Positions 1 through 64,000 of a stretch of 64,000 bases of DNA are shown one piece after another. Origin of the DNA: an uncultured Candidatus Saccharibacteria bacterium (GTDB lineage Bacteria > Patescibacteriota > Saccharimonadia > Saccharimonadales > Saccharimonadaceae); NCBI GenBank assembly GCA_937859515.1, contig CALMAK010000021.1:1-64000 (forward strand). Reading direction: 5' to 3'. Position 1 is the first letter of the stretch. The number at the start of each line of letters is the position of its first letter. A program made the translations under genes and the position numbers. The notes beneath the pieces were generated by a model that was not told where the DNA came from, did not search any database, and saw only the letters and a program-made list of their open reading frames with translations.

Positions 1-41
1 GCTCCTAAGGCTAGCGTGTCTACCAATTCCACCACATCCGC
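1..41 (-). tRNA. tRNA-Leu (anticodon TAG), 3' part cut off by window edge
   Basis: Read on the minus strand from 41, the sequence gives the 5' half of a leucine tRNA: acceptor GCGGATG, a D arm containing AATTGGTAGA, and an anticodon stem CTAGC followed by the loop CTTAGGA. That loop places TAG as the anticodon, reading CUN codons. The variable arm, T arm and 3' acceptor strand lie beyond position 1. The layout matches bacterial class II tRNA-Leu genes. Confidence 0.9.
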
Positions 42-145
42 AAACTGTATGATGAACTGTGAAATAGTATAGCAAAAACACCTCAATTATCCTAGACTGA
101 AATCATCTTTATCGCAGAGCTATTGCTTTTTTATTATACTTATGC

Positions 146-151
146 TATAAT
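146..151 (+). promoter_or_regulatory. -10 box TATAAT of a leaderless gene
   Basis: TATAAT ends 7 bases before the ATG at 159, so transcription should begin at or next to the start codon. No Shine-Dalgarno sequence is present. This is the first case of a pattern that recurs across the window. Confidence 0.65.
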
Positions 152-158
152 AAATATT

Positions 159-743
159 ATGAAAGCTACGACATGGGAACACTATAATAAGGATCGCTAC
201 GTTGATGCAGTTAAGATAACTCGCTTTGCCCTTGATCACCTCGGGTCAAGCGGGGAGATTTATGAGGCTATCGGCCATCCCCTCGTAAGCCGCACCGACT
301 CCGCCCTCAGTCGACATATTACTATCTCCTATAGAGAAGCAAATCCCGATTATGAAGACAATCATGGCGCAGATGACATTATTCGCTTTGGCGTACGAGA
401 TACACAAGGACTCCTATTCCCCTACTTGTCTAGAAAAACTTCACGCGAATCTGCACTTGCATTTCTCCATCACGACCGAACGATGGGACATCTTGCAATT
501 GCCGCCCTACGAACAGAGGAAAGCTTTGAGGATCTTGTCAGGCAAGTCGAGCGAGACACAGCGATCAACCCAGCCGCCGCCCACATCGAACTGCCATTTG
601 GTATTGCACCTCAAGAACATGGCTGTCCTGCTGCTGCAATCGGCAAAGATCGCAAACCAACCAAAGAGTTTATTGACCTCAGCATCCTCAGCGGTGAGGT
701 TTTGATTGAAGCGCTGGATCATCATGGTCGTTTTACGGACTAG
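159..743 (+). CDS. hypothetical protein, 194 aa
   Basis: I do not recognise this protein. It is soluble, with no signal peptide or membrane segment, and begins MKATTWEHYNKDRYVDAVKI. It is mixed in composition and histidine-rich toward the end (EALDHHGRFTD). The open frame extends upstream to 123, but the ATG at 159 is preferred because a TATAAT box sits 7 bases before it and inside any longer coding region. The gene stands alone, transcribed away from the tRNA and convergent with rsmD, and ends before a strong two-way terminator. Conserved function cannot be judged from sequence alone; codon use is like its neighbours, so it is probably a real gene. Confidence 0.7.
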   Translation: MKATTWEHYNKDRYVDAVKITRFALDHLGSSGEIYEAIGHPLVSRTDSALSRHITISYREANPDYEDNHGADDIIRFGVRDTQGLLFPYLSRKTSRESALAFLHHDRTMGHLAIAALRTEESFEDLVRQVERDTAINPAAAHIELPFGIAPQEHGCPAAAIGKDRKPTKEFIDLSILSGEVLIEALDHHGRFTD

Positions 744-764
744 CAGCGCAAACCCTTGCAACCC

Positions 765-793
765 AAAACATCTCTCATTATGAGAGATGTTTT
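765..793. terminator. bidirectional intrinsic terminator
   Basis: A near-perfect hairpin with arms ACATCTCTCA and TGAGAGATGT around a TT loop core is flanked by an A-run on the left and a T-run on the right. It can therefore end both the plus-strand hypothetical gene and the minus-strand recG-rsmD operon. Confidence 0.85.
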
Positions 794-797
794 AAAA

Positions 798-1343
798 TTA
801 CGATTCGCGGCGGAAGAAAGTGAGGCTGGCTGTTCCATAACTACGATTGTCCACCACAACAATTCCCTTAGTACCGGTCGGCGCCTCACCCCTTCCTGAG
901 TGTGATAATACCATAAGCGCTCCAGGTTTTAAATGGGAAAATAATCGCGTAACTGTGGAAAACTGTGGATCGTGATAGGGTGGATCGGCAAAAATCAGAT
1001 CAAATTGCGTCGCTGGATTATTTTCAGACCATGCAGCAACTGAGGCCTTAATAAGCTGCGCTTCATCGCCACAATCCAATGTTTCGATATTCTTGGCAAT
1101 CACCTTACTAGCGATTCGATCTTTTTCTAGGAATATCACCCGTGAAGCACCGCGACTTAACGCCTCAAATCCAACCGCACCCGACCCGGCAAAAGCATCG
1201 AGCACTACCGCGTCGGCAACCCGATCCCCAAGACTATTAAAAATCGCATTACGAATACGCTCGCTCATCGGATGTGTCTTTGATGTATCCGGCGCATCCA
1301 ATATGCGCCCACCATACTGCCCTGAAATCAACCTAACGCGCAC
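798..1343 (-). CDS. rsmD: 16S rRNA (guanine966-N2)-methyltransferase RsmD
   Basis: This SAM-dependent methyltransferase modifies G966 of 16S rRNA in the small subunit. At 181 aa the protein has the usual family length. The SAM-binding motif DAFAGSGAVGFEALSRGA lies near residues 49-66 and the catalytic N-methylase motif DPPY near residue 120. The start is GTG (1341-1343), because the upstream frame is closed by the overlapping stop of the preceding gene. It is the last gene of a recG / PLC-like / rsmD operon and overlaps the previous gene by 11 bases, which suggests translational coupling. The family assignment is secure. Confidence 0.93.
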   Translation of the reverse strand: MRVRLISGQYGGRILDAPDTSKTHPMSERIRNAIFNSLGDRVADAVVLDAFAGSGAVGFEALSRGASRVIFLEKDRIASKVIAKNIETLDCGDEAQLIKASVAAWSENNPATQFDLIFADPPYHDPQFSTVTRLFSHLKPGALMVLSHSGRGEAPTGTKGIVVVDNRSYGTASLTFFRRES

Positions 1344-2175
1344 GTTTGCCTTTCGGCTTGTCGCTCAAAGCATTCAGATAGGCCTCGTACCACGCCAGTG
1401 TCACTGCGCGAAAAATAATCGGAAGCAGCTGCTTAACTGTCTGAACTGCCAAATCGTGCGTCCAGCCATCCTCTTTCAATTGTTCGTACATTTTCAGGCT
1501 GTCGACTTCTTTAATCATGTCAATATACATCGCTTGGAATCCACGTTTTTTCAGCTGCTCGATATCCCCAGGATTGAGATCCACGTTACGAAATGTCTTA
1601 GATTGGACGGTTGTTGCAACCCCCCCCTCAAACAGAGCGTGACTAGTCATAGCGCCCTTGGTACCCCAGTACTGCCAATTATTTTTAATAAATTGCTTTT
1701 TAGATCCGTGACCTGTCATAACAATACGGCTGGTAAATTTATCTTTTCGGTGACCCGTCGCCTTCATGTGCTTTATCTGATCATCCAGCGGGTCATGATG
1801 TGCAGGAGTCAAACCATCAGTCACGGCGTGTGCCAGCCATGAGGCCTCAAACGCTGCGCGCTCCATGTTGCCGCTCCTTAGGGCTTCCGTCAGGTTGACA
1901 CCGTGATCACGCACGTCAATCACCAGTGACGACTTGGCGCTCACCGTCGCAGGATCAACAAAATGACGTGGTTCATCCTGCCCAGGGCTTTTCATTTTGA
2001 TACCGTCAGGGCCGCGCGAACCTTCAAAATGTAGAATTTCGGAAATTGAAGGAAACGCCAGCTTGGTTACAAGATATGGCGCCAGTTGTCGTCGGGCGAC
2101 ACGATTAATTTTTTGGTGCGTGCCGATAATACGGCCAGAGCGTTTTAGCCGTGGAATTGGTCCAAATGAATACAT
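1333..2175 (-). CDS. putative zinc-dependent phospholipase C / S1-P1 nuclease-like protein
   Basis: This 280-aa protein has a spaced set of histidines: GTHQKIN near residue 20, RHFVDP near 71 and WLAHAVTDGLTPAHHDP near 115-130. The last block resembles the helix-plus-H/D metal site (AH..TDGL.P.HH) of bacterial zinc-dependent phospholipase C and P1-type nucleases. That fold assignment is my inference from motif spacing only. No signal peptide is evident, which is unusual for those secreted enzymes. It sits between recG (4-base gap) and rsmD (11-base overlap), in one transcription unit. It could instead be an uncharacterised CPR family, and the substrate is unknown. Confidence 0.55.
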   Translation of the reverse strand: MYSFGPIPRLKRSGRIIGTHQKINRVARRQLAPYLVTKLAFPSISEILHFEGSRGPDGIKMKSPGQDEPRHFVDPATVSAKSSLVIDVRDHGVNLTEALRSGNMERAAFEASWLAHAVTDGLTPAHHDPLDDQIKHMKATGHRKDKFTSRIVMTGHGSKKQFIKNNWQYWGTKGAMTSHALFEGGVATTVQSKTFRNVDLNPGDIEQLKKRGFQAMYIDMIKEVDSLKMYEQLKEDGWTHDLAVQTVKQLLPIIFRAVTLAWYEAYLNALSDKPKGKRAR

Positions 2176-2179
2176 GTGT

Positions 2180-4219
2180 TTAATTTAACGTTGTTAATCG
2201 CTGATACTTCTCTACTTGCTCAGCTAACTGCCTGTATTGTAGCAGATTTTGGTCAGATTGTACGAATTGACGCGCAGCTGTCTGGGCACGAGCAATGAGT
2301 TTTGTGTCCGCCAACGTGGCAATCTGCAGATTCAGGGCGCCATGTTGCGCCTTACCATAAATCTCGCCCGGACCGCGCAACTTTAGATCGACTTCGGCGA
2401 GGTAAAACCCGTCGTTCGACTTCTCGATTTCCTTTAGGCGCTGGCTTGGCTTTTTACTATCGCTCATCACAAGATAGCAGTAGCTCTGGTGCTCGCTACG
2501 CCCCACACGACCACGCAGTTGATGTAACTGGCTAAGGCCGAACCTATCGGCATTCTCGATAATCATTGCCGTGGCATTCGGCACATCTACGCCTACTTCT
2601 ACTACAGTCGTGCTGACCAAGATATTGAGTTCACCATTGGCAAATCGCGTCATCACGGTATCTTTCTCGTCGGACTTCATCTTACCATGCAGCAGACCAA
2701 TCTTGCGGTGTTTAAACCGCGTACCCTGAAGACGTTTGTATTCCGCCTCAACAGACTTGACGTCATTGTCGGGGTTTTCGTCAATAAGACTACAGATGAC
2801 ATAGGCTTGGCGACCTAACGCCAACTGCTCATCAACCAGATCGTATAGCTGCGCAGTACTGTTGGGCGACCATAATTTGGTAATAATTTCTTTGCGACCT
2901 TTAGGACGTTCGTTCAAAATACTGACGTCAAGTTCACCGTATACCGTCAATGCCAGACTGCGCGGGATTGGCGTGGCGGTCATGGCAAGAAGATGTGGCA
3001 TTTTAGCAGATTTTGCGAGGAGTCGCTGGCGCTGTTCGACGCCAAAGCGATGCTGCTCATCGACCACCACAAAACCGAGTTTGTGAAATTGCAGTGAATC
3101 CTGAATCAGCGCGTGCGTGCCGACGACGACATCGACTACTCCATCGGCAATTTGTTCGTACAGCGTCTGACGTGCCTTGCCTTTGACGCTGCCTGTCGCC
3201 AGACCAACTGTCAGCCCGAATGGCTCAAGCAATCCCTGGAGCGTCTCGGCATGTTGTGAGGCTAGTATTTCGGTTGGCGCCATCAGCGCCGTTTGAAAGC
3301 CAGCCTTCGCCGCCGATAGTGCCGCAAGGCCTGCAACGACCGTCTTACCACTGCCAACATCGCCTTGTAACAATCTGTTCATCGGCGTCTGCTGTTCAAA
3401 ATCTTGAATGATTTCCCACGCTGCACGTCGCTGGGCGTTAGTCAATTCAAATGGTAGCTTGGCAACGAATTCTTTCACCGCCGCAAGGTCAAATGGAATA
3501 TGCCAGCCCTCTAGCTTGGCATTTTCTTGCCGGTTCATCTGACTGGCGAGCAACAACTGAAATAACTCTTCAAATGCCAATCGCTCGCGAGCACGTACCA
3601 CATCGTCCGTAGTCTTTGGGAAGTGCATTTGTAGTAGTGCTTCGCCATAGCTGATCAATTTCTCGTTCTTTACGATTTCTACAGGCAAGGTTTCAGGCAG
3701 CATGGTCATGAGTGGCTTTAGCTCTATCAGAATCTTGCGTACTAGCTGGCTCTTCAACCCTTTAATACTCCGATACACCGGCAACAACCTGTCGGTATTT
3801 ACCGTATCTTTGCCAATGTCACTCACCTTCTCTGCACTGGGATTAGTCAGCTGATAACGGTTATAACTAAATTCAAACTCACCCGAAAAATAAAACTCGT
3901 CCTCCCCCGCCAGCTGTGTCGTTCGATATGGCTGGTTAAACCAGACTGCTTGCAATTTGCCAGTACCGTCCACCAATGTAGCAGTCGTAACTTTCAATCC
4001 ACGCCGCACTGGACGCGTTGAGACTTTCTCACACCTTGCCTTAATAGTCATTTTTCCTGGATGGATATCGGCGATATTCACCACTTCGGTGAAGTCCTCA
4101 TACCTGCGAGGTAAGAAGGTAATCAAATCACCGACAGTATGCAACCCAGACAACGCAAGCCGCTCGGCACTTTTTGGGCCGACACCTTTGATTGATGATA
4201 ATGAAGTCGATACATTCAC
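2180..4219 (-). CDS. recG: ATP-dependent DNA helicase RecG
   Basis: RecG is a branch-migration helicase that remodels stalled replication forks and Holliday junctions. The protein has 679 aa, close to the usual length. It carries an N-terminal helix-hairpin-helix-like and OB wedge domain (about residues 1-180), the Walker A motif GDVGSGKT at 286-293, the DEQH box at 387-390, and the C-terminal helicase motifs (VVEVGVDVPNA, QLRGRVGRSEHQSYC). It starts 21 bases after the pilin stop. A TACACT-like -10 and an AGAGGGG ribosome-binding sequence lie just upstream, the -10 overlapping the end of the pilin gene. It heads the recG / PLC-like / rsmD operon. Confidence 0.96.
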   Translation of the reverse strand: MNVSTSLSSIKGVGPKSAERLALSGLHTVGDLITFLPRRYEDFTEVVNIADIHPGKMTIKARCEKVSTRPVRRGLKVTTATLVDGTGKLQAVWFNQPYRTTQLAGEDEFYFSGEFEFSYNRYQLTNPSAEKVSDIGKDTVNTDRLLPVYRSIKGLKSQLVRKILIELKPLMTMLPETLPVEIVKNEKLISYGEALLQMHFPKTTDDVVRARERLAFEELFQLLLASQMNRQENAKLEGWHIPFDLAAVKEFVAKLPFELTNAQRRAAWEIIQDFEQQTPMNRLLQGDVGSGKTVVAGLAALSAAKAGFQTALMAPTEILASQHAETLQGLLEPFGLTVGLATGSVKGKARQTLYEQIADGVVDVVVGTHALIQDSLQFHKLGFVVVDEQHRFGVEQRQRLLAKSAKMPHLLAMTATPIPRSLALTVYGELDVSILNERPKGRKEIITKLWSPNSTAQLYDLVDEQLALGRQAYVICSLIDENPDNDVKSVEAEYKRLQGTRFKHRKIGLLHGKMKSDEKDTVMTRFANGELNILVSTTVVEVGVDVPNATAMIIENADRFGLSQLHQLRGRVGRSEHQSYCYLVMSDSKKPSQRLKEIEKSNDGFYLAEVDLKLRGPGEIYGKAQHGALNLQIATLADTKLIARAQTAARQFVQSDQNLLQYRQLAEQVEKYQRLTTLN

Positions 4220-4239
4220 CCCTCTAGTGTATCAGCTGT

Positions 4240-4833
4240 CTAGAACGAAAGTAGTAATCCACACGACCCTGTATTCGCAATTGGATCTTGCTCGGGTGCG
4301 ATCTCATTCCACTCATTGCCTTTGCCGCACATGCCATTTCGTGGCGGCGCCCATATAAGATATACGATCGTCTCGCCATCATCCGTATGAGAGAGAATGC
4401 TTATACCACGTGTTCTTCCCTGAAATCCAGGCAATCTCGAAGACGTGTCTCTCACAAGTCCAGACGGAAAATCGTTGCGTGTAGCGAACTGACTTATATA
4501 GCTCTCGCTAAAACTTGTTGTCGCCGTTGTATTAGTCGCCGTATCGATGCCAGCTGTACACTCGCCCGTGGAGTAGCCACTTACAGCAGGAAAATCATTC
4601 AACGAGCGACCTAAACAATATGTTTGCAAGTTTGTCGATGGGATTGTGCCTGTCTGCGCATACTCCAACCGCAAAAGCTTCTCCCACTGATCAGCCGCCA
4701 CCATATACGCTGCTGCGACCGCCCGCTCCTGCATGCCTCTATAGGAAATGATACCGATTGTGGCTAATATGGCGATAACAACGATGACAACAATAAGTTC
4801 AACAATTGTGAAACCGCTTTTGCTTTGCTTCAT
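4240..4833 (-). CDS. type IV pilin-like prepilin, 197 aa
   Basis: The N-terminus shows a class III prepilin signal: a basic leader (MKQSKSG), then FTIVELIVVIVVIAILATI with the conserved Glu at +5 of the mature protein. It would be cleaved by PilD before F and inserted in the cytoplasmic membrane before assembly. The C-terminal domain is unique, with four cysteines (CLGRS, GECTAG, GMCGKG, SCGLL) that may form two disulfides. The start is the ATG at 4831-4833, since the TATACT box lies 6 bases before it; the longer frame to 4857 would run through the promoter. It could be a minor pilin or a pseudopilin. A second prepilin (16.7 kb) and PilB (27.3 kb) are in the window. Confidence 0.85.
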   Translation of the reverse strand: MKQSKSGFTIVELIVVIVVIAILATIGIISYRGMQERAVAAAYMVAADQWEKLLRLEYAQTGTIPSTNLQTYCLGRSLNDFPAVSGYSTGECTAGIDTATNTTATTSFSESYISQFATRNDFPSGLVRDTSSRLPGFQGRTRGISILSHTDDGETIVYLIWAPPRNGMCGKGNEWNEIAPEQDPIANTGSCGLLLSF

Positions 4834-4839
4834 TTCTAC

Positions 4840-4868
4840 AGTATAGTCCACATACAAAGTCTTGACAA
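4840..4868 (-). promoter_or_regulatory. pilin promoter TTGTCA-17-TATACT
   Basis: On the minus strand TTGTCA (4863-4868) and TATACT (4840-4845) are separated by exactly 17 bases, and the ATG follows 6 bases after the -10. The transcript should begin at the start codon. Confidence 0.8.
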
Positions 4869-5002
4869 GCTCATAGTACGCAACTTAAGGCTACATCTTC
4901 AGCTCAGTACCACTCGGAAAACGAGTAACTGTTGTCATTCATCGCCCATCTTAATACGGCCTCAATTACTGCTAGCGCAACACTCGCATCGTGCTTAGTG
5001 AA

Positions 5003-5761
5003 TTATTCCGTGACGCCCAATACACCTTCAATCACGTAGGCTGTCGTTTCCCAGCCATCAACCGCAATCGAATCTATCCCCATCGCCTTCACTGGATAGT
5101 CATTGCCACCTTCGTCTAATTTGTCACCGAGGAACAAAATTTCATCTTTGCTAATGTCGATCGCATCAATCAATTTTGCCATGCCATATGCCTTATCGAC
5201 ACCAGGCAGAGTGATATCAGTACTGGTAGTACCACCGATGCGCACTTCGAGATCTGGGATAAGCTCGGCAACCCTATCGCGATACACTGGACGAACGTCT
5301 TTGTACTTCTCAGCCCACGCGTACTTGTCTTCGGCCGTTGCCTGCTGACCCAATGCACTCATCGTGATTTGACTGTGACGGTCTTCAATAATCTCGCCAG
5401 CGGGGTTCTCGCACCAAATATCCATTTCTTTGGCAACTTTTTCCAGCGCATCAATGACACGTGTTTTTTGTTCTTTCGACAGGTCCTCGGCATATTGTAT
5501 CACCCACTTGTCATCCAGTTCATCATAGCGATAGTAACGCGTACCACAGGTCGGCATAAGGTGAAGTTTTCCTAGGAGATGATTCGGCACTTCCAGCCTT
5601 TTCACCACCTGCTTGTTGATTTGGTCAAATGTCCCACCGGTAATCACGCAAACATCGTATTTTTCTAGTAACTGGCCAAGAAGCAGGCTCATACGGTCGG
5701 ATACTTGTGATTTTGTCACGGCTAATGTGTCGTCGAGGTCAAATGCAATAACTTTTTTCAT
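5003..5761 (-). CDS. HAD-IIB phosphatase, phosphomannomutase-like
   Basis: This 252-aa HAD-superfamily enzyme has the nucleophile motif DLDDTLAVTKS (residues 8-18), the motif II region VITGG, and the motif IV region FLGDKLDEGGND. Cap features (GTRYYRYDE, ENPAGEIIEDRHSQITMSA, STDITLPGVDKAYG) are those of the eukaryotic PMM2-type phosphomannomutases rather than Cof phosphatases. It probably acts on a sugar phosphate, either as a phosphatase or as an alpha-phosphomannomutase in nucleotide-sugar synthesis. The gene appears leaderless: TACAAT (5768-5773) is 6 bases before ATG. After the TAA stop the frame stays open for about 32 more codons (see findings). Confidence 0.8.
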   Translation of the reverse strand: MKKVIAFDLDDTLAVTKSQVSDRMSLLLGQLLEKYDVCVITGGTFDQINKQVVKRLEVPNHLLGKLHLMPTCGTRYYRYDELDDKWVIQYAEDLSKEQKTRVIDALEKVAKEMDIWCENPAGEIIEDRHSQITMSALGQQATAEDKYAWAEKYKDVRPVYRDRVAELIPDLEVRIGGTTSTDITLPGVDKAYGMAKLIDAIDISKDEILFLGDKLDEGGNDYPVKAMGIDSIAVDGWETTAYVIEGVLGVTE

Positions 5762-5776
5762 ATATCTATTGTACCA

Positions 5777-6919
5777 TCACCTTTTGCGGCGCGCATAATA
5801 CATCGTTGCCGCCAAGGTACTAATCGGTACAGAAAAAATCAGCCCAATACTCGCCACCAGGGTACGGACAACTTCGGTTGCAATATATTGGCCATTGAAC
5901 GCCAATAAAGCTGAAGGGCTATTTTGCATTGACAACAGTATCACCATCGGTAGTGATGCACCTACATACGCCAGTGCCAGCGTATTTACAAGACTAGCAA
6001 TATGCTCGCCTCCAACCGAAGATGCGGCCGCATATAATTTCTTTGGAGATTGGCTCCTGTCGGTCTTATGAAGCTCTTCGGTTGTAGCAACTTGTGTCGT
6101 CACAACATCATCCAACATACCTAACGATGCAATGATAATTCCACCGATCATCACGCCGCGTATATCAAGCTGAGTATTATCGATCAATAAATAGAGTGCT
6201 GCCTCGTCAGCAATGCCCGACAGCGATGCCAATATCGTCACTATCCATGCCAATACTGCAACCAGGGTTACAATACCCACAATACAGCCAATGGAAATAA
6301 ATGTCCGCACCCTCCAGCCATGTGATATCAACACCGAAGTACCTGCAATAATATATGACCCGATCAACGAGATAATGAGTGCATCATACCCGCTGATTAT
6401 CATCGGCACAATGAACCATCCCACTACCAAAATGCTCAGTAGAAGCCCCAGAACACTCATTGCGCCCTGACGACCACCGATTGCAACTGCGCTAGCAATA
6501 AAAACCGCCAGCAAAACAGCAAGCACTGGCAGGCGCCACGCGTCTACATACGCCACTACATCATCTCCGCCATTCTCTGAGTGCTCGATGACAAGCACGA
6601 TATCACCCGCACTTAACTCTCGGCTTTTCGTTTTCTCAACCTTAACCTCGGCCTTGCTGCCGCTATTATAGCCGTCAAGTAACGTGACCTGCGCTACGCC
6701 CTCTTTTGACACATCACCTATTCGTGCACGTTGATAGTTCGAGGTATTTGCATCACTGACCTCATAAAACGAATCTTGCCCTACATTACGGTACGGCGTA
6801 AGCGTCGTGGCGTACCATAAAAACACGCCCAACAATACCGATACGACGCCTAACAATTTCCAATCTTGCTGACGTAATCGATTACCGAGTCGTTGCCATG
6901 TCATACCAATAGCTACCAT
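5777..6919 (-). CDS. YibE/F family membrane protein
   Basis: This 380-aa polytopic membrane protein has one N-terminal helix (about residues 21-40), an extracytoplasmic beta-rich domain (about 45-125), and then about seven hydrophobic helices. The block GMLDDVVTTQ in the C-terminal half is the signature of the YibE/F family, whose transport or signalling role is not established. The ATG overlaps the tyrS stop by one base (TAATG), so it is translated from the tyrS message. An in-frame ATG five codons later (MTWQRL) is an alternative start. The gene ends 15 bases before the HAD gene's own promoter region. Confidence 0.85.
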   Translation of the reverse strand: MVAIGMTWQRLGNRLRQQDWKLLGVVSVLLGVFLWYATTLTPYRNVGQDSFYEVSDANTSNYQRARIGDVSKEGVAQVTLLDGYNSGSKAEVKVEKTKSRELSAGDIVLVIEHSENGGDDVVAYVDAWRLPVLAVLLAVFIASAVAIGGRQGAMSVLGLLLSILVVGWFIVPMIISGYDALIISLIGSYIIAGTSVLISHGWRVRTFISIGCIVGIVTLVAVLAWIVTILASLSGIADEAALYLLIDNTQLDIRGVMIGGIIIASLGMLDDVVTTQVATTEELHKTDRSQSPKKLYAAASSVGGEHIASLVNTLALAYVGASLPMVILLSMQNSPSALLAFNGQYIATEVVRTLVASIGLIFSVPISTLAATMYYARRKR

Positions 6920-8136
6920 TACGGCCGTACGAGGATAAAGCTATTTTTACCTTTTTTCAACAGAGTAATATCGTCAATGACGATATCTTCAAAAATCTTT
7001 TCACCATTACGCGAAACTGCACCATTTTTTAGTAATCGGCGCGCATCACCATTACTGCTTGCAAGACCAGCATCCACCAAAAGGGATACCACTGTCTGCC
7101 CAATGGTGCCAGTAGGGATTTCAGCCGCAAGTGCATCAAGATCGGCATCGTTCAGGCCTGTCACGTCACCGCCGCCAAATAGCACTTCCGTCACTCTCAT
7201 AACGCCCTCTGTACGTTCACGTCCGTGAACGAGTGCAGTCACCTCATGGGCCAAAATCTTCTGCGCCGAACGCGCACCTGGGTTAATGGCGTGATTCTCC
7301 GCTGCGGCCTCAATCTCGTCTTTACTTAACAGTGTATAAATCTTCATGTAGTCAATCACACCTTCATCATCAACATTCAGCCAAAATTGATAGAACTTGT
7401 AGACACTGGTCATATCAGGATCTAACCAAATCGCGCCGCCCTCGGATTTGCCAAACTTCACGCCCGTCGCCTTGTTAATGACCAATGGCGTACTGTAAAC
7501 GTGTGCCTCGCCGCCTTCGATACGACGAATAAGATCAACACCTGTAATCGAATTTCCCCACTGGTCGGCCCCGCATAATTGCAAGGTAACTCCATGATTG
7601 CGATATAAATCAAGAAAGTCATAGCCCTGAATTAACGAATAACTAAATTCTGCATAACTAATACCACTGCCACCGTCACCAATACGCGCCTGTACAAAGT
7701 CACGCCCTAGCATTTGACTCAAAGGCACATGCTTGCCAACCTCGCGCAAAAACGTCAAATAATTAATGCCCTTAAACCAGTCATAATTATCAACCACAGT
7801 AAATGGTTTATCGGCAAATATCTGCCGATACTGCGCAGCAATACCGTTCTTGTTGTCGGTAATTTCATCGAGCGTTTTAAGATTACGTTCGTCTTTTTTA
7901 CCATCGGGATCTCCGATCATACCAGTTGCGCCACCAACAAGGAGGAATGCCTTATGACCCGCGTCAATAAAATGCCGCGCCATCATGGCAGCAGCAAAAT
8001 TGCCAATTGTCATACTGCGTGCACTGGGGTCAACGCCCCAATAAAAAGAGATAGGAGCACCATCTAGGGCTGATAGATCTTCATAGGTCGTCTGGTTTAC
8101 AAAACCACGCCACGTGAGTTCTTCGGAAAGTTTCAT
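6919..8136 (-). CDS. tyrS: tyrosine--tRNA ligase
   Basis: TyrRS charges tRNA-Tyr with tyrosine in the cytoplasm. The protein has 405 aa. Its class I signature sequences are a HIGH-like SMTIGNF at 41-47 and KFGKS at 227-231, and a C-terminal S4-type RNA-binding domain occupies the last 70 residues (VSLLVDAGLASSNGDARRLL). Unlike many genes here it has a real leader: an extended -10 (TGCTACACT) and an AAGGAGAA ribosome-binding site 5 bases before ATG. It is divergent from the PBP1a gene and co-transcribed with the YibE/F gene. Confidence 0.97.
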   Translation of the reverse strand: MKLSEELTWRGFVNQTTYEDLSALDGAPISFYWGVDPSARSMTIGNFAAAMMARHFIDAGHKAFLLVGGATGMIGDPDGKKDERNLKTLDEITDNKNGIAAQYRQIFADKPFTVVDNYDWFKGINYLTFLREVGKHVPLSQMLGRDFVQARIGDGGSGISYAEFSYSLIQGYDFLDLYRNHGVTLQLCGADQWGNSITGVDLIRRIEGGEAHVYSTPLVINKATGVKFGKSEGGAIWLDPDMTSVYKFYQFWLNVDDEGVIDYMKIYTLLSKDEIEAAAENHAINPGARSAQKILAHEVTALVHGRERTEGVMRVTEVLFGGGDVTGLNDADLDALAAEIPTGTIGQTVVSLLVDAGLASSNGDARRLLKNGAVSRNGEKIFEDIVIDDITLLKKGKNSFILVRP

Positions 8137-8164
8137 TGTTTCTCCTTATCTGTTATCTGATTAA

Positions 8165-8210
8165 AGTGTAGCATAAAATACACTTGCCAGGCGCAGATTA
8201 GTGATACAAT
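8165..8210. promoter_or_regulatory. divergent promoters of tyrS and the PBP1a gene
   Basis: On the minus strand TACACT (8165-8170, with TGC before it as an extended -10) serves tyrS. On the plus strand TACAAT (8205-8210) serves the PBP1a gene. The two -10 boxes are back to back within 46 bases. Their -35 elements are weak. Confidence 0.6.
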
Positions 8211-8243
8211 AGAACGTAATATTGCTTATGGGAAAAGGATAAC

Positions 8244-10856
8244 GTGGCCAAGAAACCATCAAAATCACGCAAACATAGCGTGTATGCGAATCTCGCGCAC
8301 AAACGCAAGACAAAAAAAGATGCAGCTTCACGTAAGCGTGCGGAGTACCTTGCGAGTCTACCAAAGCATCCGGTTAAACGGTTCTTCTATCGCCTCCATC
8401 CAAAGCGTGTATTTAAGTTTTGGTTTTCAAAGCGTGGATTTCTACTAGGCCTCAAGATTTTAGGTGTCACTGTCCTTCTTGGCGTTCTATTCGTTGGTGG
8501 GTTATTTGCCTACTTCCGTAAGGACCTTGATCAGATTCGCCCCGAAGAACTCGCCAAGCGAGTACAGACAACTGTCTCAAGATACTACGACCGTAATGGC
8601 GTGTTGCTATGGGAAGACAAGGGGAGCGACAATTATAAGCTTGTAGTCAAAAGTGAAGAAATCAGCGATTACCTAAAAAAGGCGACCGTCGCCATTGAGG
8701 ACCGTGACTTCTACAAACATCATGGCGTTAGTCCGTCGGGTATTGTTCGTGCGGCAATCAATAACACCTCTGGAGATTCTGTTCAGGGTGGATCGACACT
8801 TACCCAGCAGCTCGTAAAGCAAGTCTTCTTTACAGATGAAGCACACGAGCGTGGCCTTGCTGGTATTCCTCGTAAAATCAAAGAGGCGATCCTTGCAATA
8901 GAAGTCGAACGTATGTATAACAAGGACCAAATCCTTACACTATATCTCAACGAATCGCCATACGGTGGTCGTCGCAACGGCGCCGAGTCCGCCGCACAGA
9001 CCTATTTCGGCAAATCCGCCAAAGACCTCACGCTGCCAGAGGCTGCCCTTTTAGCGGCGATTCCTCAAAATCCATCAATATTTAATCCGTACAATATTGC
9101 TGGACATACTGGTCTTATTGACCGCCAACATACTGTCCTTGATTATATGGCGCGTGAAGGATTTATCACACAAAAAGAAGCAGATGCAGCTAAAAAAGTT
9201 GCTATTATCGACACCCTACGACCAGAAACTGATCAATTCGCTGACATTAAGGCACCTCACTTCGTCCTCGCCGTCAGGTCACAGCTGCAACAAGAATTAG
9301 GTGCCGCAACCGTCGGAAAAGGCGGACTGACCGTTAAGACGACACTGGATATTCGTGTTCAGGAAAAGCTTGAGGCGGAAATGAACTCATTCTTCGCCAG
9401 CGGTATCCCTGAGTCAAACGGGATCAGTAATGGTGCGGCAACCGTCGAAGATACACAGACGGGGCAAATTATCGCGCTTCTCGGTAGTCGTGACTTTCGA
9501 TACCCGGGATTTGGCCAAGACAACGCCTCGACCGCCTTTATTCAGCCAGGATCAACCGTCAAGCCGCTCGTCTTTGCCAAACTGTTTGAAGACAAAGGCA
9601 GCGGTCAGCAAAACTATGGCTCTGGCACCATCTTAAAAGACGAACGTATCGACAATATCTACGGAGCTCGCCTCAATAACTGGGATAACCGCTTCATGGG
9701 TGACCTTACTATTCGACGCGGCCTCTCATTGTCACGCAACATCCCTGCCGTCAAAGCTATGTATGTTAATGGTGTCGATGAAAGCCTCGCCATGATTCAC
9801 GACCTTGGTGCAAAGAGTTACTGTACACAAGAGGCGGCTGCGGGCGTTGGCCTGTCATCTGCCATCGGAGGATGTGGAGTCAAGCAGATCGACCTTGTGA
9901 ATGCCTACTCAACACTTGGACGCTCTGGCATCTACAAGCCATCAACTATGGTACTTGAGGTAAAAAATAGCAGTAACGAGACGATTAAAAAGTGGAAAGA
10001 TGACAGCAAGCAAGTGCTCGACCCACAGATCGCCTACATTCTTGCCGATATTCTGTCAGATCCAGACGCTCGTGCTTCACTGCATGGTCGCTACCCTCTC
10101 GGACTCTACGTTGATGGAGTTCAGACTGCGGGCAAAACAGGAACATCAGACAAAGATAGCCGTCCAAAAGACCTATGGATTATGAATTTCAGCCCAACCC
10201 TTACGATGGGACTATGGCTCGGCAACTCTGACACCAGTACGATTCGCACCTCAAACTCAGTATTAGGCGGCAGCGTTGTCAGCAACGTGTTGTCTTACAC
10301 CTACAAGGACGTATATGCATCTGAGGGTAAGTGGAAGCCGGGTGACTGGTTCCAACGCCCCGATGGCATTCAACAGCAAGGTCGCGAACTGTATCCATCG
10401 TGGTGGAATAAAAATCAAGGCCAAACTAAGCAAAAACTCACCTTTGACCGAGTTTCAAAATTCAAGGCAACAAGTTGTACTCCAGAAGCTGCCAAAATTG
10501 AAATTGAAGTCCTTAAAAGCATCGACCCTGTTACGAAGAAAGAGGTGTTCATTGCACCTGATGGGTACGATGCAAATAAAGATGATGACAAGCATGATTG
10601 TAACGACCCCAAACCTGGGGTAACTATCAGTGGATACTCGTCCTCAGGCAGTGGAACTGTATCATTCACTATAAGCCAAGGAAAATTCCCGCTGCGCAAC
10701 ATTGAGGTCCTTGTTAACGGCAAGTCGCGCGGCAGCGTGTCAGGGAATGCTTCTTCAGCAGTAGTTGGGTCATTAGACTCGGGTGACAAGATTACTATTA
10801 TCGTGAGCGATGAAGGCTATTACACTACACCATCATCCCCTTATACAGTAAACTAA
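8244..10856 (+). CDS. class A penicillin-binding protein (PBP1a type)
   Basis: This bifunctional peptidoglycan synthase polymerises lipid II and cross-links peptides outside the membrane. The protein has 870 aa, with a basic cytoplasmic tail (1-60) and one membrane anchor (about 66-92). The GT51 domain has EDRDFYKHHG (catalytic Glu at 152) and GGSTLTQQLVKQVFF. The transpeptidase has STVK at 437-440, SRN at 497-499 and KTG at 631-633. A C-terminal beta-rich tail follows. The GTG start is supported by AAAAGGA 6 bases upstream, and the nearby ATG at 8229 is closed by TAA after four codons. The stop overlaps the stop of the convergent PIN-TRAM gene. Confidence 0.94.
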   Translation: MAKKPSKSRKHSVYANLAHKRKTKKDAASRKRAEYLASLPKHPVKRFFYRLHPKRVFKFWFSKRGFLLGLKILGVTVLLGVLFVGGLFAYFRKDLDQIRPEELAKRVQTTVSRYYDRNGVLLWEDKGSDNYKLVVKSEEISDYLKKATVAIEDRDFYKHHGVSPSGIVRAAINNTSGDSVQGGSTLTQQLVKQVFFTDEAHERGLAGIPRKIKEAILAIEVERMYNKDQILTLYLNESPYGGRRNGAESAAQTYFGKSAKDLTLPEAALLAAIPQNPSIFNPYNIAGHTGLIDRQHTVLDYMAREGFITQKEADAAKKVAIIDTLRPETDQFADIKAPHFVLAVRSQLQQELGAATVGKGGLTVKTTLDIRVQEKLEAEMNSFFASGIPESNGISNGAATVEDTQTGQIIALLGSRDFRYPGFGQDNASTAFIQPGSTVKPLVFAKLFEDKGSGQQNYGSGTILKDERIDNIYGARLNNWDNRFMGDLTIRRGLSLSRNIPAVKAMYVNGVDESLAMIHDLGAKSYCTQEAAAGVGLSSAIGGCGVKQIDLVNAYSTLGRSGIYKPSTMVLEVKNSSNETIKKWKDDSKQVLDPQIAYILADILSDPDARASLHGRYPLGLYVDGVQTAGKTGTSDKDSRPKDLWIMNFSPTLTMGLWLGNSDTSTIRTSNSVLGGSVVSNVLSYTYKDVYASEGKWKPGDWFQRPDGIQQQGRELYPSWWNKNQGQTKQKLTFDRVSKFKATSCTPEAAKIEIEVLKSIDPVTKKEVFIAPDGYDANKDDDKHDCNDPKPGVTISGYSSSGSGTVSFTISQGKFPLRNIEVLVNGKSRGSVSGNASSAVVGSLDSGDKITIIVSDEGYYTTPSSPYTVN

Positions 10857-11773
10857 TCTCGTTGGTTATTCACCAGCTCGATCAAGCGAGACTCATTGTC
10901 TCGCTTTTTTGATGATGGCTTTTGTCCATCACGATGCGGAGAACGAGAGCGACGAGGCTGATTATTTTTCGGTTTTGGTTCGTCGTCTTTCTTAATCTCA
11001 GCTACTTGATCCAATGGTTTTGGCTGCATACGACGACCCTTACTCTTTACGGGGGTTTGACGTGAAGAAGCCTGCTTTGGCATCTCAACAAGCTTGGCAA
11101 ACATCATCTTACCAGCAGCCGTCTGGAGACTACGAATAATCTCAACTTCAACGACAGATCCAATCTTTGTCTTAGCCTGTTCGACAACCACCATTGTACC
11201 GTCGGCAAGATGTCCAACTGCTTGGGTATTGTCGTTGCCTTTTGTAGTTAGTGCTAGCGTTACCTTCTCGCCTGGTAAATATGCCATACGAAGGCTCATC
11301 GCAAGATCATTGACATTTAAAACTGGAATCTTCTCAACCTGCGCAACCTTGTTAAGGTTATAATCAATCGTACAGACTGCACCGCCATGTTGCTTGGCAA
11401 GTTTTAGTAGACGCTCGTCAACACCCTCTTCGGCACGACTGCCGTCCTGAAAAATCTCAACCTTTACCGTATCTAGCGCCTGCAATTCACGCACGATATC
11501 TAGACCGTGTCTCGCACGGGCACGCTTTTCGCTGTCGGCGTTATCCGCCAAAAATTGTAATTCACCAATCACACTGCGTGGAATCATCAGCGCGTCAGAG
11601 ATAAATCCAGATTGTGCCACTGCAATAATGCGCCCGTCAATTAGCACCGATGTATCGACAAATATCGGTCGCCCTGCGCGAACCTTACCACCTAAGGTAT
11701 GTGGTGTTTTTGTTAGTATGTAGGTTAATTCTGCCAAAATAAGCAGTAATAAAATAATGGTTAATGTATCCAT
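10853..11773 (-). CDS. PIN/TRAM domain membrane protein (YacL-like)
   Basis: This 306-aa protein has a short N-terminal membrane helix (residues 3-20) and a PIN nuclease domain with acidic residues (FVDTSVLIDGRI, GELQFLADNADSEKRARARH, CTIDYNLNKVA). A TRAM-type RNA-binding domain follows (about 165-230), then a long basic low-complexity tail. This arrangement matches Bacillus YacL and mycobacterial relatives, presumed membrane-bound RNases. GGAGA lies 7 bases before ATG. The stop codon interlocks with the PBP1a stop (TAG and TAA share two bases). The terminator of the PBP1a gene lies inside the 3' end of this coding sequence. It follows radA by 14 bases and is probably co-transcribed with it. 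Confidence 0.88.
   Translation of the reverse strand: MDTLTIILLLLILAELTYILTKTPHTLGGKVRAGRPIFVDTSVLIDGRIIAVAQSGFISDALMIPRSVIGELQFLADNADSEKRARARHGLDIVRELQALDTVKVEIFQDGSRAEEGVDERLLKLAKQHGGAVCTIDYNLNKVAQVEKIPVLNVNDLAMSLRMAYLPGEKVTLALTTKGNDNTQAVGHLADGTMVVVEQAKTKIGSVVEVEIIRSLQTAAGKMMFAKLVEMPKQASSRQTPVKSKGRRMQPKPLDQVAEIKKDDEPKPKNNQPRRSRSPHRDGQKPSSKKRDNESRLIELVNNQRD
10885..10910 (+). terminator. intrinsic terminator for the PBP1a gene, inside the convergent CDS
   Basis: AGCGAGAC (10885-10892) pairs with GTCTCGCT (10898-10905) around a 5-base loop, followed by a run of T to 10910. It points in the plus direction and lies about 30 bases past the PBP1a stop, within the coding sequence of the opposite gene. 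Confidence 0.85.
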
Positions 11774-11787
11774 AATGTTTCTCCGGA

Positions 11788-13137
11788 CTACTTGACGTAG
11801 TCGATCAAGGCTTGACGAATATCGCCAACACCAGTAATAAATTTATTTTTTGCCGAGCTTTGCGGGGCAACTGCATGCGTAAACCCAAGCTTTTTTGCCT
11901 CAGCGACGCGCTTGTCAACACCGACAACACTGCGCACTTCACCACCAAGACCTACTTCACCAAAGACGACTGTACCCTCATCTACTTTGCGCCCTGCCGC
12001 CGCACTGGCAATCGCCATACAAATCGCAAGGTCAGCTGCCTGGTCTTGCAGCTTCAGGCCACCGACAACGTTTACATAGATATCTTTATCCGATAAGTTC
12101 AATTTTGTTCGCCGTTCTAATACGGCGATGAGAAGATTGAGTCGGTTCAGGTCAAAACCCGAAGCTGTACGTTTAGGATACCCGAAATTTGTCGAATTTA
12201 CAAGTGCTTGGATTTCCACTAGTAGCGGACGCGTTCCTTCTAGTGTTGCCAGTACCACAGATCCATCAGCGTTCTGACGCTCAGCCAACAGTGCCGCCGA
12301 AGGATTCTCAACCACACGGAGACCTTCCTCATACATCTCGAATATTGCTGCCTCGGCAGTCGAACCGTAACGATTCTTAATAGCACGAACTACCTTAAAT
12401 CCACCATAGCGATCACCTTCAAACTGCAATACCACATCGACTAAATGTTCAAGAACCTTAGGGCCAGCAATGCTACCTTCTTTTGTGACATGCCCAACCA
12501 ATATCACTGCCGCGCCAGCTTCTTTAGCAGCACGAATGATAACATTGCTACTGTTAGTAATCTGACTGACCGTACCAGGTGCACTCGTGATTTCTTCCAA
12601 CCCCAGCGTCTGAATCGAATCAATAATCACGAGTTTATGTGCGCCCGCGCGAATAGTCGCCGCAATATCATCAGCACTGGTACTAGCAACAAAGCTCAGC
12701 TGCTCACTGTCATTAGCGCCCAAACGCTCAGCCCGCAAGCGAACTTGATTGGCAGACTCCTCACCACTGACATACAGTGTCGGCTCGTCTTTTGCAATTG
12801 CTGCCGTTATTTGCAGCAACAAGGTGCTTTTACCAATTCCGGGCTGCCCCGCTAGCAGAATTACCCCACCCGGCAAGATGCCACCGCCTAAAACTGTATC
12901 AAGGTCATTGATGCCCGTACTGAGACGTTTGATGCTATCCTCGGCACTAATCGACCGTAGCGTACGGGCCTCTAGTATCTTACCACTCGTGCGGGCACGC
13001 GCCACAACAGACTTACCAGTATCTAAGGTTTGTTCGACGAGCGAATTCCACTCATCACAGTTCTCGCATTTACCCGTCCACTTGCCGTAGACAGCTCCAC
13101 AGTGTTGACAGACAAATTGTGTTTTTACTTTTGCCAT
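11788..13137 (-). CDS. radA: DNA repair protein RadA
   Basis: RadA is a RecA-like ATPase that promotes branch migration during recombination. The protein has 449 aa. An N-terminal C4 zinc finger uses C10, C13, C24 and C27; the Walker A is GQPGIGKST at 96-104; the RadA-specific KNRYGST block follows; and a Lon-protease-like C-terminal domain occupies about residues 300-449. A TACACT -10 (13147-13152) lies 9 bases before ATG, so the mRNA is probably leaderless. The PIN/TRAM gene follows 14 bases downstream, a pairing also seen in Firmicutes where radA and yacL neighbour each other. Confidence 0.96.
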   Translation of the reverse strand: MAKVKTQFVCQHCGAVYGKWTGKCENCDEWNSLVEQTLDTGKSVVARARTSGKILEARTLRSISAEDSIKRLSTGINDLDTVLGGGILPGGVILLAGQPGIGKSTLLLQITAAIAKDEPTLYVSGEESANQVRLRAERLGANDSEQLSFVASTSADDIAATIRAGAHKLVIIDSIQTLGLEEITSAPGTVSQITNSSNVIIRAAKEAGAAVILVGHVTKEGSIAGPKVLEHLVDVVLQFEGDRYGGFKVVRAIKNRYGSTAEAAIFEMYEEGLRVVENPSAALLAERQNADGSVVLATLEGTRPLLVEIQALVNSTNFGYPKRTASGFDLNRLNLLIAVLERRTKLNLSDKDIYVNVVGGLKLQDQAADLAICMAIASAAAGRKVDEGTVVFGEVGLGGEVRSVVGVDKRVAEAKKLGFTHAVAPQSSAKNKFITGVGDIRQALIDYVK

Positions 13138-13154
13138 TCTTACTCTAGTGTATC

Positions 13155-14147
13155 CTATTTAGCCGCGCTCTGCGGTGATTTTAGGCTATCCATACTATCC
13201 GTTAACGTTTCCGAACGTATGACAAGCTTGTTATATTCCTGAACTTTCTGCTGATACTCATCTTGACGCCGCGCCAATGCTGCTTCATCTTGCCGTAATT
13301 GCGCGCGTCGTGCCATCAGCGAAGCTTGCGTCTGGTTATACAGTCGTACCGCCTCACCATTCGTATTATCAACGCTTGTTGCCCTGTCGTTGTGTGCCAA
13401 TATCTCAGCCTCTAGCCCAGCAACAGCCGCATTATGTGCCGTAATATCAGCGTTCAGTGCTTCAAGTAATGTTGCAATTTCCCGGCGCAGTGACTCAGAC
13501 TGACTTTTCAACGTATTAAAGATTGCCGCGTACTTTCCATGGAGCGACACGACCGATTGACGATCGGTAAAATAACGCGCGTAGTGCTGCTCGAGAACAT
13601 CATCCAACATTGTGATTTCTGTCGCTAATATGCTGTGTAGCTCATTGATACGTTCGCCCGGCTGCTGTCGATCATAGTAGGCCATTCGCTCTTCCAACTC
13701 ATCTGTCTTGACCCGATCATAGACCTTCTCAAGATGTGTCTGGAGGCGCTCTTTTTCGCGTTCACCAAGACGGCTCCATGCCGCGTGTAACATCTCATGT
13801 GCCGCCGTTACCTCAGTAATTCCGTCGAGGTCTACATTTTCAACATGATAAAGATAGATATTCGCCCCATCAAAACACCCCAAGATTGCCGCAGAAGTCT
13901 CCTGACGGGCACATTGATTATTAAACTCAGAGGCATCACTGATCAAGGGACGTGAGGCATAAAAAAGAAATTTTCCTTCCTCACTCATGCCAGCACGTTC
14001 TGGAATTGCCGCAACCTCAGCAGTTGGCGTAAATGACTGCACAATTCGCCAGTCCTGAAGATACTGTCGGTTCAACCATATCCACCCAGCACCTATCACG
14101 ACCATCATGATGGCCACAACTAAAACGCTACGTTTCGCGAATGACAT
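13155..14147 (-). CDS. membrane-anchored HExxH protein with coiled-coil tail
   Basis: This 330-aa protein has one N-terminal membrane helix (about residues 7-25). An extracytoplasmic domain contains the zinc-protease-like motif VTAAHEMLHAAW (HEMLH, near residue 117). A long predicted coiled coil rich in Ala, Glu, Gln and Arg follows (about 190-320). HExxH suggests a gluzincin-type metallopeptidase, but no confirmed third ligand could be assigned. The start is the ATG at 14145-14147; a TTG one codon earlier is also possible. It overlaps the clpC 3' end by 20 bases, with GAGGT about 10 bases upstream, so it is translated with clpC and may share its heat-shock control. The family is unknown. Confidence 0.75.
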   Translation of the reverse strand: MSFAKRSVLVVAIMMVVIGAGWIWLNRQYLQDWRIVQSFTPTAEVAAIPERAGMSEEGKFLFYASRPLISDASEFNNQCARQETSAAILGCFDGANIYLYHVENVDLDGITEVTAAHEMLHAAWSRLGEREKERLQTHLEKVYDRVKTDELEERMAYYDRQQPGERINELHSILATEITMLDDVLEQHYARYFTDRQSVVSLHGKYAAIFNTLKSQSESLRREIATLLEALNADITAHNAAVAGLEAEILAHNDRATSVDNTNGEAVRLYNQTQASLMARRAQLRQDEAALARRQDEYQQKVQEYNKLVIRSETLTDSMDSLKSPQSAAK

Positions 14148-16599
14148 CAATCACTACCTCACCTTTTTCGGCCCGCGCCACAACTACATCACCAGATTCG
14201 TACGACCCTGCCAAAATACCATCGGCAATCAAATGTTCGAGATCGTCTTGAATTGCCCGGCGCAGCGGTCGCGCGCCGTTTATCTCGTCATAGCCCTTTT
14301 GAATCAGCAGCCGCTTGGCCGAAGGCTTAACGATGAGACGAATGCCCTTTCGTATAATTCGATTCTGCAGCTCGCTGATTAAATTATCAAAAATCTTTCC
14401 CACTTCCTTCTTTGTGAGCGCGCGGAAGGTAATGATCGCATCGAATCGATTAATCAATTCTGGCCGCATCATTCGCTGTAATGCTTCGCGCGCTGCGGCT
14501 GCATTTTTGGCATGCTCGGCATCAATCTTCCTATCATCAGCTTTGGTCGTCGCATGAAACCCAAGGCTTGCCTCTTTGCGCATCTTATCTGCACCGAGGT
14601 TACTGGTCAGAATGACAATTGTGTTACTAAAGTTGACCTTACGACCCTTAGCATCGGTCAACGTTCCATCCTCAAGTAACTGTAACAGCAGTTGGAATAC
14701 TTCGGGATGCGCCTTTTCGATCTCATCAAACAGCACCACGCTGTATGGCTGGCGACGAATCTTGTCCGTTAACTGTCCGCCATCATCATACCCGACATAT
14801 CCCGCCGGTGCGCCCAGTAGGCGCGACGTATTGTGCCGCTCACCAAATTCACTCATGTCGATCTTAATCAGCGCGTCCTCACTGCCAAAGACTTCACGTG
14901 CCAGCACCTTGGCAAGTTCCGTCTTGCCAACACCGGTTGGACCCATAAAGACAAATGATCCGATGGGACGTTTAGCGCTTGCCACACCACTACGACTGCG
15001 TCGCACTGCCTTTGCCACCTTTTCTAGAGCTTCATGCTGACCAATAACATACTTGCCCAGATGTCTTTCTAGCTGACGCAGCATTGTTGCCTCAGATCGC
15101 TGGACACGCGAAACGGGAATACCCGTCATAGTCGCGATGGCATGCGCAATATCATCGTCAGTTAGCACAATTGGCGACTTCTTTTCAAAGGCTTCTTTCG
15201 TTTCAACTAGCTTATCATTCAGCTGACTGATACGTGTCTTATAGAGCGCTGCACGCTCGTAATCTTCGGCTACAACCGCGTCCTCCATCTTTTCATTCAG
15301 GTTTTTGAGCTGCTTCATATAGTCACGAACTTTGCTTGGCTTACGGCCTGACCGTACGCGCACTAACGAAGATGCTTCGTCGATAATATCGATTGCCTTG
15401 TCCGGCATGAACCGCTCGGATACGTAGCGATCAGCCATATACACTGCGTGCTCGATCACCTCATCACCCAAAGTGACGCCATGATGCCCCTCATAATGAC
15501 CGCGGAGACCTTTCAGAATAGCAATCGTATCTTTAAGGCTTGGCTCGGGTACAACAATTGATTGAAATCGTCGGTCAAGAGCAGCATCTTTTTCGATATG
15601 CTTGCGATATTCATCCAGTGTGGTTGCGCCTATTAATCGCAACTCGCCACGTGCCAATGCGGGCTTTAACATATTTGCCGCGTCCAACGCACCTTCTGCG
15701 GCACCCGCACCAACCAATAGATGTAACTCATCAATAAAGACAATGGTATTCTTTTGCTGGCGCAGTTCCGTCGTCACCTTCTTTAGACGCTCCTCAAATT
15801 CACCGCGATATTTTGTTCCAGCAATCATAGCCGTTAGATCCAGTTGCACGATTCGCTTGTCGAGAAGGTAATCTGGTACGTCTTCGTGCACAATACGTTG
15901 CGCTAAACCTTCAACTATCGCCGTTTTACCAACACCAGGCTCACCAATTAACACTGGGTTATTTTTAGTGCGACGACTAAGAATAGTTATGAGCCGTTCA
16001 ATCTGCACATCACGACCTACGACAGGATCCAATTCACCTGCTTTAGCACATGCCGTTAGATCAATGCCGAATACATCCAACGCACCGCTATTTTTCTTGC
16101 GCTGTTGCGTTGCTGCGTCTATCGCCGGATTATGTAGACCACTCGTATGACGGTCAAAGAATTCTTCCAACTCGCCTGTCAGCTCGGCGACATTGACATT
16201 CATATCGCGCAGCAGTACCGTTGCACGAGCATTCTTTTGACTAAGGATGCTGTAAAGAATATGTTCTGTACCGAGATAATCCTGGTGGAACTCTTGGGCG
16301 ATCTCCCAGCTCATTTTGAGCGTCAGCTTAGCGGTTTCAGACAGCCCCTTGGCGCCTGAGTCGATCACAAGCGTGCGTGGTGTCATATTCAGTGCTATCT
16401 CAGCCCGATCTAACGTTACGCCAGCGTCCGCCAACAATTTAGCACCGACCGACGACCCTTGAGCTAAGACACCCAAGAGAAGGTGCTCGGTGCCGATATA
16501 CGCACTACCATACCCTTGAGCAATCGAACCGGCATGCTGCAGGCTTATCCGAGCATTCTCGGTAAGATGAGTAATAAATTCCGCAAAATCATCTGCCAT
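14128..16599 (-). CDS. clpC: ATP-dependent Clp protease ATP-binding subunit ClpC
   Basis: ClpC is a Hsp100 AAA+ unfoldase that delivers substrates to ClpP or disaggregates proteins. The protein has 823 aa. Two Clp-N repeats lie in the first 150 residues, and the first AAA module has Walker A GEPGVGKT (about 220). A short UVR-like middle region ([20 protein letters not shown]) marks ClpC rather than ClpB. The second AAA module has [12 protein letters not shown] (about 555), and a C-terminal D2-small domain ends the protein. A perfect CIRCE operator overlaps the promoter, implying HrcA repression. AAGGAGG sits 15 bases before ATG, and a GACAAT sequence sits 6 bases before it, so a second leaderless start is possible. 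Confidence 0.94.
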
Positions 16600-16660
16600 A
16601 TACCTATTGTCTCGCCTCCTTATATGTAACGCAAGTGCTACACGCCATAACTACCCTGCT

Positions 16661-16700
16661 AGTATAAACATTATTAGCACTCAGGTCAAGTGAGTGCTAA
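16661..16700 (-). promoter_or_regulatory. clpC promoter with CIRCE operator (HrcA site)
   Basis: TTAGCACTC (16674-16682) and GAGTGCTAA (16692-16700) form a perfect CIRCE inverted repeat with the standard 9-base spacer. On the minus strand TTGACC (16684-16689) lies within that spacer and TATACT (16661-16666) follows after exactly 17 bases. HrcA bound at CIRCE would therefore cover the -35 box. hrcA itself is not in the window. Confidence 0.95.
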
Positions 16701-16715
16701 TTACCAGTGGTCAGC

Positions 16716-17888
16716 CTACAGCATGCAGCGTAGCGCGTGACCCTGATTCTTATCTGCCGCGCTATCAGGAGCAAAGCTACCCTCATAACTATAGGTGCTT
16801 CCCCATAGTATTTTTTGTGAAGTGGCGGTTCTCTGCTCTGACGTATGGTAGGATGCTATAACTCCGGGTTCAAAACGCACAATATAGCTCGCTCCCCATG
16901 CACCCGCATATTGCATGAGCCAAGTGTTACGCATGCCCTCGTCATTCGAGTTTGACCCGTTATTGACGGTATTATTCAATAGCACGAAGTCACCAGCCGT
17001 AGGCAATCTCCATCCAGCCGGACAGATAGAAATAGATGGGTTGGGAGCTGGCGTCGTAGCATTCGCACATGCCGCCGTCGCCTGTCCGCCCATTGCTGCA
17101 CACCAGTTATAGTAATACCCGTACTGGGGGTTCGTCACCCCTCCATCGGTTGATGTAGAAGGGCTAACCGATCCAACGGTGGGATTCGCACCAGAGGGAA
17201 TATAATACTTCGCAACCGTATAGGTTCTTTCCGTGTCTGCAGAGCCGTTAGATAGAGCCTTGGCGTCGCCGTGCGTATTAGCACCACCGCCCGCGTAAGA
17301 CAAGTTTGTCAGCATCCAACACTTACCATCAGTAAGCTTCTGAATCCAATACGTATGATTATCCCTCGCATCTACCACTCTCGTTCGCGTAGAGGGACAG
17401 TTGGCACTCGTAATGGTTTGCATGGTTGTGCCATCGGCAATATTGCCATTACTAGCGCCACCTCCCGATGGTACTGTATGTCCAGAGCAGGCGCCTTTTT
17501 GTGGTGTGGTGTCGGAATTACTGACATGATACGATGGAACACCAGGACGCTCATTATAGATAGTCAGGCAATATCCTCCAGCGGTGGCATCATATATTGC
17601 ACTGTTGCCACGTGACAGCCCGACACCACCGCCGCTATCAGCCTGATCGAGTGATGAAGGATAGGTACCACTTAGCGCCTTATCAACACCCAATAACTTT
17701 GCGATACTTGAAATATCTGACTGAACCGTTGCTTCGGCAGCACGATTTTGATAACCTCTATAGCCAACGACGGCAAGTGTCGCCAAGATACCAATAACTA
17801 CAATAACCACCACCAACTCAACGACCGTAAACGCTGCAGACATTTTACGCGGTTGATGAATCTCACGGCGAGAAAAGGATGCGTGCAT
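16716..17888 (-). CDS. prepilin-like protein with FISUMP domain, 390 aa
   Basis: The N-terminus is a class III prepilin signal: a basic leader of about 20 residues, then FTVVELVVVIVVIGILATL with Glu at +5. The C-terminal half matches the Fibrobacter succinogenes major paralogous (FISUMP) domain: TYWIQKLTDGKCWMLTNLS, YYYNWCAAMGG, SICPAGWRLPTAGDFVLLN. Such domains occur on surface proteins of CPR bacteria and may bind extracellular ligands. TATACT (17898-17903) lies 9 bases before the ATG at 17886-17888, so that start is chosen and the mRNA is leaderless. It is likely displayed at the pilus tip or on the surface, perhaps for host-cell contact (inference). Confidence 0.88.
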   Translation of the reverse strand: MHASFSRREIHQPRKMSAAFTVVELVVVIVVIGILATLAVVGYRGYQNRAAEATVQSDISSIAKLLGVDKALSGTYPSSLDQADSGGGVGLSRGNSAIYDATAGGYCLTIYNERPGVPSYHVSNSDTTPQKGACSGHTVPSGGGASNGNIADGTTMQTITSANCPSTRTRVVDARDNHTYWIQKLTDGKCWMLTNLSYAGGGANTHGDAKALSNGSADTERTYTVAKYYIPSGANPTVGSVSPSTSTDGGVTNPQYGYYYNWCAAMGGQATAACANATTPAPNPSISICPAGWRLPTAGDFVLLNNTVNNGSNSNDEGMRNTWLMQYAGAWGASYIVRFEPGVIASYHTSEQRTATSQKILWGSTYSYEGSFAPDSAADKNQGHALRCML

Positions 17889-17932
17889 AATGCTTATAGT
17901 ATACCCCCCTCCGAGGGTAAATAACAAGTGAA

Positions 17933-17964
17933 AAATGATCGACCCTCCGACGGGTCGATCATTT
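17933..17964. terminator. bidirectional terminator downstream of nusA
   Basis: A 13-bp perfect stem AAATGATCGACCC / GGGTCGATCATTT encloses the loop TCCGAC. On the minus strand the A-T end of the stem continues into a short T-run, so it terminates nusA just before the pilin promoter. Confidence 0.85.
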
Positions 17965-17987
17965 CACAAAAAGTAGATACCGTATGA

Positions 17988-19106
17988 TTATTCTGCTGAT
18001 TCTTCAATTGCAGAGAAGAGATCGTCTTCGATATTCTTCTTCGGTTTTGGCTCCGTCTTTTCAGGGACTGCTGTTTCAATATCCAGTTCGTAACCCGTCA
18101 AACGACTCGCAAGACGAACATTCTGCCCAGCGCGACCGATTGCAATTGATTGCTGGTCTTCGGCGACAAACACCTTGGCACGCTTGGCCTCTTCATCAAT
18201 TTCAACCTTAGCAACCTCAGCTGGAGATAGTGCGTTTTTGATGAACTGTACTGGCTCTTCATCGAAAGTAATGATGTCAATCTTTTCTTGATCACCAATT
18301 TCATTCATGACAGCCTGAACACGCGTACCGTGACCACCCACGAAGGTGCCGACCGGATCAACACCAGGTACCGTACTAGCAACCGCCAACTTCGTACGAC
18401 GGCCTGCTTCGCGGGCAATTGCCTTAATCTCAACAGCGCCAGTTTCGATCTCAGGCACTTCCTGGCGGAAAAGATATTCAACAAATGCTTCGTTGCCACG
18501 GCTCAGAATCAGCTGCGGGCCGCGGTTATCACGTTCGATATCCTTGATAAACACCTTGATGCGGCTACCGATACTGTAAAATTCACCTTGAATTTGCTCA
18601 CTTTGTGGAATAATACCCACCGCCTTACCAAGCTCAACACGAACAACGCGTGGCTCGACACGCTGGACAGTACCGTTAACCACCGTGCCAATCTTATCTT
18701 CATACTCAGCCAACACCACCTCACGCTCAGCTTCACGCAAACGCTGCAGAACGACCTGCTTGGCCGTTTGTGCGGCCACACGTCCAAAGCTCTTCACCTC
18801 GTACTTCTCTTCCATAATGTCGCCAACGACAGCGTCCTTCTTTACCTTCTTGGCATCTTCAAGGCTGATCTCAACCGCATCGCTACCAACAATCTCAACA
18901 ACTTCACGTGCGACAAATACATCTGCAGTACCGCTGTTAACATTTAGTTCAGCACGAACCTCTTGGTCGCGCTCGCCATTGTCGCGGCGCCATGCTGCAG
19001 CAATGGCTTGTTCGATAACACTAAGAACCACCTCTTCTGGCAGGTTCTTCTCTTCGGCAATAGTACGAACTGCAAGCGTCAACTGCTTTAAGTTAATCTC
19101 ATCCAT
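17988..19106 (-). CDS. nusA: transcription termination/antitermination protein NusA
   Basis: NusA binds RNA polymerase and nascent RNA to control pausing and termination. The protein has 372 aa: an N-terminal RNAP-binding domain (1-130), an S1 domain (about 135-205, GTVVNGTVQRVEPRVV), and two KH domains (about 205-345, with AIGRAGQNVRLASRLTG). A short acidic tail ends the protein and the extra C-terminal repeats of E. coli NusA are absent, as in Gram-positives. AAAGGA lies 6 bases before ATG. A hairpin at the very 5' end of the mRNA and a TATAAT promoter lie upstream. There are no rimP or infB neighbours, unlike the usual operon. Confidence 0.95.
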   Translation of the reverse strand: MDEINLKQLTLAVRTIAEEKNLPEEVVLSVIEQAIAAAWRRDNGERDQEVRAELNVNSGTADVFVAREVVEIVGSDAVEISLEDAKKVKKDAVVGDIMEEKYEVKSFGRVAAQTAKQVVLQRLREAEREVVLAEYEDKIGTVVNGTVQRVEPRVVRVELGKAVGIIPQSEQIQGEFYSIGSRIKVFIKDIERDNRGPQLILSRGNEAFVEYLFRQEVPEIETGAVEIKAIAREAGRRTKLAVASTVPGVDPVGTFVGGHGTRVQAVMNEIGDQEKIDIITFDEEPVQFIKNALSPAEVAKVEIDEEAKRAKVFVAEDQQSIAIGRAGQNVRLASRLTGYELDIETAVPEKTEPKPKKNIEDDLFSAIEESAE

Positions 19107-19140
19107 AATTATTTCCTTTCTTATAGTCTGTTATGCAAAA

Positions 19141-19161
19141 GTCCGACCTTGGCGGCCGGAC
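19141..19161 (-). promoter_or_regulatory. terminator-like hairpin in the nusA 5' leader
   Basis: On minus-strand RNA, GTCCGGCC pairs with GGTCGGAC (8 bp including one G-U) around a 5-base loop, followed by UUUU. It begins about 5 bases after the predicted start of transcription. It could end the upstream membrane-protein transcript, attenuate nusA, or protect the 5' end. Confidence 0.6.
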
Positions 19162-19172
19162 ATCTTACATAC

Positions 19173-19202
19173 ATTATAACACGTCGCTACTATTCACCGC
19201 AA
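19173..19202 (-). promoter_or_regulatory. nusA promoter
   Basis: On the minus strand TATAAT (19173-19178) is preceded by TTGCGG (19197-19202) at 18-base spacing. It lies between the membrane-protein stop at 19208 and the nusA leader hairpin. Confidence 0.7.
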
Positions 19203-19207
19203 GCGGG

Positions 19208-20146
19208 TTAATAGTCATAGTCGTAACCATCGTAAATATCTTGAAGGCAATCAGAATATGCAGACATATCCTCGGTCTTTTTATATTCATCGTAGCATGT
19301 CGAATATGAGCTATTCGACGAAGAATTTTTACGTTCAGATGAACCAGTATCTGTACGATCGGACGAACCTGAATCATCACGATCTGATGAACTGCTCGAG
19401 TCGCGTGACTCACTGGTCGACGGTGTGTAGCGGCTGCTTTTGCTGTGAGATTTTACAATCACCGCGACAAGGCCAAGCACCAACACAACCGATGTTGCAA
19501 TAAGCAGAACAGTCGCAAGTAACGTGCCGACCCTTTGCTTGCCAACCAGCTTTACCAGATACCATGAGACAAAGACAAAAAGGCCTGTTGAGATAAGCAA
19601 AGGAAGGAAGTCGTATAGATAGGTTGGCCCAACGCTGAGACCCTTCTGAATCGTGAGCAATGGCGTCAAACCAACCGCAACGGTAGTTCCACCAAGAATG
19701 AGCGTCTTAACAATCGCGATTGCCGCACCAGCTTGCGCGATGCCTTTATATTCATCACTCTCCAGGGCGTCATTTGATCGTCGGAAGAGCACCAATGCAA
19801 GACTTGCAAAAAGCACCGCCAAAAGTGATGTGACGACGATCCCTCCATATCCACTCAAATGCGTTACGGCAATACTCGTGAAGAAGTCGTAGTCATGGAG
19901 ACGACCGCCAAATGCCTTGATCGTTCCTGCCAGCGCATCAATGAATAGCCATGCAGATGCAAGCACTGAGAAGATTGCTAATCCAAGCTCCATTGCAGGA
20001 TGCACTGCCTTCTTTGGTGGACGCGGTGCATATACTGGTTGCTGATAATACTGCTGCACAGGTTGCTGTGGCGCTGTCTCAACTGGTACTGGAGCAACGG
20101 GCGTTGGTGCCTCAGTCGCCTGTACCGTCCCTTTAGTTTTTGCCAT
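19208..20146 (-). CDS. polytopic membrane protein with Ser/Asp-rich tail, 312 aa
   Basis: I do not recognise the family. A Pro/Gln/Thr-rich cytoplasmic N-terminus (about 1-50) is followed by about six hydrophobic helices (about 52-235). A strongly hydrophilic tail rich in Ser, Asp, Arg and Thr (SSSSSDRDDSGSSDRTD) follows, ending with two cysteines and acidic/Tyr residues. The tail resembles surface linkers. The start at 20144-20146 has GAGGAGGT 5 bases upstream and a TACAAT promoter at about 20171-20176; the longer frame to 20173 would cross that promoter. No operon partner is evident, since nusA downstream has its own promoter. Confidence 0.75.
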   Translation of the reverse strand: MAKTKGTVQATEAPTPVAPVPVETAPQQPVQQYYQQPVYAPRPPKKAVHPAMELGLAIFSVLASAWLFIDALAGTIKAFGGRLHDYDFFTSIAVTHLSGYGGIVVTSLLAVLFASLALVLFRRSNDALESDEYKGIAQAGAAIAIVKTLILGGTTVAVGLTPLLTIQKGLSVGPTYLYDFLPLLISTGLFVFVSWYLVKLVGKQRVGTLLATVLLIATSVVLVLGLVAVIVKSHSKSSRYTPSTSESRDSSSSSDRDDSGSSDRTDTGSSERKNSSSNSSYSTCYDEYKKTEDMSAYSDCLQDIYDGYDYDY

Positions 20147-20169
20147 ATTTACCTCCTCGTTAGTTATTG

Positions 20170-20889
20170 TCATTGTATCATATCAACGTGGTCAATAGGA
20201 CTTGTTTGATTTGGACACGCACGCAATACACGAAGTATCGCTTCCTTTTCGGCAGGTGTCACCCATAGTGTATATTTTTTCTTTACGACAATCTGTCGTG
20301 CAACATATTGACAGCGGAATGATTTATTCGACGGCAACCATGAAGCCGCATCACTGTCGGATTTTTGCTGATTCGCCGCACCATCGACAGCCAAAAGATT
20401 AAGTGGGTCATTTGCAAGCGCAACCCGCTGGATATCCGTCAAACCTTGGGCACCCGTCTGCCACGCGTTGCTGAGTGCCACGACATGATCAATCTGCACT
20501 GACTGGCTTGTCTGAGGTCCGCGCACAAACTCGATCACCGTGTCCGTATATGGGTCATGCAATACACCTGAAACTACCCGACAGTTTTCATCAGTTACCG
20601 CATTCGTCATGTCTCGATATAATATCGTGTTTCTTGTATCACACCCCGAATTATTTGACCAACCATTACCAAATTGCGTCCTAGCATACCCCGTTTTCGG
20701 TGCTCGGCCTTTTACTTCCAGTGTCTCAAGAATGTGAGTAGCGTTATCTGTAGTCGTCTGTACCCCCTGGATACCAGCCGGCTCTATCGGTGCTTGCTGC
20801 CACAAATCGGGTGAACCCGCAATCACAGCACCAAAAATTACTAATGATACAATGACGGTAATGAGACGCCTACGGCGAAGTTTTTTCAT
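20170..20889 (-). CDS. secreted HNH family nuclease (DUF1524-like)
   Basis: This 239-aa protein has a basic N-terminus and one hydrophobic signal/anchor helix (residues 8-25), then an extracytoplasmic nuclease domain. The block IDHVVALSNAWQTGA carries the catalytic DH of the HNH/beta-beta-alpha-metal site, and NDPLNLLAVDGAANQQKSD carries the conserved Asn and Lys. Secreted DUF1524-type HNH nucleases are known from Actinobacteria and CPR and probably degrade external DNA for nucleotide salvage (role inferred). The mRNA should be leaderless: the -10 TATACT lies 6 bases before ATG inside a palindrome shared with pepN. It is transcribed divergently from pepN. Confidence 0.87.
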   Translation of the reverse strand: MKKLRRRRLITVIVSLVIFGAVIAGSPDLWQQAPIEPAGIQGVQTTTDNATHILETLEVKGRAPKTGYARTQFGNGWSNNSGCDTRNTILYRDMTNAVTDENCRVVSGVLHDPYTDTVIEFVRGPQTSQSVQIDHVVALSNAWQTGAQGLTDIQRVALANDPLNLLAVDGAANQQKSDSDAASWLPSNKSFRCQYVARQIVVKKKYTLWVTPAEKEAILRVLRACPNQTSPIDHVDMIQ

Positions 20890-20893
20890 ACAT

Positions 20894-20905
20894 CTAGTAT
20901 ACTAG
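20894..20905. promoter_or_regulatory. palindromic bidirectional -10 (CTAGTATACTAG) for the HNH gene and pepN
   Basis: The 12-base perfect palindrome contains TATACT on both strands (plus 20898-20903, minus 20896-20901). The divergent ATGs lie 8 bases (plus) and 6 bases (minus) away. A single -10 region should therefore fire in both directions and give two leaderless mRNAs. Confidence 0.8.
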
Positions 20906-20911
20906 AAGGAT

Positions 20912-23440
20912 ATGACTAATGTATCTCGCCTCATCAACACCTTTACACCAACTCACTATGATCTCTCTCTAACGATTGATCGCGAAAATCGCGCGTTTCG
21001 TGGCGTTGCGACTATTAACGGTTCACTAGTGAGAGATAGCAGCTACATCCCCCTCCACACCCAAGAACTCACCGTCACGAACACCCTTATTGACGGTAAG
21101 GCTGCTCAATTTACGATTGAAAAGGGCGGTGAGTTGCGCGTCAGCCAACCCTCGCTTGCCACAGGTGAGCACATCACGGTCATCGAGTTTGAAGGCATGA
21201 TTACTGACGCCATGCATGGCATGTATCCTTGCTATTTCGAGCATGATGGCACAAAAAAGGAGCTGATTGCGACGCAGTTTGAAAGTCACCACGCCCGCGA
21301 AGTCTTTCCTTGTGTTGACGAACCTGAAGCAAAAGCCACGTTTGACGTCACATTGACAACCGATCAAGGCATCGAAGTCCTCGGTAATATGCCGATTGAT
21401 TGGCAGCGCACCGAGAATAACCAATTAGTTACTGCATTCCAGACAACGCCCCGCATGAGTACCTATCTACTGGCATGGGTAGTTGGTGAAATGCACCGAA
21501 AAACAGCAAAAACCAAAAATGATGTCGAAGTTAGTGTCTGGGCGACGCCCGCACAACCTGCCGCGGCACTTGATTTCCCATTGGAAGTTGCCGTTCGCGC
21601 CATTGAATTTTACGAAGAATATTACGGCGTCGCCTATCCACTACCAAAAGCCGATCACGTTGCCCTCCCCGACTTTTCATCTGGTGCCATGGAAAACTGG
21701 GGATTAATCACCTATCGAGAGATTGCCCTGCTGGCTGATCCTGCAACCACCAGTGTCAGTAACCGCCAATACGTTGCAACAGTGATCGCACACGAACTGG
21801 CGCACCAATGGTTCGGCAACCTCGTTACCATGAAATGGTGGAATAATTTATGGCTGAACGAAAGTTTTGCCAATATGATGGAATATGTCGCCGTTGACGC
21901 ACTCTACCCACAATGGAATATCTGGCTCGATCAAGCATCAAATGAAAATGTCATGGCACTACGCCGTGATGCAATAGATGGCGTACAAGCCGTGCAGGTT
22001 GATGTTAATCATCCTGATGAAATTAGTACATTGTTTGATGGCGCGATTGTGTATGCCAAAGGTGGACGATTGTTGCGTATGCTGCAATCATACGTCGGCG
22101 AAGAAGCGTTCCGTAAGGGCCTGACTGATTACTTTACAAAGTTTGCCTACCAGAACACCGAGGGCAATGACCTGTGGGATGCCATTTCGCACGCTAGCGG
22201 TAAAGACATTACAGGACTCATGAATACGTGGATCTCACAATCAGGCTATCCAATCGTCCACGTCAGTCGTGACAGTGACTCCATTACGCTGCGTCAAGAA
22301 CAGTTCTTTATCGGCGACCATGAACCATCCGATAAACTGTGGCCAATCCCCCTGGCTTCAACATCCACTGATATTCCAGAACTCATGAATACACGTGAAG
22401 TTACTGTACCTGCTATGAACACCTCAACCCTATTAATGAACCACGATGCAACGACACACTATCTACCGCATTACAATCAAACTTTAACCGATGAATTACT
22501 GATTGCAATTCGTGCGGGCGACGTCAGTGAAATTGATCGCTTGTCATACCTCAACGATGTCATTTTATTGGCACGCGCCGGTGTTATGACCACTGCCGAA
22601 CTGCTGCCGATCATCAAGGCTTTTGCAAATGAAACAAGTGAGCCAGTCTGGGGACTCATTGCTATGACACTGGCTGAACTGCGCAAATTCGTCGAGGACA
22701 GTAAGGAAGCCGAGACAGCCCTTCGCATCCTCTCTGCAAATGTCGCCCGCGCGCAGTATCAGCGACTTGGTTGGAAGCAGCAACCAGGCGAGCCCGAAGG
22801 TGACACAAAACTCCGCGGTCTCGTTATTAGCCTCATGATCTACGGCGAGGACACTGATGCACTACGCATCGCCAAAGACCTATACGATAACTCACCTATT
22901 GAATCCCTTGACCCCGAGCTGCGATCAGTCATTTTATCAAGTGTTGTTCGTCATGATCAGACTGGTCAGATTGTTAATGATCTGCTGAAGCTCTATACCT
23001 CAACCCAAAATGCAGAACTGGCGCTCGATATCTGCAGCGGCATCACCTCAACGCGAGACGCCACGAAGATAGACCTACTGCTCGAATCAATCAAGAATTC
23101 CGATATTGTCCGTCCCCAGGACGTGGCAAGGTGGTTTGTGTACCTCATTCGCGGACGCGACGCTCGTGCCAAAACATGGCAGTGGCTACAAGATAACTGG
23201 GGCTGGATCGAAACAACATTCGGTGGAGATAAAAGCTATGACGATTATCCACGCTATGCCGCCACTGGCCTCATGACCGAGCGGCAATTGGCCGAATACA
23301 TCGAATTCTTTACACCGAAACAAACAATCCCCGCCCTTTCGCGCGTTATTTCACTAGGTATTACCGAGATTTCTGCACGCGTTGACGTAATCAAGCGAGA
23401 CAAAGACGGCGTTATTACTGCACTCGTCTCTAAAGCGTAA
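20912..23440 (+). CDS. pepN: aminopeptidase N (M1 family)
   Basis: This zinc aminopeptidase removes N-terminal residues from peptides, a likely amino-acid salvage route in an organism without biosynthesis. The protein has 842 aa: an N-terminal saddle domain, the exopeptidase motif GAMENWG (about residue 256), and the zinc site HELAHQWFGN (about 291-300) with the downstream Glu in WLNESFANMMEY. A helical ERAP1-like C-terminal domain follows. No signal peptide is seen, so it should be cytoplasmic. The start at 20912 follows TATACT by 8 bases, with AGAAGGA overlapping. The following gene is coupled (TAATATG). Confidence 0.95.
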   Translation: MTNVSRLINTFTPTHYDLSLTIDRENRAFRGVATINGSLVRDSSYIPLHTQELTVTNTLIDGKAAQFTIEKGGELRVSQPSLATGEHITVIEFEGMITDAMHGMYPCYFEHDGTKKELIATQFESHHAREVFPCVDEPEAKATFDVTLTTDQGIEVLGNMPIDWQRTENNQLVTAFQTTPRMSTYLLAWVVGEMHRKTAKTKNDVEVSVWATPAQPAAALDFPLEVAVRAIEFYEEYYGVAYPLPKADHVALPDFSSGAMENWGLITYREIALLADPATTSVSNRQYVATVIAHELAHQWFGNLVTMKWWNNLWLNESFANMMEYVAVDALYPQWNIWLDQASNENVMALRRDAIDGVQAVQVDVNHPDEISTLFDGAIVYAKGGRLLRMLQSYVGEEAFRKGLTDYFTKFAYQNTEGNDLWDAISHASGKDITGLMNTWISQSGYPIVHVSRDSDSITLRQEQFFIGDHEPSDKLWPIPLASTSTDIPELMNTREVTVPAMNTSTLLMNHDATTHYLPHYNQTLTDELLIAIRAGDVSEIDRLSYLNDVILLARAGVMTTAELLPIIKAFANETSEPVWGLIAMTLAELRKFVEDSKEAETALRILSANVARAQYQRLGWKQQPGEPEGDTKLRGLVISLMIYGEDTDALRIAKDLYDNSPIESLDPELRSVILSSVVRHDQTGQIVNDLLKLYTSTQNAELALDICSGITSTRDATKIDLLLESIKNSDIVRPQDVARWFVYLIRGRDARAKTWQWLQDNWGWIETTFGGDKSYDDYPRYAATGLMTERQLAEYIEFFTPKQTIPALSRVISLGITEISARVDVIKRDKDGVITALVSKA

Positions 23441-23441
23441 T

Positions 23442-23981
23442 ATGGCACTTTATCCACCCGAGCTCATCAATATCCTCAAAAATGGAGAAATTGCCATTAT
23501 TCGGACGGATACAATTTATGGCATTGTTGGTCGCGCCAACAATCAGGCAACGGTCGAACGTATCTTCCATATCAAAGGTCGTGCGCCAGAAAAGTCTCCG
23601 ATTATCCTAATTAGCGACCCATCAGAGATGCTCGACACCTACGATATACCTACGCTAAGAGCACTACAATCATATTGGCCGGGGCCGAATAGCATCATCC
23701 TCCCTAGCGAAAATGGACCAGCCTGGATCACGCGGGGCAATAAATCAATTGCTTATCGCTTGCCATCAGACACCGCACTGCAGGCGCTCATTCGTGAAGT
23801 TGGCCCGCTGGCGGCACCCAGTGCCAACCCAGAAGGCCTGCCACCCGCGGAGACAATTGAGCAAGCAAAGCAGTATTTTGGCGACGCTGTTGATTATTAC
23901 CATGACGGCGGAATCATCAACAACCTCGCACCATCCTCATTATTCCGTTATGACAACGACGCCTTCGTGCAATTACGATAA
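23442..23981 (+). CDS. Sua5/YciO/YrdC family threonylcarbamoyl-AMP synthase
   Basis: TsaC-type enzymes make threonylcarbamoyl-AMP from threonine, bicarbonate and ATP for the t6A37 modification of ANN-decoding tRNAs. The protein has 179 aa, the short TsaC form without the Sua5 C-terminal domain. Visible motifs are the N-terminal IIRTDTIYGIVGRA, KGRAPEKSPIILISD and GPLAAPSANPEG. The ATG follows the pepN stop after one base, so it is translationally coupled to pepN. A two-way terminator follows. The YciO side branch of this family cannot be excluded. Confidence 0.88.
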   Translation: MALYPPELINILKNGEIAIIRTDTIYGIVGRANNQATVERIFHIKGRAPEKSPIILISDPSEMLDTYDIPTLRALQSYWPGPNSIILPSENGPAWITRGNKSIAYRLPSDTALQALIREVGPLAAPSANPEGLPPAETIEQAKQYFGDAVDYYHDGGIINNLAPSSLFRYDNDAFVQLR

Positions 23982-23984
23982 AAA

Positions 23985-24009
23985 GAACTCCCTTTCAGGG
24001 AGCTATTGT
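23985..24009. terminator. bidirectional terminator between tsaC-like gene and GC-rich cassette
   Basis: CTCCC (23988-23992) pairs with GGGAG (23998-24002). On the minus strand the stem is followed by TTCTTTTT, a good terminator for the cassette transcript. The plus direction has a weaker U tract. Confidence 0.75.
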
Positions 24010-24021
24010 ATTCATTGAATG

Positions 24022-24037
24022 TAACAAGCTACAGAGA
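24022..24037 (+). repeat. left 16-bp inverted repeat of GC-rich cassette
   Basis: TAACAAGCTACAGAGA is the exact reverse complement of 24643-24658. The pair encloses the GC-rich gene with its leader and trailer, 637 bases from outer edge to outer edge. Confidence 0.95.
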
Positions 24038-24048
24038 GTGACCGGGCA

Positions 24049-24093
24049 TTCGCCCGCAGCAGAGCCTCAATGGATGAGGGTGCTGCGGGCGAA
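24049..24093 (-). terminator. strong GC hairpin after the cassette gene
   Basis: A 13-bp perfect stem (TTCGCCCGCAGCA at 24049-24061 with its complement at 24081-24093) has a second inner stem CCTCA/TGAGG. It follows the cassette gene stop by 9 bases. There is no U-run after it, so it is more likely a 3' stabilising structure than the terminator itself. Confidence 0.7.
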
Positions 24094-24102
24094 GCCGCAT
24101 GG

Positions 24103-24528
24103 TCAGCCGCGCGCCATCATGCTGGGGAACCCGGCCATGATGCCGCTGCCGTCGCCGAAGCCCGCCGGCATGAAGTCACCGGTGGCGGTGGCATCGGAGG
24201 CGCCACCGAACAGGGTCTCGAACAGCGGACCGAACTGAGCCGCCATGCGCTCGCCGGCCATCCGGCCAGCCTCCTGCATGAGCTCGTTGATCTGGGTCCG
24301 GATCTGCGCGATGGACAGATCGTAGTTGGCGATGTCGAGCTGCGCGTGCGCGAGGTTGCGCTTCAGGCGCGCCATCTCGACGAGGTCGCCATCGTCGGTC
24401 TTCGTCAGGTCGCAGATGCGGCCGTTCAGCGCGATGATGCGCTTCTCGACGCCGAGGATCAGCCCTTCGATGCCGTGGATCGCGATCTCCTTGTTGATGA
24501 TCTGGATCTTCAGGTCGGTGTTGCACAT
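24103..24528 (-). CDS. GC-rich orphan gene, coiled-coil protein of 141 aa
   Basis: I do not recognise this protein. It begins MCNTDLKIQIINKEIAIHGI and is mostly charged amphipathic helix (about residues 3-95). It ends in a flexible Gly/Met/Ala-rich tail (GFGDGSGIMAGFPSMMARG). There is no signal peptide or membrane helix. The start at 24526-24528 has GAAAGG 8 bases upstream; the frame extends further 5' but into the structured leader. Codon use is alien to the neighbours: every Ile codon is ATC, and 42 of 60 bases at 24241-24300 are G or C. The opposite strand is also open, but promoter, ribosome-binding site and terminator all favour the minus strand. It was possibly acquired from a GC-rich host. 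Confidence 0.75.
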   Translation of the reverse strand: MCNTDLKIQIINKEIAIHGIEGLILGVEKRIIALNGRICDLTKTDDGDLVEMARLKRNLAHAQLDIANYDLSIAQIRTQINELMQEAGRMAGERMAAQFGPLFETLFGGASDATATGDFMPAGFGDGSGIMAGFPSMMARG

Positions 24529-24679
24529 AGTGGCAACCTTTCTCCTTAGTCGGATGTGTCGAGCGGTCGCTCGGTGTGGCACACCCTAAAAGGGCACTCG
24601 GCACAACTTTTCGCTGTCATGCATACTGCCCCTTCAGGGTGTTCTCTGTAGCTTGTTAAGGGAGTGCTTTTGCACTCAT
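24529..24679 (-). promoter_or_regulatory. structured 5' leader of the GC-rich cassette
   Basis: The predicted mRNA starts near 24679 with the hairpin GAGTGC-AAAA-GCACTC, then carries the inverted repeat (24643-24658). Next come a long helix (ACACCCT..GGGCA with TGCCC..AGGGTGT) and the small hairpin CGAGCG/CGCTCG, then AAGGAGAAAGG before ATG. Such a long structured leader is exceptional in this mostly leaderless window. Confidence 0.65.
24643..24658 (-). repeat. right 16-bp inverted repeat of GC-rich cassette
   Basis: TCTCTGTAGCTTGTTA is the exact reverse complement of 24022-24037. It lies in the 5' leader, so the 5' and 3' ends of the mRNA could pair over 16 bp. Confidence 0.95.
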
Positions 24680-24685
24680 AGTTTA

Positions 24686-24713
24686 ATTATATCATTTATA
24701 TGTAATTAAGTCA
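24686..24713 (-). promoter_or_regulatory. consensus promoter TTGACT-17-TATAAT of GC-rich cassette
   Basis: On the minus strand TTGACT (24708-24713) and TATAAT (24686-24691) are 17 bases apart. The promoter begins 3 bases from the stop of the upstream RNase HII-YraN gene. The same -35 and -10 hexamers and spacing drive the second GC-rich gene at 49.5 kb. Confidence 0.85.
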
Positions 24714-24716
24714 ATA

Positions 24717-25769
24717 TTATTCTATTATTTTTATCCATCCTTCCAGTGCGAAATGCTTTCCTGTTACTGCTGCTGCCGCTAGTACCACACTACCGCCACC
24801 CAAGTGTCCCGACAAATATAATTCAACCGCGAATCTCATCTGACGCTGTTTTTTAGGAGTAATCGCCGTCAAACCATCACCATATTTGGCATTTTTACGA
24901 TATTTTACCTCCGTAAAATATATCGTATCGTCCTTTCGTGACACGATATCAATCTCGCAAAACTTCGTCCGCCAATTGCGTTCGATAACTTCGTGACCCT
25001 CGCCTCGTAGATACTCTGCAACAACATTTTCCGCCTTGTCACCAATAGATTTCGTCGTCGTGGCAGAGCCGTCTGCCGACGACACCTTTTTTGAGATCCT
25101 GCCCCTTTTAGGCTGAGCCGTGCGAGATTCCCGAGATTTATCTCGAGATTCTCGTGCGCTCACCGGGATCTCAGAAAAGCGTGTGTCGGCAGACGGCGAA
25201 CGTATAGTGGTATACTTCTGTAGCGGCGCAAAACTCAGCCGATGCTCGCCTATTACGCCGTGCTTCTCGATTGCCTCGCGATGCCTTGCTACACCATAAC
25301 CTGCGTGCGAACCGAATCCATACGTTGGATATTTCTCACCTAATTTCGTCATGTATCTATCTCGCTCGACCTTAGCGATAATCGACGCCGCACTGACGCT
25401 TGGTATCAGTAAATCTGCCTTTGGCATGGTCTGTACATATCTTCCCTTGCCTGTATCTATGAGAAAGTTAACCGTTCCATCTATAATAATCTCGCTATAC
25501 GGCACCGTAACCTGCTGTACCGCACGTCGCGAGGCCAACCGTAAGGCGGCACTCATACCAATCTCATCCAGCTCGCGTGCGCTCACCCAGCCACTGGCGT
25601 ATGCAACTGCCTTATTAGTAATTTCACTATACAGTGCCTCACGTTTTTTCTTGCTGAGTTTTTTACTATCCGTCAACCCCTCAATCTGGACGCCGCCTAG
25701 CACAACGGCACCAACCACCAACGGCCCTGCCCAGGGCCCACGACCCGCTTCATCTATTCCAAGAATCAT
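24717..25769 (-). CDS. rnhB: RNase HII fused to YraN (UPF0102) nuclease-like domain
   Basis: The N-terminal part (residues 1 to about 190) is ribonuclease HII, which removes ribonucleotides from DNA. It shows the catalytic start GIDEAGRGPWAGP and the blocks IIDGTVNF, KADLLIPSVSAASIIAKVERD and YGFGSHAGYGV. After a basic Ser/Arg/Lys linker (about 190-240), the C-terminal part (about 245-350) is a YraN/UPF0102 domain of the endonuclease-like fold (GDKAENVVAEYLRGEGHEVI, CEIDIVSRKDDTIYFTEVKY). rnhB and yraN are adjacent genes in many bacteria; here they form one 350-aa frame. The start at 25767-25769 lies 6 bases after TACAAT (leaderless). A 13-bp inverted repeat bounds the linker DNA. Confidence 0.92.
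   Translation of the reverse strand: MILGIDEAGRGPWAGPLVVGAVVLGGVQIEGLTDSKKLSKKKREALYSEITNKAVAYASGWVSARELDEIGMSAALRLASRRAVQQVTVPYSEIIIDGTVNFLIDTGKGRYVQTMPKADLLIPSVSAASIIAKVERDRYMTKLGEKYPTYGFGSHAGYGVARHREAIEKHGVIGEHRLSFAPLQKYTTIRSPSADTRFSEIPVSARESRDKSRESRTAQPKRGRISKKVSSADGSATTTKSIGDKAENVVAEYLRGEGHEVIERNWRTKFCEIDIVSRKDDTIYFTEVKYRKNAKYGDGLTAITPKKQRQMRFAVELYLSGHLGGGSVVLAAAAVTGKHFALEGWIKIIE
25068..25197. repeat. inverted-repeat-bounded segment encoding the RnhB-YraN linker
   Basis: GCCGTCTGCCGAC (25068-25080) and its exact reverse complement (25185-25197) bracket 104 bases that encode the low-complexity linker. Inside are further CGAGATT-type inverted motifs. It looks like a small in-frame inserted element, although only one copy is visible here. 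Confidence 0.6.
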
Positions 25770-25788
25770 ATCCTTATTGTACACAAAA

Positions 25789-25806
25789 GCGCCCCAATCG
25801 GGGCGC
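25789..25806 (-). terminator. intrinsic terminator of the small membrane-protein gene
   Basis: GCGCCCC and GGGGCGC form a 7-bp stem with a 4-base loop, followed on the minus strand by TTTT. It lies just upstream of the TACAAT box of the RNase HII gene. Confidence 0.85.
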
Positions 25807-25825
25807 CAAGTATGCAAGTATATCA

Positions 25826-26443
25826 CTATACCTTAGAAACAGATACAATCTTAAATGTTGCAGTTTTTAACGACTCATACTTATCACTCTGAACAAGTGT
25901 GAATGCCTCAAAATCTTGCGATTGCCCTGCATTTAAGTCGTTCGCGTAAATTGTGTCATCGGCTAAGCGCTTACCGTCTGCATCAACTGCCTCAATCTGA
26001 ATGCTAAATGACTTCTTTTTACTCATCTTGTTATTTACACTAACCACTAATTTTGAGCTTTGCAACCCATATTCACTTTCAATAACCTCAAATTGGCCTA
26101 GGTCAACTTGAACATCATTCTTAAGAATATCTTCTGTGTTATTGCCTGACATATCGTCAGCTGTTTTACTGATCTCATCACCGACTTTTTCTAATGCATC
26201 ACCGACTGATTTCTGCATCGCAAGCGTAGTTCCCATTGAGGCGACTGCCAGCACAAACGCAGCTACCGCTGTTGCAATACTCTTCTTTTTTACTAGCGCA
26301 ACGATTGCAAATATTAACGCAAGTGCGCCAAGTACGAATGCCGCATTATTAATAATTGGGATAAATGATAGTACAACACCAATAATACCCAACACCAGGG
26401 CAGCTGTTGCAAACCCGCTCTTACTGTTTATATCCTTACCCAT
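25826..26443 (-). CDS. DUF4190-like small membrane protein with C-terminal DUF4352-like domain
   Basis: This 205-aa protein has two closely spaced hydrophobic helices (about residues 10-70, ALVLGIIGVVLSF.. and LGALALIFAIVALVKKK). A third short helix follows (about 73-90), then an extracytoplasmic beta-rich domain (about 115-205) resembling DUF4352/Ig-like lipoproteins. The function is unknown; such proteins are common surface components. The start at 26441-26443 is chosen because GGAGGGA lies 8 bases upstream. The frame extends to 26551, but that part overlaps a structured RNA with a terminator. It lies directly behind that RNA and may be controlled by it. Confidence 0.75.
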   Translation of the reverse strand: MGKDINSKSGFATAALVLGIIGVVLSFIPIINNAAFVLGALALIFAIVALVKKKSIATAVAAFVLAVASMGTTLAMQKSVGDALEKVGDEISKTADDMSGNNTEDILKNDVQVDLGQFEVIESEYGLQSSKLVVSVNNKMSKKKSFSIQIEAVDADGKRLADDTIYANDLNAGQSQDFEAFTLVQSDKYESLKTATFKIVSVSKV

Positions 26444-26471
26444 ACTGAGTTCCCTCCATTTTTGCTGCCAT

Positions 26472-26600
26472 AAAAAAGGACAGCCATTACTATTTGGCTG
26501 TCTACACCTAGAACAAAGAATCACTTCCGTGCTCATGCAATGGCTGCCCATTCATTCACGTAAATGATTCAAAGCTCACGCTTTATTCTAGATGTAGACA
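26472..26600 (-). ncRNA. structured leader or small RNA with terminator, about 129 nt
   Basis: The RNA has its own extended -10 (TGGTACAAT, -10 at 26606-26611), which places the 5' end near 26599. A 20-bp closing helix pairs 26581-26600 with 26499-26518; its only two non-Watson-Crick positions are G-U in the minus-strand RNA. Inside lie an AAAGC-GTGA-GCTTT hairpin and a GAATCA/TGATTC helix. At the 3' end is a terminator (stem 26479-26486 with 26495-26502, then six U). The internal segment 26539-26549 can pair over 11 positions with the terminator 3' arm (26478-26488), a classic antiterminator arrangement. I cannot match it to a known family. Confidence 0.7.
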
Positions 26601-26617
26601 TTTTCATTGTACCATAG

Positions 26618-26643
26618 AAAAACCACCTCTCATGCGAGGTGGT
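26618..26643 (-). terminator. rplS intrinsic terminator
   Basis: ACCACCTC and GAGGTGGT form an 8-bp stem with a 6-base loop, followed on the minus strand by TTTT. It separates rplS from the promoter of the structured RNA. Confidence 0.9.
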
Positions 26644-26668
26644 CGATCTTTTCCTTAAGGCAGGGTGG

Positions 26669-27112
26669 TTATTCTGCTTTTTTTTCAGGCTCAGCTTCAG
26701 CTGGCGCCTCTTCAGCAACTTCTACAGGTGCTTCTTCAAGCGTATTCACCGCCTCGCGGTCAAAGCCAACGGCTGTAAGACGTGCACTCTTACCGCTGCG
26801 ATTACGCAGGTATGAAAGAAAGTTACGGCGAACCTTAGCGCGACGTACAATTTCTATCTTTTCAACCAATGGACTGTGTAGAAGGAATGACTTCTCAACA
26901 CCAACACCAGATGCAATCTTGCGAACGGTGATGCGGCTTGTGTGCTGATTCTTGTTATCCGTACGAATAACGACACCTTCAAATACCTGGACACGCTCTT
27001 TGTTGCCTTCTTTAATTTTCTGGTGGACACGAACGGTATCACCGCTACGAGCATCAACAACTGAATGTTTCTTCTGCTCATCATTTACCTTTTGAATAAG
27101 TGCAAAACTCAT
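26669..27112 (-). CDS. rplS: 50S ribosomal protein L19
   Basis: L19 sits at the subunit interface of the large ribosomal subunit. The conserved body (residues 1-115) contains GDTVRVHQKIKEGNKERVQ, FEGVVIR and VRRAKVRRNFLSYLR. Residues 116-147 are an acidic Ala/Glu/Pro/Val extension (EAPVEVAEEAPAEAEPEKKA) beyond the usual length, of unknown use. AGAGGT lies 8 bases before ATG. The gene is monocistronic, with its own promoter, structured leader and terminator; the usual trmD and rimM neighbours are absent. Confidence 0.96.
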   Translation of the reverse strand: MSFALIQKVNDEQKKHSVVDARSGDTVRVHQKIKEGNKERVQVFEGVVIRTDNKNQHTSRITVRKIASGVGVEKSFLLHSPLVEKIEIVRRAKVRRNFLSYLRNRSGKSARLTAVGFDREAVNTLEEAPVEVAEEAPAEAEPEKKAE

Positions 27113-27229
27113 ACTATTTACCTCTGATTAGTGCCATTGTTTGATCTTGGCTGGCCACGCAGTTGTATCCCTGCGGCTCCACACCGTTCAAACGAGGCGA
27201 TTACTATATACAATCAATCGCTGATTATA
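27113..27229 (-). promoter_or_regulatory. rplS promoter and structured leader
   Basis: TATAAT (27224-27229) starts an mRNA of about 105 leader bases. It can form a GCGATT/AATCGC hairpin, a GTTTGA/TCAAAC helix (27188-27193 with 27139-27144), and an inner GCC-GCAG/CTGCG-GGC hairpin. The position fits a ribosomal-protein autoregulatory leader, as known for L19 in Firmicutes, but similarity to that family was not tested. Confidence 0.55.
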
Positions 27230-27254
27230 GCACAAAACTGCTTTGATTAAAAGG

Positions 27255-28874
27255 TTAAATAACGCGATTAACTTCTTCTAACGTTGTGTCACCGCGAAGC
27301 GCCGCCAGAACACCCTGTTCGAGCAGCGTCAACATACCGTTATCTCGCGCAATCTTCTCAATCGCCTCGGCATGAACATCGACAACATCTCCACGCAAAA
27401 ATGCCTGAATTGGCTCGGTTACGACCAATTGCTCAATAATCACAATGCGACCCTTATATCCAAATGGTGAGTCGTCGGTCTTAACTGGGCGATATAGCTT
27501 GAAATTATCAAAATCAGGCTTTTCAACATGATCTGGCAAATCCTTCAGAATTTCTTGCACCCATTTACGTGTTGATGGATCGGGATCGTAGGCCTCTTTA
27601 TTATCGTCCAACTTACGCACCAGCCTCTGTGCCATCACCATACGAATTGCCGTACTAAAGATAGGGTTAACACCAATAAGATCTATCATGCGGCTAAATG
27701 CCGTTGAAGTCGAGTTGGCGTGAAAGCTTGATAATACAAGGTGGCCGGTAATTGACGCCTGAATCGCCGTCTTTGCCGTGTCGGCATCACGAATCTCACC
27801 AACCATCACGACATCCGGATCAAGACGCAGTACGCTACGCAGGCCATCGGCAAAGTGTTGGCCACCCGTTGTATCAATCGGGATCTGCGCAATGCCGCCA
27901 ATGCCGTACTCAATCGGATCCTCTAGGGTGATAATCTTACGGTCACTGGTGTTAAGCGCGTTAATCATACTGTACAATGTCGTCGACTTACCAGAACCAG
28001 TTGGACCAACCATAAGGAGCATTCCGCGTGGGTGGCTGACAATTTCATTGATTTCCTGACGTTCGCGGTCTTGGATACCCAAAAGATCAAGGTTCAACAT
28101 CGACTCGTCAAAGTTGAAGAGTCGCATTACAGCATCTTGTCCATACAGCGTTGGGACCGTCTCAACACGAATATTCAAAAGGTGCGTGGCACCATCACGG
28201 GTAATCTCGCGTTGCATATGGCCCGATTGCGGCGTACTAGCAGCCGATGATACACCGGCACGTGACGCTAATTCACCCATGATAATGCGATAGCGATCAC
28301 GTTCGAGATCTGCCACAGGATGCAGTGTACCGTCAACACGCATACGCACACGGATATAAGTACGCTGATTTTCAATGTGAATATCGCTGGCACCTAGCTT
28401 ATCGGCCTGATCCAGTAAAAAGTTAAACAACTCGTCAGTACCAACTGAATTCAGTGTTTGACTCACTGATGCCAATGTATCACTGTCGCCTTCGCTGGCG
28501 ATCTTGATGTCATCATAGACCACCTTCTTTGGTGGGTCAAAACGCTCCATAAAGGCGCGGTACCCGCTGTTGCTAATCAGATAAAAGACAGCCGTCTGGC
28601 CAGATTCCGCATATTTTCGCTGGATCTCCTTAGGCACAGACTGCGGCGTCTGTGTCGTAATACCATACTGCCACGGCTCGGCCTCACTGCCAGGAATAAG
28701 AGGAATGATACGGCTCTTGTGCATCTCAGCAACTTCCAGCATATCGCGCGCCAATGGCAACGTCTCTTCAATGGGTCGCGTATCGAGATACTGTAACCCT
28801 AAAATTGCTGATCGCTTTGCGGTCGCCTCCTCGTCCTGCTCGCGCCGACGCTGTTGAATTTTATCTTCGTCCAT
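27255..28874 (-). CDS. pilB: type IV pilus assembly ATPase PilB (GspE family)
   Basis: PilB powers pilus extension from the cytoplasmic face of the inner membrane. The protein has 539 aa. An N-terminal region (1-150) is followed by the GspE core with Walker A GPTGSGKSTTLYSMINALN, the Asp box LEDPIEYGIGGIAQ, and the Walker B/His region DPDVVMVGEIRDADTAKTAI and GHLVLSSFHAN. The tetracysteine zinc motif of classical PilB is not seen. TATAAT lies 9 bases before ATG (leaderless). It is divergent from the SpoU gene. Pilins at 4.2 and 16.7 kb are likely clients; pilC, pilD and pilT are not in the window. Confidence 0.92.
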   Translation of the reverse strand: MDEDKIQQRRREQDEEATAKRSAILGLQYLDTRPIEETLPLARDMLEVAEMHKSRIIPLIPGSEAEPWQYGITTQTPQSVPKEIQRKYAESGQTAVFYLISNSGYRAFMERFDPPKKVVYDDIKIASEGDSDTLASVSQTLNSVGTDELFNFLLDQADKLGASDIHIENQRTYIRVRMRVDGTLHPVADLERDRYRIIMGELASRAGVSSAASTPQSGHMQREITRDGATHLLNIRVETVPTLYGQDAVMRLFNFDESMLNLDLLGIQDRERQEINEIVSHPRGMLLMVGPTGSGKSTTLYSMINALNTSDRKIITLEDPIEYGIGGIAQIPIDTTGGQHFADGLRSVLRLDPDVVMVGEIRDADTAKTAIQASITGHLVLSSFHANSTSTAFSRMIDLIGVNPIFSTAIRMVMAQRLVRKLDDNKEAYDPDPSTRKWVQEILKDLPDHVEKPDFDNFKLYRPVKTDDSPFGYKGRIVIIEQLVVTEPIQAFLRGDVVDVHAEAIEKIARDNGMLTLLEQGVLAALRGDTTLEEVNRVI

Positions 28875-28957
28875 ATTGGCCTTATTATAGCGTAAAACGC
28901 AAGCGTTTTAAACTATTGTCCCTTTTGCCTCGTACTCTGCTATCATAAGTTGTACGT

Positions 28958-29464
28958 ATGCCTGAAGTAATCGTTATCGCCCACAATATCCGATCAACTC
29001 ACAATGTTGGTGCCTTCCTCCGTACCTGCGACGGCTTTGGCGTTAAAAAGTTTATTTTCAGCGGCTATACCCCCTACCCAACGCTAGAAGATGATACCCG
29101 CCTCCCTCACTTTGCCGACAAGATTACACGACAGATTCACAAGACTGCACTGGGCGCCGAGACAACTGTGCCATTTGAACGTCACGAGCTACCACCTCTG
29201 CAGCAATTAAAAGATGAAGGCTATACCATCGTTGGTCTCGAACAGGATGAGCGCTCAGTTATGCTGCCAGACTATCGAACCCCAAACAAGGTCGCCCTAC
29301 TACTTGGCAACGAAATCGATGGCATCTACCCTGAATACCGTGACCAATGCGATGATCTCATCGAGATCCCGATGGAAGGGCAAAAGGAATCTTTTAATGT
29401 CAGCGTGGCGACCGGCATCGCCCTTTATCATCTCACCTCCGTAGGTGCAAGAGATTCTACTTAA
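28958..29464 (+). CDS. SpoU/TrmH family RNA 2'-O-methyltransferase
   Basis: This 168-aa SPOUT-class methyltransferase acts on tRNA or rRNA ribose. Its three signature motifs are NIRSTHNVGAFLRTCDGFG (1), LLLGNEIDGI (2) and IEIPMEGQKESFNVSVATGIA (3). The protein consists of the catalytic trefoil-knot domain only, so its target (TrmH, TrmL or RlmB-like) cannot be assigned. A TATCAT -10 lies 11 bases before ATG. It overlaps the convergent dnaE gene by 8 bases at the stop. Confidence 0.92.
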   Translation: MPEVIVIAHNIRSTHNVGAFLRTCDGFGVKKFIFSGYTPYPTLEDDTRLPHFADKITRQIHKTALGAETTVPFERHELPPLQQLKDEGYTIVGLEQDERSVMLPDYRTPNKVALLLGNEIDGIYPEYRDQCDDLIEIPMEGQKESFNVSVATGIALYHLTSVGARDST

Positions 29465-32400
29465 TTGCAACGCAGTCTTCGCCAAGCAATTTGACCAGTT
29501 CGTCAGTTAGTGTACCTTCTGCTTCGACATTAAACGGCAGTTTAATTGCTGACTTTTTATCTTCACCCAATACCAACACCACTTGGTCTATGCCCGGGAA
29601 TTTTGCACAGAGTTGACGTAATGTTGTCAGCGCTGCATGATCATCGGTGTTCTTTACATGAATAAACATCTGTTTGGCAACCGGAATCTCGGGCGCAGGC
29701 AGTGATGTAGGTTGTGTGTCGGCCTTTTTAGCCACTGGCGTCTCGTTGGTAACATTAGTACCAGATTTTGCCGCCCTATACGCTGCAACGCGCGTCGCCT
29801 TCACCTTAGCGCTCATACGGGGCGCCTCCATCTTACGTCCGGTTGACTCATAGGTCTGCAATTCTTCGTCCGTTACCTCAATAATTTCGTCAGCGATGAC
29901 ACTGGCTTCACCGCGAAGGTTACCGTCTCGATCGCGCGCATTTACCTTGCCGGTGATACGAATCACTGCATCCTGTATCAACTTCGCGCCCACTTGCTCG
30001 TACAGATTCGGAAATACCACGATCTCAGTCTCGTTAGATTTGTCCTCGATCTTCACGAACGCCATCTTGGTACCAGACTTTGTAATAATTGAACGAACAC
30101 TCGATATCAGACCACCAATTGTCACTTTTTTACCATCAATATCTTCATTAACGCGAGACAATGGAATTGTTTGCTCTTCAAAATATGCATCATAATTATC
30201 CAATGGATGCGAACTAATAAACAATCCCATCAGCTCTCGTTCCCATGTGAGGCGTTCTTTATCAGTATATTTGGTCGGCGCGTCAACCAGATTCATAGTT
30301 GACTGTACACCTGATGCACCAGAGTCTGCCAACATACCGAAGAGGTCAGTTTGTCCACTAAGGGCCTCTTTTTGCACCTTGCTTGCAAACGCCGTAATAG
30401 TATCGAGATTAAATAGCAGATCTGAACGATCACCGAAGCGATCGAATCCGCCCGATTTAACCAGCGACTCCCATGCCTTCCGGTTAAACTTTGAGGTCGA
30501 AACACGTTTTGCAAAATCCTCAATGCTCGTAAATTTGCCTTCAATATCACGTGTGCGCAAGATCTCCTCAACTGCGCCCGTACCAACGCCCTTGACCGCT
30601 GCCATCCCAAAGCGAATTTTACTCTCATCTGGCACTACTGCGAATTCGACGAATGATTCGTTAACATCAGGCGCCATGACTTCGATACCCATATGCTTGC
30701 ACTCGGTGATCTCAATTGCCAGACGCTCGACATCATCGTGATCACTGGTCATCAGCGCAGCCATAAAGGCGTCAGGATAATGCGCCTTCAGGTACGCCGT
30801 CCAGTAGGCAATGAGGCCATAACACGCCGCGTGCGACTTGTTGAAACAGTAATTAGCAAATTCTTCCAGCTGATCCCAAAAAAGCTCAGCAATTTCTTTT
30901 TTGGCACTACTCGTCTTGATTGCACCATCGACAAAATCAACCTTCACCTTGCGCATCAGATCAATGTTCTTTTTACCCACCGCCTTACGCAATGTGTCGG
31001 CCTGACCACCGGTAAATCCACACCATTCTTTTGAAATCTGCATAAACTGCTCCTGATAGACCAAAATACCGTAGGTGTTTTTTAATGAATTCTCCATGCC
31101 CTTGTCAAGATAGGTAATCTCTTCTTGGCCATGCTTTCGCTTAATAAAGCTGTCGATAAACTGCATTGGGCCCGGGCGATAGAGGGCCACCATGGCGATA
31201 ATGTCATCAAAAACACTTGGTTTTAGCTCGCGCAGATACCGCTTCATACCTGCAGATTCCAATTGGAAAACACCAGTTGTGTCACCACGCTGAAACAGTT
31301 CGTATGTCTTTTCATCATCCAGCGGAATGGTCGAAAGATCAATCTTGGTCTTGTACACCTTTTTAATAATACGTAGCGCATTATTAATAATCGTAAGGTT
31401 TGATAGACCCAAAAAGTCCATCTTAAGTAATCCAAGCTCTTCCACTGGACCCATCGGATACTGTGTTGCTACAACACCCTTTTGTGCCATCTCGAGTGGT
31501 ACGTACTTTACAATATCGTCCGGTGCAATCACCACACCAGCCGCATGAACGCCATGCGAACGAATTGTACCCTCAAGACGGATTGCAAAGTCAAACACGC
31601 GCTTGGCGGTTGGATTAGTATCGTACTCTTTCTTCAAATCAGCATCTTCGACAACACTCTTTGCTAGTGGGATATGACGACCCTGCTGCGGAGGCGGAAT
31701 CAGCTTCGCCAAACGATCACTTTCGCCATACGGCACCTGAAGCACGCGGGCCACATCGCGCACTGCCGCACGTGCAGCCATCTTACCGAATGTTACAATA
31801 TTCGCGACGCGCTCGCTTCCGTATTTATTAGCGCAATACTCAATCACCTCATTGCGACGTGTATCCTGAATATCAATATCGATATCTGGCATTGAGATAC
31901 GATCAGGATTGAGGAATCGCTCAAAAAGAAGATCGTACTTAAGGGGATCAAGATCGGTGATATTTAGTGCGTAAGCAATAATTGATCCAGCGGCCGAACC
32001 ACGACCTGGACCAAAAATAATCCCCTGTCCTTTGCCCCAGTTAATAAAGTCTTGCACGATCAAGAAGTAGCCATTGTACCCCATGCGATTTAGCACATCA
32101 AATTCCATATCAAGACGTTCGGTCTCGCTCTCTGTCAATAATCCGCGAATTCCTTCATTGCTCATCGCGATCGCTTCGTCGACCGTCTTGCCATGATACC
32201 TAACAGCCATTCCTCGATATACCAGCATATCCAGATATTCCTTTTCACTCTCACCATTTGGCGTTGGGAATTTTGGAATCAAGATCTTACCAAGCTCTAA
32301 CTCGACATCGCATCGATCGGCAATGCGTCTCGTATTCGCCACAGCCTCGGGATTTGTCTTGTTCCAGCGTTCGATAATCTCTGCTGGGTCGGTTACATGC

Positions 32401-33176
32401 AATTCAAAGTCTTTCAGGCTCATACGCTTTTCATCTGATAGGTACGCGCCCGTACCAACACATAACAGTATTTCATGCGAATCTTGATCATCGTGCGATA
32501 AATAGTGACCATCACTAGTGACAACGGTCGGAACATCAAGCTCTTTAGATAGCCTCTCTAGATATTCATTAATTTTAACTTGAACATCCCACCTACTAGG
32601 ACAATCGGGGTGACCATGATCTTGCAATTCCAGATAATAACGATCACCGAAAATGTCTTTATACCACTGGGCAATCTTTTTTGCCTCTTCATAATTATCG
32701 GCGCGTAGATTCTCACCCAGCTCACCACTGGCACATCCACTTAAAGCGATAATACCCTCGTTATACTCCTCTAGCAAATCGTGATCAATACGTGGTTTAT
32801 AGTACATACCTTCAAGATTCGCCTTGCTAGACAGCATCATCAGATTCTCGTATCCCTTCTTATTCATTGCAAGAAGAATAAGGTGATACCTGGCTTTGTC
32901 TTTTTGCGGGTCACGGTCATGGCGGCTACGTGCCGCCACATACGCCTCGATACCTAAAATCGGCTTCACGCCAGCATCTTTAGCGGATTTATAAAACTCA
33001 ACAGCACCACTCATCGTACCGTGATCAGTAATCGCCACGGCCTCCATACCCAGCTCCTTGACATGGTCAACGAGTGCCGGAATTTTCGTCAATCCATCTA
33101 AGAGGCTGTGATGTGTATGATTATGCAAGTGCACATAATCACTCGGCGCCAGCAGTGTGTCTATTTTACTCCCCAT
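29457..33176 (-). CDS. dnaE: DNA polymerase III subunit alpha
   Basis: DnaE is the replicative polymerase catalytic subunit. The protein has 1239 aa: an N-terminal PHP domain (VHLHNHTHHSLLDGLTKI, residues 16-33), polymerase active-site aspartates in MPDIDIDIQD, and the thumb/fingers. A tandem HhH region follows, then a C-terminal OB-fold (KKVTIGGLISSVRSIITK). The last 100 residues contain a Lys/Ala-rich linker and a DnaE C-terminal domain. TATAAT lies 11 bases before ATG. The preceding gene pair ends 25 bases upstream. Confidence 0.97.
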   Translation of the reverse strand: MGSKIDTLLAPSDYVHLHNHTHHSLLDGLTKIPALVDHVKELGMEAVAITDHGTMSGAVEFYKSAKDAGVKPILGIEAYVAARSRHDRDPQKDKARYHLILLAMNKKGYENLMMLSSKANLEGMYYKPRIDHDLLEEYNEGIIALSGCASGELGENLRADNYEEAKKIAQWYKDIFGDRYYLELQDHGHPDCPSRWDVQVKINEYLERLSKELDVPTVVTSDGHYLSHDDQDSHEILLCVGTGAYLSDEKRMSLKDFELHVTDPAEIIERWNKTNPEAVANTRRIADRCDVELELGKILIPKFPTPNGESEKEYLDMLVYRGMAVRYHGKTVDEAIAMSNEGIRGLLTESETERLDMEFDVLNRMGYNGYFLIVQDFINWGKGQGIIFGPGRGSAAGSIIAYALNITDLDPLKYDLLFERFLNPDRISMPDIDIDIQDTRRNEVIEYCANKYGSERVANIVTFGKMAARAAVRDVARVLQVPYGESDRLAKLIPPPQQGRHIPLAKSVVEDADLKKEYDTNPTAKRVFDFAIRLEGTIRSHGVHAAGVVIAPDDIVKYVPLEMAQKGVVATQYPMGPVEELGLLKMDFLGLSNLTIINNALRIIKKVYKTKIDLSTIPLDDEKTYELFQRGDTTGVFQLESAGMKRYLRELKPSVFDDIIAMVALYRPGPMQFIDSFIKRKHGQEEITYLDKGMENSLKNTYGILVYQEQFMQISKEWCGFTGGQADTLRKAVGKKNIDLMRKVKVDFVDGAIKTSSAKKEIAELFWDQLEEFANYCFNKSHAACYGLIAYWTAYLKAHYPDAFMAALMTSDHDDVERLAIEITECKHMGIEVMAPDVNESFVEFAVVPDESKIRFGMAAVKGVGTGAVEEILRTRDIEGKFTSIEDFAKRVSTSKFNRKAWESLVKSGGFDRFGDRSDLLFNLDTITAFASKVQKEALSGQTDLFGMLADSGASGVQSTMNLVDAPTKYTDKERLTWERELMGLFISSHPLDNYDAYFEEQTIPLSRVNEDIDGKKVTIGGLISSVRSIITKSGTKMAFVKIEDKSNETEIVVFPNLYEQVGAKLIQDAVIRITGKVNARDRDGNLRGEASVIADEIIEVTDEELQTYESTGRKMEAPRMSAKVKATRVAAYRAAKSGTNVTNETPVAKKADTQPTSLPAPEIPVAKQMFIHVKNTDDHAALTTLRQLCAKFPGIDQVVLVLGEDKKSAIKLPFNVEAEGTLTDELVKLLGEDCVAIK

Positions 33177-33201
33177 AGCTACTATCTATTATAGCAGAGA
33201 A

Positions 33202-33498
33202 TTATGTCGCTCGATTACCAAGCGTATCGAGAATTTGCTGTATAAAGTCACTAAGAAATGGCACGACAGCGCCTAATTGCGCAAGCAGCCACACCAGAAG
33301 GCCAATAAGAATCGTACCACCCAACACACTACCTAGTCCAAAGAATAGTCCTCGCACAAAATTCATCCAGTAAATCTGACGACGATTCTCATACATGTCG
33401 TTAAGCAAGCTTTCTAGCAACGCTCGTTTTGCACCAGCATGCTGATCCCGTTTGAACTTTTGAAATAATGAAAAGCGCTGCTTCTTGTTATCCGTCAT
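33202..33498 (-). CDS. DUF5665-type small membrane protein, 98 aa
   Basis: A basic N-terminal region is followed by one or two hydrophobic segments (FVRGLFFGLGSVLGGTILIG, then LLVWLLAQLGAVVPFLSDFI). The RGLFFGLGS..GG core and overall size match DUF5665 proteins of unknown function. The ATG overlaps the stop of the upstream small gene by four bases (ATGA), so the two are co-translated. They form the end of the gatC-galU operon. Confidence 0.75.
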   Translation of the reverse strand: MTDNKKQRFSLFQKFKRDQHAGAKRALLESLLNDMYENRRQIYWMNFVRGLFFGLGSVLGGTILIGLLVWLLAQLGAVVPFLSDFIQQILDTLGNRAT

Positions 33499-33758
33499 TT
33501 CGACTCCCTTTTAGCTCGTGATCCTGATTTCTTGTACTTTTTATATACAGTAATTATTTTTTTCCTAGCAGCGATCGCAAATGGTATAGCCAGTTGCAGT
33601 GACCGCATCCCTCGTCCTAGTCGCATGAACATCGTCTGAGAGTCATCGCCGACACGTCGCAACTCCCGACCAAGGCGCACGAACTGCACCGCCAGCACCA
33701 ACGCCAATGCCAGAACAACGATACCGACAAGTGCAAAGAGTCCAACAATAATATGCAT
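33495..33758 (-). CDS. small single-helix membrane protein, 87 aa
   Basis: I do not recognise a family. An N-terminal hydrophobic helix (about residues 3-26) is followed by a basic cytoplasmic region with RLGRELRRVGDDSQTMF and a Lys/Arg-rich tail. It lies 19 bases after galU and overlaps the next small membrane gene by 4 bases. The two may form a membrane pair. Confidence 0.65.
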   Translation of the reverse strand: MHIIVGLFALVGIVVLALALVLAVQFVRLGRELRRVGDDSQTMFMRLGRGMRSLQLAIPFAIAARKKIITVYKKYKKSGSRAKRESK

Positions 33759-33777
33759 ACCCCCTATTTTACACCAG

Positions 33778-34668
33778 CTACACCCTGGAGCGTAAAAACT
33801 CTGCTAGTTGATTGCCAAAATCAGGATGATTGAGGCCGAAATCAATCACTGTCTTGAGATATTCCAACTTATCACCCGTGTCATAGTACGTGCCGTTCTG
33901 AATCTCACATGCATAAAATGTATGCTTATCATCAATCATCTGCTGAATAATCGGCTGCAGAGTAAATTCGCCATTGCCATCATAGACATCTTTTGCGCGT
34001 TCAAGATATGCAAAGAACTCTCCACCCAATAAGTAACTACTGACCGTTGCAAGATTTGACGGTGCGTTAGCCTTACCAGGTTTTTCGATAATACGGCTCA
34101 TTTTCATAATGCCATCACTCACCTTATCGCCCGCCACAATTCCATATCGGCCATACTCATCGTCGCTAATGACGCTTTTGCACGAAAAAACACCACCATC
34201 ATATTGTTCAGCTGCTGTAATCATCTGCCTAAACCGACTAGGACTGGCCATAATAAAGTCATCAGCAAACGCATAAATAAACGATTCGTCAGGACTAATC
34301 AGATGCGCCGCACATGCCAATGGCGTCGCATTGCCATAGGGACCTTTTTGGCGAATATAGACAAAATTTGCAAGGTTCGAAACAGCCTCAACTTCGTCAA
34401 TATAATGCTTCTTCTTTTCACCGCCAGCACGAAGATTTGCCAATAGCTCTTCACTAGGCACGTCAAAATGATCTTCAATTGAGCGCTTATTCCCACTACC
34501 GATAATAATGATATCCTTGATACCCGCCTCGACTAATTCTTCAACAACATATTGAATGATAGGCTTGTCAATAAGCGGCATCATCTCCTTTGGCATCGCC
34601 TTAGTTTGCGGCAAAAAGCGTGTGCCGAATCCTGCTGCTGCGATGATTGCTTTGGTTGGTTTTTTCAT
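33778..34668 (-). CDS. galU: UTP--glucose-1-phosphate uridylyltransferase
   Basis: GalU makes UDP-glucose from UTP and glucose-1-phosphate for cell-envelope glycans. The protein has 296 aa with the nucleotide-binding start IIAAAGFGTRFLPQTKAMPK, the metal-site region FIYAFADDFI and IEKPGKANAPSNLA. The length is standard. It starts 2 bases after the nudix gene within the gatCAB operon, so it is co-expressed with the tRNA amidotransferase. Confidence 0.95.
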   Translation of the reverse strand: MKKPTKAIIAAAGFGTRFLPQTKAMPKEMMPLIDKPIIQYVVEELVEAGIKDIIIIGSGNKRSIEDHFDVPSEELLANLRAGGEKKKHYIDEVEAVSNLANFVYIRQKGPYGNATPLACAAHLISPDESFIYAFADDFIMASPSRFRQMITAAEQYDGGVFSCKSVISDDEYGRYGIVAGDKVSDGIMKMSRIIEKPGKANAPSNLATVSSYLLGGEFFAYLERAKDVYDGNGEFTLQPIIQQMIDDKHTFYACEIQNGTYYDTGDKLEYLKTVIDFGLNHPDFGNQLAEFLRSRV

Positions 34669-34670
34669 AA

Positions 34671-35210
34671 TTACGTCTCCACCTCCTTCAATGTTTCATA
34701 TGCGAAAAATAACGCCTCAGTATCCGTCATAAGCCCATTGCGAGCATCTTCAAACAGTCGGGATATTGAGATTGTTTTAACGTTCACAAACTCACCATCA
34801 TCAGTCTGCTGCTCTGCGGTCTTTTTGCAATCATAGGCAATGAAGTAGTCCCATGTCGCACACAAATAAGCACTTTTATAAACAGTGCCTAGGTATTCAA
34901 TTCGCTCGGGAACAAAACCAGTTTCCTCACGCAATTCTCGTATCGCCGCTGTTTTAGTGTCCTCGTCAGCGTCGACAGCACCACCAGGAAGATCGCGCAT
35001 AATCTTTTCGGGACCCGCACGAAATTGCTCGGCGATAACAACTTTTTTGTCCGGAGTAAGGGCAATGACCGCCACCGCCCTTGATCCATCACGGTCAACC
35101 ACCACATATTCTTGTTCGTTGCCATCAGGGTCACGAAACCATTTTGTCGTTAGCCAGCGCCATCCTAATTTCTGCACTTCCGGCTGACGCGTTCGTTCCC
35201 ATACCTTCAT
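34671..35210 (-). CDS. NUDIX hydrolase, ADP-ribose pyrophosphatase-like
   Basis: This 179-aa protein carries a complete Nudix box, GAVDADEDTKTAAIRELREETGF (G-x5-E-x7-REL-x-EE-x-G), at about residues 80-102. The upstream region (VVIAEQFRAGPEKIMRDLPGG) is typical of the ADP-ribose/NDP-sugar pyrophosphatase group. It lies between gatB and galU with 2-base gaps, so it may trim nucleotide sugars or act as a housekeeping enzyme. The substrate is unproven. Confidence 0.88.
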   Translation of the reverse strand: MKVWERTRQPEVQKLGWRWLTTKWFRDPDGNEQEYVVVDRDGSRAVAVIALTPDKKVVIAEQFRAGPEKIMRDLPGGAVDADEDTKTAAIRELREETGFVPERIEYLGTVYKSAYLCATWDYFIAYDCKKTAEQQTDDGEFVNVKTISISRLFEDARNGLMTDTEALFFAYETLKEVET

Positions 35211-35212
35211 AA

Positions 35213-36646
35213 CTATAATCTTTCTTTTATCAGTTTTTGCGCCAGACCTGGATTGGCCTTACCTTGAGACTTCTTCATAATTTGACCGACCAGATAGCCA
35301 ATCGCCTTGTCGTTACCACTGCGGATATCCTCTACCGCTTTGGCGCTAGCTGGGTCAGCCAAGACTTCGTCAACAATTGCCGCAATCGCCCCCTCATCAC
35401 TCACCTGCAGAAGATTGCGCTCTTCAGCAAGTTTGCGCGGATCTGATTCGCCGTTCATTAATGCATTAAATAACTCGGTAGCCGCGTTGCTGGTAATTTC
35501 AGCCTTATCGGCCATATCAGCCAGCGCCAACAAATCGTCAACTTCTGGAGTTTGCAGTGCTACCCCCGTCTCATCTGTACTGAGGTTACTGGCAATCCAG
35601 TTAGCAACACGCTTAGCTGCCTTTGCACCGCCACTAGCCAGCACCGCCGATACAATCTCGGCGTAGTCTTTGTGTGACATAATTTTCCCTACCACCGAAC
35701 CATCAACACCAAGTTCAGAAAACTCTTCACGATACTGTGGTGGTAATTTCGGAACGGTTGCCTGAATCTCGGCAATCTCTTCGTCGGTCAAAACAATCGG
35801 CGGAACGTCAGCATCTGGCATATAACGGTAATCCTGTACGTCTTCTTTGCTGCGTTGACTCGTGGTAATCTGCTTGTCATCATTCCAGCCACGAGTTTCC
35901 TGCGTCACCCGTTGACCACTCTCCAACGCGTCGATCTGACGCTTAAACTCATATTCTGCCGACTTTTCAACACTACGGAAGCTGTTAAGATTCTTCACCT
36001 CGACACGCCCGCCTAGTTCCGTTGCACCCTTTTTCGCAACCGAAACATTGACATCAAAACGCATATTACCATGATACAAATCACCATGCGTTACACCAGC
36101 ATAGGTCATTAATCGGTATAGTTCCATCGCATAAGCACGAGCTCCAGCTGCACTGTGAATATCGGGCTCGGACACAATTTCGATCAGAGGAGTACCAGCA
36201 CGGTTGAGATCGACGAGACTATAATCGCCATAGTGCGTCAGTTTGCCGGCATCTTCCTCCATATGCGCATGATGAATGCGCACACGAACAGCCGTACCGT
36301 CATCAAGAGGCGCATCAATATAGCCAGCCAAAATAATTGGTTCGTACATTTGGCTCATCTGATACCCTTTTGGAAGATCTGGGTAAAAATAATGTTTGCG
36401 ATCAAAGCGACTCACCCTAGCAATATCGGCATTCAGCGCTTTACCTGCCTTAATAGCCAGCGTCACCGCTTCGCGGTTTAGCACTGGTAGCATGCCCGGC
36501 AAACCAAAATCAATAGGCGTCACTTTACTATTAGGCTCAGCATCGCGATCATCGTTATCCGAACTACTAAACAGCTTTGTCTTGGTTGCTAGCTGTACGT
36601 GACACTCAATACCAATCGTCATCTCATAATCATCATATACACTCAT
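35213..36646 (-). CDS. gatB: Asp-tRNA(Asn)/Glu-tRNA(Gln) amidotransferase subunit B
   Basis: GatB binds the misacylated tRNA and, within GatCAB, converts Glu-tRNA(Gln) to Gln-tRNA(Gln). The protein has 477 aa. The start region is TIGIECHVQLATKTKLFSSS, and KNLNSFRSVEKSAEYE and DYRYMPDADVPPI are conserved GatB blocks. The C-terminal YqeY-like tail domain is present. The start at 36644-36646 overlaps the stop of the preceding small gene (TGATG), with GGAG 8 bases upstream; a GTG one codon earlier is less likely. Confidence 0.96.
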   Translation of the reverse strand: MSVYDDYEMTIGIECHVQLATKTKLFSSSDNDDRDAEPNSKVTPIDFGLPGMLPVLNREAVTLAIKAGKALNADIARVSRFDRKHYFYPDLPKGYQMSQMYEPIILAGYIDAPLDDGTAVRVRIHHAHMEEDAGKLTHYGDYSLVDLNRAGTPLIEIVSEPDIHSAAGARAYAMELYRLMTYAGVTHGDLYHGNMRFDVNVSVAKKGATELGGRVEVKNLNSFRSVEKSAEYEFKRQIDALESGQRVTQETRGWNDDKQITTSQRSKEDVQDYRYMPDADVPPIVLTDEEIAEIQATVPKLPPQYREEFSELGVDGSVVGKIMSHKDYAEIVSAVLASGGAKAAKRVANWIASNLSTDETGVALQTPEVDDLLALADMADKAEITSNAATELFNALMNGESDPRKLAEERNLLQVSDEGAIAAIVDEVLADPASAKAVEDIRSGNDKAIGYLVGQIMKKSQGKANPGLAQKLIKERL

Positions 36647-37053
36647 CACACTGCTCCTATATCTTTGAGACCTTGTTTGAAACTCGCCAATGCGCGTCGC
36701 GCTGCATCATAATCTACTTTGACATCGGCTTCGTGTGCAATCTGGTTACGCAGCTTATGCGCCGTCCATACTGCATTGGCGTTTGACCATTTTGTCACTT
36801 TCATGCGCTCACCCATTGTAGTACCAACGATACCTTTTTCTTTTAATGCCTTATCAAGCAACTTGTCTGCGTTTAAAATACACAATTGATGACTGGCCGC
36901 GTCGTCACGCGTTAGTTTTTGCTCAATCGCCAGCCATTTGCTACGATATGCATCGACATCAAGATGTGCGCGACCACCCTTTGTCATAGTAATAACAGCG
37001 AACAGGATGGCCCCAACGATCAGTACAGCTGCAAGGAAAAATACTAGTCCCAT
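36646..37053 (-). CDS. membrane-anchored protein with HEPN-like R-x4-H motif, between gatA and gatB
   Basis: This 135-aa protein has an N-terminal membrane helix (about residues 3-23) and a helical cytoplasmic domain ending with HKLRNQIAHEADVKVDYDAA. The RNQIAH stretch fits the R-x4-H motif of HEPN RNase/nucleotide-binding domains, preceded by long helices as in that fold. This is inference from motif and helix pattern. It sits in the gatC-gatA-gatB operon, 6 bases after gatA and overlapping gatB, a position where an extra gene is not usual. It could be an RNA-processing factor at the membrane, or merely a carried gene. Confidence 0.6.
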   Translation of the reverse strand: MGLVFFLAAVLIVGAILFAVITMTKGGRAHLDVDAYRSKWLAIEQKLTRDDAASHQLCILNADKLLDKALKEKGIVGTTMGERMKVTKWSNANAVWTAHKLRNQIAHEADVKVDYDAARRALASFKQGLKDIGAV

Positions 37054-37059
37054 ATCCGC

Positions 37060-38430
37060 CTACTTGCCCTCCACGCTTGCCGCTAGCGCCAATAACAGCG
37101 CATCACTCTGCTGCCGACCAATCAGCTGTACGCCTACCGGCAGACCTGCCTGAGTTCTACCTGCTGGTACGCTGATTGCAGGGAGACCTGCAAGGCTTGG
37201 TGGCACTGTCATAATATCTGCAAGGTACATTTTGACCGGATCGGCCACATTCTCGCCCAGTTTGAATGCTGGCGTTGGCGCCACAGGGCCAATCAACACA
37301 TCATATTGGTCGAATAGCGTATTATATTCATTAATAAGAATTGTCCGTGCCTTCTGTGCCTGCTGGTAATACGCATCAAAGTAGCCACTCGACAACACGT
37401 AACTACCAATCATGATGCGTCGTTTATTCTCGGTGACAAAACCCTCATCACGGCTACGCCCGTACAGTTCAGCTAGTGTCTGTATGCCTTCAGCCCGATG
37501 ACCATAACGAATGCCATCATATCGTGCCAAGTTACTACTGACTTCGGCCGGAACAATAATATAGTACATTGCCAGTGCATACCTAATGCTCGGAAGACTC
37601 ACCTCTTCAACTGTATGACCGACAGCCTTCAACGTTTCAATATATTCAGCAACTTGGTCGCGAACCTCCTGATCAACGTCATCGGACATGTATTCGCGAA
37701 TGACACCAATTTTCTGCAGCGCTACACTGCCTTTTGGCGTGAAGAAATCGGGTAGCGTCGTCATATCGCGTACATCACGCCCTGCCATAATATCCATCAC
37801 CAAGGCAGCATCTTCGGCATTGGTTGCAAAACAACCAATTGTGTCGGTACTACTGGCCATTGCTACGACACCATACCGACTTACCGTACCGTATGTTGGC
37901 TTGACTCCAACTACACCATTAAAACTCGCTGGCTGACGAATCGATCCACCAGTATCAGTACCGAGCGCAAATGGTACGACATCCAGTGCCGTGACAACCG
38001 CTGAACCGCCAGAACTACCGCCAGCAACTCGCTCTTGGTCATGCGCATTTTTCGTAGGACCAAACGCAGAGTTCTCGGTTGAGCCACCATGGGCAAATGC
38101 ATCAAGATTGGCCTTACCTATACAGATAGCACCCTCTGCCTCAAGTTTTTCGACTGCCGTTGCTTGCAATGGCGCGTCAAAATTTGCTAGCATCTTGCTG
38201 GCTGCAGTACTCGGTGCACCCAATGCCAAAAAGTTATCTTTAACCACAAACGGTACACCAGCTAATCGGCCGGTAATTTCGCCGCGGTCTACGGCATCAG
38301 CGCGCTCCAGTGCGCGTTCTTCGGTCAAGCTCAGCAACGCATGATATTCACTAGCTGCGCGGGCTTTCTCTAGCGCCGTCTCGACGTTTGTGCGCGCTGA
38401 ATTACCTACAAAATCTGAAATCTTGCTCAT
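37060..38430 (-). CDS. gatA: Asp-tRNA(Asn)/Glu-tRNA(Gln) amidotransferase subunit A
   Basis: GatA is the amidase that releases ammonia from glutamine for transamidation. The protein has 456 aa. The amidase-signature catalytic triad is visible: Lys in FVVKDNF (about 64), Ser in AGGSSGGSA (about 139) and Ser in DTGGSIRQP (about 163). It starts 3 bases after gatC. The presence of gatCAB implies indirect Gln- and/or Asn-tRNA synthesis. Confidence 0.97.
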   Translation of the reverse strand: MSKISDFVGNSARTNVETALEKARAASEYHALLSLTEERALERADAVDRGEITGRLAGVPFVVKDNFLALGAPSTAASKMLANFDAPLQATAVEKLEAEGAICIGKANLDAFAHGGSTENSAFGPTKNAHDQERVAGGSSGGSAVVTALDVVPFALGTDTGGSIRQPASFNGVVGVKPTYGTVSRYGVVAMASSTDTIGCFATNAEDAALVMDIMAGRDVRDMTTLPDFFTPKGSVALQKIGVIREYMSDDVDQEVRDQVAEYIETLKAVGHTVEEVSLPSIRYALAMYYIIVPAEVSSNLARYDGIRYGHRAEGIQTLAELYGRSRDEGFVTENKRRIMIGSYVLSSGYFDAYYQQAQKARTILINEYNTLFDQYDVLIGPVAPTPAFKLGENVADPVKMYLADIMTVPPSLAGLPAISVPAGRTQAGLPVGVQLIGRQQSDALLLALAASVEGK

Positions 38431-38433
38431 ATC

Positions 38434-38724
38434 TTATAATACCTTTGGGACTTTTACGGAATTGTTTTGCTGCTCGGGTGCCAGCGCCAGTAGTTGCTCG
38501 CGCGATACACCACTTTGATCAACCACATCGTCGCGCCACACATTCGTCAGGCCCGTTACCTGATAGGTTGGCTCTACACCGGTCGTGTCAAGCTCCGAAA
38601 GCTGCTCGATATATCCCAAAATGTTACCTATATCTTGCTGCAACGAGTCCACCTCGTCATCAGCAAGCTGCAAACTACTTAATTGTGCCAAGTGAAGCAC
38701 ATCATCACGAGAAATCTGTGTCAT
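38434..38724 (-). CDS. gatC: Asp-tRNA(Asn)/Glu-tRNA(Gln) amidotransferase subunit C
   Basis: GatC stabilises the GatA-GatB complex. The protein has 96 aa with the typical start (ISRDDVLHLAQLSSLQLADDE), the middle LGYIEQLSELDTTGVEPTY and the C-terminal block WRDD. It heads a tightly packed operon gatC-gatA-orf-gatB-nudix-galU-orf-orf running down to 33202. TATAGT lies 6 bases before ATG, so the operon mRNA should be leaderless. Confidence 0.95.
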   Translation of the reverse strand: MTQISRDDVLHLAQLSSLQLADDEVDSLQQDIGNILGYIEQLSELDTTGVEPTYQVTGLTNVWRDDVVDQSGVSREQLLALAPEQQNNSVKVPKVL

Positions 38725-38790
38725 ATATCCACTATACGCTACTCGGGATGAATTTTAAAGGGATGAGGACTTGTCTCGTATATAATAAAA

Positions 38791-38812
38791 CCCCTCAGTG
38801 AGGAGCTTTATT
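38791..38812. terminator. bidirectional terminator between the DEAD-box helicase gene and gatC
   Basis: CCCCTC and GAGGAG form a 6-bp stem with a 3-base loop. A-T rich tracts lie on both sides, with TTTTATT on the minus strand, ending the helicase transcript. Confidence 0.7.
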
Positions 38813-38833
38813 TATTATATAATTCGCATCTAA

Positions 38834-40039
38834 CTATCGAGCATCAATAAACGTATGCGCATGACCCTTAGCACCACCACGACCGGTTCGACCGATGCGG
38901 TGAACATAATCTTCATAGGTTTGCGGGGTGTCAAAGTTAATAACGTGCGAGACATTTGGTATGTCAAGACCACGGGCTGCGACGTCAGTTGCCACTAACA
39001 CCTTCACCTTTTGGTCTTTAAACATTTTCAAGGCTTTACTGCGCTGTGATTGGTTTTTATTACCATGGATCGCCACCGATGGAATACCACGATTATCTAG
39101 GTGATCACTGAGGCGTTGTACACCATACTTTGTCTCACCAAACACCAAAACCTTATCGTATGCATCTTGACCAAGTAGCTCGGTCAGCAGCTCAATCTTG
39201 TGTGATTTATCACGTGCTTCAATTACATCTTGTTCGACATGTTCACTTGTTTCGCTCGTACGAACCGACACGGTCACAGGATTATTCAAAAAGTCCTTGG
39301 TGAGTGCCTCGATCTCAGGTGTAATTGTTGCACTGAAAAATAACGTCTGACGCTCACGCGGCATATCGTTAACAATCTGGCGAATGTCAGGCAGGAAGCC
39401 CATATCCAGCATCCGATCAGCCTCGTCGAGCACCAATGTCGTCATATTCTTCAACTGAATTGCACGGCGCTGGATGAGATCCTTCAGGCGACCCGGTGTA
39501 CCGATGATGAGGTGCGGCCGACGCTTGAGTTCGCGGATCTGACGATCAATGTTCATGCCACCAACAACCAATGTTGAATATAACTGCATGCCCTTTGAAA
39601 AATCGCGAAACTGCTCGTCAATTTGCTGTGCCAGCTCACGAGTTGGTGCAACAACTAACACACTTGGACGTAGCATGATACCACTCTGGCGTTCGATAAT
39701 TGGCAACAAAAATGCCGCTGTCTTACCGGTACCGGTATTAGCCAAGCCGATGACATCCTTGCCGTCAATGATGTGAGGGATTGCTTGATCTTGAATTGCA
39801 CTTGGTATCTCATAGCCCTTCTTGGCAATGTTATGCTGCAACTCAGCACCAAACGGAAAATCGACAAACTTATGAGTAGGCTCATATGGAGTCTCTTCAG
39901 CAGGTGCAACCGCCTTGTTGATAAACTTTGACGGGTGAATATATTTTTTTGCGGGACCCTTACGCGTATTGCGATTGCGTCCACCATTAAAGCGTCGTCC
40001 GCCCTGTGGCCTACCGCCACGATTTCCTTGATATGGCAT
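38834..40039 (-). CDS. DEAD-box RNA helicase
   Basis: This 401-aa RNA helicase probably unwinds structured RNA in ribosome assembly or mRNA decay. Motifs are the Q-motif region PSAIQDQAIP, Walker A ANTGTGKTAAF, DEAD in VLDEADRMLDMGF, SAT in FFSATI and HRIGRTGRGG. The N-terminus is an Arg/Gly/Asn-rich segment (GNRGGRPQGGRRFNGGRNRN), and the protein ends directly after the helicase core. The start at 40037-40039 (MPYQGNRGG) is chosen because GAAAGGG lies about 11 bases upstream; the frame to 40090 runs through the leader. Confidence 0.93.
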   Translation of the reverse strand: MPYQGNRGGRPQGGRRFNGGRNRNTRKGPAKKYIHPSKFINKAVAPAEETPYEPTHKFVDFPFGAELQHNIAKKGYEIPSAIQDQAIPHIIDGKDVIGLANTGTGKTAAFLLPIIERQSGIMLRPSVLVVAPTRELAQQIDEQFRDFSKGMQLYSTLVVGGMNIDRQIRELKRRPHLIIGTPGRLKDLIQRRAIQLKNMTTLVLDEADRMLDMGFLPDIRQIVNDMPRERQTLFFSATITPEIEALTKDFLNNPVTVSVRTSETSEHVEQDVIEARDKSHKIELLTELLGQDAYDKVLVFGETKYGVQRLSDHLDNRGIPSVAIHGNKNQSQRSKALKMFKDQKVKVLVATDVAARGLDIPNVSHVINFDTPQTYEDYVHRIGRTGRGGAKGHAHTFIDAR

Positions 40040-40220
40040 AATGAAATAGCCCTTTCGTTCGTGTCTAAAGATATTGCTGTTTTGCACCATCTGCGAGGCC
40101 GCCTACACGCTAGGGCGCCAAGAGAGAACAGCGAGAATAGAATCGGTGGGTATACGACGACTAGAGACGTATCACTTTGAAGAAACTCGACATTCTAATG
40201 AATGCAATACTTTCATTGTA
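40040..40220 (-). promoter_or_regulatory. promoter and long leader of the DEAD-box gene
   Basis: TACAAT (40215-40220) gives an mRNA starting near 40208 with about 168 untranslated bases, the longest leader in the window. Small hairpins such as CATTC-ATTA-GAATG are visible. Cold-inducible helicase genes often have such leaders; no known motif was identified. Confidence 0.5.
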
Positions 40221-40246
40221 GCAAACTTTAGCGATTTTGTCCAGTA

Positions 40247-40429
40247 CTAGCGAACTTCGCGCAGTTCGATCTCTTGATCAAGATCGTATCGCAGCTGCTT
40301 GATCTGTGTATGCTGCACCATATGCATATACACTAATACGCCCATCATAAGAACAGCGAAAACCAAAATCACGATAATAACAGAGATAGGATCTTGCTTA
40401 ATTTTTGCTTCGATTTTCTTCTTTACCAT
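40247..40429 (-). CDS. small membrane protein, 60 aa
   Basis: A single strongly hydrophobic helix (about residues 15-37, SVIIVILVFAVLMMGVLVYM) is flanked by a Lys-rich N-terminus and a charged C-terminus with coiled-coil character (QIKQLRYDLDQEIELREVR). The shape is like small divisome or regulatory proteins but no family is recognised. TATAAT lies exactly 6 bases before ATG, strong support for a real leaderless gene despite its size. It follows uvrB by 14 bases but has its own promoter. Confidence 0.7.
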   Translation of the reverse strand: MVKKKIEAKIKQDPISVIIVILVFAVLMMGVLVYMHMVQHTQIKQLRYDLDQEIELREVR

Positions 40430-40443
40430 ATCTTGATTATACC

Positions 40444-42417
40444 CTATTTTGTCATTTTTGCGCGAATATCAGCGATCAGGTCGCGTAGCTCAGCGGCCTT
40501 TTCGAATTCGAGATTAGCGCTAGCAAGGTCCATTTGAGCAGAAAGGTCTTTGACGAGACCCGCATATTCATCTTTTGGAATTTTCTTTAGATCAAGTTTT
40601 GGCTTATCGTCCTTCATTGGAATAATAGCGCGCAAGCCTTCATCGATCTCTTTAGCGACACTGGTTGGCGTAATACCATGTTTGTGATTATAAGTCTCCT
40701 GAATCTCTCGACGTCGATTCGTCTCATCAATGGCCCGCTGCATACTACCTGTCATGTTGTCGGCATACATAATTACCCGGCCCTCTTCATGACGTGCAGC
40801 ACGACCCACTGTCTGGATCAACGCACTTTCACTACGCAAAAAGCCCTCCTTGTCGGCATCCATAATAGCCACTAGTGAGACTTCAGGTAGGTCAAGACCC
40901 TCACGCAGCAAATTGATACCTACCAACACATCATAGGTGCCCATGCGAAGATCACGCAGAATATCACCACGCTCTAACGTATCGACTTCGCTGTGAATAT
41001 AGGCGGTTTTGATATCAAGATCAAGAAGATACTGTGATAGGTCCTCGGCCATGCGCTTAGTCAATGTCGTCACCAGCACACGTTGTTTTTTAATAATACG
41101 ATCACGGATTTCAGCAATCAAGTCATCAATCTGACCCTTGGTTTCACGTACATCAATCTGCGGATCAAGTAATCCCGTTGGACGAATCACCTGCTGCGCC
41201 GGGTCTGGTGTATGCGTCAGCTCATATTCACCTGGCGTTGCCGATACATAAATCGCCTGGTTGATATGTTTGTCGAATTCATCAAAACGGAGCGGGCGGT
41301 TGTCGAGTGCTGACGGCAGCCGGAAGCCATGCTCTACCAACACCTCCTTGCGTGCGCGGTCGCCATTGTACATACCGCGTACTTGCGGTAAGGTCATGTG
41401 ACTTTCATCAACCAGCAGTAGCCAATCGTCGGAGAAATAGTCTATCAAGGTCGCCGGCTGCTCACCCGGTTCGCGATTAGTCAAATATCGACTGTAATTC
41501 TCAATCCCCTTAACAAAGCCGGTTTCCTCAAGCATTTCAATATCGTATTTAGTGCGCTGCGTGAGACGTTGCGCCTCCAGCAGTTTATCGTGCTTCTCAA
41601 ACCATGCCAGACGCTCGTCAAATTCCTTTTTAATGGCCTCAATCGCACGAGTAATCTGCTCTTTTGGTGTAGCATAGTGACTACTTGGAAAAATACTAAT
41701 TTCATGTGGCTCGCCGAGAATTTCGCCTGTTAGCGGGTCAATTCGAGTCAGGCGATCAACCTCATCACCAAAGAACTCGATACGGAACGCCACGTCACTA
41801 CCTGCTGGAAAGACGTCAATCACATCACCCTTTACACGGAAAGTCCCGCGGTGAAAATCAACATCATTGCGTTGATATTGGATGTCGGTCAGATGTCGAA
41901 CAAGCTTATCTTGTTTGCGTTTCTCACCTTTTTTCACCGTTACCGACATTTCCATGTAATTACTCGGTGAGCCAATACCATAAATGCAGCTCACGCTGGC
42001 CACAATGATTGTATCGCGACGAGTCAACAAAGCTGTCGTGGCGGCATGGCGCAAACGATCTATCTCGTCGTTAATTTTACTATCTTTTTCGATATACGTG
42101 TCACTACTGGCAATGTAGGCCTCTGGCTGATAGTAATCAAAATAGCTAACGAAATAGTGAACTTCGTTATCCGGAAAGAATGCCTTAAATTCGCTATACA
42201 GCTGTGCGGCTAGCGTCTTGTTGTGTGCCAACACCAATGTTGGCACATTTCGGTCGGCAATAATATTTGCCATTGTGAAGGTCTTACCCGATCCAGTCAC
42301 GCCTAGTAGCGTCTGCTCGCGCTCATCTGCATTCAATCCCGCTACTAACTGAGCAATTGCCGTCGGCTGATCACCGGTAGGCTGATAGGCTGAAGCGAGT
42401 GTAAAGGATTGATTCAT
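40444..42417 (-). CDS. uvrB: excinuclease ABC subunit UvrB
   Basis: UvrB is the damage-verifying helicase-like subunit of nucleotide excision repair. The protein has 657 aa: Walker [12 protein letters not shown] (residues 39-49), the beta-hairpin region [11 protein letters not shown], helicase motif VDESHMT, motif [21 protein letters not shown], and a C-terminal UVR domain ([19 protein letters not shown]) for UvrC contact. TACAAT lies 6 bases before ATG (leaderless). uvrA and uvrC are not in the window. Confidence 0.97.
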
Positions 42418-42435
42418 CCTCTAATTGTACAATAA

Positions 42436-43044
42436 TTATCCGCGTCCTGCACGCCGGTCACTAACGTGATCGTCCGTTCCGTCATGATCAAAATCAGCGT
42501 ACTTCTCATCGAGCGCAGCAATGACCTTTTCAACCAGACGGTCAGGGTCGGTATCATAGATAACATCCTTTGCCCCTGGTGCTTCAACATTCTCAAGCAA
42601 CGTTGGAATATAATCCGCCAAACCACTGCTTCCTAGCAGGACGCCACAGACCTTACGGCTTTCTAGCGCCGTCGATAGCTCATGGAGACTGCCCATGCGA
42701 CCACCGACAGTGATGATAGCATCACTACTGCGCACAAGATGCACATCGCGACCGACATATGCCATCCCCGTAAAATTGATATAATCAAACTCCTTGGTTG
42801 GCAATTTATAGGTTGCAACGTGCTCGCGAAAAGACGCCGCTGGACTAAAACCTATGGAAATACCTCGATCACCCTTTACACTGACCGCACCTTGTGCGGC
42901 ATAGTGTGGCAAGCCAACGGTTGCACCAGTTGTTAACGTCTTACCTCGCTTTGAAATTGCCTTACCCAGCTCAAACGCCAGCTTATGCGACGTTTTTACA
43001 CTTTCACCACTCGCGGCGCCTGAAACACAAATTTGATACCTCAT
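42436..43044 (-). CDS. LOG-family Rossmann protein (TIGR00725/lysine-decarboxylase-like)
   Basis: This 202-aa protein has an N-terminal ICVSGAASGE, then LTTGATVGLPHYAAQGA, and a conserved loop VGGRMGSLHELSTAL. That loop corresponds to the PGGxGTxxE motif of LOG/YgdH nucleotide hydrolases, here with a changed sequence. Relatives cleave nucleoside monophosphates at the N-glycosidic bond, which would release ribose-5-phosphate. Its place at the end of a pentose-phosphate operon fits such a salvage role (inference). It directly abuts the stop of the preceding PfkB gene. Confidence 0.75.
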   Translation of the reverse strand: MRYQICVSGAASGESVKTSHKLAFELGKAISKRGKTLTTGATVGLPHYAAQGAVSVKGDRGISIGFSPAASFREHVATYKLPTKEFDYINFTGMAYVGRDVHLVRSSDAIITVGGRMGSLHELSTALESRKVCGVLLGSSGLADYIPTLLENVEAPGAKDVIYDTDPDRLVEKVIAALDEKYADFDHDGTDDHVSDRRAGRG

Positions 43045-44571
43045 TTAATCATTCGTCTCCGTTACTTTATACCAGTCTGGTGCTTCGGCAAGATATCTCA
43101 GTATGTCATCCTTACCTAGTAAGCCTTTTTGAGCCCCAGTATGTTGCACGACGTTCATACTGTTAATCGGTGACCACGCCAGTGCAGTTTCGATCGTTTC
43201 GCCTGCGGCAATCGCCGCCACAAATGTTGATGAGAACGCATCACCAGCACCTGTTCGCTCAAACGGTGGCTGTGGGTCTGGATAGTTTGGAATCGTCAGC
43301 AACCTAGCACCATCGGATGCATATGATCCATTTGGACCATCAGTGATAACGACAATCTTTGGACCAATGTTATGGAGACCATTCGCGAGATTCTTCACAG
43401 AGTCATACGGCAATCCCGTAACGTCCATTGCTTCTTCCCGGTTCATTAAGACGATATCGCTGCGACCATAGAGCCCAGCCAGCTTCTCAGCACCCCATTT
43501 GAACTGGAATGTGCCTGGCTGTAACGCAAGCTTGATATCTGGGTTTCGATTGAGATAGTCAAGCAGCCCCTCGTGCAACGGCCATGAGTCCTCACCTAGA
43601 TAAGCAAGGTACACCCAGTCTGGTTTTGTTTCCGGGTCGCGCCACTCATAGCGGTACTTCTCACTCTTGACGAGCATCGTGCGGTCGGCCTTATATACAA
43701 GCACATACCAATAACTCGTCGCTTTATCCTCCTCGATAATCATAGGTTCAGTGGCAACATTCTCACTCTTCAGGTACTCTATTCCTTCACGCCCCGTGTC
43801 ATCACCTCCCACCCAAGCCATAAGGCCTGCACGGTAGCCCAGTCGTGCAATTGACACCGCAACATTTGGCGATGGACCAACTGATTTAACAATATCAACA
43901 CGCTCATACGGTGGTTTACGACCAAATGGTACCGCCAGCCATTCGGCATCACCTTCTTTTATGATTTTTGCCGCATCATCGCCTAGCGTAATAAATGCAT
44001 CGGTAAAGATATCACCAATTGCGAGAATATATGGTTGCTGCACAGATGTCTCCTCTTTATTATTAATCGCCTCGTCAATATGATGATAGTGATCATCCTC
44101 ATCCAACAGTAGGCCTATTTCTCGTGCCAAATTATGCACCATGTCTTCGTGTGTCCGTTCGTGTTCGGCATATCGTCGTACTAGCTCAGTGCGCAATCTG
44201 CGCTTCGCATTGCTTGTCACTCGCTTTTCATAGGGCAAATCATGATGATCGTTTTCAATCACATCCAAGATATTAAACGAGATAGGCCCCGTACCAATCG
44301 AACCAAGAATATACGACTGCGCTCCCAGCAGCTGTCTAGCACGAGCCTCATCTCTCCGAACGAGGGCATTCAACGCCTTGTATATTTCGACACCCGTTGA
44401 ATCAGTAGGATCAAGCCCTAACTCGCGCATTATGTGATTTGCCGAGTCAGTTATCTCACCAATAAGGCGCACATCAATACCAGCATTACCCGCCGCACGC
44501 TCAAGTCGTGCAACATTCATCAAGAAGAGCGGATGATCACTTGCTAGCAGATCCTTTAATGCCCGTGCCAT
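43045..44571 (-). CDS. PfkB-family sugar kinase with extra N-terminal helical domain
   Basis: This 508-aa protein is much longer than the usual 300-330 aa. Residues about 180-500 form a PfkB/ribokinase domain (ILAIGDIFTDAFI, PSPNVAVSIARLGY, catalytic ERTGAGDAFSSTFVA). Residues 1 to about 175 are a separate helical domain I do not recognise (LERAAGNAGIDVRLIGEITD, ELGLDPTDSTGVEIYKAL, and a His/Asp-rich linker DEDDHYHHIDEA). The substrate is unknown; the lid region differs from ribokinase. It is paired with a second, normal-length PfkB gene that ends where it starts (one-base overlap). Confidence 0.85.
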   Translation of the reverse strand: MARALKDLLASDHPLFLMNVARLERAAGNAGIDVRLIGEITDSANHIMRELGLDPTDSTGVEIYKALNALVRRDEARARQLLGAQSYILGSIGTGPISFNILDVIENDHHDLPYEKRVTSNAKRRLRTELVRRYAEHERTHEDMVHNLAREIGLLLDEDDHYHHIDEAINNKEETSVQQPYILAIGDIFTDAFITLGDDAAKIIKEGDAEWLAVPFGRKPPYERVDIVKSVGPSPNVAVSIARLGYRAGLMAWVGGDDTGREGIEYLKSENVATEPMIIEEDKATSYWYVLVYKADRTMLVKSEKYRYEWRDPETKPDWVYLAYLGEDSWPLHEGLLDYLNRNPDIKLALQPGTFQFKWGAEKLAGLYGRSDIVLMNREEAMDVTGLPYDSVKNLANGLHNIGPKIVVITDGPNGSYASDGARLLTIPNYPDPQPPFERTGAGDAFSSTFVAAIAAGETIETALAWSPINSMNVVQHTGAQKGLLGKDDILRYLAEAPDWYKVTETND

Positions 44572-45545
44572 TAGAACGGCTGCTCCGTAAGCGGCATTTC
44601 ATGCAACATAACATCCTTACTGAGGATGCCTTCTTTTGCTCCAATCTTCGTCACGACGGACGTTGAATTAGCGCTGGCGAAGACAATCGAATCCTTTAAT
44701 GACTTACCCTGAACCCATTGACTCAGAAAGCCGCTCGCAAACGCGTCACCCGCACCAGTTCGGTCGATAACCTTTACATCTTGGTACATACCTGCGCGAA
44801 CAATCGTCTTACCATCACTCGCAATCACACCATTTGGTCCATCGCTAATGATAACAACGGGGACATAATTTAGCCCATGGCGCACAAGCTCCTCAAGAGA
44901 TTCACCGTGTACGAGCTTTTGCATTTCCTCCTTGTTTACACACAGGATATCAATACTATCAAAAAGTGTTTTAAGCTTTTCTGGATCTGCCAGTTCGGTG
45001 CCAGCCGGATTGAACATTACTTTTGTATCATGTTTGTCGGCCTCATCAAGAATGTCACGTAACACTGTGAGGCTATTATCAGCAAGTGACGTAGGATAAA
45101 TCCAGTCATAGTCTTTAATCAAGGTAAGATCTAGTTTGCTTGTGTCGGTGCCAATTGTCTTTCCACGATGGTTTAGAATGGTGCGCTCGCCATTTGTAGC
45201 GATAAGGATAACTGAGTATCCTGCCTGGTAGTCACTACTCAGCTGGACATACTGTGTATTCACGCCTTCCACATCAAGCGTGTCAAGAATCGTGCGTGAA
45301 GCTGGATCATGCTCGCCAAGCACCCACATATATCCGACGTCTAGTCCCTGCCGTGCAAGGGTCACTGCTACGTTTGTCGCATTACCTCCCGTTGAGAAAG
45401 TAACGTCTTCAACTTCCATCTTGAGACCTAGGGGCAAATGTGTATACATTTGCTTGCCCTCTTGATGTGGGTCAAACTCATCACTGCGCATAAATACGTC
45501 TTGCGTACCTTTACCGATTGTCAAAATTGAAGGAACTTTGGTCAT
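44571..45545 (-). CDS. PfkB-family carbohydrate kinase
   Basis: This 324-aa ribokinase-like kinase has the N-terminal ILTIGKGTQDVFM, the glycine motif FSTGGNATNVAVTLARQG, and the C-terminal signature DRTGAGDAFASGFLSQW with the catalytic Asp. The substrate may be a sugar or sugar phosphate. In this operon the candidates are fructose-6-phosphate, sedoheptulose-7-phosphate or ribose (inference). It overlaps the aldolase gene by 4 bases and the next kinase by 1 base, so expression is coupled. Confidence 0.9.
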   Translation of the reverse strand: MTKVPSILTIGKGTQDVFMRSDEFDPHQEGKQMYTHLPLGLKMEVEDVTFSTGGNATNVAVTLARQGLDVGYMWVLGEHDPASRTILDTLDVEGVNTQYVQLSSDYQAGYSVILIATNGERTILNHRGKTIGTDTSKLDLTLIKDYDWIYPTSLADNSLTVLRDILDEADKHDTKVMFNPAGTELADPEKLKTLFDSIDILCVNKEEMQKLVHGESLEELVRHGLNYVPVVIISDGPNGVIASDGKTIVRAGMYQDVKVIDRTGAGDAFASGFLSQWVQGKSLKDSIVFASANSTSVVTKIGAKEGILSKDVMLHEMPLTEQPF

Positions 45546-46459
45546 ACTACGGCCTTTCCGGTGCTACCAAAGGCTTGGATTTTTTCTTCAACAACCGCCT
45601 GCACTGCGCCATACACTTCGGGCATCAATTTAACAATTGCAAATTCTTTTGGATTCTCGGCTAATACCTTCTCTAGCGTCGTTCGAAATGCATAGCGCAT
45701 GTCACTGTTAATATTAATCTTGCTCACTCCGATACGTGCAGCCTCTTCAAAAAAATGAAGGGGCGTACCTGAACCACCATGAAGGCTAATGTGACCCCAC
45801 GAAGGCATAGCCTCACGAATCCGAGCCAGCAGCTCAAGATCAAGCTCCTTAGGCACAGGGTACTTACCGTGAAGATTGCCAACTGCCGCAGCAAATGTAT
45901 CGATCCCCGTTTCTTCAACAAAGACCTTCGCACCCTCTGGAGTACTAAACGTCTTCTTGATTTCCTCGTAGTCGATCGTCTCTTCGTGGACATTTGAGCT
46001 ACCACCAAAGTAATGCGGTTCACTTTCAACCAATGCTCCTGTAAATTTTGCATATTCGACAACTTCTTTTGTCTTAGCAATAATCTCCTCGTCGGCTGCA
46101 TCATGATTTGCCTGCGAGATATCAATATGAATAAATTCATATCCTGCATCAATCGCACGTTTGCAACTTTCAACAGATGGGCTATGGTCAAGATTGAGAT
46201 ACATCTCAATACCATATTCAACTTTATAATTATCAACAAGATCGCGTACATTCTCAAGACCCATCGCATCCACCTCGCCTTGGCTTACCTCAACAAGGAC
46301 TGGTGAATTTAATTTTTGCGCCGCGCGTGCAATCGCAATTAATGTCTCCTGATTGTCAATATTAAATGCACCTACTGCAAAATGCTGACTGCGAGTACGC
46401 TGGTATAGGTGACGTGCTCTCGTTGTATTCTCTCGAATTTGCTTGATAGTAAGACCCAT
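45542..46459 (-). CDS. class II fructose-bisphosphate aldolase family protein
   Basis: This zinc-dependent aldolase cleaves fructose-1,6-bisphosphate or a related ketose bisphosphate. The protein has 305 aa. Metal and substrate motifs are NLDHSPSVESCKRAIDAG, SEPHYFGG, GNLHGKYP, LHGGSGTP and KININSDMRYAF. AAGGAG lies 5 bases before ATG, within the end of the transketolase gene (9-base gap). In the operon it follows the split transketolase and precedes two PfkB kinases. Confidence 0.93.
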   Translation of the reverse strand: MGLTIKQIRENTTRARHLYQRTRSQHFAVGAFNIDNQETLIAIARAAQKLNSPVLVEVSQGEVDAMGLENVRDLVDNYKVEYGIEMYLNLDHSPSVESCKRAIDAGYEFIHIDISQANHDAADEEIIAKTKEVVEYAKFTGALVESEPHYFGGSSNVHEETIDYEEIKKTFSTPEGAKVFVEETGIDTFAAAVGNLHGKYPVPKELDLELLARIREAMPSWGHISLHGGSGTPLHFFEEAARIGVSKININSDMRYAFRTTLEKVLAENPKEFAIVKLMPEVYGAVQAVVEEKIQAFGSTGKAVV

Positions 46460-46468
46460 ATTTTCTCC

Positions 46469-47461
46469 TTAAAATCCTTGATGATATTTTGGTGTCTGCT
46501 CGATAAACGCACGAACATCCTCTGTAATATGTGGTGCGTCAAGTCGCAACGCAGGAAAGAGATCGCTCGGCATACCTGATTCGCCAAATCGCTCAACCAC
46601 ACCCAGACGCTTCAATGGCGTAGGGAGCTCTCCCGACAATAGCTCGGCAATCGCACCACCAAGGCCGCCAACAACTTGCGCCTCCTCGGCAGTCACAACA
46701 CGACCAGTTTTACGCACACTGGCAAGTATCGTTTCGTTATCGAGCGGTTTGATAGTTGGTACATGCACCACTTCGGCCGACAACCCTTGAGCCTCAAGGT
46801 TTTGCGCGACAAGTAGTAATGCATGTGTCATTGTACCCGTACCAATCAGGCTGACATCGTATCCTTCGCGCAACACATAGGCCTTACCAATTTCAAAAGG
46901 TGAATCTTCGGTACTAAAAATTGGTGTTTTCTCGCGCGCTAATCGTAGGTAGCTTGGCTTACCATTCTCGGCAATCGCTCGCGTCGCCTTCTCAGCCTCG
47001 ATACTATCGCCAGGTACAATCACAACCATGTGCGGCAGGACACGCATCAACGCAATGTCTTCAAGCATTTGGTGCGTCGCGCCATCTGGACCCGTATATA
47101 GTCCTGCATGGCTACCAATAATCTTAACAGGCTGCTCATTCAAACAAACTGTCGTCTTGATCTGCTCCCAGCTGCGGCCTGGACTAAACGCAGCATAACT
47201 GCTAGTAAATGGAATTTTACCGGCATGCGCTAGACCTGATGCTACGGTAATGAGATTCTGCTCAGCAATGCCCACCTGAATAAATCGATCAGGAAATGCC
47301 TCCTTAAACAGGTGCATTTGCGTACTTTCAGTAAGATCAGCACACAATCCAACAATGCTATCATTAACTTCGCCAGCCGCCCTGAGGCCGCGGCCATAAC
47401 CTGCACGAGTCGGCTCGAGCGCCGCATCTTCGTATACATTATCTGCAAGTGGGTACGTCAT
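46469..47461 (-). CDS. transketolase, C-terminal subunit
   Basis: This 330-aa protein contains the pyrimidine-binding and C-terminal domains of transketolase: CADLTESTQM, the catalytic Glu region FIQVGIAEQNLITVASGLA, FTSSYAAFSPGRSWEQIKT and SHAGLYTGPDGATHQ. It works with the N-terminal subunit encoded just before it to transfer two-carbon units between sugar phosphates, using thiamine diphosphate. The ATG at 47459-47461 overlaps the preceding stop (TAATG); an ATG two codons earlier (47467) is also possible. Confidence 0.93.
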   Translation of the reverse strand: MTYPLADNVYEDAALEPTRAGYGRGLRAAGEVNDSIVGLCADLTESTQMHLFKEAFPDRFIQVGIAEQNLITVASGLAHAGKIPFTSSYAAFSPGRSWEQIKTTVCLNEQPVKIIGSHAGLYTGPDGATHQMLEDIALMRVLPHMVVIVPGDSIEAEKATRAIAENGKPSYLRLAREKTPIFSTEDSPFEIGKAYVLREGYDVSLIGTGTMTHALLLVAQNLEAQGLSAEVVHVPTIKPLDNETILASVRKTGRVVTAEEAQVVGGLGGAIAELLSGELPTPLKRLGVVERFGESGMPSDLFPALRLDAPHITEDVRAFIEQTPKYHQGF

Positions 47462-48345
47462 TACCATGCCTCCCCTTCGTGATTAATTCTGCCATCGAGT
47501 GTACGAAGCTTCTTGAGCGCATCCTTCGCTTGCTCGCTATTTGGCGGCATGCCATGCCATTTATAGTCGTATTCCATAAAATCAACACCTTTACCTGGAA
47601 TAGTGTGCGCTAATATTACGCTTGGTTTTGTCGTAATCGCGCGCGCCATACTGGCTGCATCAATAATGCTCTCGATGTTATGTCCATCGATCTCTTGTAC
47701 GTGCCAGCCGAATGATTCCCACTTTCCACGCAAATCCTCGAGCGGCATCACATCATCCGTACTGCCATCGATTTGAATATTATTACGATCAACGAAGGCG
47801 ATAAGTTGTGATAGTTTATATTTCCCTGCGAACATAGCCGATTCCCAAATATTACCTTCGTCCAGTTCTCCGTCACCCATCATCGTATAAACAAACCGAT
47901 GCGGTTGATTATCGAGATATTGCAACGCATACGCATAGCCGGCAGCTTGTCCCAGGCCCTCGCCTAACGGGCCACTCGTCTGTTCGATGCCAGGAAGACG
48001 CGTTCGCTCTGGATGGCCCTGTAAACGCGAACCAAACTGACGCAGTGTATCAAGTTCTTCAAGAGGAAAATACCCAGCATGCGCCATTGATGCATACAAT
48101 ACTGGGGCAATATGTCCATTACTCAAAAAGAATAGGTCTCGACCATCCCAATTTGGATCATTTGGACGATGATTCATGATGTCAAAATACAGTGCTGTAA
48201 AAATATCGGCAGTCCCCAAAGGTCCCGCACTGTGCCCACTGCCCGCCTTCTCGAGCATACTGATGATACTTTTACGGATTTCGTTTGCCTTTTGACCCAG
48301 CTGCGTCAGCGTTAATTGCCCACCCTGCATATTAAATAACCCCAT
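47461..48345 (-). CDS. transketolase, N-terminal subunit
   Basis: The thiamine diphosphate-binding half of transketolase is shown by SGHSAGPLGTADIFTALYFD, LSNGHIAPVLYAS, MGDGELDEGNIWESAMFAG and DRNNIQIDG. Split transketolases are common in archaea and CPR bacteria. ATG at 48343-48345 overlaps the rpe stop by 14 bases; a second in-frame ATG at 48328-48330 (MQGGQLTLTQL) lies one base after that stop and is an equally good start. Confidence 0.93.
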   Translation of the reverse strand: MGLFNMQGGQLTLTQLGQKANEIRKSIISMLEKAGSGHSAGPLGTADIFTALYFDIMNHRPNDPNWDGRDLFFLSNGHIAPVLYASMAHAGYFPLEELDTLRQFGSRLQGHPERTRLPGIEQTSGPLGEGLGQAAGYAYALQYLDNQPHRFVYTMMGDGELDEGNIWESAMFAGKYKLSQLIAFVDRNNIQIDGSTDDVMPLEDLRGKWESFGWHVQEIDGHNIESIIDAASMARAITTKPSVILAHTIPGKGVDFMEYDYKWHGMPPNSEQAKDALKKLRTLDGRINHEGEAW

Positions 48346-48976
48346 GTTTATTAATTTCTGATACCAGTGTAGCATAAGCCTGATTAGGATCGGCCGCGTT
48401 GGCAATCGCTCCACCTGCATTCAATACATCGACACCACCCTGCGTCAGCGTATATGCATTATCGGCGTTAACGCCACCATCCCAGCCAATTTCAGCCATT
48501 GGGTTAATCGCCTTGATAAGACGAACTTTCTCCAATTGCATCAGACTGGCCGTGCCACCGTATTGACCTAATGTACCTGTGAATACCATGACATGATCTG
48601 CCATCTTGATCGCTTCTTCAACCGTTGCAGGTACCGTCTCACGCAACAGTGATACGCCAGCCCTAATATCGGCAGCTTTAATTTTTTGCAAGACAGGAAT
48701 AATATCTGCCACTGCTTCGACATGAAAGATAATCGTATGAGGCTTCAGAGCAATCAGTCGATCAACATATTCAATTGGACGCGCTACCATGGCATGGATA
48801 TCGACCGTCCATTCTTTTGGCCACCAGACTTGGGCATCTGACATTAAAAAGGTCGGCGCAAATTCACCATCGGCAATATCGATATGTACGCGCTGTGCGA
48901 ATGGATGCAGACGCTCAACTGCTGCCTCATATTGCTCGGCAGACTCAACAGTGATGCAGGGGGCAATTACGCTCAT
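48332..48976 (-). CDS. rpe: ribulose-phosphate 3-epimerase family protein
   Basis: Rpe interconverts ribulose-5-phosphate and xylulose-5-phosphate. The 214-aa TIM barrel shows VHIDIADGEFAPTF, the DIHAMVARP strand, HVEAVADI and the phosphate-binding EIGWDGGVNADNAYTL. Key His and Asp metal ligands are present in these blocks, though the sequence is divergent from the E. coli type. Its ATG overlaps the rpiB stop by one base. Confidence 0.88.
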   Translation of the reverse strand: MSVIAPCITVESAEQYEAAVERLHPFAQRVHIDIADGEFAPTFLMSDAQVWWPKEWTVDIHAMVARPIEYVDRLIALKPHTIIFHVEAVADIIPVLQKIKAADIRAGVSLLRETVPATVEEAIKMADHVMVFTGTLGQYGGTASLMQLEKVRLIKAINPMAEIGWDGGVNADNAYTLTQGGVDVLNAGGAIANAADPNQAYATLVSEINKHGVI

Positions 48977-49428
48977 CAGGCGACCTCGTCAATCTGGGCA
49001 TTACGTCGACGAAACCGTGCAGCGCCAGCAAAAGGCGTCTTCAGCCATGTATCTATAATGTCCTTCCACTCTTTTTCGTCACCATCCAGTACACGGGCGG
49101 GTAGACAAAGAACATTACTGTCCGTATCATTACGTGTCACCTTTGCTTCTACCGCATCCCAAATAACACTTGCCCGAATACCCCTAAAACGGTTTGCTGC
49201 CATACTCATACCCTGACCGCTACCACAAATAAGAATAGCGCGTGGATCCTTATCATCATCACCAATGACTTTCAGTGCTGCCATTTGTGCAAATTCAGGA
49301 AAATCATCGCCAGGATCAAGCTCACCCTCACTCACATCTTCAATTTCGTGCCCGCGCTTAACAAGATAGGCAAATATTTTTTCTTTCAAATGATGGCCGT
49401 TATGATCGGCACCAAGATATATCTTCAT
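48976..49428 (-). CDS. rpiB: ribose-5-phosphate isomerase B
   Basis: RpiB interconverts ribose-5-phosphate and ribulose-5-phosphate. The 150-aa protein starts IYLGADHNGHHLKEKIFAYL, with the catalytic Cys in ILICGSGQGMSMAANRFRGI and the block TDSNVLCLPAR. It heads the eight-gene sugar-phosphate operon that runs to 42436. The promoter TTTACA-17-TATACT ends 6 bases before ATG, so the operon mRNA should be leaderless. Confidence 0.94.
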   Translation of the reverse strand: MKIYLGADHNGHHLKEKIFAYLVKRGHEIEDVSEGELDPGDDFPEFAQMAALKVIGDDDKDPRAILICGSGQGMSMAANRFRGIRASVIWDAVEAKVTRNDTDSNVLCLPARVLDGDEKEWKDIIDTWLKTPFAGAARFRRRNAQIDEVA

Positions 49429-49434
49429 GATTTT

Positions 49435-49463
49435 AGTATAAGCATTATCATTGTATCTGTAAA
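49435..49463 (-). promoter_or_regulatory. promoter of the sugar-phosphate operon
   Basis: On the minus strand TTTACA (49458-49463) and TATACT (49435-49440) have a 17-base spacer. The ATG of rpiB follows 6 bases after the -10. Confidence 0.85.
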
Positions 49464-49480
49464 GTTGTCGTGACTGTATA

Positions 49481-49509
49481 TTGACTTTTTCTATCTCATA
49501 TGCTATAAT
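49481..49509 (+). promoter_or_regulatory. consensus promoter TTGACT-17-TATAAT of the second GC-rich gene
   Basis: TTGACT (49481-49486) and TATAAT (49504-49509) are exactly 17 bases apart, matching the hexamers and spacing of the cassette promoter at 24.7 kb. The leader then carries a GAGGTG/CACCTC hairpin just before the ribosome-binding site. Confidence 0.85.
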
Positions 49510-49579
49510 AATTAAAGCTTAGGCTACCTCTTGCCAAAAAACAATCGAGGTGTCAAAGCGCACCTCAGGAAAGGAAGTC

Positions 49580-49939
49580 ATGAAGGCCCTCGCCATCATC
49601 GGCGCAGCATTCCATGTCGTGGTCAGTCTGATCGTCGCGATCGCTGCTCCAGTGACTTTTGAGGGCTACACCACCCTCATCGTCGCAGTGATCTTCACTC
49701 AGCTGCTGACGGCAGCAGTCGGCATCATCGCCATCATCCTCATCAAGACGCGAAAGTGGACAGCCCTACTGTGGCTTCTCGGCTTCAGCACTACCTACAG
49801 TCTCATTGATGTCGGATGGCGCGCCGGAAACGGTTTCGACCCGTCGGTCGTGCTGGTTATGGTGCTGTTGTACCTATGGCAGCTGTTCGGCATCGTCACG
49901 GCCATTCGTGGTCGCAATACCACCGTTCGTACTTCCTGA
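49580..49939 (+). CDS. GC-rich orphan gene, four-helix membrane protein of 119 aa
   Basis: I do not recognise the family. The protein is almost entirely hydrophobic, with about four membrane helices (residues 2-25, 30-57, 60-80, 90-112) and a short Arg/Thr-rich tail (RGRNTTVRTS). AGGAAAGGAAG lies 3-13 bases before the ATG at 49580; the frame is open further upstream but that part forms the leader hairpin. Codon choice is GC-ending (nearly all Ile are ATC; 35 of 60 bases at 49681-49740 are G or C), unlike its neighbours. It has its own consensus promoter and GC-rich terminator and lies between the rpiB operon and gapA. Confidence 0.75.
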   Translation: MKALAIIGAAFHVVVSLIVAIAAPVTFEGYTTLIVAVIFTQLLTAAVGIIAIILIKTRKWTALLWLLGFSTTYSLIDVGWRAGNGFDPSVVLVMVLLYLWQLFGIVTAIRGRNTTVRTS

Positions 49940-49944
49940 GGAAA

Positions 49945-49967
49945 GGGCGGGCCACATCGGCCCGCCC
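49945..49967 (+). terminator. GC-rich hairpin after the second GC-rich gene
   Basis: GGGCGGGCC and GGCCCGCCC form a perfect 9-bp stem with a 5-base loop, 5 bases after the stop. There is no U-run. A further CCCAC/GTGGG hairpin followed by TTATTTTATT (about 49981-50007) may complete termination in the plus direction. Confidence 0.75.
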
Positions 49968-49997
49968 CAACTCATTGCACCCCACCATGTACGTGGG

Positions 49998-51011
49998 TTA
50001 TTTTATTGCCTTGGCAACATCGGCTGTCAACTCAACAAGTCGATTACTGTAGCCCCATTCGTTGTCATACCAGACGGCGATCTTAATTAAGTTTCCGCCA
50101 ACTACCTTTGTCAGGAGTAGATCAACCACGCCAGAATGGCTATTGCCGATGTAGTCACGACTGACCAGCGGCTCTTCGCTCACACCTAAGATTCCTTGGT
50201 AAAAAGAATCTGCAGCCGCTTTTTTAAATACATTATTCACTTCTTCAACCGTAACATCACGTGACAATAGTGCCGTAACATCACTAATTGAAACCACAGG
50301 GGTTGGAACACGAATTGACAGCCCATCGAACTTACCCTCAAGCTGCGGCAGTGTCTTTGTTACGGCAATTGCAGCACCAGTTGTTGTCGGCACCATATTC
50401 TCAGCCGCATTACGCCCTTCACGGAGATCGCCTTTTGGCGCATCTTGCAAGGCTTGGCTCGCGGTGTAGCTATGAACGGTTGTTAAAAGCGACTTTTCAA
50501 CACCAAATTCAGCATCAAGTACCGCCATCACCGCAGCAAGACTATTGGTTGTACAGCTAGCGTTGCTAATTACTTCTGTTGCACTGCCAATTTTATCTTC
50601 ATTCGCGCCCAATACAATCGTATCAACGCCATCACTCTTCGTCGGACCACTAATGACCACACGCTTGGCACCAGCTGTAATGTGCTTTGACGCGCCCTCT
50701 TTATCAGTAAAGAACCCTGTTGACTCGATCACAATATCAACACCACGATCCGCCCACGGCAAGGCGCTTGGGTCGCGTTCAGCGAGCACCTCAATATGTC
50801 TGCCGTTAACGATAATGCCCTTCTCGTCATGTGACACCTCATGCTGATAGGTGCCATAATTGCTATCTCTCTTCAACAGATATGCCAGTGTTTTCGTGTC
50901 CGTCAGGTCATTAATTGCTACAATTTCAAGATCATCTCGCTCAAAAGCGATCTTGAAAGCATTGCGTCCAATGCGACCAAATCCATTGATGGCAAGTTTT
51001 GTTTGACTCAT
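49998..51011 (-). CDS. gap: glyceraldehyde-3-phosphate dehydrogenase
   Basis: GAPDH oxidises glyceraldehyde-3-phosphate to 1,3-bisphosphoglycerate with NAD(P). The protein has 337 aa: a Rossmann start AINGFGRIGRNAFKIA and the catalytic Cys153 in ISNASCTTNSLAA. The cofactor-loop residue after the second strand is VAINDLTD, and the Asp favours NAD. AGGAG lies 6 bases before ATG and a TATACT promoter at 51053-51058 gives a leader of about 35 bases. It is the glycolytic outlet of the adjacent operon but is transcribed separately. Confidence 0.97.
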   Translation of the reverse strand: MSQTKLAINGFGRIGRNAFKIAFERDDLEIVAINDLTDTKTLAYLLKRDSNYGTYQHEVSHDEKGIIVNGRHIEVLAERDPSALPWADRGVDIVIESTGFFTDKEGASKHITAGAKRVVISGPTKSDGVDTIVLGANEDKIGSATEVISNASCTTNSLAAVMAVLDAEFGVEKSLLTTVHSYTASQALQDAPKGDLREGRNAAENMVPTTTGAAIAVTKTLPQLEGKFDGLSIRVPTPVVSISDVTALLSRDVTVEEVNNVFKKAAADSFYQGILGVSEEPLVSRDYIGNSHSGVVDLLLTKVVGGNLIKIAVWYDNEWGYSNRLVELTADVAKAIK

Positions 51012-51121
51012 GTCATGCTCCTTTTTTTGTTTTTTCTAACGTGTTCGGTACCAGTATACTACCCATATAATGATAATGCTACAAAAAATCTCATCTACCC
51101 CTAAAATGATATACTGGTTAT

Positions 51122-52639
51122 ATGGATAAAGGCGAATTATTAACGATAGCACGTCCCAAGCATAATGAAGAGCAGTTGCTCGAGCTTGAATATGCCATCG
51201 ATTTCGCCACTCGCGCACACGAGGGGCAAAAACGTAAAAGTGGGCAGCCCTACATCACTCATCCATTATCTGTTGCTCGTATCCTCACTAAATGGGATAT
51301 GGATATCGACACTGTCATTGCTGGCGTCCTCCATGATACTGTTGAAGATACCGATGTTACACTCGAACAAATTGAAAGTCTTTTCGGACGCGATGTCGCC
51401 TTTTTGGTCGATGGTGTGACTAAGGTCGGTCAAGCACGTAGTGGCATGCGTAACCTTGAAAGCTACCTTCCTCAAACTAAAGATAATTTGACAAAACTAC
51501 TCATTGCCGTCGGACAAGACGTCCGTGTTATCATCATTAAAATTGCCGATCGCCTGCACAACATGCGCACACTCGAGCATATGCCGCGCGAAAAACAAAT
51601 TAAAATCGCCCGTGAAACCATGGAAGTCTTTGCACCTCTTGCCGATCGACTAAATATGGGCCGCGTTCGTGTTCAATTAGAAGAACTGAGCTTTCGCTAT
51701 CTGATGCCAAAAGATTTTGCCAGAACCAAAGCATTGCTCGACTCACGCCTCAGGCGGAGTCAGCGCAAATTAATTCGTGTCAAACATGAAGTCGAGCAAA
51801 AGCTGCTGGATGAGGGTATCGATTTTGAGATGGATGGTCGTGTTAAAAGTGTCTACAGTCTATTCAAGAAGCTCGATCGTTATGATGGCGATATAGAACA
51901 GATCCATGATCTTATCGCCCTTCGCATTATTACCGATGATCTTGATACTTGTTACCTCGTACTGGGCGTCCTCCATGACCTTTACACGCCGCTGTTTGAG
52001 CGTATCAAAGATTACGTGGCCCAGCCAAAACCAAATGGTTATCAAAGCCTGCACACAACGGTACAAACTCCGACTGGTCAGATTGTTGAATTTCAGGTAC
52101 GCACCCGCGAAATGCATGAATATGCCGAACGCGGACTTGCAGCCAGTTTCCACTATAACGAGCAGAAGTTAACCGACGCCTACAAAAAACGTCATATCGC
52201 CGAGCTGCCCGAGCACCTCAAATGGATCAAAGACCTTCAATTGACTGCCGCCAAGGCTGGAAAAAAAGCTATCGCCGATAGCAAGAAGCTGCGCATGGAC
52301 CTATTTCACGATCGCATCTTTGTATACTCACCAAAGGGAGATATTTGGGATTTGCCTCGTGGTGCCTACCCTCTCGATTTCGCCTACCGTATTCACTCGG
52401 ATGTTGCCGCACGCACTAGCGGCTTCAAGGTGAACGGCGCAATGAAGCCATTCAGCTACAAGCTACAGCACGGCGATACCGTTGAAATTCTCACCAATAA
52501 ATCTGCCTCACCCAAGCCAGAATGGAAGAATTATATTATCACCGCACATGCTCGTGATAAGTTGCGTCTACAACTATCACGCCAAAACCGCAACCTTCTC
52601 GAAAAGTTTGCCGGAAAACTTCGTATTCGTCCCGAATAG
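51122..52639 (+). CDS. rel: RelA/SpoT family (p)ppGpp synthetase/hydrolase, short form
   Basis: This stringent-response enzyme makes and probably degrades (p)ppGpp. The protein has 505 aa. The HD hydrolase domain has RAHEGQKRKSGQPYITHP and HDTVEDT (H71-D72), so hydrolysis should be active. The synthetase domain has VYSLFKKLDRYDGDIEQIHDLIALRII and KPNGYQSLHTTV, and a TGS domain follows (IFVYSPKGDIWDLPRGAYPLDFAY). The protein stops soon after TGS and lacks the usual helical, zinc-finger and ACT domains that sense the ribosome. TATACT (51110-51115) lies 6 bases before ATG: leaderless. Confidence 0.93.
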   Translation: MDKGELLTIARPKHNEEQLLELEYAIDFATRAHEGQKRKSGQPYITHPLSVARILTKWDMDIDTVIAGVLHDTVEDTDVTLEQIESLFGRDVAFLVDGVTKVGQARSGMRNLESYLPQTKDNLTKLLIAVGQDVRVIIIKIADRLHNMRTLEHMPREKQIKIARETMEVFAPLADRLNMGRVRVQLEELSFRYLMPKDFARTKALLDSRLRRSQRKLIRVKHEVEQKLLDEGIDFEMDGRVKSVYSLFKKLDRYDGDIEQIHDLIALRIITDDLDTCYLVLGVLHDLYTPLFERIKDYVAQPKPNGYQSLHTTVQTPTGQIVEFQVRTREMHEYAERGLAASFHYNEQKLTDAYKKRHIAELPEHLKWIKDLQLTAAKAGKKAIADSKKLRMDLFHDRIFVYSPKGDIWDLPRGAYPLDFAYRIHSDVAARTSGFKVNGAMKPFSYKLQHGDTVEILTNKSASPKPEWKNYIITAHARDKLRLQLSRQNRNLLEKFAGKLRIRPE

Positions 52640-52647
52640 CAGACGCG

Positions 52648-53076
52648 TTATCGCATTAGTCCAATATCAGACAAATAATGAAACAGTTCTGGATATGGCC
52701 GCCGCAGATCAAGCGATAAGATTTCTTGGGCCGTCAGCCAAGTATATGACTCGTGCTCCCAACTCAGTACTATTTCCTCATCACCCTCTACCTCAGCGAC
52801 ATATACTAAAAAGTTAGATGAGACACCATCATAGAGATATGTGAAACAGCGTCCTAACTGCACCGTTCCAGGTATTGGCGTAATGCCAACTTCTTCGCGA
52901 ATTTCACGGAGAAGCCCCTCCTCAATGTGCTCGTGCGCCTCGATAACTCCGCCCGGCAGATCTGGTTTTTGTGATCTACGCAGATTTTCCGGCCAGTTAC
53001 TGCACGTTAGCATCAAATATTTACCATCAGATCGACGACGAATAAGCGCCTTGGCAGCACGCTCAATAACTACCAT
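52648..53076 (-). CDS. NUDIX hydrolase, 142 aa
   Basis: A Nudix box is present, GGVIEAHEHIEEGLLREIREEVGI (G-x5-E-x7-REI-x-EE-x-G), at about residues 42-65. The rest is compact and soluble. The substrate is not predictable; small Nudix proteins of this type often remove damaged or excess nucleotides. It starts 3 bases after the inorganic pyrophosphatase gene and is co-transcribed with it. It is convergent with rel, whose stop is 8 bases away. Confidence 0.87.
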   Translation of the reverse strand: MVVIERAAKALIRRRSDGKYLMLTCSNWPENLRRSQKPDLPGGVIEAHEHIEEGLLREIREEVGITPIPGTVQLGRCFTYLYDGVSSNFLVYVAEVEGDEEIVLSWEHESYTWLTAQEILSLDLRRPYPELFHYLSDIGLMR

Positions 53077-53079
53077 AGA

Positions 53080-53610
53080 TTAGCGATTATTCCAGCGCTC
53101 GACTGACTCGTGAATAATTGCTTTTGCTTCTTCGATATCGCCAAAGCCCTTCACAATCGTACTACCTGGCTTTTTAAGGTCTTTATAGTGCGTAAAGTGA
53201 TGCTCGATTTGCTTGATGAGTTGCTCTGGTAGATCCGCGAGCGTCTTGATCGCGTTGCCCGTACTGCGATCATCAGCCGGTACCACGATTACCTTATCGT
53301 CAACTTCACCATCATCCTCAAACTTCATCACACCAATGACCTTTGCCTCAAGGAAGATACCTGTTGTCAGTGGCTCGTTAGTGATAATCAGTGCATCCAG
53401 TTCATCACCGTCCTCATCCAATGTCTGAGGAATAAAACCATAATTAGTTGGCTTAGCAAAAATTGCAGGCTCAACACGGTCAAGCTGAAACACTGCAAGT
53501 TCACGGTTCCATTCAATCTTGTGTGAACTGCCGGTTGGTATCTCAACAACAACGTTAATAACACCACCATCAATGTCACCAGGGGTAAGAATCTGATTAA
53601 AGTCAGCCAT
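53080..53610 (-). CDS. ppa: inorganic pyrophosphatase
   Basis: This family I soluble pyrophosphatase hydrolyses PPi released by biosynthesis. The protein has 176 aa. The signature DEDGDELDALI carries the metal-binding aspartates, with further sites in IEIPTGSSHKIEW-like VVEIPTGSSHKIEWNR and VPADDRST. AAGGAG lies 8 bases before ATG, and an extended -10 (TGCTACACT; TACACT 53643-53648) lies upstream. The nudix gene follows in the same operon. Confidence 0.96.
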   Translation of the reverse strand: MADFNQILTPGDIDGGVINVVVEIPTGSSHKIEWNRELAVFQLDRVEPAIFAKPTNYGFIPQTLDEDGDELDALIITNEPLTTGIFLEAKVIGVMKFEDDGEVDDKVIVVPADDRSTGNAIKTLADLPEQLIKQIEHHFTHYKDLKKPGSTIVKGFGDIEEAKAIIHESVERWNNR

Positions 53611-53642
53611 TAAAATCTCCTTTTTGCTACTGTATTACCTTT

Positions 53643-53679
53643 AGTGTAGCATAGTCCATCCATCATAATGGTATATACT
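53643..53679. promoter_or_regulatory. divergent promoters of ppa and the PLD gene
   Basis: TACACT on the minus strand (53643-53648) serves ppa with a true leader. TATACT on the plus strand (53674-53679) lies 9 bases before the PLD start at 53689. The two boxes point away from each other. Confidence 0.65.
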
Positions 53680-53688
53680 AGAGAAAGC

Positions 53689-54666
53689 ATGCAACTCCTC
53701 TCCCCACGAGATTACATTCGTGAAGCCACTGAGCTGATCAATAAAGCAACCCACAAGGTGGCCTTTATCAGCATGGTGCTAACCAATGACGAGTCAACCG
53801 ACGAATTAGTTGAGGCGCTGGCGGCAGCGGCGAAACGGGGCGTTGAAGTACAAGTGGCGGGCGATATGTTTACCTACACCGAATTATCTGGGCAATTTAT
53901 TCCATCGCATTATCTCAGCAAGCGCGTCAGATCAACCACGCGCATGGCACGAACCCTGTCGGGCGCCGGTGTTGACTTTCATTGGCTAGGACGACTAAAT
54001 ATCACCACCATATCTGGGCGCACCCATAGCAAATGGTGTGTCGTAGACGACGTTGTCTTTGCGTTTGGTGGTGTCAACTTGTACGAAAAAGGTATCGAAA
54101 ATATCGACTACATGTTTCGTGTTAAAAATGCCGAGCTAGCACACAAACTTGCAGTCGAACAGCGGCGCATTGTTGCCGCCGACAAAGCACGCCACGCGTA
54201 TCGTAGTCATATATTTAATCTCAACAGTAAAAGTACCGTGTTATTTGATGCTGGCTTCTTTGGTGAGTCCGTTATTTATCAACGCGCCTGCCAACTGGCT
54301 GCTGATGCCAAACATATTACCTTGGTATCACAGTACTGTCCTACTGGTAAACTAAATCGACTATTACGGCAAACCAATACAACCCTCTACTTTAACCCTT
54401 GGCAGCAAGCCAAAGGATTCAACCGATTGGTAATTCGTATGGGTATGTACCTGACTAAACTCACCACAGCCTACACACGCAAGAACTATCTCCACGCAAA
54501 ATGTATTGTCTTCACCTTCCATGACGGCAGCAAAGCTGCGATTACAGGATCGCATAATTTCGTCAACGGTGGCGTCCTACTAGGCACCCGCGAAATTGCG
54601 CTCGAAACACGCGACAAAAAAATCATCGCGCAGCTAGAAAAGTTTATTGAAACGCAGGTAGCGTAA
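53689..54666 (+). CDS. phospholipase D superfamily protein (cardiolipin synthase-like)
   Basis: This 325-aa protein has two HKD motifs: HSKWCVVDDVVFAFGGVN (about residue 111) and HAKCIVFTFHDGSKAAITGSHNF (about 270). These form the paired phosphatidyl-transfer active site of cardiolipin synthases and related PLD enzymes. No membrane helix is obvious, unlike classical ClsA. The ATG at 53689 is chosen because the TATACT box (53674-53679) lies 9 bases before it and inside the longer frame from 53668. A GC-rich structured segment follows the stop. Confidence 0.88.
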   Translation: MQLLSPRDYIREATELINKATHKVAFISMVLTNDESTDELVEALAAAAKRGVEVQVAGDMFTYTELSGQFIPSHYLSKRVRSTTRMARTLSGAGVDFHWLGRLNITTISGRTHSKWCVVDDVVFAFGGVNLYEKGIENIDYMFRVKNAELAHKLAVEQRRIVAADKARHAYRSHIFNLNSKSTVLFDAGFFGESVIYQRACQLAADAKHITLVSQYCPTGKLNRLLRQTNTTLYFNPWQQAKGFNRLVIRMGMYLTKLTTAYTRKNYLHAKCIVFTFHDGSKAAITGSHNFVNGGVLLGTREIALETRDKKIIAQLEKFIETQVA

Positions 54667-54774
54667 ACTCCCAGCCACGGGTGGCGCGAGGAGGGGCGGA
54701 CGACGGGGTCCCCAGGAAACAAGCTATTGTTTTCTGGGGTGTCGAGCGAGCGACAGGACCCGAGGGGAGAGTTT
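54665..54774 (+). other. GC-rich multi-helix intergenic structure (candidate RNA or compound terminator)
   Basis: The plus-strand RNA folds compactly. Outer AAACTC/GAGTTT (54665-54670 with 54769-54774) encloses a GCCA/TGGC hairpin and then a three-way junction. That junction consists of GGGTCC/GGACCC (54706-54711 with 54756-54761), an 11-bp helix 54712-54722 with 54727-54737 capped by GCTA, and TGTCG/CGACA (54740-54744 with 54751-54755). One pair is G-U only in plus-strand RNA. It lies between the convergent PLD and trxB genes, so a terminator or REP-like role is possible. Confidence 0.5.
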
Positions 54775-54779
54775 GTTGC

Positions 54780-55718
54780 CTAAATGCGCTTTAGCTCGTC
54801 CAAATACTCGCGAATACTAAGGGCGGCCGAAGCTCCCTCACCCACCGCACTAGCAATTTGCATAGTTGCGCCGCTACGAACGTCGCCACTCGCAAAGACA
54901 CCCGGCATACTCGTCTCAAGCTTAGCATCCGTCTTAACCAAACGTTGCTCGTCAAGTTCAATTGCGCTTCCAATCAAAAACTCTGTATTTGGATTGAGTC
55001 CTACAAAGATAAAGATACCATCAGTCTCAAAGGTTATCTTTTCACCATCTTGTGTGCCGACAACTGACGTTACTTTGTTATCAGTTGTAACAATTTCGTC
55101 AGTTGTCGTGCCAAGATGCACCGTGATCTTACCCTCGTCAACGTACTTTTGCAATTCGTGCCGCAAGACTTCACTCGCCTTCACCGTACTGCGCACCAAC
55201 AAATCGATATGCGTTGTAAAGCGCGTCAAGAAAATTGCTTCTTGTACGGCTGAATTACCACCGCCAACCACCACTAATCGCCTATCTCGGTAAAATGCAC
55301 CGTCACACGTTGCACAATAGTGCACACCGCGACCATAAAATTCTGCTTCACCAGGAATGCCGAGCTTATTGTAGTCGCTTCCCGTTGCAATGAGAACTGC
55401 CTTAGCACGCTTTTCAACACCATCAACAACGACAACTTTTTCCTTACCTTCGTCGCGAATTTCCGATACCTCACCAAAATCGATCACCGCACCAAAGCGC
55501 TCGGCTTGCTTTTCCAGCTGTCCCGCCAGCGTCATACCCTCAATGCCATCAGGAAATCCAGGATAATTATCAACTTTGTCGGTGATTGCCGCCATACCGC
55601 CAATCACCCCTTTTTCGTACAATACCGTGTCAAGATCTTCACGCGTTGTATAGACAGCTGCCGCCAGCGCGCTCGGACCAGCGCCAATCATAATGACGTC
55701 TTTAACCTCTGCACTCAT
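54780..55718 (-). CDS. trxB: thioredoxin reductase
   Basis: This FAD/NADPH enzyme reduces thioredoxin. The protein has 312 aa: FAD motif IMIGAGPSALAAAVY (residues 9-23), redox CATC at 135-138, NADPH motif VVVGGGNSAVQEAIFL, and C-terminal GVFASGDVRSGATMQIASAVGEGASAA. It starts 2 bases after the FKBP gene, so the two are co-expressed. Thioredoxin itself is not in the window. Confidence 0.95.
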   Translation of the reverse strand: MSAEVKDVIMIGAGPSALAAAVYTTREDLDTVLYEKGVIGGMAAITDKVDNYPGFPDGIEGMTLAGQLEKQAERFGAVIDFGEVSEIRDEGKEKVVVVDGVEKRAKAVLIATGSDYNKLGIPGEAEFYGRGVHYCATCDGAFYRDRRLVVVGGGNSAVQEAIFLTRFTTHIDLLVRSTVKASEVLRHELQKYVDEGKITVHLGTTTDEIVTTDNKVTSVVGTQDGEKITFETDGIFIFVGLNPNTEFLIGSAIELDEQRLVKTDAKLETSMPGVFASGDVRSGATMQIASAVGEGASAALSIREYLDELKRI

Positions 55719-55720
55719 AC

Positions 55721-56458
55721 TTATAGCCCCGCGCCATATGTTCGGCGATAATAATCATTCAGCTCACGCGGTACAGCTGGCTGCTCGATCGCCTCAGTTG
55801 CACTACGATCAGGCGTTGGAATCACCATAATCACAAACTTCAATGGTGTATTCGCAGGAATATCTGCACCGCCACCTTGCTCGCCGTACGCCTTATCCGC
55901 AGGCAACGTCAATTCGCGCACACCACCAATCTTCATACCCAAGACACCCTCTGTCCATCCTGTAATAACATTACCCGTCTGACCACCAGGGAACACCCAC
56001 GTACCACTCGACTGACGATCAAGCGGTTGCCCCAATGCCGTCTTATCTTCATTAAATGACGAATCAAACATTTTTCCATCTGGATTCCATCCGAAGTAAT
56101 ACACCGTATACGCCGACTCGCTCGTAATTTCTTCGCCGTCACCTTGATTGAGATCCTCGGTAGCCAACTCCTTCACGCTATCCGCGTCGAAAGCTGCCAC
56201 GCGAGATGTATACTGGTAAAATTCATCAAAGTACTTACCGGAAAGCTCGGCTGCGATCTTATCATTAATTACGTTCACCTTCTTTTGGTAGTCACTGTAG
56301 GCTGATTGATATTCCTTCTCAAGACGCTCAATACGCGCCTGTTCTGATGCCTGGTTTTTTGGTGCCAAGACCATTACCAAAAAGCTGCCCATCGTACCAG
56401 CAGTCAATACGATTGCAATAATCCAAATGCCAATCCTCTGGCTCTTTGCTGTTGCCAT
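55721..56458 (-). CDS. membrane-anchored FKBP-type peptidyl-prolyl isomerase
   Basis: This 245-aa protein has an N-terminal membrane helix (about residues 9-30), a coiled-coil segment (about 33-75), and a C-terminal FKBP domain (about 130-225). The FKBP domain shows GKMFDSSFNEDK, the VITGWTEGVLGMKIGGVREL strand pair, and LPADKAYGEQGGGADIPANTPL. It probably helps fold exported proteins on the outer face of the membrane. The start at 56456-56458 follows GGGAGAG by 6 bases; an upstream in-frame ATG (56479) has no such site. It lies 54 bases after pheT and 2 bases before trxB. Confidence 0.92.
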   Translation of the reverse strand: MATAKSQRIGIWIIAIVLTAGTMGSFLVMVLAPKNQASEQARIERLEKEYQSAYSDYQKKVNVINDKIAAELSGKYFDEFYQYTSRVAAFDADSVKELATEDLNQGDGEEITSESAYTVYYFGWNPDGKMFDSSFNEDKTALGQPLDRQSSGTWVFPGGQTGNVITGWTEGVLGMKIGGVRELTLPADKAYGEQGGGADIPANTPLKFVIMVIPTPDRSATEAIEQPAVPRELNDYYRRTYGAGL

Positions 56459-56512
56459 TATTCTCTCCCTCTCTTTCAACTCTTTCTAATATATCATGCT
56501 AAGCGGAACGTT

Positions 56513-59029
56513 TTAAATAATCGCTGCGCCGAGCTTCTCCACGACCATACGTGCAGCCGCATCAACAATCTCGTTTGCCGTCTCGCTCGTTAATGTTGTT
56601 TCATACGGCGTTAGCCGTGTGCGCAATGTAATGTGCCGTGATGCACCATTACCCTTGTATATGTCAACGGGTTTAATATCAATGGCAACGTTCTCGGTCT
56701 GTAGCGCAGCGAAAAACACCTGAACTAACGCATCATATGTCACCTCTTCAGCAATCTCAAAACACGTATCACGCTCGACTGATGGATAGCGACTCAGTGG
56801 CTTATAGCTGTCTTGAGCTGACTTTTGTGCCAATAACAATCCCTCAGTAAACAGCTCGAATCCAGCTACATAATCTGGTAACTTGAAAGCCTTCCTCACT
56901 GATGGTGCATATTCACCAATAATGCCAATCGCCTGTCCTGACGCTTGGTCAACCACCCGTGCCGTACGCCCTTCAACAAATGGCGCTGCCGCCGTTAGTG
57001 TCATCCCGCCAGTAGGCAGCGATTTATACTCAAGCTGCATGCCAAGATTTGACGCCATATAATCCAGCATTTTCTTAACTTTATAGTACGCCGCGCCTGA
57101 CTGCGCCGTTTTTGATGCATACGTCAACGCAATTCGCGCAGGCTCGACTGGCAAACCTCCACTATCCAAGCCAGCCTTCTTGCTATGGCTTCTGCCAATT
57201 TCAAATAATGCAAATTCGTCATACCCTGCCTTAATGTTGCCATGCATCTTATCGAGTAGACTTGGTGTTAAGCTGAGACGATAGTACTGCAAATCAGGAC
57301 TTAATGCGTTTGATAGCTTATACGCGTCACTACCGTCTTGTCCGGCCGCCTTTACGACACGTTCGTGAACAAAGCTATAGGTCAATACCTCATTTGCGCC
57401 AGCATGTGCCAAACTTTCACGAACTGTCTGCACTAATTCGCGATACGGATTCTTTGCAGTCGGCTTGGTGCTTCTTCTTGGCAATTCACGCGGCAACTTA
57501 TCATAGCCATATAGACGACCAACTTCCTCGACAACATCTTCAGGCAGCTCAATATCAGTACGCCAGAATGGTGCCGTAATGCTCAGCTCATCATCGTCAT
57601 CACCAGGCTTAAAGACCGCAAAGTTTGCTGCACGTAAAATATTGCCTATCATAACGCCTGAAAGATTGAGGCCAAGGCGCTCATTAATAAATTTCACGCT
57701 TACCAGTTGCTCGCCATGTAGTGTCCCGGTATCCGTTTGATCAGTAAAGTCATTTTCGTCATATACGCTGCTCGCTTGTATGGCACCCGTATACTGTCCC
57801 ATCAGCTCCATCAGTTTTGCAATTACGCGATCGTTTTGCAATTTCGACTGGCCCTTGTTAAATCTCGTCAGTGCATCAGTAAATAGACCATATCTCATAG
57901 AGCTCTTGCGTACTGCGTACATGTCAAATGTTGCCACTTCCAGCACGATATTCTTTGTATCGGCCGACACCTCAGAATTACCGCCGCCCATCACACCGGC
58001 CAGACCGACAATACCTTCACCATCAGCAATCACAATGTCGTCAGGCGTCAGTTCGTAGGTTTTACCATTCAACAGCTCTGCTTTCTCGCCCATGCGCGCC
58101 ATACGTACACCTAATTTATGCCCGCGCAGCTTGTCATAATCGTAGGCATGCGTCGGCTGTGCTGTCAGCAACATAATATAATTCGTCAGATCAACTACAT
58201 TATTAATCGGCTTGCCGCCCCAACGTACTAATTCGCAGCGTAGCCACAATGGGCTTGGACCGATTGTCACATTTTGCATTGCGACTGCCATAAACCGCGG
58301 CGCCAAGTCGCGCGCATCATTAAATACTGTCAGAGACAAACCTGTCGCGTCACTGAAAGGTTCACGCGTCCAATACCAACCGTCTGGTATCATATGCTGT
58401 TCAGCATGCTCATCACTGCTTGTGTCTGGTCGAAGAATGGCATAGATTTCACGCGCCACACCCAGCTGTCCGAATAAATCAGGGCGATGCGTAAACATTT
58501 TATTTTCAATATCAATAATCGTATCATCAAGACCAAATACTTCAGCAAAGTTTGCACCTTCCTTTAGTGTCTTTCCCTGAGGGATATCAGCGTCGGTAAT
58601 CTCGACAATGCCATCATGATCATCGCCAATTGCCAGCTCCTTCGCGCTGGCCATCATGCCGTTGCTCATCACACCACGCAGTTCACGTGCGCCCAATACA
58701 AACGGCTCGTCATCATCAAATGTTGATGGAACAGTGCTTGATGGTGGCAGCCAGATCGCCCACATACCTGCATGAACATTTGGCGCGCCGCATACCACTT
58801 GGACTAAATTTCCCGTCCCCGCATCAATTTTACAAACTGATAATTTGTCAGCATTAGCATGCTTTTCACATTCAATAACTTTGACAATTTTTGCATCTTT
58901 ATATTTTTCGCCAAGATTGATCACCTCCTCAACGCCACCCAATTGCGCGTTAACCCGTGCCGCCAGCTCATCCACAGGGGGCAACTCAAGCCCTGTATAT
59001 TCCTTCATTGTATTGAGGCTTACTTTCAC
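56513..59029 (-). CDS. pheT: phenylalanine--tRNA ligase subunit beta
   Basis: This is the beta subunit of the alpha2-beta2 PheRS. The 838-aa protein is full length. It has an EMAP/OB tRNA-binding domain near the N-terminus (VIECEKHANADKLSVCKID), the B3/B4 editing domain, B5, the catalytic-like core and a C-terminal ferredoxin-fold anticodon-binding domain (YPSVERDTCFEI). It overlaps the HIT gene by 4 bases and is in one operon with pheS, from which it is separated by two small genes. Confidence 0.96.
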   Translation of the reverse strand: MKVSLNTMKEYTGLELPPVDELAARVNAQLGGVEEVINLGEKYKDAKIVKVIECEKHANADKLSVCKIDAGTGNLVQVVCGAPNVHAGMWAIWLPPSSTVPSTFDDDEPFVLGARELRGVMSNGMMASAKELAIGDDHDGIVEITDADIPQGKTLKEGANFAEVFGLDDTIIDIENKMFTHRPDLFGQLGVAREIYAILRPDTSSDEHAEQHMIPDGWYWTREPFSDATGLSLTVFNDARDLAPRFMAVAMQNVTIGPSPLWLRCELVRWGGKPINNVVDLTNYIMLLTAQPTHAYDYDKLRGHKLGVRMARMGEKAELLNGKTYELTPDDIVIADGEGIVGLAGVMGGGNSEVSADTKNIVLEVATFDMYAVRKSSMRYGLFTDALTRFNKGQSKLQNDRVIAKLMELMGQYTGAIQASSVYDENDFTDQTDTGTLHGEQLVSVKFINERLGLNLSGVMIGNILRAANFAVFKPGDDDDELSITAPFWRTDIELPEDVVEEVGRLYGYDKLPRELPRRSTKPTAKNPYRELVQTVRESLAHAGANEVLTYSFVHERVVKAAGQDGSDAYKLSNALSPDLQYYRLSLTPSLLDKMHGNIKAGYDEFALFEIGRSHSKKAGLDSGGLPVEPARIALTYASKTAQSGAAYYKVKKMLDYMASNLGMQLEYKSLPTGGMTLTAAAPFVEGRTARVVDQASGQAIGIIGEYAPSVRKAFKLPDYVAGFELFTEGLLLAQKSAQDSYKPLSRYPSVERDTCFEIAEEVTYDALVQVFFAALQTENVAIDIKPVDIYKGNGASRHITLRTRLTPYETTLTSETANEIVDAAARMVVEKLGAAII

Positions 59030-59475
59030 TGCACACCTCGAATCTGCGCCTGAATTTCGTCCAGCCGCTCGTCACTCATCTTTGGACCCTCGGCCGTCGT
59101 TAGCCATCCCTGATATTCTTCGTTAAATTCTTGATGTGGCGACCAGACACCGGTTTCATCAGCCAACTGGCCGTGTAACGGAATTAATTTCGCATGAACA
59201 TGCGCAATGCCCGTACCTTCAAAAATCAGTGCCACACGCGAGGTATTAAACGCACGCTCAAGAATGTTTGCAACCGTCTTAACTGCCTGCATATATTCAG
59301 CATAAAAATCATCACCCAACGAAAATACATAATCACCAGGATTTTCCTTCGGAATTACTACGGTAAAGCCAGGTGTATTTGGAAATGGAGTCAAAAATGC
59401 GAGAAACTTTTCGTCTTCCCAGACCTGCCATGATTTCATTTCACCCGAAACGATTTTGTCAAAAATTGTACTCAT
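59026..59475 (-). CDS. HIT-family protein with altered histidine triad
   Basis: This 149-aa HIT domain starts FDKIVSGEMKSWQVWEDEKFLAF and has the family core GTGIAHVHAKLIPLHG near residue 100. In canonical HIT hydrolases this is H-x-H-x-H; here the third His is Lys (HVHAK). The middle catalytic His is kept, so activity on nucleotide conjugates is plausible but may be changed. It lies between mazG-like and pheT genes, each with 4-base overlaps. Confidence 0.85.
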   Translation of the reverse strand: MSTIFDKIVSGEMKSWQVWEDEKFLAFLTPFPNTPGFTVVIPKENPGDYVFSLGDDFYAEYMQAVKTVANILERAFNTSRVALIFEGTGIAHVHAKLIPLHGQLADETGVWSPHQEFNEEYQGWLTTAEGPKMSDERLDEIQAQIRGVQ

Positions 59476-59786
59476 GCTAATCTCTCCTCAAGCTCATCCA
59501 TCGTCCCATTAAATGCTACCTCTAAATCAACTCCATAGTGGTGTGCGATCACCAATAGCGACCACAAACAATCACCAAGCTCATGCTTTAGCTTCGCGTC
59601 AATATCCTCACCACGACGTTTTCCCTCTTTTGCCATAACAAGCTTCATAAGATCGCCGACATCTCCAACAAACCCTGCAGTATAATCCGCCCCATCCCAC
59701 TTCTTACGACCATCATTTGCATTTAGTTGATCGTACTTTCGACGAATCTCCTGCGCCCTTTCTTGTAATTCAGTTAGGTCACTCAT
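59472..59786 (-). CDS. MazG-like nucleotide pyrophosphohydrolase
   Basis: This 104-aa all-helical protein has the acidic motifs of MazG/dUTPase-type pyrophosphohydrolases: a GDVGDLMKLVMAKE-like first helix and KHELGDCLWSLLVIAHHYGVDL as the second (E-x2-D pattern). It probably removes pyrophosphate from non-canonical NTPs. The ATG overlaps the pheS stop by one base. Its place between pheS and the HIT gene suggests nucleotide clean-up linked to translation, but this is inference. Confidence 0.82.
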   Translation of the reverse strand: MSDLTELQERAQEIRRKYDQLNANDGRKKWDGADYTAGFVGDVGDLMKLVMAKEGKRRGEDIDAKLKHELGDCLWSLLVIAHHYGVDLEVAFNGTMDELEERLA

Positions 59787-60829
59787 TAGAACTGCCTCAA
59801 AAAGTCTAACTTTGCCGACTCAAAATGCCGCACATCTTCAATACCATTCTTCATCATCACCAGACGGTCAATGCCAAGTCCCCAAGCAAAACCGGTATAT
59901 TCAGTTGGGTCGATGCCTGCCGCCTTCAATACATTCGGATGGATCATGCCGCAACCAATCAGCTCAATCCAGCCTTCAAAACTACAGACTTTACAGCCCG
60001 CCTTTTCGCAGAACGGACATGACAAGGCGAACTCAAATGAAGGCTCGGTAAATGGAAAATAAAATGGATTCGTGCGAATATCCAGCGCCTTGCCATAATA
60101 TTCTTCCAAAAATGTCTGCAACGTTGCGATAAGGTTGCCGATCGTTACTCCCTTGCTTACATACACGCCCTCAACTTGGTAGAATGTATGTTCATGCCGA
60201 GCGTCAAGATCTTCGTTACGAAATACGCGATCAGGCACAACCACTGCAATCGGTTCACCGTTCATCAGATTCTCTTTGTATTTTTTCAATACACGATTCT
60301 GCATAGTACTGGTGTGTGCAGGGGCCACCAATGGTTCACCAGATTGGTCAGTCTCAACAGTCTGAAACGTATCGTAATCGTCTCGCGCTGGATGACCTTT
60401 TGGAAAATTCAATGCATCAAACATATGATAGGTATCATCGATCTCACGCGAATCTTCAATGACAAATCCCATACGTTCAAAAATACCCGAAAGCTTGCGA
60501 ATTTCCCGCATCAGCGGGTGAACACTGCCGCTCTCAGTCGGCAACAATGACACCGGACCAGCGTTAACATCCCACGGCGCCGTCACATCGATTGGTGCGG
60601 GTTGATTAGCATTTTCTAATGCCAACTCGCGCTGTTCAATCACACCAGCCAACTCCTGGCGCAGCTCATTGAGCTGCTTGCCAAATCCAGAACGCTCTTC
60701 TGGTGGCAATGTCGGGATAATCGCCGCAATGCTTTTTAACTCGGGTGCCCTCAGAATGTCTCGAGGGCTATCGCTCTCCGCAATCTGCGACAGCAATGTT
60801 GTTCGAACAGAATCAATTGTATCAGCCAT
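59786..60829 (-). CDS. pheS: phenylalanine--tRNA ligase subunit alpha
   Basis: This is the catalytic alpha subunit of PheRS. The 347-aa protein has an N-terminal coiled coil, class II motif 2 around FRNEDLDARHEHTFYQVEG, PSFEFALSCPFCEKAGC, and motif 3 GFAWGLGIDRLVMMKNGI. The cysteine-containing insert (CPFCEKAGCKVCSFEGW) resembles a zinc-binding CxxC-x4-CxxC loop and is not in the E. coli type. TATAAT lies 8 bases before ATG: leaderless. It heads the operon pheS-mazG-HIT-pheT. Confidence 0.95.
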   Translation of the reverse strand: MADTIDSVRTTLLSQIAESDSPRDILRAPELKSIAAIIPTLPPEERSGFGKQLNELRQELAGVIEQRELALENANQPAPIDVTAPWDVNAGPVSLLPTESGSVHPLMREIRKLSGIFERMGFVIEDSREIDDTYHMFDALNFPKGHPARDDYDTFQTVETDQSGEPLVAPAHTSTMQNRVLKKYKENLMNGEPIAVVVPDRVFRNEDLDARHEHTFYQVEGVYVSKGVTIGNLIATLQTFLEEYYGKALDIRTNPFYFPFTEPSFEFALSCPFCEKAGCKVCSFEGWIELIGCGMIHPNVLKAAGIDPTEYTGFAWGLGIDRLVMMKNGIEDVRHFESAKLDFLRQF

Positions 60830-60868
60830 ATTCTTATATTATATCACTGGTGGAGCCGATTGAAACGC

Positions 60869-61111
60869 CTAATATCCGCGCGTACTAGCAATTACCAACC
60901 AAATCGTAACAACAATTGCCGCAATGCCGACAATAAGCCACACCAAGGCAAGACTCGTCGTCTGTTTTGTCCCCTCAATATATCGTGAATCTTCAATACC
61001 ATCTGGTAAATCAGCTGGCTCTGCTTTCTTGCGTGCTTTCTCTTGTAATTCGGCTGCTATTCTCTCTTGCAATTCGGTACGATTCTGATTTTGGTTCACA
61101 TGTAATGCCAT
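60869..61111 (-). CDS. small membrane protein, 80 aa
   Basis: No family is recognised. A charged N-terminal region (RTELQERIAAELQEKARKKA) precedes one hydrophobic C-terminal helix (about residues 52-75, LALVWLIVGIAAIVVTIWLVIA), so it is likely tail-anchored. TACAAT (61119-61124) is 7 bases before the ATG at 61109-61111, which supports that start over the ATG at 61132 that would contain the promoter. It is divergent from the aquaporin gene. Confidence 0.65.
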   Translation of the reverse strand: MALHVNQNQNRTELQERIAAELQEKARKKAEPADLPDGIEDSRYIEGTKQTTSLALVWLIVGIAAIVVTIWLVIASTRGY

Positions 61112-61118
61112 AACCCCC

Positions 61119-61160
61119 ATTGTATCACTCATGTTTATTTACAAATAGATATGCTATACT
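61119..61160. promoter_or_regulatory. divergent promoters of the small membrane gene and the aquaporin gene
   Basis: Minus-strand TACAAT (61119-61124) gives a leaderless small gene. Plus-strand TATACT (61155-61160) with TGC before it (extended -10) gives the aquaporin mRNA a leader of about 36 bases with AAAGGAGGG. Confidence 0.65.
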
Positions 61161-61202
61161 TGCCTCACAAGTTTCATAACAGTTATTAAAGGAGGGAAAC
61201 TT

Positions 61203-62099
61203 ATGGCTACCAGTAAATCTGGTTCAACCAAAAAGACCACGGCAAAAAAGTCGTCGTCTCGTACAACTGCAACAAAAGTAACAACCGTCAAGGCAGCTAC
61301 TGCACCAAGCAAGCCATCTGTATTTAAGAAGGCATCAGGCGAACCTAACTATCCTGCAATTATCATTGCGGAAGTTATCGGTACATTCGTACTAACACTC
61401 GTCGCGCTTCTGACACTACAACAATTCGCTGCACTATATGTTGGTCTTACCGTCGCCGTGCTCGTACTTGCGGTTGGCGCCGTATCTGGCGCACACCTCA
61501 ACCCAGCAGTGACTTTCGGCCTCTGGGCTGCGCGTCGCCTCAAGACAGTGCTTGTACCTGTATACTGGGTTGCTCAATTCGTTGGCGCAATCCTTGCCAT
61601 ACTTGTACTTAACTCCGTATCTAACAATGGTTACGGTCTCGACTTTGGCAACTTCACAAGCCTCAACTGGGGTGTCACTGCCGTCGAGATTATCGGTACT
61701 GCCGTCTTCTTGTTCGGCCTTATTGCTGCCGTTAGCAACGATAAGCTTTCACAAGTTGGCAAGGCCTTCGGTGTTGGTCTTGCACTCACCGTTGGTATTC
61801 TGGTATCAGGTTCAGTCTTCTCGACGCTTCAAAGCAGTGTCGACACGTCAAATGTTGATGTCAGTAAGTCAGAAACCATCCCACGTGAATACCTCGTTAA
61901 GGGCGCAACGCTGAACCCAGCCGTTGCATTGGCTTCAACCGAAAATACCCCAAGCCAGTTGAGTGGCTACGGTGCAACCGAAGAAGAAGATAAGTTCAGC
62001 CGCCTTGGCCTTGAAGTTATCATCGGAACACTCGTTGGTGCAGCACTTGGTACAAACTTATACCTATTGCTTGCCTACGTGAACCGTCAGCAAAGCTAG
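61203..62099 (+). CDS. MIP family aquaporin / glycerol channel
   Basis: This 298-aa membrane channel has six helices plus the two half-helix NPA motifs: SGAHLNPAVTFG and KGATLNPAVALA. The N-terminal 45 residues are a Lys/Thr/Ser/Ala-rich soluble extension (KSGSTKKTTAKKSSSRTT) not typical of the family. The second half carries an insert around SSVDTSNVDVSKSET before the second NPA. It allows water or small-solute flow across the cytoplasmic membrane; selectivity cannot be read. AAAGGAGGG lies 6 bases before ATG, the strongest ribosome-binding site in the window. A strong terminator follows. Confidence 0.92.
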   Translation: MATSKSGSTKKTTAKKSSSRTTATKVTTVKAATAPSKPSVFKKASGEPNYPAIIIAEVIGTFVLTLVALLTLQQFAALYVGLTVAVLVLAVGAVSGAHLNPAVTFGLWAARRLKTVLVPVYWVAQFVGAILAILVLNSVSNNGYGLDFGNFTSLNWGVTAVEIIGTAVFLFGLIAAVSNDKLSQVGKAFGVGLALTVGILVSGSVFSTLQSSVDTSNVDVSKSETIPREYLVKGATLNPAVALASTENTPSQLSGYGATEEEDKFSRLGLEVIIGTLVGAALGTNLYLLLAYVNRQQS

Positions 62100-62120
62100 T
62101 CAATTTGTTGCACACAAATA

Positions 62121-62151
62121 AATAACCCCGCCGTGATTAGGCGGGGTTATT
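62121..62151. terminator. bidirectional terminator between aquaporin and rmuC
   Basis: AATAACCCCGCC and GGCGGGGTTATT form a perfect 12-bp stem with a 7-base loop, with A/T tracts on both sides, serving both convergent genes. Confidence 0.93.
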
Positions 62152-62162
62152 TATTTACCCTT

Positions 62163-63236
62163 CTACCCTTCGCTGCTGGACGTCGGTTTATCGAGCAGTA
62201 ACGGATCAATTGACTCAGCACCACCAGATATCTTTACCACGTCTTTATCAACACGCGCCAACTGTTTATGTGCATTATTGTAATGACCAACTGTCGCACC
62301 AAGGCTCGTACCTAGCTTTTGCATATAGCCATCAAAGCCTTTCAGATGCTTACCTAACTGCTCGACGTTATGACGAATCACCTCAGTATCCTTCTGAATC
62401 TCAAGACTGTTCAACCCCTGTGAGATAATCTGCAACATCGCACTCAGTGTACTTGGCCCCACAATTGTCACCTTCTTGTCAACCGCCGCGTACTGCATCA
62501 GGTCACGGCCATTCACGCCTGCTGCACCAACTTTGTTAGCCAACAGATCATAGTAAATCGCCTCTGATGGAATAAACATCAGCGCCTGACCTAATGTTCC
62601 CTTACGCGTATTGATATATTTCGCTGTCTCATCAATACGCTTTTTTAGATCATCCTTAAAAGCCTTTTCCAGCCCCGCACGATCCTCTGCCTTTGCTTCA
62701 ATCATACGGTTATAATTCTCAAGACTAAACTTGCTATCAACTGGCAGTATCTTATCGTCAAGATGAATCACTGCATCAACAATAAGCCCTTCTCCCATTT
62801 TGTATTGCAGCTCAAATGCACCCGGCGGCAGCATATTTTCCAAAATTTGCTTTAAATAAAATTCGCCCAACACGCCTCGCTGCTTTGGGTTTGCCAGTAC
62901 ATTCTGTAACGTCTTCAGCTCATCCGCCACATCAACGACACGGCGATTCGTCTCATCCAGCTTGGTCAAGCGTTGTGTTACGTCGGCAACCAGCCTAGCG
63001 CTCTCGCCAAGCTGCTTTTGCATACTAGTTTGCATCGACGTTGCATTTCGCTCCAACTTATCACCAAGTGTTTGCTGCAATCCCGCAATCGATCGTGACA
63101 GTTCGGTGACATCCGCCTTCACCATATCTACTGCGCTTGACTGCCTCATATCATTCATTTTTTGTACCAATACAAAGAGCCCTACGCCCATCACGCCAAT
63201 CATTGCGATCAGTAAAATAATAAGTATAACTTCCAT
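62163..63236 (-). CDS. rmuC: DNA recombination protein RmuC
   Basis: RmuC-family proteins are membrane-anchored, coiled-coil, nuclease-like proteins linked to limiting DNA inversion. The 357-aa protein has an N-terminal helix (residues 3-25), a coiled coil (about 28-110), and the RmuC core with VDAVIHLDDKILPVDSKFSLENY and FIPSEAIYYDLL. TACACT (63243-63248) lies 6 bases before ATG: leaderless. Confidence 0.93.
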   Translation of the reverse strand: MEVILIILLIAMIGVMGVGLFVLVQKMNDMRQSSAVDMVKADVTELSRSIAGLQQTLGDKLERNATSMQTSMQKQLGESARLVADVTQRLTKLDETNRRVVDVADELKTLQNVLANPKQRGVLGEFYLKQILENMLPPGAFELQYKMGEGLIVDAVIHLDDKILPVDSKFSLENYNRMIEAKAEDRAGLEKAFKDDLKKRIDETAKYINTRKGTLGQALMFIPSEAIYYDLLANKVGAAGVNGRDLMQYAAVDKKVTIVGPSTLSAMLQIISQGLNSLEIQKDTEVIRHNVEQLGKHLKGFDGYMQKLGTSLGATVGHYNNAHKQLARVDKDVVKISGGAESIDPLLLDKPTSSSEG

Positions 63237-63261
63237 GACACTAGTGTATCACGGAGCCACT

Positions 63262-63744
63262 CTACAAAAAGGCGACCCAGCGTAAGATAAGCGCCGCAAC
63301 AATCGCCAGAACCACCGCCAGCATCGTTGAGCGAAGTCGCAAAATCCATGTAAATAACACATATCCTAACAGAAAGAGACCCGTTGTCCATGCCAATCCT
63401 TCAATCCATGACAATACGCTCGTTAGCGTCTGCAAACCCCAAAACGACAGCACTACCGCCAGCACCACCCACAGCGCATGACGAACATGCAAACGAATCA
63501 ATGTAATAGCACCGACAATTGCCGTAACGATAATGGCTAGGTTACCTGCAACAGCCCCCGACTTGCCACATGCCTGCAGGGCAGAATCACGACACAACAA
63601 AGGGTCAATCACAAAACTACCCAGCACCCACGCAATAATCCATGTCAAAATACCAAGACTGGCACCAATTGCTGCAATCACCAGCCAATTGTATGTACCA
63701 CTTACGTACCGATCACCCTTTGGTTGTATTATTACTTTTGCCAT
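63262..63744 (-). CDS. polytopic membrane protein, 160 aa
   Basis: No family is recognised. About five hydrophobic segments follow a short polar N-terminus (MAKVIIQPKGDRYVSGTY). A loop after the first helix holds two cysteines (LLCRDSALQACGKSG), which could form a disulfide outside. The start at 63742-63744 is preferred over 63765 because AAGGATAGG lies just upstream and TACAAT (about 63774-63779) gives a short leader. It is upstream of rmuC by 25 bases; rmuC has its own promoter. Confidence 0.65.
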   Translation of the reverse strand: MAKVIIQPKGDRYVSGTYNWLVIAAIGASLGILTWIIAWVLGSFVIDPLLCRDSALQACGKSGAVAGNLAIIVTAIVGAITLIRLHVRHALWVVLAVVLSFWGLQTLTSVLSWIEGLAWTTGLFLLGYVLFTWILRLRSTMLAVVLAIVAALILRWVAFL

Positions 63745-63820
63745 ATCACCTATCCTTATATTCAATTTAAATATATTGTACTACGTTATTGAAAATAAGC
63801 CAAAATAATTGTATACACGC

Positions 63821-64000
63821 TTATGCTTTACGTGGCCGCCTGACGTGATCTCGTTGTAGATACCATAACCCACCAATACACGCCACAATGACTCCAGCCA
63901 CAACATCCAGTGGCGTATGCACCAGCGCCAATACTCGTCCAACACACACCACAACAACCAATACCATCATCAGCACAGTCAGCCACTTAGTCCGCGTCTC
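63821..64000 (-). CDS. PAP2-family phosphatase, C-terminal fragment
   Basis: The last 59 codons of a minus-strand gene are cut by the window end. Two hydrophobic helices flank the block VGRVLALVHTPLDVVAGVIV, which fits motif 3 of PAP2 lipid phosphatases (R-x5-H-x3-D), the site of the catalytic His. The tail is basic. It probably dephosphorylates undecaprenyl or other lipid pyrophosphates at the membrane. The first helices and motifs 1-2 lie outside the window. Confidence 0.78.
   Translation of the reverse strand, partial: ETRTKWLTVLMMVLVVVVCVGRVLALVHTPLDVVAGVIVACIGGLWYLQRDHVRRPRKA

Follow-up and report, generated by a model that had tools for sequence, protein, structure and literature searches.

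Complementary leader and trailer arms suggest a class of panhandle mRNAs among GC-rich genes of a Saccharibacterium

Within the 64,000-nt window analysed here, taken from a 907-kb, 34-contig Saccharibacterium genome (G000; 47% G+C), a single GC-rich gene lies between two 16-bp segments, 24022-24037 and 24643-24658, that are exact reverse complements. The question raised by this locus is whether such a repeat marks the ends of a piece of DNA or the ends of a message. Both possibilities had been put forward in a first-pass annotation of the sequence. The parts of the locus are listed below in the order of transcription; G028 denotes a genome from another genus of the same family.

24709-24714, minus strand: -35 box TTGACT, read directly; in the G028 homologue TATTGACTTA is spaced almost equally from the arm
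24686-24691, minus strand: -10 box TATAAT, read directly, with a spacer of 17 nt
24662-24677, minus strand: 5'-end hairpin GAGTGC-AAAA-GCACTC, directly 3' of the predicted start site
24643-24658, minus strand: 5' arm of the putative panhandle, UAACAAGCUACAGAGA in the mRNA, a perfect complement of 24022-24037
24581-24642, minus strand: long leader hairpin (leader fold z = -6.6)
24542-24547, minus strand: Shine-Dalgarno sequence AAGGAG, read directly, outside the panhandle arm
24103-24528, minus strand: open reading frame (ORF) of 141 aa, encoding P0001
24049-24093, minus strand: 3' hairpin after the stop codon, with perfect 13-bp arms at 24049-24061 and 24081-24093; a GC-rich hairpin occupies the equivalent position in G028
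24022-24037, minus strand: 3' arm of the putative panhandle, UCUCUGUAGCUUGUUA in the mRNA
about 23981-24004, minus strand: terminator-like hairpin and U-run, common to the convergent Sua5-like gene

As read from the sequence, these are the parts of one transcription unit: promoter, 5' hairpin, leader, ORF, 3' hairpin and terminator. The exact repeat, the TTGACT-17-TATAAT promoter, the structured leader, the 13-bp 3' hairpin and a terminator outside the repeats had all been annotated and were recovered at their places. The arm at 24643-24658 was predicted to be paired with a probability of 0.98, in agreement with the proposal that the mRNA ends can pair over 16 bp, and the arms are kept in G028. 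Segments 23981-23994 and 24658-24671 are complementary at 13 of 14 positions, a possible outward extension of the panhandle that would compete with the 5' hairpin and the terminator. At 24717-25826 an RNase HII is fused to what by eye resembles a YraN/UPF0102 nuclease-like domain, as it is in G001, a genome of the same genus.

The alien composition ascribed to the gene was borne out. Its GC3 is 0.936, compared with 0.448 +/- 0.053 for the remaining genes of the window, isoleucine is encoded by ATC in 15 of 15 codons, and G+C amounts to 42/60 at 24241-24300 against 30/60 at 23881-23940. Folding of the whole transcript gave a z score of -11 (-8.3 for the G028 homologue). Compared with its own synonymous shuffles, the ORF was not more folded (z -0.46), so the exceptional fold of the transcript must owe much to its untranslated parts. 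P0001 was predicted to form a two-helix hairpin (residues 2-43 and 49-107) with a disordered Gly/Met tail, at a mean pLDDT of 74 and above 90 in the helix cores. Nothing convincing was retrieved from Pfam, PHROGs or PDB sequences, consistent with the coiled coil of no recognised family described before. In a fold search the best E value was 0.11 and the matches were helical hairpins of a generic kind, PspA and CHMP among them; no transmembrane (TM) segment was predicted. From the model, we would guess at a self- or membrane-associating two-helix protein. No Rfam family reached its gathering score on the unit.

Taken alone, a 16-bp repeat is only moderately surprising genome-wide. Under a Markov null for the whole 907-kb genome, with spacings of 250-1500, the expectation is about one perfect inverted repeat at a length of 15 bp and 0.3 at 17 bp. 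The genome has ten repeats that are 14 bp or longer; both arms are intergenic for P0001 and for a PlsC-like gene, and a third repeat (C11:12069/12546) flanks a GC-rich gene with its arms inside doubtful ORFs. A chance origin of the P0001 arms nevertheless appears unlikely, because the homologue in G028 carries the same arms. That genome encodes a 142-aa relative of P0001 (35% identical, E 6e-7) which shares the M-x-N-T start, has a GC3 of 0.94 in its ORF and lies at a different, unrelated genomic site (L182). The order of parts matches that in the window: TATTGACTTA promoter, hairpin, CGACAAGCTACAGA, leader, ORF, hairpin and TCTGTAGCTTGTCG. The 5' hairpin is of other sequence (TGACAGCTTGCTGTCA) at the equivalent position, and the leader forms a comparable long hairpin from a different sequence. 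The arms ACAAGCTACAGA/TCTGTAGCTTGT are invariant between the two genomes and their register differs by at most 4 nt (-130/+65 in G000, -126/+61 in G028). Around an unchanged 12-nt core, two flanking pairs co-vary (T-A to C-G and A-T to G-C), and both panhandles were predicted to pair with a probability of 0.96-0.98.

The P0001 gene was present in 2 of 394 family genomes, and the 12-mer arm core was found paired in the same two, G000 and G028, only. In G001 the site is empty, the stop codons of the Sua5-like and RNase HII genes lying about 15 bp apart. Pattern scans combining promoter and arm retrieved exact paired arms at the matching distance in G028 L182 only; viral matches lacked them. P0001 homologues were absent from GTDB genome contigs, viral contigs, and phage and plasmid records. 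This patchy presence fits a gene that comes and goes by gain and loss, and no sign of a mechanism for transposition was seen.

A genome scan placed the gene in a larger set. About 29 GC-rich genes, selected on composition (GC) and not on pairing and with class list and start codons curated by hand, occupy scattered single-gene islands, with a mean GC3 of 0.79 against 0.46 for native genes. In the parts of the related genomes that were covered, counterparts of the class were found in G001 and G028, and no such class was seen in the 212 kb sampled from G002. Compared with native genes, the class has stronger promoters (p 5.5e-4), stronger Shine-Dalgarno sites (p 1e-4) and a stronger 3' stem (p 8e-9). 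Coding sequences were more folded than their synonymous shuffles, with a mean z of -2.21 (n=22) compared with -0.70 for native genes (n=60; p 6.5e-6); for Arthrobacter plasmid genes z was -0.25 (n=14). The members include PlsC-, CdsA- and PgsA-like enzymes, an SPFH protein, a GNAT enzyme, a protein with an LAQTG sorting signal and, by curated reading, three lipobox proteins. No report of such a class was found in the open-access papers searched. A second member lies in the window:

49470-50000, plus strand: region of the gene, with the coding sequence at 49580-49939 (119 aa, four predicted TM segments, GC3 0.71 with the longer start)

This gene also has a TTGACT-17-TATAAT promoter, together with a hairpin at 49945-49967 and a 9-bp CCTCAGGAA/TTCCTGAGG match between 49563-49571 and 49933-49941.

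Pairing of leader and trailer extends beyond P0001. In 80/80-nt windows the longest leader/trailer complementarity of the class was 7.36, compared with 5.97 +/- 0.19 when trailers were exchanged among class genes; native genes (n=186) lacked the excess (6.02 vs 6.07 permuted). Following removal of P0001, and with 150/110-nt windows, the values were 7.70 and 6.76 +/- 0.20 (p 5e-5). The excess was also obtained in G028 (p 0.0005; 0.006 without the P0001 homologue) and, weakly, in G001 (p 0.02). Complementarity of at least 9 nt was limited to about 8 of the 29 class genes of G000. Predicted pairing probabilities reached 0.96-1.00 in 10 of 13 units (both P0001, both PlsC-like and both zinc-ribbon units, C18:109253, C11:69800, C21:252369 and L273), were 0.73 and 0.82 in two, and fell to 0.00 for the match of C18:63805.

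A repeat scan blind to GC content likewise found that long gene-flanking repeats surround GC-rich genes: in G000 P0001, the PlsC-like gene and, at the third repeat mentioned above, a 57-aa zinc-ribbon-like gene; in G001 the PlsC-like and zinc-ribbon-like repeats again; and in G028 the P0001 relative, together with a membrane protein of 75 aa whose arms measure 16 bp. The GC-rich zinc-ribbon-like gene adjoins the PlsC-like panhandle gene (L196:12069-12559, L267:5798-6250); its 14-bp arms GACAAGAGATAGTG are identical in G000 and G001, and the leader between the arms has diverged. Between the PlsC-like orthologues a leader T>C is matched by a trailer A>G, and between C21:252369 and its G001 counterpart a leader G>A is matched by a trailer C>T. 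In the latter pair (L247:8230-8900, L252:17075-17750) the proteins are 26% identical and the untranslated regions nearly identical. The arm of C21:252369 takes in the Shine-Dalgarno site (GACAAGGAGGA), with which the trailer is predicted to be able to pair. ACAAG is present in the 5' arm in four of the nine families; with leader segments drawn at random, some 5-mer would be shared this widely with a chance of 0.0045, which hints at a binding factor in common.

The age of the GC-richness was assessed from synonymous sites in three orthologue pairs. Native orthologues of G000 and G001 (183 genes) are identical at 42% of four-fold sites, with a GC3 of 0.46/0.51; the PlsC-like pair is identical at 32%, with a GC3 of 0.70/0.65. 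Because in the three pairs synonymous sites have turned over and GC3 stays high, the GC-richness of the class looks maintained rather than a relic of recent transfer. An Arthrobacter codon match was considered for the class and was not clean: among GC-ending codons the C:G preference correlated with that of native genes at r 0.81, compared with 0.42 for one Arthrobacter plasmid.

The reading that we consider probable, if not secure, is that the two halves of the inverted repeat pair to form a panhandle in the mRNA, and that P0001 belongs to a class of panhandle mRNAs in which sealing of the ends would protect the message or control its translation. Under the reading as a mobile one-gene cassette, the arms would be terminal inverted repeats. 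The patchy distribution, the other locus in G028 and the empty site in G001 agree with it; of the proposed search for empty sites and further copies, the former was thus successful, while no second copy of the unit was found in the G000 genome. Target duplications beside the arms were likewise not found, the sister genes have different arms, and among the 394 genomes the arm core is paired only in the two P0001 units. Terminal repeats of a MITE or IS-like element would bound whatever is conserved. Here the promoter and first hairpin, which lie outside the repeats, are retained in G028 as well, so the arms do not terminate a DNA element; the proposed mobile-unit termini find no support, and this reading is highly improbable. 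Recent transfer of the ordinary kind, from a donor rich in GC and with incidental repeats, was judged very slightly less credible again. The GC3 of 0.94, the lack of database relatives and the patchy distribution speak for it. As a general account the recent acquisition first suggested fails on the arms conserved in the homologue, the class-wide complementarity, the GC3 kept in three orthologue pairs despite turned-over synonymous sites and a folding of coding sequences unlike that of Arthrobacter genes; at the level of the class it is largely refuted. The poorest prospect of all was given to a hok-like toxin or regulator inhibited by fold-back of its own 3' end. The fold-back design of the mRNA recalls hok, and the arm of C21:252369 takes in the Shine-Dalgarno site; in P0001, however, that site is left free by an arm 115-130 nt ahead of the start, and the 141-aa protein is a predicted helical hairpin without a TM segment.

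A different destination for the messages was judged doubtful, though less so than these: they might be exported, for example by the Saccharibacterial type IV secretion system (T4SS), to a GC-rich host that translates them. GC-ending codons, strong Shine-Dalgarno sites, protected ends and host-type proteins would all be accounted for. To our knowledge, however, no route for mRNA export has been described. In its favour are the persistence of a high GC3 across species in those class pairs that were tested, the PlsC-, CdsA- and PgsA-like phospholipid enzymes and the three lipobox proteins. Neither Lgt nor LspA was detected in G000, G001 or G028, a weak negative for Lgt, as its control missed B. 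subtilis. Of two CdsA-like genes (L215:11569-12291, G000:C14:53641-54324), one is GC-rich (GC3 0.64) and one has native codons (0.48), and a native SPFH relative is present in addition to the class SPFH protein. The Saccharibacterial T4SS has been speculated to deliver effectors (PMC11665869), lipid droplets form in the host of a cultured relative (PMC10939385), and activated-sludge Saccharimonadia have been described as incapable of de novo phospholipid synthesis (PMC12592800). Against export stand a C:G preference that tracks native genes more closely than the Arthrobacter plasmid, a lipobox-like protein with native codons (C18:33070) and the sampled part of G002, in which such a class was not seen. 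Sortases are present, which ruled out sortase as a missing factor and also counts against this reading. A fuller version, a gene cohort written for another cell whose panhandle-protected, GC-coded mRNAs, some for phospholipid enzymes and lipoproteins, are delivered to and translated by the host, seems a touch more doubtful. The panhandle with its ACAAG/CUUGU element (four of nine families) may then be an export or protection tag.

For the panhandle reading a mechanism can be sketched. Decay that depends on the 5' end is hindered when that end is base-paired, and a 3' stem hinders exonucleases. A closed panhandle would keep 5'-end-dependent RNases away from one terminus and exonucleases away from the other; the messages would be compact and long-lived, and their GC-ending codons would serve the fold. 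RNase III could instead cleave a 16-bp panhandle and destabilise the message. In tmRNA and RNase P RNA one stem seals the 5' and 3' ends, as is predicted for P0001 mRNA; the latter differs in being a messenger with a 141-codon ORF and no Rfam match above threshold. The hok/pnd mRNAs are stable, with long-range 5'/3' pairing and fold-back inhibition. Long-range pairing is predicted for P0001 mRNA too, which lacks a toxin-like TM peptide and a pairing that blocks the Shine-Dalgarno site, and its codon composition is one found only in its class. Closest at hand is icaR mRNA of Staphylococcus aureus, the 3'-UTR of which pairs over a long distance with its own 5' leader, a UCCCCUG motif covering the Shine-Dalgarno site and RNase III cutting the RNA (PMC3868564). 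The P0001 trailer is likewise predicted to pair with its own leader, but through 16-bp arms far from the Shine-Dalgarno site (-130 to -115), and unrelated GC-rich genes share the design. In C21:252369 pairing of the icaR type is predicted, and because the arm includes the Shine-Dalgarno sequence, the trailer likely also gates translation there, as in icaR.

Individual bacterial mRNAs with end-to-end pairing are known in a few instances; in this genome the design recurs over unrelated genes and is coupled with GC-ending codons that persist at 47% G+C. The scattered GC-rich gene set points to a class of protected bacterial messengers not recognised before, which in an epibiont would serve as stored or persistent messages for host contact. 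The class offers a testable handle on how a gene-poor epibiont keeps, times or possibly ships its messages, and a computable signature for host-interaction genes in Patescibacteria.
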